DNA from: Pagrus major
Lineage: Eukaryota; Chordata; Actinopteri; Spariformes; Sparidae
Direction: 5' to 3'
Assembly (NCBI RefSeq): GCF_040436345.1
Contig: NC_133236.1
Coordinates: forward strand, 13,756,443-13,820,442
Length of the DNA stretch: 64,000 bases
Part shown: positions 1 to 64,000 of the stretch, one piece after another
How the letters are laid out: each line of letters opens with the position of its first letter
Position numbering within the stretch: position 1 is the first letter of the stretch
Program-made: the position numbers and the translations under genes
Notes under the pieces: model-generated
Seen by the model: the letters and a program-made list of their open reading frames with translations, nothing else
Told to the model about the DNA's origin: nothing
Databases searched by the model: none

Positions 1-658
1 CTTTTATGCAAATTCTTCTTTTGATTCTGATTCACATTGCCTTTTCACTTGCTTAACCCCAACCTGTTGCACAATTTGTTGTGTGTAGACATTTGATACA
101 CGTGAAGGGTTACAGCATGACAACTGAATGTCTGAATATGCACAATTTCTAGATTAACGCCAGGATGTTAGTGTCACTTACTACCAAACCAACTGAATGG
201 ATGTGTGCTGCTGCTATTGATCCAGTTCAACATCACATGACATGAGTGAGACCTGATCTGCCTTTCAAATCTGTCAAATGAAATGAGGAGTTACAGGAGA
301 TGGTTCTTCCAGGACCGGAGACGACTCACTTTAGGTGTTTATCAAGTGCCGACGTGCCTTATGAGAAACTATGCAAAAAAAATTAATCATTTTTGTTCCT
401 CCTGACACAAGCAGTGCGTTCTAGTTCTGGATTAGTTACAAGCAGATTTAGCTCGAGCTAGTTTTGTGGCTTTAAAATACATTTAAAAAAAAAAAGAGAA
501 AACATTTGTTGTATAAAATCTAGATGATCCTTGTGTAAATGTTGCTTAGTTTGGTTTTGTTTCGAAGCTGTGGTGTCCTGCCCGCCTGCACTTCTTTCCA
601 CAGTAGAAGAGCCCCACAACAAAATGGAAAAAAAAAAAAACACATCTTGGTTCAAGGA

Positions 659-664
659 TTTATT
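659..664 (-). terminator. AVEN: Candidate AVEN poly(A) signal
   Basis: AATAAA on the minus strand, about 540 bases beyond the AVEN stop codon. It is followed by a T-rich tract (complement of the A run at 628-640), a reasonable downstream element. If used, 640-1202 is the AVEN 3' UTR. Confidence 0.45.
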
Positions 665-757
665 GACGACAGAATGGTTAACTGCTATTGTATGGCCATT
701 TGTATGTATGTAGTAGCTTTGGTAAACTGCATTTCTTTTGATGAGGGGGAGGAAATG

Positions 758-780
758 AATAAAGTAATTGACGCAATAAA
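758..780 (+). promoter_or_regulatory. Two plus-strand AATAAA poly(A) signals, possible end of a convergent transcript
   Basis: AATAAA occurs at 758-763 and again at 775-780 on the plus strand. They sit downstream of an A/T-rich stretch (1-757) with no long ORF. In other vertebrates RYR3 lies on this side of AVEN and is transcribed towards it, so these could end its 3' UTR. No RYR3 coding exon is in the window, so this is inference from gene order plus the motif. Confidence 0.25.
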
Positions 781-1202
781 CCAAACGTGTTCGGCAGCTC
801 TGATTTCTCCGATGGCGACACTCCTGCGGTGTGTAACTTTCACAGTCTCACAAGGAACAGAGAATTATTTCTGTGAAACGTGAAGTACAGAGGGAACATC
901 ATGACATGTAACAAATGTTCAAGACGTGCTGTCCCGTCTGTACACCTCTAAACGTATTGTGTGTCGTTCAGCCCCAAGAACCAGAAAAACAAATAACTTG
1001 ACCACCACTTTCTACGAAGCAGAAAGGCCTTTAGAAATGTCTGTCCACTGTAAACTTTGCGATCGGCTCTCAGGCTGAATGTTTAAAGTTCTGCCAAGTT
1101 TGGACATGCTTTTTAAAGGACGGAAGCTGAAGCACAGAATTTGAAACTAAAGTCCAGTTTCTCTTACACAACTCTTCAGTCTTTCTCTTAAATGGTCGAT
1201 CA

Positions 1203-1330
1203 TCAGGAGATCATGCTGTCCAGCCAGTCCTCCAGATCCTCCTCAGTCACTTCCTTTTTGACGGAAGCACACTTGGATGGTGTGACATCTTCCATCTTCT
1301 CTTCTATCACCTCCTTCACTTCCTCACATG
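1203..1330 (-). CDS. AVEN: AVEN exon 6 (terminal)
   Basis: 128 nt from acceptor tctgcag to TGA at 1205-1203. Ends VTEEDLEDWLDSMIS, almost identical to the human C-terminus. Confidence 0.97.
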
Positions 1331-4300
1331 CTGCAGATTAAAAGAACACAATGTTTTGAACTTACTTTAAAATCTTTAAAGCTGAAGTTTATTTTCTCTA
1401 AATTTGCTCATCATTTGAGATGAATTAATTTCTGATGATTTTAGTGCATTTTCAGCAAAAGTTTGACATTTTGGGGAATGTGCTTATTTGATTTCTGGCA
1501 GAGTCAGACAGGAACATTGATATTACTCATGTCTGTACAGTAAACATTGAAGGGGAACCCAAGTATTTTTAAACCTGAGCCGTATCTTTACATGTTTTGG
1601 AGTATAAATGATTCATACTTTGGAATCGGTCCAGGAGATCCCCTCAGCTGGCAGCAACGCAATCCTTTGGGGCAACTCCGACTTTCAAAATTATGTCCAC
1701 TAAAAGTGCTTATTTGTGCCACTGACAGGCTGAGGTGGTTGTTCTAAGTGTCTGGGGAAACAAGTGTCATCAGGGAAACAATTCCTATGGAGATCAACCT
1801 CTTTGTTAAATAATAAGATTGTTTTTGTAACCAGAAACACAAGTCTTGTTCAGAGAGAAGTCTTGTTATGAAATCGATTGCGAGGTGAGCTGTCACAGTT
1901 GTTTCTTCATCTAGCTTGTCACTGTCATTTTATATTCAGCCAAGACTAATAAATTATTGCTGGCAGTAAACTCCAGACACTCAGAATCACAACCGCACCC
2001 TCTCGGTGGCAAAAACACTTTTAGTGGATGTAACTTTGCAGCGTAGTCCTTTGGGGGCAACGCTGACCATGTCTTGGCTGCCAGCTGAGGCAATCTACTG
2101 GACCGTTTCCAGAACTTTTGGTAAATATGAATCATTTACACACCAAAACCATTTAAATATACTGGAACTCCTCTTTAAGCTACAGCCAACAGCTGGTTAG
2201 CTTAGTTTACTGGAAACTGGGAAACAGCTACTGTACCCTCGCTCTGTAACGAAATACACTCTCCAAAACATCTAAAGCTCACTAATGACAAACACGGTAT
2301 CTGTCAATACAAAAAAAACATTAAATCAAATGACAATACACCATTTTACAGAGGTTCTGGGCTGTTTCTTGGCCAGGCTTAAAACAACCTGTAGCTGGTA
2401 GGCCCTTTGGACAGAGCCAGGCTAGCTCTTCCCCCTTGTTTACAATCTTTAAGCTCTAGCCTCATGTTTAATCTACAGATATGAGAGTGGTATCAATCCC
2501 CCAATCTAACTTTCTGCCACAACCTGAATAAGCATATTTCCCAAAAATGTTGCACTACTCCTTTAAGTTAAGTAAGAAGAAAAACAGAGAGCTTGGATAA
2601 AGCACGCTGAATACACTCACCTGTCTCTGGAACTGCACTCTCCTCGTCTGCGACACTGACAGACTGGTTTCCTGAAACACCTAGGACTGGTTTCTGTAAA
2701 CTGAGCAGCTGGTCCAGCTCTTCATCTTCATCTTCATCATCAGCCGCAGCAGCAGCCACTGGTGGAGACTCTGCAGTGCTCGAGGAAACATGTGAGTCTG
2801 TGACCAACACTGAGTTTGTATCCACGGGGGCTTTCTGGTTGGTGCTGGGGGCTTTTAAAGCTGCAGACGGAGGAGCGAATGTGGCCGCTTTAGGCATCTC
2901 CTGTTTAGGTGCGAGGGTCATAGAGGGCAGCTCTACTGGTGTTGACACCTGAAACAGGATTAGTGAGAAAAAAAAGGCTGCTGTGAGATTCTAAACATGA
3001 ATAATTTGCAACCAAAGTCCGTAAAATAGGCAGACGAAAGTTTTTGTTTAAAGTGCAGGAGATGTAGTCAAGCAGCTCACCTGAACCAGCTCGGCCTCCA
3101 GGTTGAGTCTCTGGTGGAGAGGCACTTGTTGGAGGCTCTGTGCGAGCGCTGGAAGGTCGACGAACACTGCAGACATCTAAAGAGGAAACAGGAAAATAAA
3201 TTGTAAAAGCAGTCACGAGTTGATGTTCCTGCTCTCTGATTCATTGCTTCTCAATCCGATGGAGTAGTGCTCAAAATTTAGAGAAAACTGAGCCGTGATG
3301 TAAAAACTGTTGAGCGCAACATGTTAAATCTTTTGTAATCATTATAAGTAGCCTACTAGTGCGGGTCAGTACTCTTTTGTTCTTGCACAGGAGGGAAACA
3401 AAACACTGTAGCGCTGACTGTACACAAGAAGTAGAAAGAGTTCAGGAACCGTTATGTAATCTGACTGTTAGATGCACTGCTTTGTATACACAGACACAGA
3501 TAAGTGCCGATAAAGGCAGCATCAATGATGACTAATTCACAAGATATCAAATTTAAGATTATAGAGAGATTTGTGTTGAAATCCACAATTAATCATCTTT
3601 GCATTAGTATTTTGATGAAAAAGCAATGCTACTTCAATATTCAACAAGTACATTCATTTAATGGTTGCTAAACTGGTGGTGCCACTGACGGACCGACATG
3701 TTGTGAGCTAAGAGGGTCGTTTTACACCTGAAAGTCCAAACCAAGGTTTGTGTTTTTGTTCCTGTGAGTGCAGGTAAGAACTATACATGACATATCTACG
3801 TCCTGTCATCATAACATACACTAGTCAACCAATCAAACTTGAATGGTTTGTAGACGGGCGTGCGTCTGACATCAGCGTGTTGTCAATTCGGCTTTTGCAG
3901 TTTAAGGATAAAAATGAATACACATTAATTTTGTTAATATTATCGTGGCATTACTACCAGCACCTCAAAAAGAGAAAGATCCAGGGCACTCTTCTGGCAA
4001 AAAGTTTAAAAGCCTTTCTTCAGAAGGCTATTTCACAGTGAAATTCTTATAAACATAGACAATGCATGCTAAAAATAATCTGAGTTACAGCCCACGTGTA
4101 GCAACACAAACGGCCTTTTCAGGGTGCTAACCAGCAGCACCATCTTCAAGCCTATTACTCAAGACTGGTTCAAATTCTGCAGCTTCTATTGTTGTGTTGT
4201 TCTTCAGGAATGCATGATACAGATTTTTCTCAGTTGATACCGATGAAAGATAATTATATTTTCATCTGTATCGATTTTTGTAGTAGTGCCTGTAGCTGTA

Positions 4301-7300
4301 GTTTATGCACACCTGAGAGTAAGACCAAAGATGGACGATTTAATCTTCCACAGCTTCGATAAGATTTGTTGTGTAAAACTCGCTGTCTTTTTTCCCTCCT
4401 CTCTGAACCCTTTACAGAACATGTATTCTGTAAATGTGCTTGTTCCTCTTCTCCTCCTTCTTTTCTGTGTTTATTGAACTGTAAAGGTGCATACTGCCAC
4501 CTACTGTGTTGGAGTGTGCAGATGCCAATGCTTGTTTTTATATTTTTGTCTATCGGCTATAATTTCTCAGATGCCATAAACAGCCAAGAATATAAATTTC
4601 CCGATATCTGGCCAGTAATTTATCAGCCTGATGTAAGTCATGCATCACTGTTGTTTTTCCTTTTTCAATTTTTTAACCATTCAGACAATGTTTTTCTACT
4701 GGAAACGAACAGACCAAAACCACCTCTTTTCGTCAGACCATGGTCCAGGTCATTGGTCCAGACCAAACTGAAAAGTCAGAAGGTCTCTGGACAAAATGAG
4801 GCAGGTGTGAAAGGGCACAATTAGGGATGCAGCGATTTATCTGCGGGTACCAATTTAGCAGCTGATAATCGCCTTATTGACCTCTATTGACCTATTGATT
4901 TGGGCTAAAAAGGCATTTGAAGCAGTTACTTTAAAAAAAAAAAAAAAAAAGAACCTTTTAATGTGTAAGAAGGTTATTTTAAAGGTAATGTCAGAAATTT
5001 GTGTGATCCAATTTGTGCTTTATTTGTGCATGAAGGGCTGAATGACTTTGAAACAGTTGAGATATTTTTCTTTTGTTTCCTGTCTTTGTTTCCCTGGCAC
5101 AAAATAAAAAACAAAAAAATAACACCAACCAAAAAAACAAAAATCAGCACAGGACGTCGACCAAACTGTTATTATAAACATCGGTATCGGTGCATCCCTC
5201 AGCTACAATAGCCTTTTCTGCTTTCTAACTCCTGGATACTTTAAAGACGTAACATCAGCTTGAGGGATCCATACTTCACAGAGGGGGTTAAATCCATGAA
5301 AGACAGAGAAACAAATCAGAGTGCTGCGGATTGGGTGGGTAGGATATAGATTTACCTGACTGGCTGCAAATGAGTCCATCTCCCAGTTCTTCTCCTCTGA
5401 AAACCGGAATTGAGTGAAGGAATCCCCTGAGAAAGACACAGACACAGAATTTGACATATAACTGCTGCAGTCAACTCCCTGCAGGACTGCTGGTAACCAG
5501 AACAGTCTGTTTTAGTTCACCTCAAAACAACACTTATCCTCTTATTCATTTCAAATACCAAGACAACTCCAGGCTGTGCGTGAGCGAACCAGTTGCAGAG
5601 CGAGTGGCCTTCACACCTCAAATGTCTGAAATGCCAAACCAGTGTTTCTCTGGAAAGCAGTCAATAGCTTTGTGTAAACTGTTGATCGGTTCGAGAGCTT
5701 AAGCAGGACGAGCATGTGACGCCACTTTGCTTCCAAAACATCAGCCGGCTGAGGGCTCTTGTAACTACAAAGGCACTGAGGTTGTGTTATTAATAAGCAC
5801 AAACGGCAGCAGAGCCACACATTCATCAGACGGGTAAAGACGGTTAACAGAGCTGTTTGATGAAGAAAACGGATGAACAAAGAGAGAAAACCACCCAGAT
5901 GTAACTTGTGTAGTATGAGAGTGGCACCGAGGGGAGACCATGTATAAGGAGTGCCGAGTCAAAACACAACATCCAATACATCCACTCAGCGAGGATGCAC
6001 AGTGTCAGGTGTGAAGCACCACTATTAAAACTCCTCATGTTGTGGATGTTTTTCACCTAGTATGAGTATGTAATTATGGCTGGAATAAAAGGGATGGTTG
6101 TGAATAATTTTGGATGAAATGTTCATCTTTGTTCAAACATGGTACACGACGCTAACCTTAGCCGGTCCTTTCATATACCATATTTACACCGGGTTTAGCA
6201 CCTCTATGCATGTTTTTTTAAACGGCAGTAAACCCACTTAAAATAGGTGACTGGCATCTTACCCGGTGCCAGTAGATAAGTTTTGTCACAAATGCACCAG
6301 AAAACAGGGATCAGTAGAAAGCAGCAGCATGCAAACCACCGAAAATTTGACTGTTTTTCTTTTAATGCTTCAGTTTCTAATTCAAACTTGACGCCGACTG
6401 AACAAAGTTTAAGCGCTGCTTCCATGAAGATAGATGGAAATCTGTTTTTGCGTCACCACACCGGAAAAGGAACGGAAATTAGCATGTATGCCTGGGTGTC
6501 ATGTTTCCATCACAGCAGGAGCCAATAAATAACTATTACTACTGCAGAGCTGTACATTTGACCTGGGAATGAATGCTGATTGTACTTTCCAAATGAAGAC
6601 AAAGAGCCCGACTGATACCCGATTTCTTTAGGACGATGCTGAAACCAATATTGGGAATTTAAAAAGTCAGATATCGATATATTGGCCAATGTAAAATTCT
6701 TTTGCAATGATCCCTGAACTGTCGTCATCAAAAACTTGTGAAAAAGACAAAACATAACGGAGGCAGGATATTTTACAGTTTTACAACATTATTATCTAAA
6801 ATAATGGCAGCAAACATGGTTGAAACTGGTCTGCTGGTGTCAAACATTTAAAAAAAGAGACACAAAAGTCTGAGCTCCAAACGCTGATTGAATTGAACAA
6901 ATACACTAAATTTCAGTAACAAAGTAGTGAATTATTAACAGGCGCTCGAGGCAACGCAGCCTTGAAAATATCAGTGAATTTGAAAATTAGGGCTGAAACA
7001 CCCACTTGCTGTTAAATTATTTTTTTTGTGGGTGTACCTGAGGCTGTAGGCACACAAAATAATCGCAGCATCCAAGGTCTCTACTATTACATGTCAAAAA
7101 CAGCCGAAAATGCCCCAAAAACCTTTTTTTTGCTTAATTTTTCCAAGCAGCTTCATATTTAGTGCCCAGTACTGACCTTTAAAAATGCATAAACCGTGTG
7201 AATGAGTCTTCTGCAGGCACATAACCTTCTTTTTAGTGTGTTTGGTTTAAAAACAAGCAGAAAGTCAAAGCAGCCCGAAACTGTAGAAATGGCCGTCAAA

Positions 7301-10300
7301 CACCAGTTGAAAGAAAACTAATTAAATAACCAACAAGGTGAACCGTCGATACAGAATTCACTTGCTCTGATAAAGCACTCTGATGCTGAACAGTGCGACT
7401 TTTTAAGCTGCAGAGTCACAAACAGATCAGACTGATGTCGGCGTGTCACACACAGATGGACGGTCAGTGGGAGACCTGACAGCCTCTCGTTTTGTTCCTC
7501 TGCTCTCTGCACATTATATTACAAACACTCTGCCCTTCAGGCGGGACGCTCAGCGCCATCTGCAGTTGTCCTTGATTGCTTGGGTGTGCGGGAAGTGACG
7601 GGGGTCAAGAAGGAGAAGCTGCAGGAGGGCTTTTTGTCTGCAGGCCGAGTCCCTGCTGTCAAACAGGCGGAGAAAAGATGATTTATGAATAGAAGCATTA
7701 TGGAGGTTACAATGACTGCGAGGCGGACGGATCAGAAGGGAATGGGAATGTCAGCTTTATGTGACGGCTGAGGGGCCTGATGCCTTTATGTTGAGCCACA
7801 TGGGTGTCTTATCTTTAGGATCGACCGATTTTCACCCTCACAGGAAACAATCTGGGTGGATAACACCTGGATTTGGTGGACGTGAAATCGAAATCTTAAA
7901 CCTATTTCACAAAACTGCTGTTATCTGAGGCAGATTAAACATTATTTGCTAGCGATATTCTTAGCATCTCACCTTCAATAAAAAAACCAAGGAACCACTA
8001 CTCAAGAAGGATCCAATCACCTATCCGGTCTTAAAGGTCCAGTGTGTTAAGATTTAGGAGGAATTCGTGGGATCTATTGGCAGAAATTGAATATTCATAA
8101 TTATATTTTTATTTAAGTTTAATGACCCGAAACTAAGAATTGTGTTTTCGTTACATTAGAATTTGGAACTGGTCCACTTCCACTGCAATGTTTCTACAGT
8201 AGCCCAGAACGGACAAACCAAACACTGGCTCTTAAACGGACCTTTCAAGTTTTTTTTTTTTGTTTTTTTTTTACATTTTCAGCTGCCACCGTGCAGGAGG
8301 GTGATGTGAGGGATGTTCAGTTGGTCGCAATCTGCAACCTCACTGCTAGATGCCACAAAATCCTACACACTGGACCTTAAATAAAGCAAACATTAAACAT
8401 TAATTAGCCAATATTTCTTCGGTCACACATGTAGTGTGAACTACTATACCTAGATTTTTAAAGCTTGTGTTGGCTATAGGCTTGTCCCAATATTATCAAC
8501 ACATATTGATCCATCTCAAGGCAATTTCATTTGTAAAGCACATTTCATACATTAAAGCAATTCAATGTGCTTTACTGGATAAGAACACAGCAAAACAGAA
8601 GATTTACAATTCAGAAGTGTAGAAGTACAAATAAGAAATGAACACAAAATTTAAAAATCACTAGTGCAGTTTCAATCAAGGGATAATGAAAGATAAAAGA
8701 ATACAGTAAATACTCCTACATTTTGGTGCACACAGATAAATCAAATTACACTCAATTTAAATATACTAAATTACTAAAAACATATTTTAAAAAATAGGGC
8801 ATAAGGTAAATTAAAAGCCAAGCTAAGATGATTTAATTTTTAGCCATTACTGGTTAGCTTTCTGCTATGATTTAAAAGTGGTCAGAGTTGTGGCTTGTCT
8901 AATGTGAGCAGGGATATTATTCCAGCCTGGGTTCCATGATAACAAAATGATGATCTGCCAGGTTTTGTTTTGACTCTTGGGACAACCGGTAGACTGGTGC
9001 AGCATGTCCCTAAGGGTTTTGGATGGTTCACAAGGCGAGAACATGTCTGAGATGTATTTTGGTCCAGAGCCATGGAGTGATTTGTAGACGAGTAACAGGA
9101 TTTTCAAGACAAGTCTCTGAGTAACCGGTAACCAGTGTAAGGATTGTAGAATAGGCATAATATGGTCAAATTTTCTTAGTTTAGCGACATTCTGAATCAG
9201 TTGGGGTTGACATCAAAGTGCTTTTTTTCCCCCCGAGAGCCCTGTGAATAGAACATTACAATAATCGAATTGACTGGAAATAAAAGTGTGGGTAAGTTTT
9301 TCTAGACCATACTTGGGCATTGTTCCTCTGATTCTCATGTTAGCCATGACCATCAGTCAAAAGGGAGTCTTTTGACTGGCGAAAGGCTTGAATCAGAAGC
9401 ACGTCAGTTTTTCAAGGACAATAAAGGCATTTAAATAGTTTAAAAGAGTGCCTTTCTGTGTGTTTTATGTCTACATGTTTCCCTATCCAAAGAGCACCTC
9501 TAACAAACTTCATTTAAGTCCAGTAGGCGCTACTACCCTTACATTTTTTTTTATATTACTGGCTGACATTTTGGTATCAAACTGCAGTGAAGTTAACAAT
9601 ATTTTTGTTTTTAGTTAACAAAATATTCACTCTGAAAATGTCAGATTTGTATTACTCTCAAATCTGAGTGTCAGTCTGAGCCTAAAACACTCCACTTCTT
9701 CCTGAGCTCTAATGGAAACACAGAATGATCCATTAAAGAGTCACTTTCTCATTTCGGCCATAATTTGTGATTCATCATGAAGTGCAGGAAAACCTGTATA
9801 GACATGTCGTTCAAATGTTATTATGTCCACTCCAGTGTTAATGGAACAGCTTCAGGATTTAGTGTGTGACTTCCCTCTGGGTGCATCGATTCGTTCCTTT
9901 TGTTTTGTTGTTGTTGTTGTTCCAAACTGAATGATGGTAAAAATGTAAATCTGCAATGAGGGGGAAAAAAAATCACTCTTCAACAGTGGCGACAGTGAAA
10001 TACCTCTCACTCTCATTTTTACTCTTTTTCCGGCTCCTGCTCCTCTCTGTTTAATATCTACCCAGGCCCTAATCCTCCTCTTCTTCCTCCACCTCCACCA
10101 CCTCCTCCTGCTGCTGCTGCTGCTCTGTCTCCGTCAGTCTGTCTCCAGCACACAGAACTGCTGACACCAGTGAACTGCCTCCCTCCTACACCTCAGAGCC
10201 CGGTGCCATCCTGATCTGTGTCCATGGAAATACCATCCCAGGTAGTTCGGAGGCACTGACACAACCATGGCAACAACTGCCAGTGAGGATGAGAGAAACT

Positions 10301-13300
10301 TGTGTCAAACCTCCAGAAGACAGAAAGAGAAGAGGATTGGAGGAGGTGGAGGAGGAGGAGGAGGGGTGTGAAGGGAATGAAGAAAAATGAAAGAGCAAAG
10401 CAGACTCTTCATTTCTGCTGGTTTAAACAGAACAGAGACTTAAATCCCCTCTCTGCTCTTGGCTGACACTGTTTTAAGTGCATAGTTACACTTGTAGTCT
10501 CAAATCTGTCACCGAGTTGAGTGAAAAACAGGCGGTTTCCGATATGCATTTGAGTCAAACTGCACTCCGCTAAATAAACACTGGTACGTGGGCTTAGTTC
10601 AAATGAAAGACCTTGATATCTTGGCTGGATTTGAAGATCACCGGCTGGTGCTTGAGCTAAAACGATGAGTCTTGAAGACAATCAGTTAAAAACTGATCGG
10701 TTTCTATGGTGAAAATGTTGAAATATTTCTCTTTTCTCTGTTGTATATATCATTGTAAACTAAATATATTTGGCTTTAGGTTATCTTAAGAAGTGTTCTT
10801 TATTTCACTGTTTTCCAACCAAACAATTATTTGAGAAAATAATTGGAAGATCAATAGGAAATGAAAACGTGGCATGGTCCTTTATCTCAAGATGGGTCTT
10901 CAGGTCAGCTAGAGGTGCAATTTACATTTCTAATCGATTAATGTGTAGCTCACTGTTTTAGATCACTGGTTCACTAGTGGTTGTGGCTCAGGAGGCAGAG
11001 CGAGTCATCCACTAGTCGTTAGACTGGTTGGTGGTTATATTTCTGTCTCTTGCTGCATCACCAACTGTGACGTCACAGTGAATCAAACAGTACAACGTTG
11101 ATGTCACAGTGGAACAAACAACCACAAATATTCTGTCGATCAACCTATCATCACTTGATCAGAAGTGTGGACTGAAAGACCCACAACTACATCCAACAGG
11201 TTTTTTTTATTTAGCTTCAACAACATTTTTTTCAGAATTCCAGGCATTTTCTTTACATTCCCAAATTATTCAAATTCACCTGGAAACGATCAACTTAACT
11301 TAGGAAACTTTTTCCATCCTGTGCGAGTACTTTGTTAAATATCACTGTGATGACTATAATAAAACCTTCCAATAAAGCTCCCGACTTCACTGTAAACAAC
11401 ATTGAAGATCAATTCATAGTTCAAATGATTGTCTGAGTGTGTCAGTTGGGCCGGTGGACCTCGGTGAGATATTCCACAGTGAATAAACACTGCATTACTC
11501 ATGCTGCGTGCTAAGTGGCTCGGCTGGCATTGTGTAACTTCTGTATAATGTGGTATCCTGTCTCTTGACATCTTGCTGGCTGAACCCCATATTAACAAAT
11601 GTGGCTTTCTGCTTGCAACCCCGGCTTCGCTGAGCTATCTATGGCTCGCTAATGCCGAGTCCCGCTCTCATCTTTTATATTTGGGATGTGATGTGGCCTC
11701 GCGGCTGCCTTTCTGTTCCGCTCTGCTCTTTCCCTGCTCCACTCGACGCTACTCTGCTCTCACCTCGTTGTGCTCTGTGAGACTGTCGAGCACTGGCACT
11801 GAGTCAGGATGAAGATAAGACAGGCTGTATCTGTATTGCTTTCAAGGATCAAGGATTTGCATATGAGCTAAAACAAAGACAGGACAACATTTATGATTAC
11901 TTACTCAATGAGTCCTATGTTTTTGAGCTGAGACATCCTTTCAGACATCTTTCAAGCTAAAAATCAAACATTCAAACATTGGCTAGTTTAAGCTTCCTTA
12001 ATGTGCTGCTTTTATCCATTTTAAAGCACTTAAATTAAGTATCTTTGGGGTTTGTCGGACCAAACAAGCAATTTGAAAACAAATCTGCAAATTAATCTGT
12101 ACTGAAATCAATCTTAAGTTCCAGCCCTGTAGCTCACAGTTGTTTCTAAAAGGGTGTATAATTTTACATCTTCAATCCAACCGCACTCCCATGTGGCTCC
12201 ATTATAACTAAAACATGAGTCAAAGCTTTGTTCAAACCCCCAAAACTTTATTTTGAAGTCGAGTGAAGATCCCAAAGTTCGCAAAGATAGCAAATACGTC
12301 TGTATAACGTTTGTGCGTATATAAAAAGATGCATGAGAACATCAAAAAAAATTGCATCTTGGGTGTTAATAATTTACTCACTCCTGACCCACTACTTCAC
12401 TCACGAACAAGCAGACACAGAATATAAATGTGATGCTGTCAGTAAAGATCTTCCTTTCTATTTTTAAAGCTAAATAAGGAAATTCAGCTGCAATAAGTCT
12501 ATTAATCAATTTTTTGATTAGTCATGCGGAAGAAAATAAATGTGCAACTACTTTGATTCAGTCAGGTAATTGCTTAAGGGAAAAACGCCAAAGAGTTGCT
12601 GGTTCAAGACTCTAATATGGGGGGGATTTGCTTCTTTTTTCATCATCGGGATAATCGTGAACATCCTCACATGAATGACTTACAAAAGGTGTCTACCTCA
12701 CTGACGTACAGTCATATTGGTTTCCGAATTGAATTTGACATTTCTTTGATTGGTTGTTTGACTTTAGTTTAATTCTAAAGTTTAAGGAATATTTTGATGA
12801 TTATTGGGATAATATCATGAATCCCAATTGGGCCCAGGTATCAAACTCCAATGCTTTTATGGCATCGACTGAATTGCATCGATACTATCAGGTAGAGAAG
12901 AATATCTTGACATTCAATACAAAATGTATGCCTGGAGAAAGACTCTTGTATATGTAATGTAATCTTTTTAAAAAATTGGTATCGAAAAAGTAATGTTCAG
13001 GAACTGTTATCTAAGTATTAAAACGTTTTTAACGATACCCAACCCTAATCTTGAATATAGTGCTGATATTTTGGACACTCTAAGGCAACATTGTGTAGAA
13101 ATGGGCATTTTGTCAGACACACACACACACACACACACATAGTTGCGTGTTGTAAATATAAATCCCAGGTCTGTAACAATTTCTCAGATGTAATATAGGT
13201 GCTAACTTCAAAGAAAACTTATTATGTCATAACAATGTTATGTCTTGAAAACATTATGTAACACTGTGATCCTGAGACATCATGAGACACCATTCACCCT

Positions 13301-16300
13301 ATTACAAGACACTGTACCATCACAATGATGTTGAAGTTGTTATTTTAAGGTCGAAAAGTTACATAATGTTGCTTTAATGTGCATATAAATAAAATCAGAA
13401 ATGTATGTCGGGTCGTGTGTCCCTACAGACTCTCTAATCCTGTTTGCTATAGCATGCCGCTGTTTCCCTCTTTGCTGCAGTGCAGACAGCGCTACATCAC
13501 AGATGCACACCCATGTTGACCGGGCCACACCATTAGTATACAGCTCGCTCTATAAGGCAGCAGCCTGGACTTAACCTTGATTAGCCCTCTTTCTTGCAGC
13601 GGTGACTGCTTGAATAGAAACAGGAGGGACATTTAAGGAGCAGCTTTACCGCTGCTCAGTCTCCACTAACACCTGCGGTGAAATGTTGACATTTTATCTG
13701 ACTGGAAGAGGAATACACACATTCCCCACACCACCTTCCTCCTCCATTTGCTACTAGAGTAATGGCGTGTGATCAGTGAATGATTACTTCTTTTTTAAAC
13801 CGGCTGTCGTAGCAGATCCTCACATGATAGGAGAGAGCAGATGGAACAACGCGCCTCATAGAAAACTGAAGAGCGATCGAGTGTTATTACTTTCATGACA
13901 AAGCTCATCTGATATGTGTTTGGTCACACTAAGAGGTGGGACAGGATGGAAAGATTGGGAAAGATTAAAACGGCTGTACCGAAGGTCGCTGTTTTACAGT
14001 CAAAGCTTCTATTCAGGTTTTTGAATGAACCTTCAAAGGTCTGTTTTCATATTTTCTGTCATCATCAACCTGAAAAAATAAAGTGGTTCATCAACAGCAA
14101 TCTTAAAATGCTTCCAAACTAAACAAATATCTTAGTTGTAACAACTTTTGTAATTCACTATAGTAGTGTTTGAGCAGAAATAACTCTTCGTAGAGCATTG
14201 ATACCCGACCCAAACCCAGTCAGGGTTCGGATAGAAATGTAGAAATTAGTTCAGGTCAAGTTCGGTCACATCAGTGAGTGTTTTCAAAATCTTTTGGTGA
14301 AAATATAGTGTAAAATCAAAAATATTTTGTGTAAAAAATAAATGATAACTGACAATAAATGATGTGACTGCTGTCTCTGTTGGGACTATAACTCCTGTTA
14401 AGTGCTTGGGTTTGTTATTTACATGACAACTTTGAACGCAACACAGGCTAAATGTCACTTTTAAGGCAGGAGGAGGAGGATTCAAAACTTGAAACTACGG
14501 AAAACCATGTGGGGAATTAGTCAATATGGAGACATTTCAATTTCAACGCAGTAATAACAAAGCAGTTATGTAAAATGTAAAAAAATCTGCCGGAGCCACA
14601 CGCAATGCTAGACCGCCCTGTCAACACAGGTGCGTGCTTCCCTTTTTGTCCCGCAAGCGGTAGAGCAAACAGTTTTTAGACAGCATTGAAAATGTTGTTT
14701 TTGGAAGGCTTAACACACAACAAATGGGGCTTAATTTGTGCCGGATCTTGCCCAAACAGGATCCGGGACCTCCCAGATTGCAACAGCACCTATTTGATTG
14801 AATCCTGCACCTCCTTTTGTCTCTATCAAAACATTTACTGTTATCTATTCTGTTCTTCTTTTATTTCCCAATGAGGTTACTCATAGCTGACAGGGAAGTG
14901 AAGGGATAGTCAAGGAAAGAGGGAGAGAGAGCTGTGAGCCGTAATCAGCTGTTTTTTACACATCTCTCCCTGCTGATTTGGGGTGATTGTCTGAATACTC
15001 TGATCAATAAATGTAAATAAATAATGCTCAGTTTGTGATGACGGTTACAGTTTTTTTTCTTGTTTTAATGGGGTTGTCCAATGTGGATTTTTAATGCGTC
15101 CCGCGACTTTTTCTACTTTCTAATACATTATTTACTTTTTCACTTTATGACGTTCTCGTTTTTTTGGAAATGTTTGGATCACATGAGTCGAAAACATGGA
15201 CGAGGGGAAGTCAGTCACAGTTGGGGGTGCTGAAGGGTCAGTCTATATAACAACGTCATAGTAAATTGTGCATTTTTTGGGATAACTTGTATCTAATTGT
15301 TGTTAACAATAATTCACAACATTTTGTTTTGCACTACAGCAACACCAACATATTATAGGTCAAAGCAGCCACATCAACTACAGTCAAAAAAAAGCAAGGA
15401 GATGAAGACAAATTCCCCAGACTCCTTAAAAAAATAAATTAAAAATTGCTCAATTGGTGAGTTGTTAAGCGCTATTTCTGACAAATTATGTGGGTCTTCT
15501 TGTAAATTTGGCATATGTTATAACCCTAGTTCCTGCATCTATGGTTGGAAATGATCCTACACAGCCCCCTCTGACAATATGACAGTCGCCTAATCTTTAT
15601 CGGCAACTGTGCAGAAAAAATGTATTCAAACGGAATGAAGAGACATGCAGAAAGCAAAGCTTTGCAGCATCTGGCTTTGTGTTGTCAAAAATATAGAAAC
15701 ATCAATACATAGTTTTTGAATATTTGAAATGGTTTCAATACTGGTTTTTCGCAGTATCCAGTATATAGCTGTGTTTTTGCACTCTCCTCTCCAATGGTAA
15801 GTTGACACATGCACCACTGTAGCGCCTACAAATCCCAATTCCTCCAGAGGTAAATTAACTTAGACGCTGTTTTACTTAACAGACACTACAAAAGCCTCGT
15901 TACATTTATCTCTTAATAAAAATTAGATTTTTTTTTTTTTTTGCCCCAATGTTGTGTGAATGTTTCCTCGTGGTTTTGAATATTCAGATTTTTAAGTATT
16001 GTATGGAAGTTAGAAATTGTCACCACTATGAATGAAGCTTTGAAGCATTGAACTATTCGGTATGGCTCAGAAGATAATAGGAAAAGATGAAAGGAACGGA
16101 GCACGAATGGGGAAAAAAAAAAAAAAAAAAAAAAAAAATCAAGATTCACAGACTCGCACCATGCAGCAAAGACTTTTCAGAGGAACTTGTTGTTGCGATC
16201 GAGAGCTACAGTACCTCCAGCGTCCCCCCGTCACGCCTTTTTAACCAAACCAATTAGCCTAACACAACACGGTGCTGAAACTCACTACGCGTCAATAAAT

Positions 16301-19300
16301 CACTGTCTGCGCTAATTGCAATTAAAATCCCAAACAAACCAGGCGAGACAATAAAGAGGGTTGAAGCTATTTACTCTTAACTTTTAATGGTAATTGTGTG
16401 AGGCTGTGTTTATGTCAAAGTCATATCGGAAGAGCTCCAATCCACTCGAGGCCTCCTTCTCATTAGGGCATGTGTTTTATTGCGTCTGGAGGTGAGAGGC
16501 TGCAGCTCAGGCTCTGACTAACTGGGATCTAATCAATCATTTTCAAATAGGTGACTTACCTCGACGTCCAGGCTAATTTTCCAATTAAGCTCTTTGCTGG
16601 ATGTTATTAGGCAACAATAGGTGTTGTTTTTCATGTTTTTTATGAAACTAAGAACAGCTGAGATCAATAGTGTCAAGAAGAAATATGTGGTATACCTAAT
16701 AATCCTGCTGGGGGAGCACACACGTCAATACACATCCTAGTTTAGTAATGTAATAACCACTTCAATACTTTCATGGTTTCATATCATGATGAAAATACAG
16801 AGAATTGTCATTGTAATATAATTATGCAAAGTTCGCCAGCAAAAATCCACGGATATAAATTTATATTCATATATTTTTTTGCAGTTTTCCCACACACTGG
16901 CAGTTTACTTGCGTTGCTTAGTGAAGGTGAGGGGTTAAAATAATGTGGTTGTATTTTGGCAACATTACAGCATCTGTGAATCAACTGAATCTCATATTTG
17001 CTCCTGTGAAATTGCCTCTCCGTTATAAATAGTGATGTGTAAATTTGGCTGCTCTCACTTGGAGCTTCTCCTGATTACACTCATCTTATTATGCAACTTC
17101 AAAAAGGCAACTGACTGCATCAGTGATGACATGTGTAGATGTGTTATAGGTAGTAAAGAGTGAATAATTGTGTAACCAATTATTTTGGTTTTTAAAAATG
17201 TAATTAATGTAGATCAATCTGTTGAAATTTGTTTCTTAAATTCTAGTGTACAACATTAAGAGTCTACAGTCGACACATTGAGCACACTGGCCCAAAAAGA
17301 CTTCTTCCTACAGACTTAATTGTGAAAGAAGCAGCTGTATAACAGTGGATGCATGTTTTTAGGCATCACAACCCCCGCAAAATGACTCATTTCGTTATCA
17401 GAATTTGATCCATTCTGTCCAATAACATTTGGAGAGTCTAGAAGAGCCACACGAAAAAGAAAATATTTTATCCCCATTCAACTTATCGGATGGCTAAACC
17501 GGAAGTTGGCTGGCTCAGCTGGCAGAAGTCTCTGGTGTTTGGCTTCGTGCTCCACCGAGCAACTTTCATAGGAATGAGTCCATGCCTCCAAGCTGTATCC
17601 AGTTCTCCTTAATACATCCGTGGGCAGTACTTAGGCACAGTGGTAACCAGGGTAACCCTTGTCTTGCATAGCAAGACCTATGCCAGCACTGGAGAAAGGT
17701 CTGGCTGCACCAATTCTCATTCTGGGATAGTTGAAAAAAAAATGGCTTTGCTATATTCAAAATGGCTAAATCTTTGTAAAATTGTAATTGTAAAGTGGCA
17801 ACTGCTAGCTTGTTTGCATTAAGGGTGTTAGCATAGTTTTAGAGTAACTTGCAATTTTCAGAGTGTAGGTTAATGACTTGGAGGTTGTCATTGTTTCACT
17901 AGCGATTGGGATTTTGATAACAAAATACGCAGATAGGGGAAGGAAGAGCGACCATAACAATAACATCAGCATGCTAACATGCGCAGAATCACAATGGCAG
18001 TGCTAATCTGCAGATGCTAATGTTTACCATGTTAACCACCATGGTTTAGTGTGTCAGCCTGCTAACATTTTTATAGTTTTTTTCTGTTTTTTAGCTTCCT
18101 ACAAACAATATAAAACACCGGTTACACAGCTAAAGAGCCTATTATCACTTTTTTTGCACAAAAGCTGTCCCCCCCTGGATGTCTGACAATGCTAAATTCT
18201 GGACCACCAAATTGCTGTTGGGGAGATTACTATTGGTTAGTCTATAGTCAATCAATAAAACACTAATCAACAACAATTGCTATAATTGTTTTAGTTATGT
18301 ATCAACCAACGTTTCAGGGCCTTTTCGAGAACAACAAAGTAGTTCATTGAGGTAAATGCTAACCCTAACCTTTACATGCTAATTTGCACACTGTGACAAT
18401 GCTAACATTGATTTTTAGCAGTAATGTTTACCATGTTCATCATGTTAGTTTAGTTTGGTAACTTGCTAAAATTTGCTTAGTAGTACAATTTCACAGTACA
18501 GCTGAGGCTGATTTGAAATTGATTCGATGCTAGCCTCTAGGCTAAGTTATGCTGATTGATCTAAGTTATGCTAAGTTATATTGTTTTCTATATAATCGAT
18601 GAAATATTGTGATGGAACTCACACCCCTAATAACAACTTATACAAATACCTTTAATTTCAAATGATTGGGGTGCTCTTGGGAATAAAACAAACCTGACAT
18701 GACAGCAGTCAAGGGGGCAAACTATGCAGCAAATTTGAACACAATCAATACAAACAGCCTATCAATTCTTCCTATAGAGGAACTGAATACATTTTTTTAA
18801 ACAATAGCTGTCATTGTTTTTGCTCTAGACCAACAAATAGACAATACAGAGGCTACACAAAAGGCAAATCAGGTGAGAATGAGTGTTTGCCCAGCACTCG
18901 TCCCCTGTGGATGAAATAACCATTGGTCTGAGAGTGCGGGGACATCTGGGTTCCTAATTATTAAGATGCAAGGAGCCTCAGCTATTAGGATAGTGGAGTA
19001 GACAGGTAAACAGTTCATACTGATCAACAGTGAGCGAAAAATAGATCAATATAAACAAGCAGGCTACACTTAATCGTCTGATGTGAAAACACAGATCTAT
19101 CACCGCCCATCAGGAACAAGCACAACGTTTAAGTTGTTTAGCTGCTTCAGCTAATTAACATTATTCACCTTGCAATGTGTGAGAGGAAAATGAGACACAT
19201 TTGACAGAAAGCTGAGAAATTGCTATGTATACTACTGTCAAACTGATCCATTCTATTTGTTAAATTGATGAGAAAAAAGTGATTTTTCTCTCTCCCACAG

Positions 19301-22300
19301 GCGAAGCATCACCAGTGTTTCTTCTCTCTTTATAAGAAGGTTTCAAAGTCCACAAGAAGAAAAGAACAATGCACCCACTGGCAGCTAAATAAAGGCCTGT
19401 GGATCGCCTTGAATAAGCACCAAACTGCCAGAAGAAAGCATGAATGTTTCAATCCTTCAAAGACTTGAGCGGATGAATTTTGACACACACCAAAGCACTA
19501 CAATCCAAACAAGACTTCCAGACCAGCCACCTCGGTTGATCTATTCACTCCTGAAATCCCGAGTTCCTCTGTCCATGTAGTAAATTCATCAGATAATCGT
19601 CTGAGTCTGACTGAATCATAATGCTGCATTCTCAAAGACACCAAATACACACCGCCACCTGCACTCTGTAAAGACACACTTACAGACCAAGACTAATACA
19701 GTTTGTAGGATCATTCATTGTGCTTGTGGCTACACAAACACAATGTGTAAGAGTTCTTCTCACACAAGGTGTCTTTTTAGTGAATGAACAAAATATTGTT
19801 GGCCAAGCCTTCAGTCTTCTAGTGTGTTCTATGTTGATAAGCTCTAGCCTTTATAGTGCTGCAACAAATACTTAGTTAATTAATATGTTGATTAAACTGT
19901 GATGAAATCAACAAAAGTCCAAAACCAAAAGAGAGCTTAAGATTCAATTTACAATGCTGTCAAATAATCAGCAAATCCTCTCATTTAGGAGGATCAAACC
20001 TTTGAATGTTTGGTGTTTTTGCTTGATAAATTACTAAAAACAATTGACTAATCATCAAAATTGCTGTGGTAATTTTCTTGTAATGGATTAACAGACTAAA
20101 TGTTCCAGCACTAGCCTGTATAAATAAACTAAAGCTAGAATAAAGGGCCATCCGATCACTATAACAATAACTGTAAGGATAACGATGTGAGCATCCATAA
20201 TGATGAACGCTAACATTCTGTTAACAGTGATGACAAGCACACGCAGCACATTCTGGCATTGTCGGCAGCTTAGAAAGCTTGTTCAGCTAGAAAGACCCCT
20301 TCACAGCAAATATTGTTTGGCAGTATGTTGCAGGTAAAATGGCAATTGTTATGCCTCCACGCAGGCAGTCTTGTCCAACCCATTCTTGTATCAGGGACAT
20401 CTCAGAACTACTGCACCTTGAGGGAATTTGTTATGTCCACTTTGAATCAAAGATGAACTGATTAGAATTTGATAGTCAGAGATCCTTCTCCCTCATTAAT
20501 GTGATCAGGTTCAATATAAACATTGCAATTAAATCTGAAACAGGCGCTTTTGCTTTTCACTTAGCAACAACTCCCCCGGGATTGTCTTGGCGATCTACTC
20601 TCCTTACTCTTGGTATGTGACCAAGTAAGTGAAATGTGACTCCTGCTACTCTCTACTGCGACCCTGCTGCTAGCGCTGCAAAGAAGATGAGTTTGTAATC
20701 CTAACGTCAGTCGTTCGATTTAAAAAGTAAAACGACAGTGGGGCGGTTGGAAGGTAATGTAATTGGTGTATGACCACCGTGTAACCACGGCAGGCCTAAC
20801 AAGGTCATTTAAAAAAGTACCTAAAGCGACATACTGTATACCCACAAAGCAGTCATATGCATTGTTTAAACGCAGGGCTGATGCCCACTTAAAGTAATGT
20901 CTTCTTACTTAATGGCTGACACAGAGTCGCATAAGCTGCACCAGCATGATACTGACATCAATCGATAGGTTAAAATCTATCCAACATTGATGTGAGAAAC
21001 CATTTCCTCACATTGATTCATGGAAGAATTAGATGCATCAGTGTGTTCATGAGGTATTGACATATTTATTTACACACCCACAAAGCACAAGCAGCCACTG
21101 GTCAGCCAAGAGGGGTCAAAAGCTTTATGTCAATGAATAAAAGACCGTAAGCGTAAGACGTAAACAGCAACTATCTATGGTGTCCACCTTCATCTTTCTT
21201 TGGAATGTAAGATTGCCATGAGGTGATCAATAGATTTAAGTGGCTGCCGCTTTCCTTTTTCCTCAGGACTGTCTCGGCAAGATGCTCTGAATCACAAATG
21301 CCCCACAGTCAACTCTGCTTGTGTTTCAGCTGGAGCTTTTCAATGGCTGTCGTTCATCTCGGTTCCTCAAATTGCAGCCTCAGGTTACAAACATATTCAA
21401 AAGCAGACTCTCAGGTTTATCAAATGCTATTGATCCTTTATTACAATTGCCTGTCGGATATATTATTTACATTGGAGGGATAATCTCAAGTCGTAAAAAC
21501 TCAATTGCTTCTTGAAGAAATGGTTATCTTGCTGACAGAGGATTGGGCGGTTTGGTGTTTAAAGATCATTTGACTGGTCACAACTGTTGTGTTTGGTTGG
21601 AGCTAATATTAAATGCAAAAATGTTCCAGCAGGAGGACGATGACAACCAAAGGCTTTTGGAAGCCATGCATCTGGTGGAAAGCTTTGGGTGTCATTATTA
21701 TCAGCACCGCTATTGTTATTTACCACATGACAAGCAACACAGTGTGGGAGGCGTGAAGCACACAAAGCAATTATCTTTAATTGAGGTAGAGAATCACACC
21801 ATTAAATGACTAATTTGATTTTTCTTTCAAAACCGCACTCTTTTTAAATAATTGGCCCAGCTTTGAGAATTAAAGGTTATTTGACAATGTTGCATGGACA
21901 CAATTATGTCTCATCTGTGGGGAAAAAAAAAAATCAATGGTCACCCTCAATATCAATATTTAGACAGCTTGAAAGGCTGTGCACAGATAACAAGAGTAAC
22001 TTAGATTTCACTGATACATTATGTTACAAGGTTTAAGGGGAGTTTTTCTTTTACCAGTTTCCTACAATTTTGAACGGCCAAATCGAATGTACCGCAGTGC
22101 CTGACACTAAGACTGTCACATTTCTCCTCTTGAATCTGAGATTCAACAACCGGTCAGAGTCTTCTTTCCACTTCCTAGCATGAGCTTTCCTTGGGAGACT
22201 AAGCAGCATGATTCCCTGAAAGTCCTTACACCAAGAATGAAAAGCTTCTACCCCTCTGTCTTCCTTCTTTTCTGTCTTGAAAAACTAAAACAATTGATAA

Positions 22301-24120
22301 AATGCAAATTACATTTCAACTGGAAGATCTTGATCCTTATTCTTTATAAGTTAATAAATACGGCTCATAAAAAAATTGGTATATTGTTCGGTCATCAATC
22401 CTTGGAGCCTACGAGGAATGGGCAGGTGTCACTGGGTTCAACTGTGTAGGTGGCTGTGCCCAATCGGCGAAAACTGGGCAATCACCGTATAACTGTGTGC
22501 CTCATTACGTGAACTCCCTGAGGGATACATTAGACATGCCTCATATCCTTTGTATTTTATTCTCCTGATAATCAATAGCAAGCCTGCAGCTCAGGGTCGG
22601 CGGGAACCTGCATTATATATTCACATGAAAGAGAAACTGTTTCAAAGAAACCCAACCGGTTCAAGCACAGAGCGTGAGGATGAAACAGCTGCGGTCCTTT
22701 CAGGGCGCTCAGGAAAGATGTGATTTCTGAAGGAGCCAGAAAAATGGTGGTGCTTCAATGGGTCCTCCTGTAGGCTGATGGGGCAAGAAGATGATGAGCA
22801 ACCGTCTCTAAATGCTCCATTATAAAAACTGAAGAATGCAGCCATGATTTCCAATGCCAATACCTTTGTGGTAGTCAAAAGGCTGACTTTATGCGTGCAT
22901 GACATTTCACAATGCACAAAATTCTTAAATTCAGGGAGTAAAAACGCACAAAAAATAGCAAATTTTCTGCTGTGGTGTTGAAGAATATTAAAATATTGAC
23001 ATTTGTTTGACTTATTTTTCTAGAACATATTTCAAGACTGGTGTTTGTAATGTTATTGAATTTTATTTGCATCATTAATACAGTGAATCTCTGAAGTATG
23101 ATACAAACCAGCAAAATTGTCTTGGCTGGAGATGCCTTCCTTACTTGCTTGTTGGGACAAACCTTTCTCCATTGACGATGCCAATAAAGACTGTTAAAAA
23201 CACAACCAATGCATTGGGAGCGACACATTTCACACCCAAAAACTGTATAAAATAAGGACTAAATCTAGATCTATAAAGTTCAAGTCAACAACTCTCAACA
23301 CAGATCAGAAAGAAGCAAGATGTCTCACTCCTTAGCAAATTCCATTATCAGCTCTAGAAAAAACAATACGTCTAGAAAGAAAGGCAAACCCGTCTCATGG
23401 CAATGTGAACAGAATTAATTGCAGATTATTAGCGGGTTTATCCGTGTTTAAAAAACCGACATATACATGCTAATTTGGGTGTAACCAGTGGGATTAGTGC
23501 CTTAATCCTGCATTCTTTCTAATGGCCAGCGAGGGGCGAATTTATCGGTTGCAAAAAGAAGTCACATTGTATGCAAGCTTATAAGAAAATGACCCTACTT
23601 TTAACTTGATTTATTACCTCAGTAAACAGTTTCCGGATGAGTTTATGGTCTCAATGGATTCTTTCAAGCCTTCTTAAATGCAGCACGATGTTCAATTTGT
23701 AAATTATGGTCCCATTTAGAGTAAAACAGACTTTAAAGTAGGGGTGTGCGATATGACGATATTAGATCGTGAAGGATTAGAATGTGTAGACGATCTGCCA
23801 AAGTGCAGAGATCGTAGGGATCGTCTAGGGCACATTCTATAAATTGCAGTTCTATGCTGATGCATCGACGCACCTAATGTATTACGTCGTCAACCTGACC
23901 GACCAATCATAGCGAATTACGGGCAGTGACGCGCTTTCTTACCCGCCTCCTTGTTTAGCGTGTAGCGGGAGCCGCATGGAGAGCCATGGCTGAAAGCCAA
24001 ACGGAGGAGTTGGTTGCTTTTTTTAAAAAAAATTAAAAAAAACAGCGTTTCACCATCTCTCATCTCTGCCAGTTAGCCCCTCCACCTGCCACCTCTCTCG
24101 AGTGTGCACGCATGCACACA

Positions 24121-24171
<51 letters not shown>

Positions 24172-27100
24172 GTGCATGGATAGGTCGCGCTTAGCTGCTA
24201 ATAAACGGTAAATGCGCTAATTGTACAGTGTTCAAATTCCCGCGAGCCCCCCACCCCCCCGTCAGATAGTCCGACCACTGACGGACTTAGTTGACCCTTT
24301 TCAATAAGCTATTTAGTGTTTTGATATACTTAAATCCTGTTAAAATGACTGTGTTGAATGAAACAAACAGTAATGTCTTCATTGATATTTTACTTTCATG
24401 TTTATTGAAAGCTACCTTTTATGTTGCAAGAGTGCACTTTATCAGAGTGTTGTTGTTTACCTTTTAGTATGTTTACGTTGTTTGCACATGTTGGCAAAAC
24501 TGCAACTATTTAAATTAAAATCTGTTCAGAAAGGTTCTTTGGCCTAAATTGTCTGTTTTTCTTTTTTTGATTTAAGATCGTGATAAAATCGAAATCGTGA
24601 TTTTATTTTTAAAAAATCGTGATATGATATTTTTGCCATATCGCCCACCCCTACTTTAAAGTAGGGTATGCTTCAGGGTGTTGACAAGTCACTACCATGG
24701 CGTGTCCTCGGGTTCTCAGTCAGATCCAATCAGGATGTCCTCCAGCTCCGCCCTCTTGTTTAAATATGGTCACTTCTGGCTACAAAAACCAAGATGGCGA
24801 TGGCCATAACGCCAAACATGAGGCTATAAAATAGTCGTCCACAAACCAATCAGGGATAACACTTTGGGTTTACACTTGCAACAACAACAACAACCCCATT
24901 TTTGGTGCAGAACTCGTGCCACTGTCCAACATGAGAACATGTATGGGGAGACTTACAAGGCTTTGGAAAAACCTTGTCTAAATTTAGGCAAAAATGTCAT
25001 ATAATAACACCACCATCTTAACCATGACTGCTCACCTGTGAGAGGCTTCATGTGATTACACGTGTGGTAGTGAGTGCTGATGGCATGCTACACAACACGT
25101 GACAGTGTGTTAGTCTCATTGCGTCAACAGCAGTCACCAAGCTGTTCTCAGCTTGAGTGGATGCTGCCTACAATATGAAGAGCTGCTCATGAGTCCAGCA
25201 ACAAGCAGGAAACAGATGAGCTTTTTAAACTGTTGGGCCTTACAGTCCTCTCAGATCATATCCTTATCGAACACATTGCTTGGCTTCATCAACAGGAGGT
25301 TAAAAGGTGGTCTTGAAGATCAGACGCAACAAAAAGCCAAAAGCATTGATTCAAAGCATGTCAAGGAGCCATAATCTTTGACTAGCTTATTGTCAATAAT
25401 AGATCAATATATTTCTATTTATCTTTTTCATGTTTCTCCTCATCTATATAATGATACTCCCAACTCATTACTACTGATGCCACATGGCACTGGACGAGGC
25501 TGAAGTCAGTGATACTGATTTTAGGTGATATTTCCAGCCCTAAGTGGACGTAACTGACAATAAAACCATCTTGCCAGGTCTATAAAAGCAGTTTAAAGAC
25601 TAGAACTAGACCAATAAAATCAGCCACTTTGATATATTGGCTATTATCTGTGTCAATGTTTATTTTAGCCATTACCTAACAAGTTGCACTACAGAAATTA
25701 AACTTTTTAAGGACATTTAAGCAGTATTATGATTACGATTGTCCACCGGAGAGGCTGCATGTACATTTTTCCATTGAAAATCGTCTCAGTCACATTGACT
25801 GAATATAGAGATGGACATGACAGCTCCCTAAAATTTAAGACAAAACACCTGAATTGCAGATGGAACATGGGCAAAGCTAAAAACCCAAAGTACATGTCAA
25901 ATTTTTCCCAAAGATGGTTTCTGTCATTTTAGGTAGTTCTTATCATGCTGATGTATGTTCAAGATGTATGGCAGTGCTTGTATCCAGGAGATTTTGGCTT
26001 CATTTTTGTACAGTGGTAGGAAGTGGAGACATGTAGTCCGTCTTACAGTTAACGCTTTGTCACAATAAAAAAAAAAACCTCTATTACAAGTGTTTGTTTA
26101 CATGTTTACTAGTGCAGTGCCATTCAAAACATGCTGTTTTAAACAACCAGTGGTCTACATAAGTGCAATTTTCAGGTACTTTACTTGAGTATTTCAATTT
26201 TCTGCTACTTTATACTTCCTCCCCACTACATTTATTTGATAAATTTAGTTACCAGTCACTAGTTACTTTGCAAATTCAGATTATTCAGTGTTTATGGGCT
26301 ATTAACTGTGACGTGTTACCAATCAGATAGTATTTTGGGCGGGACATTGTGTGAGAGGGTGCTGCATTCGAGCTAAAGTAGAACATTTTTAAATTAGTTT
26401 ATTTTATCTGCAATCTGACAGAAAAAAATCACAATACTGATAATCGAAAAAATGTCTATCAGCCCGATAATTGGCCAGGGCCGGTAATCAGTCTACCCCT
26501 ACATCCTGGAACAGCTGACGGTGCTGCCAAGCAACAGTAAACATTCTAGCTCCTACCGTTAGCTCGCAAATTACTGTTGGCAGAAACCTAAAATCTCACC
26601 TCCAGTTCTCGCTGAAGAATAGAAAACTTGTGTTGATAGTGTCTCCCCACTCATCCAGACTCATTTAACCTTCTGCTTTTGTTTTTTCTCACTGCCACAT
26701 GTTATTACAGCACGCTAATCTCCATTTTGTTTACATCTGCTTCCCCATGAGATCATGTGAGAGGGATCACGTGTTAGCTCAGCTGAAGCCACACCCCTGC
26801 CGCTGCACAAAGCGGTGTTTGGTGTTTAATCAAGATGTATTTATATTGAACCTGTCCTGTGTCCAAATTACATCAAATTCGACTGCACTTCTTTGGGTCC
26901 TCAGCAACAAACCTGCCAAGTGTGAAGTAGATCAGATAAACTGTTCTCGAGATAGGCGAAAAACAGACAGACAGACCAACAGATTTCTTGCTTTATAGTT
27001 AGTTGTGTTTATGTTTTACCAGATTGCTTTCAACTCCAGTTTCAGTATCAGCTGTATCAAGGAAAACAGTTGTGTTTGGTCCCTCTATAGTTATATCTAT

Positions 27101-30100
27101 AGAAAGAAGCTTATCTGAACAGTCAAACCAATAAAATCAGAAAGCGTGCAGTTAAAAACTGTACCAATCACCACCGACTGCTTCCACATCCACTCACCCT
27201 GCTTTAAAGAGGGCACACGGTCAGACACATCAGGGATTAACCAAGTCACCATGAAGTGGGATGTATGAGGCTGTTTGAGGAGCCAGTAGTTGCGTAAATA
27301 CATTTCCTCTCTGATGAAGACATACAGCTGTAAGCGCTGCAGATGCAAAGGCAAACAGCCGGCCCTGTCTGAACTGCTGCTGACACCCACACTGACTCCT
27401 CCTCCAGCTCCTCCCCCTTCTCTGCTTCATCCTACTCCTCCACCTCCTCACCTCTTCCTCCCTTCTCTTACATGTTGCTCAGTGCTCTGTGCAGGATGAG
27501 GCGTCCGGCCATGTGGGAATTTCCCTTAACAGTGGCTCACGGTTGAAATCTGCATGCTGGTGAGGAAGAGCAGCGTGCATCAGCTCTATCAGAGGCAGCA
27601 AACAGAAGCCTGGTAGGAAGCAAAAAGTATTTCTCTCTGTGCAGCCTTGAGGATTGAAGAAGCTTCACTCAGCTTTCCTTGCCAGTGGAGTTACTCAAAC
27701 TTTGCAGAAAGAGTGAGGAACTGAGACTTTTGCTGCCTTCATTGATTCTTCTGAATTTGTCAAGCTCACAAGATTATCTTCAGGGCAAAAGATCATGAGC
27801 CCTTCACTTGATTAACGCTTCCGAGGACCAGGAGCCGTTTCCAGTAATTCACTCTTCTATGAAAAAGGTCTGAACAGGTCCAACGAGGCACCTAAACTGC
27901 TCTGTCACATGGACATTGACACTGAACAGCTGTTGCATTCACCATCTCAGAAAGAGATCGGACCTTTCAGGAGCTATACGGCACTACACGACGATGCTGG
28001 AAAAACTTGCTCGCATCAAAGCACCTCGTACTTAGCAACTGGTGAGGATGAGAGACGGTGTGATGACCTACCTGTATTTGACAAGTGTGTTTTTCACCTC
28101 GTTGGAGAGAGGAGCACAGAGGGAAAAAAGTCAGCGAGAGGGAGCAGGGGAGGGGAAGAGCGAGCCAGTGAGGGAAGGTGTGAAGCAAACGCTGTGAGAG
28201 GGAAGACGGACGGAGCTGAGAAAGACACAGGGAGGAGAAACTGCCATAACTCAGCCAGACTGAAGCAGGAGTAAAGGAAAATCAGCATATCAAAGACCTG
28301 CCAAACGACCCTTTAATGCTGGAGGATTGTGTTTTGTCTGAGCCAAACAGGGTGAGTATGTATTCTGTTTGATGTGCAGGAAATTGAACAGTTCACGGGA
28401 GCAGCTGTCAACTCTGTAAAACCAGTAAATGCGTATAATAAATTCTAACATTATAAATTTTTTATTACTGAACAGTTAGCTCAGCCTGAGTTACTATATT
28501 AAATGAACCCTGGAACAAGTGCTGGGGTTCATCAGTTGTCAGCATTGCTTTTATAGCTCAGACTCGAAGCTCTGCCGAACATGCTGTACAACGTGGATTT
28601 AAAAGAGAGGCTTTTGAGACCCAGAAAAGGTTATACAATTGATCCTGAACCTTCAAATATACCTCAATAAGTTTGGTTATGGGTGTGTAACAGTGCTCTG
28701 TGTTTATGTGTGTGTTTTGGCCAGGAATCAGTGGGAGGTACAGGGAGTAAGATGATTTGATTTAAGGTATCATTAAAAACCATGGGGATGAAGTCACATG
28801 ACTGGCATCCCAATGATTGTAGGACTGTATGCCTTGAGACATAAACACGATGAGCTTAGTTCAAATAAGTTTTAAAACTGAACTCGGGCTGAAACAACAA
28901 GCAAGTAGTGGCCATAAAATTGATATGTGAATATTCATTTGAGTAAAATTTCAAGAGAAAATGCCAACAATAAACTTGTTAAATGATAAGATTTGCTGTT
29001 CTCCTGCAACTGCTGAAACAATCGCCTAATTTGCTTTTCAATCAATCATTTGATTGACAGTGTAAAACAACAGAAAACAGTGGAAATTGTCCAAGACTGA
29101 GAAATTCTCACATTTGAGAAGCTGAAACCATCCAAACAAATGTTAGAAACTTAATTCATTAATTAATTGCTGATTTTTTTTTTTATAGTTATTAAACTAG
29201 AATGGCACTCCACAGAGAGCATACCTCTGCCAAGGCCCAACACCCTTTAATACGATCAAGCCTAATCTAATATAAAAAAATAAAACCAATTAAAATCCTT
29301 TAGTTAATCTGCTTTTATTTTGATCTGCATCAAATAGTACTCACTCATAGATACCAGCCACCTAAATATGTTTTTTTCTTTCATCAAGATCCATGCATTA
29401 TTCCCTGAGAAATTAACTAAAAATGTCAAAAAATTCGGCCTCTGTCCGATTATCCAGATCTGCACCAAAAGTTAACGGGATCTATTCTGGGCTGAGACCC
29501 ATCTTCCATCCAAGTTTCGTGGAAATCTGTTGAGCAGTTTTTGTGTAATCCTGCTCGCAAACCAACCAACCAACCAACCAACAAACGAACAAATGGACAC
29601 AGGCAAAAACATAATGATGAGAAATGTATAATGGTCAACTCCAGCTCTGGGAAACTACGACTAGCATGTTTGACTATTACCTAAATTTTTTTTAAATGAA
29701 TCAGATAATTTTTAAACAAGAAAATAAATAGCAGTTTAATCAATAATGGAGATAATTGTCAGTTGCAGCCACTTATTTTCTATACGTGCTGCTCTTCTCT
29801 ATTGTTTTATGTAGAGTCCGACCGATATTATCAAACTGGAATATTATATTCCCAGTGAAGCTGGCCGTTTCGGTGCACCGATGTCATTTTAGACAATACA
29901 TTTTATCAAGTTTGTTAACTATAAAATATCAAGGCCCCAGGAAGAACGCCAGGCTTTGAAGCCAACGGCCATAGTGGCCAAACTGTGTAATTACAACGTC
30001 ACATGAAGCACTGTGGCCCAAAAAAGACTTTTTCCCATAAGTTTACACTGTGAAAGACGCGGCTGTAAAGCGGTGGATACATTTTTTTTTTTTAGCTTCA

Positions 30101-33100
30101 CAAGCCCCGCAAAATGACTTGTTTCACTATCACAATTTGAGCCATTAGGTCCAATAACATTTGGAAAGTCGAGTAGAGCCACAAGATTAAATCAAATCAA
30201 TCATGTCCTTCAAGTTAGCCAGGCGCAAAACCGGAAGTTAGCCAGTTAGGTCGACGGAAGTCTCTAGTGCAGACACTCTATAAGGGGTGTTTTTATACCC
30301 AGGAAGTCAAGCTTTTTTTGGCTAATGTGCCACTGAGCAGCTTTCATAGGAATGACTGGGCCACCATCTCCAATGCTGTATCCAGATATCAGAATTTTCA
30401 GAATAAAAAATTTCTTAATATTAGTATCGGCCCGAAAAGTCGCGTATCGGTCAAGTTGGCTCAGGTCGGCCCTGGGCATCTTTTATGATTTCCTGACATT
30501 TATAAACTCAAGCAATTAACTGGTTAATTGAGAAGGAGCACTGCAGTTAAAGGGGTAATGAATATAGCCCTAGAATGTGACCTCATATGTTCACATTAAC
30601 ATACTGATATTCAAACAATGGAACACGTATTTAAGGATGAAAGTGGGTAGACTGTTCTGTGGGATGATCTCAGCAAAGTGTCTATAATCTTCCTGCTTCT
30701 TTATTTGGCCTCACACAACATCCTCCACTGGCTTAATCATAATCAGCAATTGCAGGGCAACGAACCGAGCACCTGTGATGTTTTGTTTCCTATTTTACCC
30801 CAGCAGACAGTACATAACCAACCTCATTCCTCTGCTTTGACGCCAGTCTCCTCCAGTCCACAATAGATGTCTAATCAAGTATCCATAACGACACCGGAAC
30901 ATATAAATTAATGCCATGATTGGGACTATTCATCTCAGTTAGGAAAACGTCCTTGTGTTTGTCAATCTAGTTAGCTGAATCACTGAAGCTCTAATGCGAT
31001 TTCCTTTTGTCTCATTATGATTGAGCCTTGATAGGTGCCCATTAGCGGCCCTGGTAAACTACGGCTGCGGGGGAGGAGGATTGATCCCTGTGTTAATGTG
31101 TACAGATAGATGACCGTGTTAGGATGTAAATAACTGGCCAGCAATTCCCTCAAGTCATACAGGCACATTGACACACACAAACACACAGAACAAGAGGATT
31201 GCACCACCCGTAGCAACAGCACAATCAACCCCCCAACAATGTGAGGAATGAGACGAGACAAAATGAAAAAGCCTCCGGGTTACAAAACAGTTGACGAGCA
31301 ATTCATTTAGTAAGACTTTGCGGCACAATGATGTGTTTTAATTCAATCAATACAGCCGCCATTCATCAAAGTTTCTCTCTGCTTTGTGACTCCTGAAATT
31401 CTCAAGGCGATGAAAATCTATCTGCACAAAGGCTGCTTTTAACCTGAAAATATTTCAGGTATCAAAAGCGCCAAGGTTTTCATCATGAAGAGCAACTTCA
31501 GCAGGGACGTCATGAAATAAGGTTTGCCTGAGTCCTCGCCTCCTGACACGGTGAATTCTAAGCACTGAATGTAATAATAAAAAAGGTGTAATCACAGTCA
31601 ATCAAAACACATGAATGCTAAAAGCACTTGTCCATGTTTGGACAAGGAGTGGTGCTACATAATAGCTATCCAGGAGGCCAAAAAACAACAGAAATCAACA
31701 TGACCTTCAATTCAAATCAAACAGTCTGTTTACATAATTTCCCAGTCAGGCTCTATTTTTCCCAATCACACCGAGTACAGCAGAGCTTTCAATAGAGCTT
31801 TTGCAAATAGAAAATCAGTCACTGTATGTCCCCACGACTTAATTATATATATATATATTAATAGACTATCATGGCGAGGCAAATTCACTGAAAAGGTACA
31901 AGTCTTTATAGAACTTGTCCTTAAAGTTCCCAGTTGATAATGGACCATTTTGTGCATTAATACATGAAGAGATGAGGTGAAACTTTTCCGCTCTTTTTGG
32001 GACAACCTGCAGCAGCGAATGCATCTTGATAGATTAAACAGAGGAAACAGTCAAATTGAAATATAAACTGAGATTATATAGAGGAAACAGTCAAATTGAA
32101 ATATAAACTGAGATTATATAAACCACAGTGAAAGGTTCTGCACTAGAACATGTTTGTTAGAATGACATAGGGCTGGGTGGTATGGCCTTCAATATTTTTA
32201 GGCTGTATATATCTATATATCACAATATATATCTTGATATTTTGAAAAAGGTCCTAAAAAGCACTTCATAAGTGCTCGGATGGAGCTACATATTTAGATA
32301 TCATGATATTTTTGACCACATACCTTGCTATAGATATTGCAACAATATTGTGGGGATGACTATTGGTACTTTCACAAAACATTACCACGATAAGAATATG
32401 ATAAATAATCATTAGAAATGGGGATATAATGACTAAGTGGGTAAAGGCAAGTATAAGAACAGGTAAAAGAGTCTGGTTAGTTCATAAAATTACATCACTT
32501 TACTGTAATGCAGCCTTTAAAACCAGGAAAAGACAACACGCATGTCATACCACGATAAAACGCGAAATCTCAGATGTTATACAGTCTCATATCACAATAA
32601 CAATATATAATGTGTATACTGCCCAGCCCCAGAATGACAGAATGAAAAGAGTGGGATGTATAGACTGAAGTTATTGTACTGTACATTACATATTATAATG
32701 CCAGCTGTGTGAAAAGTACTCAGGTCCTTTACTAAAAGTAGCAATACTATAGTGAAGTAAAATTACATAACTATTACCATCATTTCTATTATTTATATAT
32801 TATTATTTATTATATTACCAGAACATACTTTAAGTACCAAAAGTAAGAGTTGTCATTATTAGAATGTCCCATTTCAGATTATTGTATAGTTTGATCATGA
32901 TTATTGATGGATTAATAAATGGAGTCAATGGATTCAATAAAGCTGATTAAAGCTGAGTCAAAAACAGGTATCATCCCATTTATCTACAATACCCAATTTT
33001 GGATTTATATCATTTCAAATATTGAGAAAACAATCTCTCACCTCAAACTCCAGTAACTATCTGGTCTATATGTTCTTTTGATCTTTCCACATCTTAACAG

Positions 33101-36100
33101 GTCAACTTTCCACTTTATCTGCACACTTTTTGTAAAGATATAAACATTGTTTATTTGACTCACAGTATACATTGGCTCATATCTTAACATTTCTGATTAT
33201 ATTAGAATCACAATTTTTAAATTTAAGTGTTGAACATGAATTCGTGATTTTTAGATGATTAACAGCTTTGTTTATAATTATTCCTGGCCAACTGCTGAGC
33301 CAAAAAAATCACTGCCTCTCTCCATCTGTTACGCCTGGCACTGGAGTTGTGAAGAAACAGTAGCTCTTGCCAGTCAAAAGGGAACTTGAAGATATTCTCT
33401 GTGTCACAGTAGACCGATAATCTCCTCTCTCTAATTTTACACTTTGTTTTCACACTTTAAAAGCTGGACAAAATCAGAGATGCGGGCAGCGATTCAGAGT
33501 TCTTGACCCAGGCAACTGTTCAAGATGTTGACAGGTGTATTTCAACTCTCCTTGGCAAAAAGAGAAGCTAATGATAGTGACTTTTTTTTCCCAGCTTTAT
33601 TTCCAGCTCTATGCCAGAACCAGAAACCCTGAACAAATCAGCTCTATTGGTGCAATAACAAGAACGTGTGCCTGTTATGTGGTAAAGCAATAAATTGTGC
33701 CAAATCTGACCCATCTGAAACCAGAATAGAAAGAGTGAAGCCATCCATCCTCATCGGTCTAATTTATTTACAGGGGTCTACTACGGAATAAGAGTGGTAA
33801 TAACTTTTACCATATAAGTTAAAGCGGGTCTACTGGTATGTGGTGTCTGCTCAACGGTGTCCACAAATGACAATTAGAGCTGCAAAAATTAATCGATTAA
33901 TCAATTATAAAATGAATCTGTAACTGTTTTGATAAGTGATTAATCAGTTTGAGTATATTTTTTTTTTAAGTAAAAATTCTCTGTCAGCTTCTTTAATGTG
34001 AATATTTTCTTGTTTCTTTACTCCTACTTATTACGACCTAAATTTAGGTTTCTTTTGAGGCAGCGACCTCTAGTGGCTGTTCATCATAGCAGCAGCAAAA
34101 GAGGAATTTAGGCAAAGTAGCATAAAAAGTGATACATAGGGAGGAGGTCAGAGAAGGATGTTTGGTCAAATGAACACAAGACTTTCAACCAGGAGACCGC
34201 TGTTTGTGTCCAGTGTGAAAGTGCAAGCCAACAGTGAGTTATTTTAACAAACCAACTACTTAAAAGTTATGTCATATACATTATGTAACTGAAGCAACGT
34301 ACATAACATAACCTAACCAAGTAGTCTGAATGCCTAAACCTAATCAAAAAGCATACAACAAAGGTCCGGTACACCTGTCACTGGCACACTGCAACGGTCA
34401 TGCTGTTTTGGGAACGGTGATATATGTTGTTTTTGAAGTGACTGGCAATCGACCTTCTCAGCCGTTAAGGTTTGAGAGTGTGTTGAAACATGACATTTGA
34501 GGACATCATCTGTGGCTTTGGGAAGCACCTATCGAGAGTTCTCAACACTTGACACATTTTGTAGACCAAACATTCATTCGATTAATCTTGAAAGTAATCA
34601 ACAGATAAATCACCAATGAAAATAATTGTACCAGAGTGAATGCATTTATTGTAAGGTACTTTGGAAAAATAAGTAAAAAAAAATATGTAATATAAGTAAT
34701 ATTATGGAATGAAATCCTAGAATTTAAACAGTAAAGGGAGTCGGGATTCTAGACTATTTTGCATCTTAACAATAAAATATAACAGGTGCTTGCTTTAAAC
34801 TTAACTTTGTTGCAAGCAAAACATTTGGGGCATCCCTGCTCTTACAAAATCAGAAAATAGTGAAAAATGTACATCTCATTTGTTTATCCTTGTTTGATCT
34901 GAATAACAGTCCAGAACATAAATATATTAAGTTTGATATCATGGAAAACAAGGAGGAAAAATTGGAACCAAATATTTTTTTGTCATTGTGGCTTAAAAAA
35001 TTATTATGAAAATTGTTATTAATTTTCTGTCTATCAATTAATTGACTGGTTTCAGCTGTAAAGATCCTCTTTCTAAAGTTAGATGGTCTCACTTTAACAA
35101 AACTTCAATCCTTTCTGCCCTTTAATGTCAGAAACAAAACAATCCCAGCCCACTCAGATATATATTTATACAGTCTTGTTTTAGGCTGCTCATATGTGCT
35201 CAGCTCCAACAAAAGTGAACAGCAACATTATCAGATAAAGTGACTCCTTATGACTGGCAGCACCCTTGTAGTTAGATGATGACTTTGTGGCACAGGTAAA
35301 ACATTGTACCTTTGATTAGAATGTTGTGAAATCAGCCCATAATCTCACTCACGTCTAACGCCTCCAACACTGTAGGTAAAGCTCTGCTCTTGAACTCTCT
35401 GCTCTGGGATTCTGAATCCCGTAAGAATTGCTGCTCTAGGCAATTTCTATCCTGAAATACATAACATTGGCACATACTTACGACCTGTACATCCTGCCCA
35501 ATCAAACAAAACAAACTGAATACCCTGACACTTCAACACCTTGGATACAAAAAGTGATGATGATATAAGCTCCACAATAAGAAGTATTCTATAATACAAT
35601 AGGGGAGGTTTCTGTGGCGGATTCCTGAATTCACGGCTACCTTAATTGGCCAGAAAAAAGACTCTTGAAAGCATCGACTCCCACGTACAATTAAGTATCC
35701 TCTAGAGAGCAGCAGCCTCTTGCTGCACGGCATGACTAATCTGACAATGTGGGCAAAACACAGAGAGTCAAACAACTCACAGGAGAACCTTTGGCATTTA
35801 CGCTACAAGAGAAGAGAGACACGCTGCTGCAACACTCTCTGACTCTCTAATGGCGTGAGAAAAAACACAACAAGCCTATAAAAACAGTCAGCAGCTTAAA
35901 CACTCATCGTGTGTTAAAAATGGCTTCATAACTTCCTCCAAAAACACAGGCAAGCCAAAGTCCTGCACAGATTGTGAAGGTCAGCTCCTTGATATTTCAC
36001 TAAAACCTCATCAAGCCTTGCCAATTAAAGAAATCTGATCAGACCTTACGCTAAATAACATCAAGTTCTTGCTCAGGGAGTTTGTAATAGCATATTGAAG

Positions 36101-39100
36101 TCAACAAATTTGAGTTTTGTACCAAATATGGCATCTTTAACTTGCTTAAATAAGAGCCTGACAAATGTGGGTTTCCATAACTAAAACTGACGTTTGAAGA
36201 CATAAGTTGCTAATAGTTGATATTTAAGTTGACTTTTCAATATCTTGTAAATGTATTCATTGTATTGCCAGATGTTGTAATAATTTAAAAAGTAGATCCT
36301 CTTAGAATTGTATTATGTTTCCATACACTCAAACCTCTGAAACACTTAAAGCTGCACTAAGGCAAGACACTACAGGTGAATAGGGTAAAAAAAAAATGTA
36401 ACTAATAGATATCACCATGAAACTTCCCCAGTTGCTTTAATTACATTAAGACAACTGTTTTATGTATTACAAGTTTTCTGAGATTGTATGTTTAAATATG
36501 CAAATGAGGTATAATCTAATTAAAAATGTGCTTATTGCACACATTTCGAGAACAGAAATCTCAACATTGTTGCCATTTTAGAGTCTAAAGTTTTTTATTA
36601 TTATTATAACACATATTTTGGCCATTTAATGATTTTATTGGATAGGACAGTTTAGAGCAGTGACAAGAAATGGAATGAGAGAGAGAGGGGAGGACATGAA
36701 GCAAAGGGCCAAAGGTCGGATTTTAACCCTGGGCCACTGCAGTGATGATGCAGACTCTGTACATGGGGTGCATGCTCTACCAACTGAGCTAATAAATAAA
36801 ATAAAAATGATATATAACTCAGACTATGAATCACATATGAACAAGCCTCCATGTAAAACCTTCAGAGTATAGATGTGAATAAAATTGGTAAGTTTGGTAT
36901 GTAAGAACTACTGAAGTGGAAATTTCTGGCTCACTGTGTGAAAAAATGAACTAATTTTGAGGGGGAAAGGGGCCTTTAAAGATAGTTTTGTCTATAAATA
37001 TGTGGCATTTTACAAAACATAAGACACTACGGATAAATAGCTTAAAAAAAACAACGACAAAAACCACTAGAGCCCGATCTGTATGTTTTTAAAAAAACAT
37101 ACAGATATCACCATGAAACTTCTCCAGTTGATTACTTACATTGAGACAATTTATTTGTGTGTTCTGGGAGCAAAACAGCCCAAAATCTCGACCAGTGCAT
37201 TAAAAAACTATGATTTTGCCTGCTGTGTCTGGACTTAACTGTTGTTTTTTCCACTTGGAGGCAACATGATAAGCTGTAAACACAAAAGCCACGTATTATC
37301 ACCTTTTGAAGTGGAAATGGCAAACATGTTAGTAAACAATTGCGCATTTGCACATCAAGTCAACGTAGAGCAAAATGAGCATTCAATTGGAGTTGTGTTT
37401 AATGGCCACCTGATGAATTCAAGTCCAATATTCGTTCCAACTTTGCAGCTACTGAGGAAAATATCTGGCTGTTAAGGTGCTAAATGCTCCACTATGTTTA
37501 CCAGATGGTCACTAACTTTGGCTGTTTAGTGTTGGATGGGTAGGTTGTTGAAGCTTCTTCATGGCTGCTAGTTGCAGCTGAAAATAACCCTGCTGAGAGC
37601 TGTGAGACTGAACCAAAACAGTAACAACAAAGAGCACAAAAACACTTAAATACACCATAGAGCTGGGGGGAACTGCAGAGTTGGCTGGTAATTCTCAATA
37701 TGTATGTAACTGTGAGCGACCACATTAAACAAAGTCATCATCGGTCCGATCCCACATATTAAAATGTTTATAATGCAGCTTTAAACCATACCAACCACCA
37801 AAATATGAAAACTTCCGCCCACAACAACCTTTTAAAAGAACCAATTTACCAAAATATAAATGGATGATGAAAAAAAAGGTCTAATTTACATACTTTTCAG
37901 TTCATTTATATGCCATTCTTGGAAAAACTGAAACTAAATCACATCACTAAAATGCAAAATCACCGATTTATGCTGGTTAATTACAACAAGGCTAACGTGT
38001 TGGTGTGACCCTCGTTTAAATAATGGTATCTTAATACCCACATCACATCCTCTTGATTTATAAAATTCAAATGAGCCAACACGACGATACGAGACGAAAG
38101 CATTTTAAAACGTTTAAACCACAACGACACTTATTAGTATAGTGACGTACTACTATCTGTAGCCGTATGTCAATAAATTTACTCAGCCATGCTGAAATGA
38201 GACTGTGTGAAAGGGATCGTTAAGTGACACCAGATTTGTCTTACACTTTACAAGGATATTATTATCTCTGATGTCCGTAGTGAATAAACTGCTATAAATT
38301 CAGAAAAGACTGAAAAAAGACACTCCTTTAACTATTATAGAACTCCCTTAAAGAATCATCACATTTTTAAGTTTTCCTTCGTAATGAACTAATCTTGCCA
38401 TAGTTCAGTTCATACACGGATACATTTTAAAAAGGAACAGCTAATAGATAATTCGGCATACTTTTAAGGGGGCAAATTTGCAAAATGAAACAAAGGCTAA
38501 AAACTTGGGCTCAAGTTGTAGCCCTCAGCTAACTCTCTCCAAATGATGGGAAATGTAAGTCCACAACTATGAGCATGATTACCCCCAAAATTGAAGTAAG
38601 ACAAAGCCATCAATGAAAATCCAGTGATCAATACTTTTTTGACATTACTAAGGCTCTGAATGTCTCATCGACACGTTTCCTATCCCTTGTACACTGACAC
38701 TCTCCTTTTTCAATTATATATATTCTCCTGTGTTAAAAATCCTGCACAGTATCGTACTTTGAAAACTCCTGGTCTATACCTTTTAACACATACAGGCCAG
38801 TGAAGCTGTTTTTCCTTTTTCCTAAAATCTAGTCAGAAGTTACTCTTAAACAATTGCTAGAAAGCCACAAGCCCGGGGCACCAGCGTGCTGGCTGCCCAT
38901 GCACCCAAATATCTGTCAAGTGGCACTCAACATTTTTAATGGTTGCACTGGTGCGCCTGAAAGTTAGTTATTAATTTATTTTATTTTTTGAGATTTCAAT
39001 GAAGAAAAACAAGCATTTGCACCTTAATTCCTGTTAACAATCATTTACATAATGTGTTAAGATATTATATTAAAATGCCAGTTACTTTATGACTTATATG

Positions 39101-42100
39101 AGCTTTGTGAGCTAAATGTGACATCCCCCCAGTGAGGTTGTTATATGAGAATCAGTCCTAAATATGAAGATATCTCTCTCTGCTCTAGTAAGACAGCACT
39201 GAGCTTGTTTACTTTCTTTACTTGTTCCATTGGGGAAATAGATATCAACAGGATGAGACCACTGAGGCCGAAATCAGGAAACGATGCAGCCAGCTGAGAG
39301 CAGTGTCCACACACAAGACAACAGACAATTCCTTTTCAAATAATTAGGATACAGAGAAAAAATCACAACAGTATGATTACACTGAGTGGAGTATTTCTAT
39401 GTCATATCTCAGAAAGGCACAAATTAAAAATCGACTCAAAAGAAGCATCCCTTTGTACTGTTCCTTTAATCAAGAGATGGTTTCATCATTACTGGTAACA
39501 AGAGCCAACGTTTTATTAAGCAAACTGAAGCCAGATGGTGGAGGAAATTGGCTTTATTTCTTCGTCTCGTGCTTACTCTTTCAATCCCAGAAACTGACTG
39601 AAGACGTCCAAAAATTCAATCGCCTACTGATTTGACATTTTCCCGCGAGGATGTTGTCGCATTTCTGTGCTGATTTACATAATTCTCCATTTAAGTACAC
39701 AAATCAAAGCCCAAAAAACTAAGCATCATAAGAATATTTCAGTTGTTTTGGGAAGTTGAGATGCCTGACTTGTCTCTCCTGCTAAAGGCTGACTGGGCAC
39801 TACAGGTGCAGCAGGCAAAACAAACACAACCTCGTCAAGCGTTTCAAGACCAGACCTTACCTGCTGACTCCAGCAGGACATGGTAGTCCGTTCCTCTCTG
39901 AGTGGGCGTGTCATCATCAGGCTCCTGCTTCTCTGACTCTGCATAACGGTCCCAGTTTGACTCCAGTTTCCTCCTGGAGAACACCTCCATCCTGTTCTCT
40001 TCCTCCTGAAAGTTGTCCCCTTCATCTCGCTCCTAAAACAGAGCACAATGAGGAATGTTTGATTCATTAAAGTGATACCAAGAGTGGTTTTCATATGTCA
40101 CATGCTAAGCTCGGAGTTTCAAGGTCTTAGCATGCTTCAAAACAAACTCGATCATGTGCAGTTGTCAGATCATGACCAAAGATTAAAGGATAAGTTCACC
40201 CAAAAGTCATTGTCTACTTGTCTGAGCAGATGATGACTTAAGTTTCATTCTGAGGTGAACATATCCTTTAAAGTCTTTAGACTTGTTTCAAATGTACATA
40301 CTGTAAGCCAAGCAAAATCCTACGGAGATAGAGAGACGAGACATAACAAATTGTACAAATGGGTGCGCTATTTCGGACAGCCCCTCCTCAAAGGCATTTG
40401 TGGCATTTAGTTGTGTGAACGATAAAAAGACAGCCTGAGATAAAAGTTCAAACCCTTCCCTCAAGGGGTTTCAGACGCTTTTAGACGGTCCAATAAACAC
40501 TTTATTTTGTTGTGTACTGAGGCCTTTAGCTTTAATCCGCTTTGCTCCATGCCAATTTAATCAATTTACTTGGAGCTTCAGTAAGCGAAGCACAAGCAAA
40601 ACATAATAAAACAAAATACTTTAAGACAAACAGAAGCTGTATTTTGGAAATACCTTGCATTCATAATTCAACAATGTTGGGATAGAAAGATAATTGGCAA
40701 CTATTTTGATAATCAAGTAATTCTCACATCCTTAAAGTGAGAATAGACAGCTAGCGTTTCCACGTGGCATCACTGTTAGCGGCACCGTTGCAAAGACAAA
40801 CATGTCCCTTTCCGTTTTCCTCAGAGTAGCTACTACCGAGAACACAGGACAAAACATTTAGTTAATTTATTCATTCAATATGGAGACGTGAAAGCAGATG
40901 GAAATGGCAACAGGCTGCAAAGCTGACTGGATCGCCAATGACACTGCAGCTCCCAGTTCTTATGTTATTCTACATGTATGTTTGGACCACACAGGGTCCT
41001 CTACAGTCCTTAGGAGACAGTGTGCAGGTATTTTCACATCTTCCTCTTTTCTACCTTTTTCCTATTGATGACGTCACCTTGAAAGATGTAAAACAGCAGG
41101 TGTCATATGAAGAGGTGAAGAAAAGGACTGTTCAAAAAATCTGTCCTGGAAATGTTCGTTGTGCACCAACTGTTCCATCATTACATCACATGTGAAATGT
41201 GAAATCTTTCCAGAAACAAACTGTATTTTAAATAAAATTCTTTGGTATCATTCAGCTGGTTTTAGATCACAACATACAGAATCGGTAGATTTATGGGAAA
41301 AAGTAACTCAAGACATCTTTTCTTCATTTTCACAATGGATTACTAAGGACCCCTCCGCTGACCATTAACATGTAGCTTTTATTCATGATTGGTTGCTAAG
41401 CATAACAAAAGAGTCAAGTGGCACGTCACACTGTATGAAGAAGAATTGACGTCCGTGCCAAAGCTGAACTCATTAAAATTCGTCTGAGTCATAGATTTCT
41501 TCACAAAAGCTGCACAAACATTGAACAATGTTGTCATGGAAATGTGCAACAGGAGATCTGTCAGTCAGAAGGAAAAAGTTTTTTCTGGTCCCTTGTCAAA
41601 ACACAACATAGTCATCAAAGACCCCCATGGTAGCTACGGATGCACCAAAGGAGATTTGTATGATTGCAATCACGGAGCCCCGATGTACCAAAGGAGATTT
41701 GTATGATTGCAATCAAAGAGCCCCTATTGTTTTCCTTCTAATTCTGTAGTTAACGTGGAGGGAGCATCAACTGACTGAAAATCCTGGTGGAAATTAAGCT
41801 GAACTCTCTAGTGTCATATCCGAGGCCCAGATCATATGGTGATAGTGTTACAGTGCCGTGGAAGACATTCCAAGTGTATTCCCGATGATGATACACCAAA
41901 AAAGGCTTCATCCTTCTATCGGTCCAAAGCCACGTTTCCAAAGAGGGACTAGGAAACTTTTCAGGAAGTCAGTGCATTTTCACCACAGGGTCCAGGGTCT
42001 AAATTAAGTTTTGGGGACACAAACCACTTTGTTTTTTGTTCGTTGTACTTGGACACATCAACATGGAGTTATAGAAGAAAGCATATAACAGATGGAGCGA

Positions 42101-43274
42101 TGATGAAGTGCAGGTTAAATAATTTATAGTCACGCGTAGGGATGGGACAATAAAAGATTTTATCACAGATCGCGATAACAAACACTCTGGATAAGTTTAT
42201 CATTTTGAATTTCCTTTATCGAGATAATCGTTAATATCCTTACACAAGAGACGTAACAAAAAAGGTTTCGCTCGCTGACGTACAGTCCTACAATTTTCTG
42301 CTTTGTTTGTTTTTCATTTAAAGATCTTAACCAAAAATGTGTTGTATCTATCTGAGATGCAACCAAAATATTTCTTCCTTAAAAAAATGTAAGGTCAAGT
42401 GATTCCTGTCCATGTGTTAGCGCCACTTTATGTTGAGTTTTTAGCATATTTATTTTTTAATTATGGCGATAATATCATGAATCACAATTATTTTGGCCAG
42501 TTTAATCATGACGTGAAGTTCTGATTATGTTCCATGCTTGGTCATGCGTAAAAATGATGTGTAACAACAGACATCACTAATCATCAGGGGTCTTCAGACA
42601 GGGAAATGCAGACGACAACAGGTTGAAGGAACTTTTTAACTTCTTGGAAAATGGTTACTTTGGGTGGAAACACAGCTGAGCTCAATAGGTACTGACAGAA
42701 TCTCATTATGTGCATTATGCATGTAAGTAGAGAAGTGTGAATGTGATGATGCAGAGACAAACCCACAGCAGTCAACCAGTGTCATGGCACTGTGGCCATT
42801 TGTACTGTGTAAAAAGTCACATCAGGCTCTGCTTGTGATAAAGCTCGTTCCCAGTCTCTACCGAGTACTTTGGTGCTGTCAACTACATTAAAAGCAGTGC
42901 TAATTACGCCGAATTAAAGAGTGACTTCTACTAAGTTTAACACCATCGTCCAAGAATTACGAGTACGGTTTCTTAGTGACGCAGGTAGAAAATGACTGCT
43001 GAAAGCTTTTTTTCAATGCGGTTTGGCAGAGCGGGATAACGGGGCCGCCTGTGGGACCCAACTCCCATGCTGTCTTTACCCGGTGATGGAACTCTCCTGC
43101 ATGGGCGCCTCCCCCGCGTCCACGTCCGCGGTAGTGGTCTCTTTTCCCCCGGCCGCGGTGGTGGCCTCCTCTGCCTCTGCCGCGGTGTTCAGCGCCATGA
43201 CTGTCGCTGTCGCTTCCACCCCGGCCGCCTCTTTTCCAGCTGCCTCCTCTGCCTCTGTTCGGTCTGCCCTCCAT
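1203..43274 (-). CDS. AVEN: AVEN, apoptosis and caspase activation inhibitor (gene span, six coding exons)
   Basis: AVEN binds BCL-XL and APAF1 to restrain caspase-9 activation, promotes ATM signalling, and uses an RGG/RG box to bind G-quadruplex RNA. Joining 43274-43080, 40032-39861, 5426-5356, 3176-3081, 2948-2621 and 1330-1203 gives 990 nt, 329 aa plus stop; human AVEN is 362 aa. Every junction has GT-AG and keeps the frame. Landmarks: RGG-rich residues 1-60, SNWDRY at 90-95, QRGTDYHVLLESAG at 110-123, DSFTQFRFSEEKNW at 124-137, a VFVDLPALAQSL helix in exon 4, a Glu/Asp/Ala-rich stretch in exon 5, and the diagnostic C-terminus EDLEDWLDSMIS. The start is the first ATG in the open frame. Intron 2 is 34.4 kb and carries the presumed CHRM5 first exon on the opposite strand. 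The central part and C-terminus leave little doubt; the N-terminus is low complexity. Confidence 0.95.
1456..2566. mobile_element. Palindromic MITE split by a second palindromic MITE
   Basis: Within AVEN intron 5. The outer element's left part (about 1456-1550) starts with acattttggggaatgtgctt and its right part (2175-2566) ends with the inverse, agcatatttcccaaaaatgt, then CCTTTAA. The halves are separated by a second inverted-repeat element at 1551-2174, whose left end ggggaacccaagtattttta pairs with the inverse end atatactggaactcctc. The inner element is flanked by TTGA (1547-1550) and TTAA (2175-2178), as expected for TTAA-targeting piggyBac-type insertion with one base changed. Both families look like common teleost repeats; the classification is inference. 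Confidence 0.75.
2621..2948 (-). CDS. AVEN: AVEN exon 5
   Basis: 328 nt, acceptor gtttcag, donor gtgagt, phase 0 in and 1 out. This is the poorly conserved linker, Ala/Pro/Ser-rich, with a DDEDEDEELDQLLSLQKP segment that matches the human EEELDLLLNLDAP motif. Confidence 0.9.
3081..3176 (-). CDS. AVEN: AVEN exon 4
   Basis: 96 nt in phase 0 on both sides, acceptor ctttag, donor gtgagc. Encodes VFVDLPALAQSLQQ and LHQRLNLEAELVQ, matching the human FYVDSELLVRALQE and LRLNVAAELVQ block. Confidence 0.95.
3177..5355. other. AVEN intron 3, mostly unannotated, with one hAT-like MITE
   Basis: Apart from the inverted-repeat element at 4822-5200, this 2.2-kb intron shows no coding potential I trust. The ORFs of up to 152 codons at 3787-4824 lack family resemblance and are A/T-biased. 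A GATACAGAT-like fragment at 4210-4280 resembles other element ends in the window. Confidence 0.5.
4822..5200. mobile_element. hAT-like non-autonomous element (TAGGGATGCA ends)
   Basis: Left end tagggatgcagcgattta and right end tatcggtgcatccctc form short terminal inverted repeats of the TAGGGATGCACCGAT type common in fish hAT MITEs. Flanks GGCACAAT and GCTACAAT match at 6 of 8 bases, suggesting a decayed 8-bp target duplication. The interior is A/T-rich with no ORF of note. Confidence 0.6.
5356..5426 (-). CDS. AVEN: AVEN exon 3
   Basis: 71 nt, acceptor tttctcag, donor gtaaat. Encodes GDSFTQFRFSEEKNWEMDSF, matching the human GDSFSQFRFAEEKEWD segment. Phase 1 in, 0 out. Confidence 0.95.
5427..8030. 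other. AVEN intron 2, first part: no gene seen
   Basis: No recognisable gene. A relic of a GATATCGATATTGG-type repeat lies near 6590-6700. 7440-7790 is unusually free of repeats and more G+C-rich than its surroundings. Short ORFs here have no family resemblance. Confidence 0.5.
8031..8380. mobile_element. TTAA-type MITE (TTAAAGGTCCAGTGTG ends)
   Basis: Terminal inverted repeats ttaaaggtccagtgtgttaa and ctacacactggaccttaa bound a 350-bp element. Its inner segment (cagtagcccagaacggacaa) is one I associate with an abundant teleost MITE. TTAA occurs at both ends. Poly(T) runs near 8250-8272 lie inside. Confidence 0.75.
8505..9430 (-). mobile_element. 3' end of a LINE (L2/CR1-type) with frameshifted reverse-transcriptase C-terminus
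   Basis: The minus-strand frame at 9158-8865 reads PILQSLHWLPVTQRLVLKIL then LLVYKSLHGSGPKYISDMF. This is the conserved region after the reverse transcriptase domain in L2/CR1-type LINEs (LHWLPV, KILLLVYK, P-YLSD). A second frame (9073-8882) continues PVVPRVKTKPGRSSFCY, so at least one frameshift breaks the copy. Flanks such as gcaatttcatttgtaaagca at 8520-8540 belong to a teleost 3'-tail repeat. Truncated and inactive. Confidence 0.75.
9431..12590. other. AVEN intron 2: unannotated, with CT/GA-rich block
   Basis: No gene recognised. 10070-10135 is pyrimidine-rich with a (CTG)n run, and 10325-10370 is GGA-rich; the two are roughly complementary and could pair. Fragments of the AGCTGCAAC-type hAT repeat appear near 12060-12130 and 12480-12560. 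Confidence 0.45.
12595..13050. repeat. Dispersed repeat related to 42141-42500
   Basis: gggataatcgtgaacatcct, cactgacgtacagtcatat and gataatatcatgaatcccaa recur with few changes at 42225-42490 in the same order. The end gatacccaaccctaa resembles a hAT-type terminus. The local ORF of 67 codons is not credited. Confidence 0.6.
13117..13139. repeat. (AC)n microsatellite
   Basis: Uninterrupted AC dinucleotide run of about 11 units. Confidence 0.9.
13140..17260. other. AVEN intron 2: no gene; poly(A) run and possible conserved element
   Basis: No coding exon recognised. A 27-base A run sits at about 16112-16138. 16240-16520 has low repeat content and several TAATTG/CAATTA homeodomain-like cores. 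Confidence 0.45.
17265..17610. repeat. Dispersed repeat, copy 1 (partner at 29985-30390)
   Basis: Shares a long diverged alignment with 29985-30390: ctggcccaaaaagacttctt, cccgcaaaatgactcatttc, gtccaataacatttggagag, taaaccggaagttggctggc and caactttcataggaatga recur in order. Neither copy has an ORF. Family unknown to me by name; it looks like a teleost interspersed repeat. Confidence 0.75.
17940..18520. repeat. GCTAAC-rich interspersed repeat, two halves
   Basis: Segments at 17955-18070 and 18355-18520 both carry variants of gctaatgtttaccatgtt and gctaacatt, and the second ends acagtacagctgaggctgat. The spacing suggests a copy interrupted at about 18080-18340, or two adjacent copies. Confidence 0.6.
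18521..19853. other. AVEN intron 2: nothing recognised
   Basis: No ORF, repeat family or RNA gene that I can support. Confidence 0.4.
19854..20112. mobile_element. hAT-like MITE with near-perfect 8-bp target duplication
   Basis: Ends tagtgctgcaac and gttccagcact are inverted. The flanks AGCCTTTA (19846-19853) and AGCCTGTA (20113-20120) match at 7 of 8 bases. The 259-bp interior has the ttaattaatatgttgatta / gactaatcatcaaaattgc palindromic character of the AGCTGCAAC family seen elsewhere in the window. Confidence 0.7.
20121..23730. other. AVEN intron 2: no gene recognised
   Basis: Short ORFs only (up to 117 codons, A/T-rich, no family resemblance). A gctaacattctgttaacag fragment near 20208-20226 matches the GCTAAC repeat. 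Otherwise unique-looking sequence. Confidence 0.4.
23739..24653 (+). mobile_element. hAT-type element, 915 bp, with perfect 8-bp target duplication and transposase start remnant
   Basis: Left end taggggtgtgcgatatgacg and right end ccatatcgcccacccctac form terminal inverted repeats. The flanking octamer CTTTAAAG is identical at 23731-23738 and 24654-24661. Inside, a G+C-rich block (about 23880-24010) leads to an ATG at 23986 reading MAESQTEELVAFFKKN before a stop. That resembles the start of a ZBED/hAT-like transposase, after which the coding region is gone. A (CA)n array follows. The structure is clear; the family name is inference. Confidence 0.85.
24125..24169. repeat. (CA)n microsatellite inside the hAT element
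   Basis: About 22 uninterrupted CA units, preceded by imperfect (TG/CA)-rich sequence. Confidence 0.95.
24662..26055. other. AVEN intron 2: nothing recognised
   Basis: No gene, RNA or clear element; an (AAC)n-like run near 24880-24896 is too short to list separately. Confidence 0.4.
26130..26500. repeat. Interspersed repeat (ACTTGAGTA family) plus hAT-like end
   Basis: caggtactttacttgagtat and tttctgctactttatacttc are the inverse of the aagtacaagtgcctcaaaat segment at 62322-62345, a teleost repeat. 26400-26500 ends gataattggccagggccggt, typical of GGCCGATTATCGG-type hAT ends. Confidence 0.55.
27515..28351 (+). other. CHRM5: Candidate non-coding 5' exon of CHRM5 and its upstream region
   Basis: A CT-rich block (27395-27475), a palindromic GGGAATTTCCC (27515-27525), a repeat-free stretch and a GA-rich leader (28105-28250) end in AACAGG followed by the strong donor gtgagtatg at 28352. 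The CHRM5 coding exon has a splice acceptor at 44200, so a 5' exon must exist upstream on this strand. In mammals CHRM5 leader exons also lie inside AVEN. The 121-codon ORF at 27909-28274 starts MDIDTEQLLH, matches no family I know and would be an upstream ORF in this leader. The promoter position and exon start are not determined. Confidence 0.4.
29205..29605. repeat. Retroposon-like repeat with (CCAA)n tail
   Basis: ccaagtttcgtggaaatctg then gagcagtttttgtgtaatcc then (ccaa)n at 29561-29582 is a widespread vertebrate retroposon 3' end. The upstream part (catacctctgccaaggccca) belongs to the same family. Direction inferred plus from the tail. Confidence 0.55.
29812..30440. mobile_element. hAT-like element carrying a copy of the 17265 repeat
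   Basis: gtagagtccgaccgatatta at 29811 and tagtatcggcccgaaaagtc at 30423 resemble ends of a GTCCGACCGATATT element, though the inversion is imperfect. Within it, 29985-30390 is copy 2 of the dispersed repeat at 17265-17610. It could be an element that contains the repeat, or one into which the repeat inserted. Confidence 0.5.
30441..32030. other. AVEN intron 2: no gene; possible conserved non-coding block
   Basis: No coding exon. 30950-31520 is repeat-poor, with motifs such as ttcatcaaag (TCF/LEF-like) and attcaatcaata. A short (AT)n lies at about 31847-31859. Confidence 0.4.
32041..32120. repeat. Perfect 40-bp tandem duplication
   Basis: 32041-32080 and 32081-32120 are identical, each beginning gaggaaacagtcaaattgaa and ending gagattatata. 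Confidence 0.97.
32168..32631. mobile_element. hAT-type MITE, 464 bp, with perfect 8-bp target duplication
   Basis: Left end tagggctgggtggtatgg and right end gtatactgcccagcccca are inverted repeats. The octamer GAATGACA flanks both sides (32160-32167 and 32632-32639). The interior is rich in GATATT/ATATCA palindromes, with no transposase. Confidence 0.85.
32705..32870. repeat. Interspersed repeat (AAAGTACTCAGGTCCTTTACT)
   Basis: aaaagtactcaggtccttta, aaaagtagcaatactatagt and catactttaagtaccaaaag recur widely in teleost genomes and are related to the 26130 and 62225 copies. No ORF. Confidence 0.55.
33874..34630. mobile_element. hAT-like AGCTGCAAC element interrupted by another repeat
   Basis: Left part 33874-34030 (tagagctgcaaaaattaatc, gtttctttactcc) and right part 34556-34626 (cattcattcgattaatcttg, gtaatcaacagataaatcac) match the start and end of the intact copy at 45986-46322. 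Between them, 34031-34555 is a different repeat with tttcaaccaggagaccgctg and cctaaacctaatc. Confidence 0.6.
34640..36330. other. AVEN intron 2: nothing recognised
   Basis: A/T-rich sequence with short unsupported ORFs; no element ends or RNA genes seen. Confidence 0.4.
36345..36560. repeat. Dispersed repeat (GACACTACAGGTGAATAGGG), copy 1
   Basis: gacactacaggtgaataggg, atatcaccatgaaacttccc and acattaagacaactgtttta recur with changes at 37018-37215, at 48985-49063 and at 49970-50200. Confidence 0.7.
36600..36795 (-). mobile_element. tRNA-derived SINE
   Basis: Read on the minus strand from 36795, it begins tagctcagttggtagagcat (Pol III A box). About 45 bases on it has gggttaaaatccgacc (a decayed B box, GGTTCGAATCC in functional genes). 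It then runs into a CT-rich body with tcctccc, ctctctctctc and ttcttgtcac, and ends near caataaaatcatt. The tRNA-like head has no acceptor-stem pairing, so it is a SINE, not a tRNA gene. Confidence 0.8.
37010..37215. repeat. Dispersed repeat, copy 2
   Basis: Same family as 36345-36560: aagacactacggataaatag, atatcaccatgaaacttctc and attgagacaattt. Contains a small hairpin (tgtatgtttttaaaaaaacataca, 37080-37103). Confidence 0.65.
37216..39860. other. AVEN intron 2, last part: no gene recognised
   Basis: Only short ORFs without family resemblance. A possible element relic lies at 38865-38970 (accagcgtgctggctgccca, ggttgcactggtgcgcct). Confidence 0.4.
39861..40032 (-). CDS. AVEN: AVEN exon 2
   Basis: 172 nt, acceptor ttttag, donor gtaagg, phase 0 in and 1 out. 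Encodes residues 66-122 with RRKLESNWDRYAESEK and QRGTDYHVLLESAG, close to the human NWDRYQDIEKE and RGTDFSVLLSSAG segments. Confidence 0.95.
40183..40271. mobile_element. 89-bp TTAA-flanked MITE
   Basis: ttaaaggataagttcacc at the left and the inverse ggtgaacatatcctttaa at the right, with TTAA at both ends. Too short to code; lies in AVEN intron 1. Confidence 0.8.
41644..41729. repeat. 43-bp tandem duplication
   Basis: accaaaggagatttgtatga followed by ttgcaatca..gagcccc occurs at 41644 and again at 41687, differing at two or three bases. Confidence 0.9.
42141..42500. repeat. hAT-like dispersed repeat (GGGATGGGACAATA), partner of 12595
   Basis: gggatgggacaataaaagat at the left is a typical hAT MITE end. 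gagataatcgttaatatcct, gctgacgtacagtcctac and gataatatcatgaatcac match the copy at 12640-12830. Confidence 0.65.
43080..43274 (-). CDS. AVEN: AVEN exon 1 (coding part)
   Basis: ATG at 43274-43272 begins MEGRPNRGRGGSWKRG. The 65 codons are mostly Arg/Gly with repeated RGRGG units, the RGG/RG box known to bind RNA. It ends CAC CGG before the donor gtaaag, phase 0. It is the only clearly G+C-rich coding stretch of the gene. ORFs on the opposite strand here are shadows. Confidence 0.88.
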
Positions 43275-43390
43275 TGCTGTCAACTGTGGCCGGACAGTTG
43301 AGCGTGTGACACCAAACAGTCGAACGGAATGAGCGTTACATTGAATGGTGTCCCACGACAAAATGGCGTCCGATAGTTCCGGGTCCCATT
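43275..43390 (-). promoter_or_regulatory. AVEN: AVEN 5' UTR and core promoter candidate with YY1-type motif
   Basis: The frame stays open upstream of the ATG, but the first ATG is at 43274. CAAAATGGCG at 43359-43368 on the plus strand matches the YY1 core (AAATGGCG), often found at transcription starts of housekeeping genes. The area is G+C-rich relative to its flanks. The exact start is not determined. Confidence 0.45.
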
Positions 43391-43908
43391 TAGAAACAAA
43401 TAATTTTCACACTTATGTGTGGACCAAAGTATATACAATAATCAGTTACTTTCCACAATTTAATGTAAACATTTTTTAAAAATGTTTTAATTGGAAAGCA
43501 AACAACAGTATGAATAACATAACAATTCAAGATATGTAATTAGGCCTACACCACAGGACAATACATCAAGGGTCTATTCTGTTAGGAATGTAAATATGTA
43601 TGAAATAAATTAAAATAAGAAGAAAAAAACAGAACAATGTACAAAATAGATATGTTAAAATCTATGTTTTTATTGTTTTCACTGGCTCTCTTGAATTATA
43701 TCACATTTTGAGTTTTTTTTAATAAATCAAATTTTAATAGTTTTTAGGAATTTCATTCTGATTTAAACAAAAATGTGCAAATAATTCAGTACATTTATAT
43801 GCATTTGTTCATTCATGTCTTTAGAGATCTTTCCCTGCTTAATGCATATGTATAGATTCTGTGCATGTGTTTGTGACACTGAATTTCCCAATAAAGGGAT
43901 TAATATCC

Positions 43909-43960
43909 TCCTCCTCTTCTTCTTCTTCTTCTTCTAACCCCTAACCCTAACCCTAACCCT
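43909..43960. repeat. (CTT)n followed by telomere-like (CCCTAA)n
   Basis: A pyrimidine CTT run at 43909-43934 is followed by about four units of ccctaa (43934-43960), equivalent to TTAGGG on the minus strand. A T run follows. Confidence 0.9.
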
Positions 43961-44018
43961 TTTTTTTGTTTGTTTTCAAAGATGATGGACGACTTAAACA
44001 CTTTTAGATTAACAGATA

Positions 44019-44019
44019 T

Positions 44020-44050
<31 letters not shown>
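44019..44050. repeat. (ACT)n microsatellite
   Basis: About ten ACT units, 220 bases before the CHRM5 start codon. Confidence 0.9.
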
Positions 44051-44200
44051 GCTACACTAATATTAGTGTATATGGCAGTATTTTTTCTGACCCCTTGAAA
44101 ATGAGAGGATATACCTAAAAGAGTTCATTCTGATGTAACAATTTGACAAAAAATAACTGTGTGCAAATGTGTCTCATAAATATTTTTCTTTTTATTTCAG

Positions 44201-44270
44201 GAAAACTAATGGAGCCACAAGAAAGCACCCCTCTTTGACCTGTGAGCAGTAACACAGATAACACAGCATC
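44201..44270 (+). other. CHRM5: CHRM5 5' UTR in the coding exon, after splice acceptor
   Basis: The acceptor tttttatttcag ends at 44200. The 70 bases before the ATG hold an upstream ATG (44210) in a short frame. This shows at least one upstream non-coding exon. Confidence 0.6.
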
Positions 44271-45806
44271 ATGAGTGTCGATCCTCCGAACGGCACTTTT
44301 CCCAACACATCACTCGTCCTGGCTGCTCCACACAGCCTTTTGGAGGCTATAACCATCGCCTCGGTGTCCGCCATCGTCAGCTTGATCACTATTGTTGGTA
44401 ATGTGCTGGTGTTGCTGTCCTTCAAAGTCAACAGCCAGTTGAAGACTGTGAACAACTACTATCTACTGAGTTTGGCTTTTGCTGATCTCATTATAGGAGT
44501 GTTGTCCATGAACTTATACACTACCTACATCCTGATGGGTTACTGGTCCTTGGGAAACCTTGCATGTGATCTTTGGCTTGCAGTGGATTATGTAGCCAGC
44601 AATGCTTCAGTTATGAACTTACTTGTCATCAGCTTCGACAGGTACTTCTCCATCACGAGGCCGCTGACTTACAGGGCTAAAAGGACCCCAAAGAGAGCAG
44701 CCATCATGATCGGCCTTGCATGGCTGGTGTCTTTTGTCCTCTGGGCGCCACCCATCCTGTGCTGGCAGTACTTCGTAGGAGAACGAAAAGTGGCTCCTGG
44801 CGAGTGCCAGATCCAGTTTTTAACAGAGCCTGTGATCACATTTGGGACAGCCATTGCTGCTTTCTATATCCCTGTCTCTGTCATGACCATCCTGTACTGT
44901 CGGATCTACAAGGAGACGCAGAAACGGACCAAAGATCTGGCAGAGCTGCAAGGGCTCGCAACAGAGAATGTTCTAGAGGGGACTAAACCGCAGAAAACTA
45001 TCATTCATTCATGCTTTCATTTCACCAGAGAGAGGAGAGACCAGAGTCAGGCCTCCTGGTCCTCATCGAACCAAAGCAATGCCACTAAAACTACCACAAG
45101 ATCAGATGACGCATGGGTGAAAGCAGATCAGATAACTTCCTTTAACAGCTACACCTCATCTGAAGAGGAGGAGCATCATGTTTCAATAGATACCCCACAG
45201 GGATCTTTCAAAGAGCAAGGTAGTGGACAAAGTAATAAGAACGGGCAGGTGACTGATTATACAGAAGATCGGTACTTTGCCACTCCTCAAAAGAAGAACA
45301 GTAAAAAGCACATTTCGTATAAGTTCAAGCCTGGCTCGAAGGGTAAAAATGGCAATCCTACGATTGCAATGCCCTGCCCGCCCGAAGTAGAACAGCCAGC
45401 CAAAAACGCCTCCCCTTCTTCCTCCACCACCTCCAAACCCATGGACCCCGTCCTGAAGAACCAGATCACCAAGAGGAAGAGGAACGTGCTGGTGAAGGAG
45501 AAAAAGGCGGCCCAGACTCTCAGCGCCATCCTCCTGGCTTTCATCCTCACATGGACGCCCTACAACATCATGGTGCTCATCTCCGCTTTCTGTGTCGACT
45601 GCATCCCCACGTCCCTGTGGCACCTGGGCTACTGGCTGTGTTACGTCAACAGCACCATCAACCCCATGTGCTACGCCCTCTGCAACAAGACCTTTCAGAA
45701 GACCTTCCGCATGCTTCTGCTCTGCCAGTGGAGGAGGAGGCGGAGAGGCGAGGACAAGCTGTACTGGTGTGGACAAAACCAAAATGTCAACAATAAAATG
45801 ACTTGA
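44271..45806 (+). CDS. CHRM5: CHRM5, muscarinic acetylcholine receptor M5 (single coding exon)
   Basis: A plasma-membrane class A receptor for acetylcholine, coupling to Gq/11 and phospholipase C. It is 511 aa (human M5 is 532). The N-terminus has sequons NGT (7-9) and NTS (12-14). TM1 starts near residue 26. D72 in SLAFADL is the conserved sodium-site aspartate. C99 and C179 form the usual disulfide. D106 is the ligand-binding aspartate, followed by [12 protein letters not shown], and DRY is at 123-125. The third intracellular loop (about 215-430) is long and variable, with basic ends, [10 protein letters not shown] and [21 protein letters not shown]6 has [13 protein letters not shown] and TM7 has [14 protein letters not shown] (NPxxY). 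The C-tail ends with a basic cluster and [13 protein letters not shown], like the KLYW tail of human M5. The loop ends and tail fit M5 better than M1 or M3. It runs against AVEN, whose first exon lies 1 kb upstream. Confidence 0.98.
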
Positions 45807-45985
45807 TGTGGCGGTGCAGTGTTAGAGCAGACGTACTGCTTCTGCCCACATGTGGATTTTCTTGATTATAATGTAGTCGATGGTCATCTTCAGCATGAAG
45901 TGCTGCATGTGATTGTTGTGTTGAAGTACAAAATGTTGGTGGAAAATGAGCCGAGCTGACACAGCACTTAAACTGCTGCTCTAGA

Positions 45986-46322
45986 TAGAGCTGCAACTGT
46001 TAATCCATTAATTGTGAACTATTAAATTAATCACCAACTATTTTGATAATCAATTAATTGGTCATAATTCTCTGATTCCAGCTGCTTAAATATGAGTATG
46101 AAATATGAATCTGGTTTCTTTACTCCTCTATGAAAGTAAACTGAATATCTTTTGGTTTTGGACAAAGCAAGAAGTGAGTCATCTTGGGCTTTTTGGAAAC
46201 ACTCAATCAACATTTCTTTTTACCACTTTCTGACATTCTATAAAGCAAACAACTAATCGATTAATCAAGAAAATGATCGACAGATTAAAAAACGGTGAAA
46301 ATATTTGTTAGTTGCAGCTCTA
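45986..46322. mobile_element. hAT-like MITE (TAGAGCTGCAAC ends), intact copy
   Basis: tagagctgcaactgttaatc and the inverse gttagttgcagctcta bound 337 bp with internal gattaatcaag/attaattg palindromes. No clear target duplication. It lies 180 bases after the CHRM5 stop, probably in its 3' UTR. Confidence 0.8.
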
Positions 46323-46340
46323 GTCCAAATCATTACAGAA

Positions 46341-46346
46341 AATAAA
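46341..46346 (+). terminator. CHRM5: Candidate CHRM5 poly(A) signal
   Basis: AATAAA 535 bases after the stop codon, just beyond the MITE. CHRM5 3' UTRs can be longer, so this may be one of several. Confidence 0.3.
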
Positions 46347-46420
46347 CCTCATGAAGGTGGCTACACATTCTTACAAAGGTTAAAGGTCAAAGGATGGGTT
46401 CAGATTTTCCCAAGTCCATC

Positions 46421-46758
46421 TTAAAGGGGGAACTTCACTAGTTTTACGCATCAAAGTCAGGATGACAGGTTCTCGGATTACTGCTGCACACAAAAAAGCT
46501 TTATTTAGCCTTTTGTGGCTCAAAAGGGGGCTGCACTGAAAAGAGTAGAATTCTGTGTAAGAATGAAGTGACCAGACTTCTATAGCCTCTGCTCATCATC
46601 TCTGCTTGAGGCTAGTGGCTCCAGGCTACATTAGCTGCTACTAGCATAACACACCTGAATCTCCAACTGAACTCTCAGCGGTCCAGTGGCATTATAGGTT
46701 AGGACTACGTAGGTGCCAAAGATGTTATAGATGGAGTATGGGTGGAGTACTCTTTTAA
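46421..46758. mobile_element. TTAA-flanked MITE-like element
   Basis: ttaaagggggaacttcacta at the left and the loosely inverse ggtggagtactcttttaa at the right, with TTAA at 46421 and 46755. The interior contains cattagctgctactagcata-type repeat sequence. End similarity is partial. Confidence 0.55.
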
Positions 46759-46856
46759 TAGAATACTCACAAACTGTAAAAAATGTTTTAACCTTTATTT
46801 ATTCGGGGGAGTTTCACTGAGAGCAATGCTCTATTGCCAGGAACACCCTGATCACA

Positions 46857-47355
46857 TTAAAGGGTAACCACCAATTTTACACATTAAAGTGTGTTTACAG
46901 GTCGTAGGGAGTACTAATGCATGTATGAAAAAGTTGTATAAAGCCTTTAGTGTCTATAGAGGAAGCTGCTGTAATCTGATAAATTGTCCTCAGTGATGTC
47001 ACTCAGTGTTGCGTTGTGGGTCATGTAGGCGTCAGGTTTTGAAAAGGAAGCAGAAGGCGTGGAATAATTAAGGTGATATCGCTGGTTCTGCTGTATTGAT
47101 TTTGATTATTTATTTATAACCGTCTATGATGAGTTCAACAGTGTTACAGGAGTGCGATGCTACATCAGTGGACTGCTTTTCAAAAGTTAGCATTACCCAC
47201 AATGCAATTTGACATGACATCACTGGAGACAATTTATCAGATTACATGCAGCTTCTTCTGGAGCCACAAAAGACTTTTTTTCACATATGCCGTAGTACTA
47301 CCCAAGACCTGTAAACACACTTAAATGTGTAAAAATTGGTGGCGGTACCCTTTAA
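46857..47355. mobile_element. TTAA-flanked palindromic MITE, 499 bp
   Basis: ttaaagggtaaccaccaatt and its inverse aattggtggcggtaccctttaa (47334-47355) start long inverted repeats. Inner segments also pair: gctgctgtaatctgataaat with atttatcagattacatgcagc. TTAA at both ends points to piggyBac-type mobilisation. Confidence 0.85.
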
Positions 47356-48530
47356 CAGAAACTCACACCTGGAAGCTGCTCACTACAACACAAATCTGTT
47401 TTGCCAGCCACTGAAGCGGTTGTGGGACTTCTGGGCGGTTGAAGAGTCTCTTCAGGGCTAATGTGTACAGGAGGCTTGAATACAGGAACTAGTAACAAGT
47501 AACGCAGGCAAGTAAAACCTCTGAACCTGTCCTTTAAACCTCATATAATCCTCCTTTACTCTATTGCTCACTTGCACTGTATATAAAGGAAATATTGTAG
47601 GCTTACACATTTCAAAGTTTAGTTTATTTATAGTACAAAGAACATATTTCACAGATTTTACACCTTACAGATGGTAAATGTAAATTGCTTAGTGTACATC
47701 AGTGTTTAGTGAATGTTTTCTATCTTAGCTCTTGCAATCGATATTTGATCTTGTGTTCAAGGGCTAATCTGTACATTTCTGTGCTTTTACAGCTGCATTA
47801 GTTTCACAGCTATAACAAGATATAATGAGATTGTTTATGGATCACACTCCTCTATTTCTGTCAATATTCATATAACTGTAAAAGAAAAACTTGGACACAT
47901 GATATTTGACGTTGACTTCCCTCTGATGGATGAGTGATGCTGTTGTAAATTATTGCACCTCTGTGTCTTTTAATGATGTAACGTCAAAATGTTCCCCCCC
48001 TAAACTTTGTGCCTTTTGTTCTGCTCAGAGGCAAAAGTGCTTTGTGGATGAATCTGTGCTCTTTGTATGTCTGTGCAGTTCTGTGAAGGTGAGTCAGTGT
48101 GTACTGATATGACCAGTGAAATACAAACTCGAAGGCAGAATACTACGTTTTGTCAGCATGAACATTTCAAACATCAAATGTGTTGAATCTGATCTGATTT
48201 GTACTTGTAAATCATTTTTTGAGTAATGATGCAAATCATTACCCGCTCCAACAGCTGAGTAATAAAACTAATGTGCCATGGATGACATTTACAAATAGCA
48301 TGAGCGTTGCAGAACAGACTTCCCAGGGGTCGTAAGAAGTCTCACCGGTCCATGTTAGTGTCTGCATTTAAACAACCTGGCGCGACCCAATTTTGATAAG
48401 TCCGGTGATCTATATGTTTCTTATCAAGCCATGAAAAGACCAAAACAAACAATGAATTGATCGTATGATCAAGCATCATCTGTGTAGTCGAAGTTTGATA
48501 GAACTTAATGTCATAAACCTCCAAAAACTT
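47356..48530. other. CHRM5-EMC7 interval: nothing recognised
   Basis: No gene or clear repeat; short ORFs only. Confidence 0.4.
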
Positions 48531-48775
48531 AAAGGGGCACTCAGAAACATTCATTTCTTCTATAACTGAATAAACAAGCTGTTCTCAGAGGAAAATAAGG
48601 TCCTCAGAATACTGTTTGAAGCTAGAAAGGTGGCGGGGTCCGCCACATATAAACAAAGTAAAACAGTATGAAATTGTGTTGTCCTTTAAGGTCAGTTTCA
48701 GTTTGATGAGGCATAAAAAAATCAGTCAGTGAAAATCTTTCTCTTTACTACATAGTGCACCTTTCTGATTAAACC
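48531..48775. repeat. Degenerate TTAAAGGGGCACTC repeat
   Basis: ttaaaggggcactcagaaac at the left and the roughly inverse acatagtgcacctttctgat at the right suggest a decayed TTAA-type MITE. Followed by cactagatggcg, seen in several teleost repeats. Confidence 0.45.
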
Positions 48776-49070
48776 ACTAGATGGCGTGTTTCTTTATTGT
48801 GATTAATGTGGTAGTTTGTTATGAGACAATCCCACCTACACTGTCCTGCTGCCACCAGTTTACAAAATCTGCAGTTTTAAATTGTCCCTGATAAATACAC
48901 AAATTTCTCATGTTTGATTAGCATTTGCTAAAAACTACAGTTCCCAGGTGATTGAGTAAATTATTGAGCTTTCTTTTAAAATACAAGGGGAGACACTGCA
49001 GGTGTGGTACCATGAAACTTTTGGATGATTTGATAACTTACATTAAGACAATTGTTTTTTTACGGAAGCC

Positions 49071-49757
49071 CTAAAGGGCCATGCATTCATACATTTTATT
49101 TCCTCTATTTTCCCGTGATAACGAGTTAATTTAATTTGTTTTCTCGAGATCTCAAGTTATTATCTCGAAATAACAACTGCCGTTTTCCCGAGATAACGGG
49201 ATCATTTTCTTGAGATCTCGAGATAACGAAACTTTGTTTTCCCGAGATAACGATATAATTAATTCGAGATAAATTAATTCATAGCTGGTCAGCTATGTAG
49301 TTAACGGCGACATCAGGCTCACTTAGATTGCGCCGCTGATATAGCTGAAGTCTTTTTAGATTATGCACACTAATGTGTGTATTATCTGTAATAGCAAGGC
49401 ATAATGCTATTTCAGCCTGTGTCAGGCCTTGATTGAAAAGATATGTGACGTGGTGATCGATATGCTCCTGCTCCTCTGACATTGCTACATTGAATGATGT
49501 TTCCTGCAATGATTTAATATACTACACTATCGTTTCGTTTTCTCAAGATCTCGAATTAATTATATTGTTATCTCGGGAAAACAAAGTTTCATTATCTTGA
49601 GATCTCGAGAAAATGATCCCGTTATCTCGGGAAAACGGCAGTTGTTATTTCGAGATAATAACTCGAGATCTCGAGAAAACAAATGAAATTAACTCATTAT
49701 CACGGGAAAACGGAGGAAATAAAATGTATGAATGCATGGCCCTTTAGGGCTTCCGTA
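49071..49757. mobile_element. 687-bp near-palindrome (CGAGATAACG element) with 7-bp target duplication
   Basis: The left arm from 49071 (tacggaagccctaaagggcc) and right arm to 49757 (ggccctttagggcttccgta) are inverted copies of about 215 bp, differing at only a few percent of positions. The arms are built from cccgagataacg, ctcgagatctcgag and related short palindromes. GTTTTTT flanks both sides (49064-49070, 49758-49764). The element interrupts a copy of the GACACTACAGG repeat. The loop carries a 76-codon minus-strand ORF. It looks recently mobile; I cannot assign the superfamily with certainty. Confidence 0.88.
49279..49509 (-). pseudogene. Transposase/integrase N-terminal HTH-like fragment in the palindrome loop
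   Basis: 76 codons starting MQETSFNVAMSEEQEHIDHH, with FNQGLTQAEIALCLAI (helix-turn-helix-like), NLKRLQLYQRRNLSE and ending YIADQL at a stop in the left arm. The pattern (short acidic start, G-T-EIA-LAI, LKR-LYRR-N) resembles the N-terminus of integrase-core (DDE) proteins abundant in fish genomes. No catalytic domain follows, so it is a remnant or a captured DNA-binding piece. Assignment is from memory of family pattern. Confidence 0.5.
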
Positions 49758-49959
49758 GTTTTTTGAAGTTATATATGAAAAGGATAAATTATTAAATATG
49801 AGCTGATTTGCATACATTTGCTGAAGCCAGGTTAAAAATTCTTGTAGGAATAAAATGTTAATAAATCATGATATGAATGACATAAAAGCAAACCCCTCTA
49901 TAAATACACCTACATTATACTCTTCTATAAGTATTGATAGCAATAAAGATTTTGTAAAA

Positions 49960-50220
49960 CAAGAAATAAAACACTACAGGCTAAAATTTTTACCACAAGA
50001 TTATCAACAAAAAAACTATTGAATCAATTACTTACATAAGAATAATTATTGTATTACAAGTTTTCAGAAATGTTTTGTCTAAATATGCATATCTAATTAA
50101 ATATGCACTTTTTAAATACATTTCTTAACACCTAAATGTGTGTCTAGTCTAGAAGCAAAATAGCCAAAAATCTCAAAATTGACCAGTGAAAGAAAAATGT
50201 TTTCACCTGTACCGTCTCCC
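49960..50220. repeat. Dispersed repeat (GACACTACAGG family), copy 4
   Basis: aaaacactacaggctaaaat, attgtattacaagttttcag, ccaaaaatctcaaaattgac match 36345-36560 and 37010-37215 in order. Confidence 0.6.
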
Positions 50221-50399
50221 TTTGAAGGTTATTTTCATAAGATGTTCTTTCTCCATCACGTATAGAATGGGATGTGGCTGAGAGCCAAAGGTAAGCTGGT
50301 GAAGTTTGAAATATTTAGTAACAGACACACACATTGTTGGTTCTGGTCTTCTCACAGGTTTTTTCACCTTAACATAATCCCCAACCTTGTTCCTTCAAG

Positions 50400-50960
50400 C
50401 AGTGGTTCCCAAACTTCCCACAGGTTACGGCCTTATTGTACATGATGAAGATCAGTCAGGTCGAACCATTGATCTGTAAAATTCAATCTAATGAGCTATA
50501 CTGTGCAGATCTTGAGTGCGACTTTTGCCTACATTTTTTTTGAAATACCAGCACATTTAAGTTTTATGGATCTTCCGTGAGGCTGTGTTCAGACTGACAG
50601 AAATGTCTTTCTGAACATGGCCTTTCTGGGGACATCAGATTGGAGCAAATCAACTTAAGTGTTTTCTCAGACCATTTGATTTAAAGGTGCTTTTTGTAAG
50701 AAAAGATGATTTTTAAGTCTCATTCCCAACTCGTCAAATACTGATGCATTGGGATTGTAGGTCGGGCCGCCCACCATTCCAATGCGTCAGTATTTGACGA
50801 GTGGGAGGCCCAAAGCATCAGAAATTTAAGAGTTGGGAATGAGACTCAAAAATCAACTTTTCTTACAAATAGGACCTTTAAAGAACTTTTAGAGTGAAAC
50901 ATTTTTTGTTTTTCTTATCCCTTTGATCCCTTTGTAACCACTCAGATCTGGGAAGCACTG
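50400..50960. mobile_element. hAT-like element (CAGTGGTTCCCAAAC) with nested TTAA MITE
   Basis: cagtggttcccaaactt at the left and the inverse gatctgggaagcactg at the right suggest a hAT-type element about 560 bp long. Inside it, at 50681-50881, sits the smaller TTAA-flanked palindrome. Flanking octamers match only partly (5 of 8). Confidence 0.5.
50681..50881. mobile_element. TTAA-flanked palindromic MITE, about 200 bp
   Basis: ttaaaggtgctttttgtaag and the inverse cttacaaataggacctttaa, plus inner pairs tcattcccaactcgtcaaat / gagttgggaatgagactcaa and tcaaatactgatgcattgg / ccaatgcgtcagtatttga. TTAA at 50681-50684 and 50878-50881. Confidence 0.85.
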
Positions 50961-51605
50961 CCGTAAGGCAACTAAATTCATTATTTGTCTTTGAAATAGC
51001 AAAAACAAAAAGAAAATCCCAAATTAAAGCCAATTTACTAGCTTTGTCCTGACATTTCAACACATGATTATAAGATTGAGTTTGCTCAGTTGTCATGGAG
51101 ATGTCACTGTTGACATGTGAGCTCAGTGGAAGTTTAAAGGACCTCTCTGTTAAAACCTAAGTCTTACGCCAAAATCTCAACAGCATTTGGCTGAAATATC
51201 TGGAAAAAAGCTAGAAACTGGACCTTCAGATGGGATCGTTTTGTCAGATGTTGTTATTGAATATCGCCCATCATTACGTCAGTTCTATCAGCAACTATGA
51301 GTGACTCATCAAGAACTGAGGACATTATCACAAACAAACTTTTATATGGACTTGACTGTCCGCTTTATTAAAAGTAAAGCCAGTTACACTCTAGAGATCT
51401 CGAAAGCAACCACACAGCTCTTTCATCCTTTGAACCGCCAATGATTTCCATTTTAATTTATACACCTTAGGCACATAATGTACAGTATGTGAATTCTGGC
51501 CAGACAGTATGCCACACAATAATTCAAAACATGATGAAGGCCATGTGTTCACTCTAAAACAAATAAGATGGTCTGAAATAAAAACACAGTTGTTATATAG
51601 CATTG
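50961..51605. other. CHRM5-EMC7 interval: nothing recognised
   Basis: No gene or element that I can support. Confidence 0.4.
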
Positions 51606-51608
51606 CAA

Positions 51609-51614
51609 TTTATT
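51609..51614 (-). terminator. EMC7: Candidate EMC7 poly(A) signal
   Basis: AATAAA on the minus strand, 459 bases beyond the EMC7 stop. The bases 51615-52072 would be its 3' UTR; another AATAAA lies further on, at about 51364. Confidence 0.45.
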
Positions 51615-52072
51615 TATCTAGACTTTTAGTTAAATAAGAATTCATCAGTCTTAAAATTTAATTCATCTTCATTCACAGTCACATCACTGAAATTGAAAAA
51701 AAAAAAAAGAAGAAAATATCTGTATATATGTTCTCTTTCAGGTAGTGGATTAGCAGCAGTGGGAAAATGCACACTGTAGGGTTAGCACAGAAAAGATGGA
51801 TGACTAGTAGAGCCACATGTTGAAAGAAAAGAGCAAATGAAGGAAAACAGCTTTTGCAGGGTTTAAGAAATTTTTATCAGTGCAGTATGAAAAAAAATCT
51901 TATTTTTTCTCAGTTTTCAATAGCATATTAGAAATCAAGATGTGCTCAAAACATCTATCAATAAAGAAAACTGTACAATAGACCCAGAGGAAAAAAAACA
52001 TGACACTTAAAAATCTTGCTTCCATGGCGTAACTCAAGCTTCGTTAGGCAGACTGAGCAGACGTGTATAGTA

Positions 52073-52222
52073 CTACCTCCTCTTGGCAGCCGGCCTCGTG
52101 CCCTTGCTGCTGCCACCTGCCTTGCTGGAGCCCTTGGAGCCAGAGAAGAATTTGGTCACGAGCTCGGAGACGTCTGGAAGCTCGGGGTTGGGGCTCAGCA
52201 TGTGCATGGACTGCTCAATTTC
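52073..52222 (-). CDS. EMC7: EMC7 exon 5 (terminal)
   Basis: 150 nt, acceptor cttcacag, stop TAG at 52075-52073. Encodes [20 protein letters not shown] and a Gly/Ser/Lys-rich cytosolic tail. Confidence 0.96.
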   Translation of the reverse strand, partial: EIEQSMHMLSPNPELPDVSELVTKFFSGSKGSSKAGGSSKGTRPAAKRR

Positions 52223-53494
52223 CTGTGAAGATGGCAGTGAAACGAAAACAGTGAGAACACAGGAGAACTGAAGGCTGGGGACAGACGCTAGAGAGTGATT
52301 TTAAAAATTCCAACACAAAATCAATTTCTCACAGTTATGATGTCTTCTCACAAGACAAGGCAAAGACATAAATTTAAGGTATTCCTTTGACATTATAAAC
52401 TATTCTCTCAGGAACTTGCTGGTAAATACTGTTGTATCAAACGGATCGGAGTGTATCCAAGAGAAAGAAGAGAAACTGCATGATGAAGTCAATGTGCATA
52501 CAATATATCTGAAATAACCCTTTAGCCTATAAAGGATTCCTCACCTTTCTCATCTCTGGGTCATTTGTGTTGACGACCTTGGGCAGCAGAACAATGATCA
52601 GCAGGGGCAGAACCATCATCATAACCTGCACAAGCAACAAAAACAATGAATTTCAAGAGCAAGAAGCAAACTTGAGCAACTGTAATCAATTAATTGTTTC
52701 AAACATTTGTAAAGGAAAAATGTTAACGTTTGTTGGTTCCAGCTTCTTAAATGTAAAGATTTGTTGCTTTTTTTGTCAGTAAATGAAAAGTCTTTAGGGT
52801 TTGGACTGCTGGTCGGACAAAAGAAACAATTTGAAGACATCACTTTGCACCCAAGATCTGTCACATACGACTTATTTTCTTTTGTCACAGATTTAGCACA
52901 TCTTTTTTTTTTTTTAACAACTAACTTTATCACCATTTCTTGTTGCGAGTGATTTAAATGAAGGAAAACATGCATTTGCAACTTTATTCCTGTTAACAAT
53001 TGTTAAAAAATCAGTTCAGTGCAATATCATCTATTTTCTTTACCATTGGGTTCATGAGGAAGTCTGTCCAGCCCCAGGTTTCTCTCTTCATGAAGTAGGT
53101 GTGAGGGCCGTTCGCCCTGATTTGAAGAGGATACTGCTGGCGGATGACTTCTGATGTCTTGATGTAGTTCACAAGACGCGCCCTGTGAAGTGACACATGG
53201 TTACTTTACTATAATAAAGGCGGACTCAATCGAAATGAAACATTTGTGTGCGTGCCTTGTTTTTTGTCTTCTCACCAATAGTAAGATCTTACCTCATTTT
53301 GCCCTTTGATGTGATATCGACACGTACTGGTTCAAATCTGTAATTAGGGCTGACAACTTCCACGACGTAGGATCCTGAGGGGACGTCATTCACAGCAAAA
53401 CTGCCATCAGTTCTATAAGAAGAGAACGTAAAAACAATCAGATGTTGATCTCAAGAATGTCAGGTAAGGGAAACAGAGTCAACTTTATGGACAC

Positions 53495-53534
<40 letters not shown>

Positions 53535-54758
53535 TATACACTTAAATGTGTCTTTTGTCCACCCCATTCATATCAATGAGGGCAGACTAAATATTAGAAA
53601 CAGCCCTCAGTGACAATATAACTCTGTTGAGATAGATGTATATAATAAACTAGAGATTGAGTGGCTTAATCTAGGTCAACTGTGAGGATTTGCTAAGGGA
53701 AAATGTGCTGTCAAGTAACTCCAAAGAGTTAGAGGAGCAATGATCTGTCAGCTACTATGCTAATCGATAAATCATTTGTCATTTTTCAAGCAGAAAGTAA
53801 CAATTTGCTGCTTTTCTTCGTCATTTATGACAGTAAATTAAACATCTATGCGTTTTGGACTCTTTGGTTTGACAAAATAAGCAATTTAAAAAGGAATCAC
53901 TTTGAGCTGTAGGAAATTGTGATAAGCATTTTTTATTTTTATGACTACGCAACTGATGAAAATCGTCTTAATATGGTTGAAAAAGGTTGAATTCAGAGGA
54001 AACCCTGCTTAGAAAAAGTCCAATCAAAATTTGTGCTTGTATCTCAGACAAATTCACAGCATTTACCATATGTAGCTGTATAAAAATCAAACTGAAGTTT
54101 ATGATATTGTGTGTGAAGCCTTTGACTTAAAAATACTACTACCCACACATCAGTGGTTGTTATTGCAGTAACAGGCACGTCTCTTGTGGCCAAGGATTGT
54201 TTTGGTAACAGCCACTGTGAGATAAAGGCCTGGTTGAGCTTATAATGACATTAACATCAAAGTTCAGTGAAGGCCAGGTAACAGCGAAATAACCATGTTG
54301 TTGTCCCGGTTGACATGAGTTACAACCAAATTATTATTAAGCTGTAAATTAGCTAGGACAGTCAGGAGCTGCCATCTGCCAACAGCAGCTGCCGTGCGGT
54401 TACCAGCAGTGGCACGTCAGGCTACCGTTTAAGCTAGCTGGCTATGCTACTGCTACATAGCCTCGCTAACAGGTTAGCTAGCTAGCTAGCTAGCGGGTAT
54501 AACGATAACTAGGGCCGTTTCTTACCTGAAAAATCCCACGTATTCTTCACCTTCCACTAGGATTCTGGCCGTGGAGACCCAGTCTTGCGTTTTAATCCCC
54601 GGAACTATCGCTCTGCCCTCGATTTTGAACCGATCTCCGTTCGGCTGTGTCGATACACCTGCGCCAGGCCCCGTTTCCATGTCGGTGAAACACCACGCCA
54701 CGACGAGCGCAGCCTGAATAAAAACCCATAACAGCGGTATTCTTTCCCTGTGCAACAT
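52073..54758 (-). CDS. EMC7: EMC7, ER membrane protein complex subunit 7 (gene span, five exons)
   Basis: EMC7 is a lumenal beta-sandwich subunit with one transmembrane anchor. It belongs to the ER membrane complex that inserts tail-anchored and multipass proteins. Joining 54758-54526, 53412-53293, 53182-53044, 52625-52545 and 52222-52073 gives 723 nt, 240 aa (human 242). A signal peptide covers about residues 1-24 ([15 protein letters not shown]). [14 protein letters not shown] (41-54), [58 protein letters not shown] and [14 protein letters not shown] are near-identical to human. The membrane segment [18 protein letters not shown] is at about 165-182. The tail is Gly/Ser/Lys-rich and ends PAAKRR. 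All introns are GT-AG and in frame. It is the clear orthologue. Confidence 0.97.
52545..52625 (-). CDS. EMC7: EMC7 exon 4 (transmembrane)
   Basis: 81 nt in phase 0, acceptor cttgtgcag, donor gtgagg. Encodes [18 protein letters not shown] then NTNDPEMRK. Confidence 0.96.
52670..53010. repeat. AGCTGCAAC-family hAT-like repeat in EMC7 intron 3
   Basis: caattaattgtttcaaacat, ggttccagcttcttaaatgt, gtcagtaaatgaaaagtctt and agggtttggactgctggtcg match the interior of this family. Ends are decayed; a T run lies at about 52902-52916. Confidence 0.55.
53044..53182 (-). CDS. EMC7: EMC7 exon 3
   Basis: 139 nt, acceptor ttcacag, donor gtaaag, phase 2 in and 0 out. Encodes [20 protein letters not shown] to [11 protein letters not shown]. 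Confidence 0.97.
53293..53412 (-). CDS. EMC7: EMC7 exon 2
   Basis: 120 nt, acceptor cttatag, donor gtaaga. Encodes [20 protein letters not shown] to KGKM. Confidence 0.96.
53495..53534. repeat. (CTAT)n microsatellite
   Basis: About ten CTAT units in EMC7 intron 1. Confidence 0.95.
53725..53960. repeat. AGCTGCAAC-family hAT-like repeat in EMC7 intron 1
   Basis: agaggagcaatgatctgtca, gctaatcgataaatcatttg, gcgttttggactctttggtt and ggaatcactttgagctgtag are diverged family sequence. Confidence 0.5.
54475..54494. repeat. (TAGC)n run beside the EMC7 exon 1 donor
   Basis: Five TAGC units, 30 bases from the exon 1 splice donor. Confidence 0.9.
54526..54758 (-). CDS. EMC7: EMC7 exon 1
   Basis: ATG at 54758; signal peptide and first beta strands; donor gtaaga, phase 2 out. 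The intron side next to the donor is a (GCTA)n run. Confidence 0.95.
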
Positions 54759-54874
54759 GTCGGCTGTCTTTATCGAATTAAAACCAGGTGTGACTGTCTG
54801 TGCGCCAACATGTACTCAGAAGCAGTTTGGAGAAGGAGCGGAAGACTCGGCACATCAGCTGGCTCTGCGGAAAA

Positions 54875-54882
54875 TGACGTCA
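54875..54882. promoter_or_regulatory. EMC7: Perfect CRE (TGACGTCA) upstream of EMC7
   Basis: The full palindrome TGACGTCA lies 117 bases upstream of the EMC7 ATG, in a G+C-richer stretch consistent with the promoter. Full-length CREs bind CREB/ATF factors. Function here is inferred. Confidence 0.5.
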
Positions 54883-54959
54883 CGTACAAAAAAACTTTAT
54901 TGTACCAACGGACAATCACAAACACATGATGCACAGTACTTCTGTGGACATTAATGTTA

Positions 54960-55385
54960 TGATTACAAGTTAAAGCTGTCGGTTAAAGATGTCCATTGCA
55001 CATTTTGTCCACAACAAATTCTTTTAATACCCATGTTTAATCTCTTGCCCCCAACTTTCTAAAATAGCACCTATAAATGAGTGTATCCCGGAGTATACTC
55101 ATACATAAATGTTACAGTAGCATTTTGAATTAATCTGTTTATTTTTATTGTGTTTGTCTGTATCCTTTACTGTTATTGCCCTATTTTTTAATTTGATTTG
55201 AGACTTCCATTTACACACTTTTGTTCTGATAAGAAGAAAATGGACATTTCTTTTTTGTAGTGAAGTCAAAACTTCATTAATCAAAATAAAAGCTGAGAAA
55301 CTTGTTTGACCAGCTGGGATGACTTATCAGCAAGGATACTGCCCGCATAGCTATTATGTATATTTACTTAGATGCAAGTTATGCC
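54960..55385. other. EMC7-KATNBL1 interval: nothing recognised
   Basis: A/T-rich sequence without gene or clear element. The intronless PGBD4 found here in human is not present. Confidence 0.45.
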
Positions 55386-55389
55386 AAAA

Positions 55390-55995
55390 TGTCTGCCCAA
55401 AAATGAAAATTCAGTCATTGCCTACTCACTCCCATGCTGATGGAAAGTCGGGTGAAGTTTTATAGTCCATAAAACACTCATGGGGCTTCACAGCGAAACA
55501 GGTGCAGCATTCTCCTACAGCTAAAGTAGATGGGGACTTGTTTTAAAATGTAAAAAACAACCAATAAAAGAAACACAAAATGGCTCCAAAAAGCTTGTCC
55601 ATGGTTACCAAAGTCTCCAGAAGCCACAAACTGTTTTGCAAAGTTACACGTGGTCAAGATCGAGATCTCACACCCGCTTCAGATGGGGTGCATGCTGACG
55701 CTATTAGCTTAGCAGCTAAAGTGAAGATTTCAGCTTTTGAACAAAGGTGTATATAACATCTTTTCAAATCAATTTTGGATTTCAGGCTTCCAGAAACTGG
55801 ACTGGCAGTGTGGGGGGTCGTTTTTTTTAACATTTAAAAACAAGTCCCCATCTACCTCAGTTGTTCAGGAGAATACTGCCACACTATTTTACTGGAAAAC
55901 TCCAGAAATGTTATGTGAACTACTCAATTCTCCATCAGCATGGGGTTGAGTAGGTAATGACAGAATTTTCACTTTTGGGCGAACTCTTCCTTTAA
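55390..55995. mobile_element. Long palindromic TTAA-type MITE, about 600 bp
   Basis: gcccaaaaatgaaaattcag, cctactcactcccatgctga and agatggggacttgttttaaa at the left have inverse partners ttttaaaaacaagtccccat (inner), tcagcatggggttgagtagg and attttcacttttgggcgaac at the right. The right end reads ctcttcctttaa (TTAA 55992-55995); the left end is decayed. Confidence 0.8.
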
Positions 55996-56098
55996 GCTTA
56001 TTTCTCCTGAAATGTAAAAGCTCATTCTTACTGTATTCTTCTCTGTATATACAAAAAAACAAAAACAAAACATGAAAGATGACATTTGATTTATCAAA

Positions 56099-56104
56099 TT
56101 TATT
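56099..56104 (-). terminator. KATNBL1: Candidate KATNBL1 poly(A) signal
   Basis: AATAAA on the minus strand, 566 bases past the stop codon. 56105-56669 would be the 3' UTR. Confidence 0.45.
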
Positions 56105-56669
56105 TAAAAGAAGAAGATTAAAAGAATCACTTGTTTTTACATTTTACATTATACAGTCAAATGTCATATGAAGAGGCAAAATTAAAAAACAAAAACAAAA
56201 ACAAGAGGAGGTCTAATAATTTAAGACTGTTGCAGATTCAAGTTCCTGATTCCGGTGGACCCAGGCGCAAAACATCAACACAAAGGAGCATTCAATACAT
56301 CCACAAGTGCATTTGCATTCAATGGCAAAGAGTGGTGTAGTGAGAGACAAAGAGCTTGGCACTTCATAGAGCGACGTTACACCTAGTCTCATGGAGGTCC
56401 ACTTAATATGCCCCTTCACAAGACGGTCCACTTCAATGTGAAGCAGTCATTTGCTGTGTGTTTCTTTTTTCTTGCAGAAAGGCTCCTCAGCCCTCCTTAA
56501 GAGTCTCCAGCTCTAACCGAGGGAGATGTCTGAATTGTCAAGTTCAGTCCCAGTAAGAGGTTAAGTGGCCGAAAGAACCAGTCCATTTCTCTGGCATCAT
56601 TATCAGTTCAAAACACAGCCATGATCCGGCAGTAGTGGTCACATCCTCAGAGTGCTACATTGACAACCG

Positions 56670-56702
56670 TCAGGGCAGCTGTGACAGATAAGCCTCGATG
56701 GC
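56670..56702 (-). CDS. KATNBL1: KATNBL1 terminal exon
   Basis: 33 nt: [10 protein letters not shown] and TGA at 56672-56670, after acceptor atgttacag. Matches human VDAYLLQLH. Confidence 0.93.
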   Translation of the reverse strand, partial: AIEAYLSQLP

Positions 56703-59700
56703 CTGTAACATGAAGAAGAGATAACACAATAGTTGTTGTTACAGCCACTGAAATGGTGTGCATACATTAAAATAACATTTGTTTTACACACTATCCAAAC
56801 GGTTCATAAATCTGGGTTCAAACACAAAACATACTGGAATATTACTGACTATGAGAAGGGATGTTTCAGTTGTCAGAACATTTACTTCCTTTTAAAATAT
56901 CTATATGAAAGGTTTTATTGTTTGATGCTTTTTCCCCATGTAACAGGATGTGTAGACGGAAACAAAGGAACCACAACCCAAATACAGATTCAACTCTTGT
57001 TACAAATGATCACAGCGAACCTGGAGTTTTTTTTAGGATGGGAGTGGTTAACAGTGTCCACCCAAAATCAACAGAGGGTGGGGAAAAAACCCGAAGCAGA
57101 ACCTGTATGCATCTATGTGACAAAATGTAAATTTTAAGCCTTTTAAAGGCAGGAGTTAATTCAACTCTATTGCAAGTATTTAATTTAGCTTCATCCATAA
57201 CAGAAAGAAAAAATGTGCTTTAGTTAAAAGAAAAATTAAAGAAGCACTTTTAGTTTCATGAAACTTTCAAACAAGTAACCACAAAACTTGAACATTGAAC
57301 AACTGAAAAATCCATATCTTATTGGACTGCTAAATTCTAATTTAAAACTTTTTTCTGTGACTTTCCACATCCACACAGCCGACCCTGATAATTACTATGA
57401 TAAAAATGGTATCTTACCTTTGCCAGTTCTCCCGTGGATCCTGGAACCAAACACAACCGGGCTCCATCCTTCCACAAGTCCTTCAGCCGCTGCTTCATGA
57501 CTTCAATATTCCTGCAATAAACAGAAAAACATTACCATTTTAATATTTAGTGAGTTCACACAGAAACACACAGTAAGTGACAGGAGAAACCCGAAACACC
57601 CTCTCACCCAGCACTGCTAAGAGCTAGGGCTGAATAATTCATAGAAAATGTGATAGGATCAAGTGCAATATCCAAATGACAGGAGCTGTAATTATTTGAT
57701 AAATATAAAATGCATCATAAATAAAACGTTGTGGTCCTAAAGAGATGCCCTAGCCTACAAATCCTGTTCTCTAAAATAAGGGAATATGCTTGTTTGGTAG
57801 AGGCGTCAGCAAAAATCTTCATGTATTTTTTTCTCTCCAACCCAAATGAAATGTAAAATAACCATTCCCACTAAAACCCTGATTCATATCACAATATCTG
57901 TCACAATAATCCCAACATGACCCACTAAGGTTCACAACTGCAGTCAGAGGTGTGTATGTCTATTTTTTCACATTACCCCTGAATTAGAAACTCCATAAAT
58001 GTTATGCTAACTTCATCCGCACTATACAATCAGCTCCAACTAGAAAAACCTGACAAATGTTTTATTTACTGGATATCAACTACTATAAAAGTCTCCTTTG
58101 TTAGTATGCAAAGTGGGCATGGGTCAAACTATGAGACAGAAAAGCAAAAACACCTCACAGAGGATGATAAAAATATGGTAGAAATTTTGTAAACTGATGC
58201 TTGGGTGCCTTTCTCCCTGTTTGAAAAGATGCAGAAATTTGACCAGAGCTAACTGCAAACTCTGTTCTGGAAAAGTCATGTATACAGTAGCCTAACCAAC
58301 ATCCAAGTGTATCCAGCTTGACTACATCCAGAGGTAAGTGCTGAGGAGAATCAGAGGACGCTACAGGTTACTTTACCTGCCAACACACTCAATTAAAATG
58401 GCTGTCGAGTCTGTTCTGTTTGGAATAGTGCATTATTTTTTAATATTGTACATTGGTTGTACATTTGTTGTCATTGAGGGACTAAGGTTTTACTGAAGCA
58501 TGCACTGCCCACCTGTCTTCTGAACGACTGTCCCGCAGTCTTTTCTCATTCTTAGAAAGTTCTGGCCACCACTTCCTGATGACGGATTGAACCCAGTGTA
58601 AACCAACATTTATGTGTCTGCAAAAAAACAAAAAGTTATGCAGATGAGTTTGTCAAATCATTAATTCAAAAGATGAAAATTCTGTTAACCAGGTCATAAA
58701 ATACAAGTGCCAAGTCAAAGACATTTCATCAGTCGTTCAAGAGGATTCATCAGTTATTCATCAGACTGCCTGAAGCTTCTTTGGTGAGAAGTGAATCATC
58801 TTAAGACTAAAAAAAAACAAATCTCCTCACCTCCTTCTAGATCAAAAAAGAGACAGATAATTAAACAAACATGCGATCCCACAGTTACACTTACTCTTCG
58901 TATTTGCTGGCAAGAATCACTTTTACTTGGGGCATGAGGTCAACGCAGCAGCCAAGTGACAAACATGGTGCTTCAGTTTGAAGGCTGAAATAAGAAAACA
59001 TTTGACAAAAGAAGGAAAGAAAATGAACTGTAATTCAGAAATGTGGGCAAGAACAGAGGAAAAAGGAAAAGGAAAACAGCAAATCTGGCTCAAACTATCT
59101 TAACTATTGGTTTCAGTCTTATACTAGCTCTGACAGTCACTAGATGATCAATCATGAGCTCTCAGAGAATTACAGGATTGAGGATGCAGTGTGCAGATTA
59201 TAACCTACCGAAAAAAAGGGCATGGAATGTTGTTTAAAACCATATAGCACTTTTTGACATTTTTCACACGTTCAGATCAAACAAAGAACAGATACAAGGC
59301 TGGATCAAAAGACGAAAAAACATTAACTGCAGCCCCAGTGATGCTACAGGTTGGCTGTATTGTGCAGTCCAGTCATTGTAAGTGAAGCTGAATTGAAAAA
59401 ACACCCAGATGAGACTCACTCGTTTGTTAAGACAGGTAAGCAGTCAAGCAGCACCCCTGTGTCTTGAATTCTGGGAAAGCATAAAATGATTGAAGATGAA
59501 GAATGTTATGTAATCGAGGAATGAAAACAAACCACCAAAATGCAGTATTAGCCGTCGTTGTTTTACCTTATTAAGTAGGCCACTAATTCACTGGCGTTTC
59601 TTCGCCATAATGTTTGGGCTACTTTTAGTCGTAGATTCCTTCCGAAAAGGACGTGAGTCATAGCTTCATGGTCCTTTGACAGCTGTGTGAACAGGCGGTC

Positions 59701-60448
59701 AATGCACAAAGGGAATTAGAATTACGATAGTTGAGTTTTTAGCATAACAGAGCAATCGTTTTAACTCTGACTCACCTCAGTAAAGTCGCTGTACTTGGAG
59801 CTGGCCCCTGCCATCTTGGAGGCCTCTGCAGAGTTCACAGGGAGCCCACAGTTGTCATTGTAGTACATGCCCCGCACATCATCGGAGCACGTCAGCTCAT
59901 TTTCTTTGTTGGCCATGCCGCGGTCACTGGCACGGCCTACATCTGATGTTTTGCGGTGCAGCTTCGAGCCCACCTCCGCCACTGGACAACCCTTCCTCTT
60001 GACAGACGTCAGTCGCTTCGCTTTGCCTGGGTTTTGTGCTCCGTAATGAACTTGGAATCTGCCAAGAGGAAAGTCGGCATGATCAGATGCGAAGCCGTCT
60101 TTGTTTGGGAAACCATTCAAATAAAAAGCCACAGAGATGGTGATAATGGTTATGGAAAGGTGCCTTAATGCTCCAGTGACTGAGTGGGATGATCTGTGGG
60201 ACACCGATAATGAGTGAGTGATCATAATAAGATGAATCCCACAGGTGTGGATCAGAGACTCACCTTTCTTTATCTAATTCTTCCTTATTTCTAATATCCA
60301 CCTAAAACAAAAGGATAAGGGATGAGGCCACTACAACTACAATACCACTGAACTGTACTTCACAGTCACCAGGATTTAACAGACAAGTGGACCACTATTT
60401 ACACAATGAGCCATGGTGTTTGCTTTCATATCACCATACCTGCTTCAT
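56670..60448 (-). CDS. KATNBL1: KATNBL1, katanin regulatory subunit B1-like 1 (nine coding exons)
   Basis: KATNBL1 binds katanin A-subunits through a con80 domain like that of p80 (KATNB1) and modulates microtubule severing. The human protein is nuclear and moves to spindle poles in mitosis. Joining the nine pieces listed separately gives 819 nt, 272 aa (human 304). Landmarks: basic [13 protein letters not shown] (likely nuclear localisation), [13 protein letters not shown] (human [12 protein letters not shown]), [92 protein letters not shown], and end [10 protein letters not shown]. The con80 region is about residues 113-270. All eight introns are GT-AG and keep frame. The first pieces (residues 1-16) rest on splice logic, not similarity; the true start could be elsewhere. 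Confidence 0.93.
57418..57511 (-). CDS. KATNBL1: KATNBL1 con80 exon e
   Basis: 94 nt, acceptor ttattgcag, donor gtaaga. Encodes [20 protein letters not shown] to GELAK. Confidence 0.95.
57625..57935. repeat. hAT-like repeat (TAGGGCTGAATAAT) in a KATNBL1 intron
   Basis: tagggctgaataattcatag at the left and catatcacaatatctgtcac near the right resemble the fish TAGGGCTGCACGAT family. The right end is unclear. Confidence 0.45.
58513..58617 (-). CDS. KATNBL1: KATNBL1 con80 exon d
   Basis: 105 nt, acceptor tttttgcag, donor gtgggc. Encodes [20 protein letters not shown] and [14 protein letters not shown]. Confidence 0.95.
58895..58984 (-). CDS. KATNBL1: KATNBL1 con80 exon c
   Basis: 90 nt, acceptor tatttcag, donor gtaagt. 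Encodes [20 protein letters not shown] to SKYE. Confidence 0.95.
59420..59470 (-). CDS. KATNBL1: KATNBL1 con80 exon b
   Basis: 51 nt, acceptor ttcccag, donor gtgagt. Encodes [16 protein letters not shown]. Confidence 0.93.
59567..59682 (-). CDS. KATNBL1: KATNBL1 con80 exon a
   Basis: 116 nt, acceptor tcacacag, donor gtaaaa. Encodes [20 protein letters not shown] to SELVAYLI. Confidence 0.95.
59776..60058 (-). CDS. KATNBL1: KATNBL1 exon with MANKENEL motif
   Basis: 283 nt, acceptor cctcttggcag, donor gtgagt. Encodes the basic stretch, [14 protein letters not shown] and [10 protein letters not shown]. The open frame upstream of 60058 is intron read-through. Confidence 0.92.
60264..60301 (-). 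CDS. KATNBL1: KATNBL1 38-nt exon
   Basis: [12 protein letters not shown] plus two bases, between acceptor ttgttttag and donor gtgagt. Phase matches the next exon exactly. The sequence itself is not clearly like human, so support is from splice sites and frame. Confidence 0.65.
60440..60448 (-). CDS. KATNBL1: KATNBL1 first coding piece (ATG AAG CAG), tentative
   Basis: ATG AAG CAG followed by donor gtatgg splices in frame to the next exon. The frame upstream closes at TAA with no other ATG, so this is the likely start if the exon is real. Upstream non-coding exon(s) nearer 61.2-61.4 kb are expected. Confidence 0.4.
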
Positions 60449-61460
60449 GTTCTTTTCAGCAGAAAGGTGCAGGCAGGATCGCAGAATGCCATTGGATGTA
60501 TCCTGGTTGATGTTAAAGACTTCCCGTTGCCAATCATCCTAAACAGCTCATGCTTACCAGCTGCCATAACACGGGAAACTGTTGGGCAAACAATTGTGGA
60601 ACAATTATTGGTGAATCCATCTCAGTTTCAGGAGTCGCAAGAGTCACAGTCACTTTTCATGGCCTAACAACTTACAGGTTGGCTAGCTGTACACAACATG
60701 CGGTCTAAAAATGCAGCAGTGTGACTAAAAACGACCAACAGCGAAGCATTCAAATGAGATAAACAACACAAAAAGGCTAAGTTTGAGTTACAAAGGCGTT
60801 GGCCCCTGCTGTAAAAGCACTGACGTTAGCTAGGTGAGCTGCAACAAGTCACAAATGGCACTCTACATTAGTTAAAGTTAAGGTAGCATGCTTTCTTAAA
60901 AATAAGACAACGGATGTTTGGAGGAGAGCAACGCTGCGTTTCATTACGTGCCTGAGCTCAAAGTTAGCTTATGTTCCAAGCTAGCGGAGAGCTACCGTTA
61001 GCTCTGATGTTAGCCCATAGCTCAACTATCAAGGATACACGGAGACGTTGAAAGTGACTATCTGGGCCGCTAGTAGCGAGCTAGCGCAAGCTAGCTAGCC
61101 TTCCAACTCAGGGAACATATGGCTTCAAAAATGACAGTTCAGAGATTACTTTCACCACCTAAACATTAAAGTTAAAAACCAACCGGGTCATTTTGTGGAG
61201 TGCCACGAAGTCTCGCCAGGTATGTAAATCCAAAACGTGAAAAACTGGTTAAACTTAACAGCAACTCCTCTGTAGTGCAGGTTCGCTAGCGTTTAACAGT
61301 TTTACCATTCAAATGAATACACCGCCGGTGTGTGGGGATTGTGGGATTGATTTTGGCAAAGAAAAGCTGGAGTTTTAGCGACGCCTGCTGGACATTAAGG
61401 AGCTGATTTAAACCCTAATGTGCCATGGCGCCACCCAGTGCCGTGTGGTCTGTACTGCAA

Positions 61461-61622
61461 GAGGAAGGAGAAGAAGAAGAAGAAGAAGAAGTAGAAGAAG
61501 AAGAAGAAGAAGAAGAAGAAGAAGAAGAAGAAGAAGAAGAAGAAGAAGAAGAAGAAGAAGAAGAAAGGGAAGAAGAAGAAGAAGAAGAAGAAGAAGAAGA
61601 AGAAGAAGAAGAAGAAGAAGAA
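61461..61622. repeat. (GAA)n tract, about 160 bp
   Basis: Over 50 GAA units with a few GTA/GGA interruptions. The long poly-Glu, poly-Arg and poly-Leu ORFs here are artefacts of the repeat. Confidence 0.97.
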
Positions 61623-61856
61623 CTGCCTTTTGGCTTGATTTACAGAAATACCTTTCAGAAATGCTGAAACAAGATGTCACTCGAACAAAGATACTTTACT
61701 CATCTTTGAAAAGTCCAACTTCACCCCAGATGAAATGTACATAATTAATTTTACAATTATTTTAGCAATATATTACATTAACAAAATGAAGTGGCTTGGC
61801 AATTTAAATCATAATGTGCCATGGCGCCACCCAGTGCCATGTAGTCCATACTGCAG

Positions 61857-61910
61857 GAGGAAGGAGGAGGAGGAGGAGGAGGAGGAGGAGGAGAAGAAGA
61901 AGAAGAAAAG
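61857..61910. repeat. (GGA)n-(GAA)n tract
   Basis: About ten GGA units passing into GAA units; the second module's purine tract. Confidence 0.95.
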
Positions 61911-61990
61911 GAATGTACATAATTAATTTAACAATTATTTTAGCAATATATTACATTCACAAAATGAAGTGGCTTGAAAGACTAATCAGC

Positions 61991-64000
61991 CCCACATTAC
62001 CAGTTGCAGCATGAAAGCGATGTGCACATTATTGCACGAGTAATCATAATTGTAATGGCATTATTCTGGAATATGGGGTTTAAATATGGGGCTGTGTGTT
62101 TTATATTGATAATGCTGCAGGGAAGCTTGAGAATGTTTTCTCTAGTGATCAATAAAGGCTTATCGAACCAATAATAACAAAATGTACATGTTAATTATGT
62201 TTTCAATAATCATTCTGTTTGCCAGACTAATGTAGAGGAGTAAAAAGTACAATATTTGCCTCTGAAATATAGTGAAGAAAAAGTAGAGTTGCAGTAGAAA
62301 GTAATAGAAAATGTACTCAAGCAAAGTACAAGTGCCTCAAAATTCTGAATTTAATATATATTTCAATTTATCGATTTCTATGATCTTAATCAAATCAGTT
62401 TGACAGATACATTAAGATTTGTATTGTATATGTGTTATGCATATTTCCAGCCTGTGTGGATTTATAAGACACTTCAAATAAAAAAAAAAATCACATTTTT
62501 GGACTTTCATATGGGCGTCTTAACAAAATTGATTAATAAAAATAGACACAACACTGATATAATTTCAATCTGCTCTAAAAAATCATAACAAAGGCTCTTT
62601 TGAATAGAACAACCTTTTTTTGTTTTTTTTTTTGTTGTCAGACTTTGGAGGCAAAGTTGGCAAATTTAAACTCATCTTAATCAACCAACCAGTCAAATGT
62701 GTAAATGTATGTACGGTAGAAGATCTCAAGGCCATTTCATGAAGAAAGTTACATTCCCCTTGTTCCCCTGAATGCTTTTAAATCTGGAAGAATAAGAGCC
62801 TAAAAACTTTTGGCTTCTAAATAAACCAGGTGCATCATATGATTCAAGGCCATGGTTTTTATTATGATCAATCTGAAATAAAAAAAAACTAATAAAAAAC
62901 GACCCATCGCAGACCTTTTTCATAAAGATATTGTGCTGCAGCAAGGAGTTAAGTTTCCGAATGAACCAGCCACCATCTTGACTTCTACCTTTGTTCTCTT
63001 CCTTTTTGTCCTCAAAAAACTCTTCAGAAGAAAGCAGCTGCTGTCAGTGTCGTGAATAACAACTGTACATCTTTAGGCTTGTGAATAATAAGCAGGGCAG
63101 ACCTTCAGAAGTCTAGCTGAATGCAAATAAAAGTTTATTCAGGCTTTCTTCCTTAGTGTCTCAACCTTCCTGACCTCCTGATGAAGGTCGGTAAGAGCAA
63201 AACATATAAAATGAATGAAATAAATCAACAATGAGACAGTGTTGCATAATTTTAGTTGTTGAAACAAGAGTGGCAGCAGGAAAGAAAAGTGCAGGAGAAG
63301 GGCCAGGGCTGTAAACTTTGAATGATAATCTCACAACGACGTTAGGATTTAGGTTGACCTCAGGTTACCTGCCTTTACAACCCCACCTGCTTATTGTCAT
63401 ACACACAAAATTGAATTTCTGCTGTTGACGCAGGTTTTTCCATTCAAATCCTTCATTCTTTTCGTGTCTCACAATTGAATCATTCAGTCCTTTGGTCACG
63501 ATACATCACCCTGAGCAATGTTCCGTCACGAAAGGAAACAGAAACACAGGTTACAGAAGAGACTGAGCCGAGATAACAACATGTGTTCCTGCCTCAGCCT
63601 CTCACCTCCGATGTGGTCCGCCCTGTCTTGCTTTCCTTGAAACAGCGAAAAGAAAGAATAAAAATGCAGGATGATATGAGTTTATCTGTTTATCTGTAAA
63701 AAGGACCACAGATCTGTTGCGTATTCCACTTGTTGCAATATAGAGTTCATTAGAGAGCGTACTGTATTAGCCATTGGGTTCAACCTGCTATGATAAAGAA
63801 CTTTTCTCTGTTTGCAGCTTTGTCTCGCCAACCAACCATTCAATGAATTGTTCAAACAATAGCTACATTGTTTATGAGAGTGAATGTGTAACAAAAACCT
63901 TCTGTTTCTGCTCATTTTTACATGTGGCACACAATAATTGAATGGAGAACATTCATTTCTGCGAAATTGGACTGAATTGGCTATCTGAATGTGAATTTGA
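61991..64000. other. Right flank: repeats, no gene found
   Basis: 62225-62345 is a copy of the AAAAAGTACAATATTTGCCTC repeat related to 26130 and 32705. 63150-63230 ends cctcctgatgaaggtcggta, resembling a LINE/SINE 3' region. EMC4, which follows KATNBL1 in human, is not recognisable in this stretch. Other ORFs up to 82 codons are unsupported. Confidence 0.45.

Follow-up and report, generated by a model that had tools for sequence, protein, structure and literature searches.

A multicopy, non-autonomous DNA transposon family with module-rich inverted arms in a fish genome, probably of the IS3EU superfamily

Structure of the element

The stretch of DNA analyzed here (the window, 64,000 nucleotides, C22:13756443-13820442 of its assembly) contains an open receptor frame of 511 codons at 44271-45806 (7tm_1 match, 1.7e-67), which we take to be a muscarinic receptor, and a 697-bp element at 49061-49757 with the ends TACGG...CCGTA. 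The element consists of two terminal inverted repeats (TIRs) of 210 bp each, the left arm at 49061-49270 on the plus strand, with reiterated modules close to TTTTCTCGAGATAACG, and the right arm at 49548-49757 on the minus strand. As inverted copies, the arms are identical at 201 of 210 positions, which makes them 96% complementary, and the loop between them has 277 nt. The sequence GTTTTTT is found on both sides, at 49054-49060 and at 49758-49764, as a target-site duplication. An earlier note on this DNA had described this 7-bp duplication around an element of 687 bp that started at 49071 and had near-perfect arms of 215 bp; the duplication, the near-perfect inversion and the right end at 49757 are as described, while the true start lies 10 bp further out, at 49061, and both lengths had to be corrected. 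When ends of the type TAYGG..CCRTA, 80 to 4000 bp apart and with identical 6- or 7-bp flanks, were sought throughout the window, this element was the sole case.

The arms are rich in CpG, with observed/expected ratios of 1.96 and 1.76 versus 0.43 in the flanking 10 kb. Folding of the element as RNA gave -428.5 kcal/mol versus -159.3 (sd 6.2) in 20 shuffles; the earlier note had anticipated a very long hairpin, and the strand carrying the element would, by this model, form a very stable one.

Copies in the genome and target sites

We searched the window's own assembly (785,883,843 bases in 25 contigs) with the element and found at least 159 matching stretches at an E value of up to 0.001, a figure that includes matches of one arm to the other and is therefore not a copy number. 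The idea of a single-copy curiosity was discarded on this result. Of 868 first-look candidates, 40 were scored, and copies beyond these 40 places are likely. The loci examined comprise 20 from the assembly search and 20 further stretches, and six of them (L019, L020, L031, L032, L036, and L040) had no pair of ends. For the comparisons of reading frames, substitutions, and arms, 27 of 38 end pairs were kept; those omitted were both rows of L004 (which repeat L003), one row each of L003 and L009, both rows of L011, and L034, L035, and L037 to L039. The counts of target duplications and ends refer to 35 distinct flank pairs, and the window copy (L001) belongs to both sets. The ends were located with the terminal 30-mer of the window copy, so copies with quite different ends would be missed. 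L003 and L004 have their flanks in common and lie 12.3 kb apart, and for this reason they most likely represent a single insertion that was duplicated together with its surroundings.

An exact 6-bp duplication is present directly outside the ends in 23 of the 35 flank pairs, compared with 102 matches among 94,640 offset flank comparisons (0.1%) used as a control. The 12 pairs without it are the window copy, with its 7 bp, and 11 others in which neither 6 nor 7 bp agree exactly at this boundary. A and T predominate in the middle four positions of the duplicated sites, whose G+C content is 32% overall. The 7-bp duplication of the window copy may be a 6-bp GTTTTT that acquired an extra T within its poly-T run, an explanation that comes easily, as GTTTTT is the duplication found at another copy (L023). 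Left ends (n = 35) read TACGG in 25 cases, TACAG in 7, TATGG in 2, and TACGC in 1, and right ends (n = 35) read CCGTA in 30, CCATA in 3, CTGCA in 1, and CCGCA in 1; departures from the exact TACGG or CCGTA occur in 10 of 35 left or right ends, each end being counted apart. The earlier note had proposed a mobile element and had named the finding of one copy only as evidence against it; the genome contains many dispersed copies, and most of the two-ended ones have a target-site duplication of their own.

Arm divergence and age

In the outer 165 bp, the two arms of the same copy diverge by 0.0490 (27 copies) and arms of different copies by 0.0485 (1404 comparisons), values that include the rearranged copies L030 (0.103) and L033 (0.140). 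The arms measure 158 to 226 bp in 25 of the 27 copies, the others being L030, with 72 bp, and the rearranged L033. Equal divergence within and between copies is what would be expected if near-identical copies had spread in a burst and no arm-to-arm conversion had followed, and homogenization of the arms by gene conversion was rejected on the basis of these two values. The description of the element as young, made before the copies were compared, can be kept only as a relative term, as the arms differ by about 5% both within and between copies. In the window copy, eight of the nine arm differences are located at CpG sites and the remaining one falls elsewhere, among 178 positions (Fisher P 1e-6), an excess that probably reflects deamination of methylated CpG.

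The same comparison bears on the notion that the locus is a hairpin kept for the production of small RNAs and not a transposon copy. The very stable hairpin is the point in its favor, but the arms are no more alike within copies (0.0490) than between them (0.0485), the copies are dispersed and have their own target duplications, and no Rfam family was found in the window at the gathering score. We rejected this explanation, to which we attach a negligible probability.

Arm modules

The 16-mer TTTTCTCGAGATAACG, with up to three mismatches, has 16 sites in the window, all of them within the element, which bears out the earlier claim of repeated modules. Eight of these sites are in the left arm (49108-49252), seven on the plus strand (49108, 49139, 49160, 49183, 49205, 49213, and 49237) and one on the minus strand (49181). 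In 300 dinucleotide shuffles, the number averaged 0.007 and never exceeded 1, a control that is generous because the consensus was read by eye from the arms themselves; for the same reason, the number of sites shows reiteration and not an independent function. The other eight (49538-49710) belong to the right arm and its immediate inner border, where the first of them (49538) straddles the inner end of the arm.

Some loci contain more of this sequence. In L018 and L021, one arm is extended at its inner end by additional module sequence, and L020 contains, at 2032-2966, a tandem array made of arm modules, in which a unit of about 121 bp is repeated 5.6 times over 2032-2695 (94% matches). This satellite-like array was apparently seeded from transposon ends, and together with the extra modules of the other two loci it indicates that the modules do expand. 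In L011 (C8:13230601-13234305), parts of the element are arranged head to tail at 600 bp, with matches that start at 13232845 and 13233445.

By analogy with other long and internally repetitive ends, the modules are most likely multiple binding sites for the transposase. The module 10-mer occurs as a word in 19 papers, none of them on fish transposons as judged from titles and the starts of abstracts, and arms of this type are not mentioned in the IS3EU passages of three papers on fish or repeats (PMC12763893, PMC5753468, and PMC9945428).

The reading frame in the loop

The loop has a small open frame on the minus strand, noticed previously as a frame of 76 codons. This length applies when it is counted from a TTG at 49509; the first ATG is at 49482, and the resulting open reading frame (ORF) of 67 amino acids (49279-49482) covers 204 of the 277 bases of the loop. 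Its length alone is not significant, since ATG frames of at least 68 codons, one above that of the element, are found in 39 of 657 loop-sized segments of the window and in 29 of 1000 shuffled loop sequences. The same ORF was identified by tblastn in all 27 compared copies. The window copy and four others (L002, L010, L018, and L021) have a 12-bp in-frame gap after LKR, from which the remaining 22 are free, and in longer copies the ORF runs on as ...IADQLRGPGRLHNLRPIISQ and then enters the arm.

The window ORF has a weak match to a helix-turn-helix (HTH) family of PHROGs (phrog_3855, E value of 0.026). For the 71-amino-acid ORF of L013, the HTH match in PHROGs has an E value of 0.065, and the best match (0.015) is to a family of unknown function. 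A structure model based on the single sequence consists of four helices with a mean pLDDT of 70; a fold search of the PDB with this model gave 11 matches within an E value limit of 10, none of which reached 0.001. Searches of Pfam and NCBIfam yielded no family at the cut-off, the only Pfam match of the 76-amino-acid version being CMD, at an E value of 0.15 and below its cut-off, and PDB sequences and plasmids (tblastn) yielded nothing. Neither relatives of the ORF nor the DNA pattern of the element were found in collections of viral and genome contigs, and a core fragment of the rva_4 type had no relative among the viral contigs; in none of these collections would one expect a fish transposon. 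We assume, as a lead only, that the ORF resembles the N terminus of fish proteins with an rva_4 (PF24764) integrase core, this Pfam family being presumably the integrase core of IS3EU-type elements.

The ORF is probably the N-terminal HTH DNA-binding part of a lost transposase. The earlier note had considered it the one part of the transposase that the element has kept: this identity is likely, with a weak HTH match, four predicted helices, and no family or fold match at the thresholds used, and retention in any selective sense is not supported by the substitutions described below. By eye, the minus strand before the ATG (49482-49560) contains TTAAATCATTGCAG followed by GAAAC and resembles a 3' splice site, which suggests that the lost transposase gene contained an intron. 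Also by eye, a small inverted repeat, CATAGCTG-GT-CAGCTATG, is located at the end of the ORF beside the arm (49279-49296) and is possibly a trace of the internal deletion.

Neutral decay of the ORF

The ORF region has no stop or frameshift in 22 of the 27 copies, although one of these (L016) has lost the ATG; the lesions in the other five are a stop in L033 and frameshifts in L007, L009, L012, and L029. The 27 copies differ from their majority ORF by 127 substitutions (23 synonymous, 103 nonsynonymous, and 1 stop), of which 48 are CpG transitions, and random placement of the same types of substitution gave means of 25.8, 98.7, and 2.5, respectively. As the copies are related, these counts are not independent, and the 74 unique events give the same answer (19, 54, and 1 versus 18.4, 53.4, and 2.2 expected). 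The ORF has decayed neutrally and looks like a passenger, where neutrality refers to the time since the compared copies spread and not to the ancestral gene. Selection on the ORF was rejected on the basis of this pattern.

A very improbable alternative is that the truncated ORF is functional, either as a small DNA-binding repressor or as an HTH domain fused to repeats encoded by the arm, and selected for the control of transposition. The 22 copies without a stop or frameshift would agree with it, as would the continuation of the frame through the arm in several copies, with 186 codons between stops for L015 and L021 and 211 for L035. Against it are the substitutions, which at 23/103/1 versus 25.8/98.7/2.5 show no sign of constraint, and the lesions, as among the 27 copies 5 have the four-codon deletion, 4 a frameshift, 1 a stop, and 1 a lost ATG. 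In L008, L013, L015, and L021, the arm is open in the frame of the ORF and reads as SLSREN/SRDLE peptide repeats that are fused to it (155 to 173 amino acids from the ATG), probably as a by-product of the module composition.

Superfamily assignment

Complete IS3EU families always have TA..TA ends and usually 6-bp duplications, with the first catalytic D located 100 to 300 residues from the N terminus, according to the section of PMC10045372 that deals with them, and a set from rust fungi is characterized by TAYGG..CCRTA ends, TIRs of more than 30 bp, and 6-bp duplications in the corresponding part of PMC12730594. A table in PMC4746887 lists 17,838 IS3EU copies, which by its first column and the percentage are those of zebrafish. 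In our family, the TA..TA termini are present in the window copy (TACGG..CCGTA) and in most of the 35 flank pairs, 6-bp duplications in 23 of these pairs, with 7 bp in the window copy, and the TIRs of the latter, at 210 bp, are well above 30 bp. The element is like IS3EU, which Repbase groups with GingerRoot, in its TACGG..CCGTA ends, the mostly 6-bp, AT-rich duplications, the long TIRs, and the occurrence in fish, and possibly also in the HTH-like N-terminal fragment. It differs in lacking a transposase core, in the 7-bp duplication of the window copy, and in having arms of reiterated palindromic modules, which are absent from the IS3EU passages cited here. We consider the element, with a probability of roughly 80%, to be a non-autonomous IS3EU DNA transposon in a fish genome, derived from a complete one by internal deletion. 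A point against this assignment is that neither a transposase core (rva_4) nor a full-length relative came to light in the search of the assembly with the element. The best reading of the family is IS3EU with module-rich ends similar to those of Galileo or Foldback, a kind that is already known and possibly already in Repbase.

Less plausibly, the element could be a non-autonomous member of another cut-and-paste superfamily, P/Galileo-like or Dada, with TA..TA ends that arose by convergence. Duplications are of 7 to 8 bp in P/Galileo and of 6 to 7 bp in Dada, and both the 7 bp of the window copy and the long, repetitive TIRs, which are Galileo-like, would fit; however, 7 bp is found in the window copy only, exact 6-bp duplications are found in 23 of 35 flank pairs, and the TACGG..CCGTA ends agree with the pattern in the published IS3EU passages. 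No THAP domain was found by Pfam in the 76-amino-acid ORF or in the 156-amino-acid ORF of L013, a partial test, as the core is absent. We regard this assignment as unlikely. Galileo (of the P superfamily) and Foldback are similar to our element in their long, internally repetitive inverted repeats, whereas Galileo has other ends, a THAP DNA-binding domain in place of an HTH-like fragment, and arms of more than 1 kb, as given in part of PMC3688188, compared with 158 to 226 bp in 25 of our 27 copies. In the same part of that paper, one binding site for the THAP domain of the Galileo transposase is described from footprinting, and more such sites were located in the tandem repeats of its arms.

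Proposed mechanism

Under the IS3EU assignment, both long TIRs and the start of the transposase gene would have been retained, while the catalytic part would have been lost by internal deletion. As the element encodes no catalytic part, the transposase would be needed in trans; made elsewhere, it would recognize the CGAGATAACG-type modules reiterated in the arms as well as the TA..TA ends, excise the element, and integrate it into AT-rich sites, which would produce 6-bp duplications. The ends and modules are the recognition sites to be expected, and by analogy binding here may be similar to that in Galileo. The family would be a clean example of how non-autonomous families are born, as ends and a probable leftover of the transposase multiplied together while the leftover drifted neutrally. 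With arms so rich in modules, it also lends itself well to the question of whether several sites are read by IS3EU transposases, as has been reported for the Galileo enzyme. Otherwise, the element is an ordinary kind of genomic parasite.

A bolder idea, which we hold to be quite unlikely, is an IS3EU lineage in which the ends have been built into expandable arrays of transposase-binding palindromes, Foldback-like and able to seed satellite arrays, and which amplifies derivatives coding for nothing but the matching DNA-binding domain. If this were true, the copies could act as decoys and as self-made repressors of the autonomous element.

Miniature inverted-repeat elements (MITEs) of fish are short, non-autonomous, hairpin-forming, and present in many copies. 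Our element is like them in all four respects and unlike them in that it retains a recognizable coding fragment, in 27 of 27 copies. The window contains three other long inverted repeats, at 46857-47355, 55395-55980, and 1582-2162, with arm identities of 79%, 75%, and 69%, respectively, which are probably older MITEs of other families.
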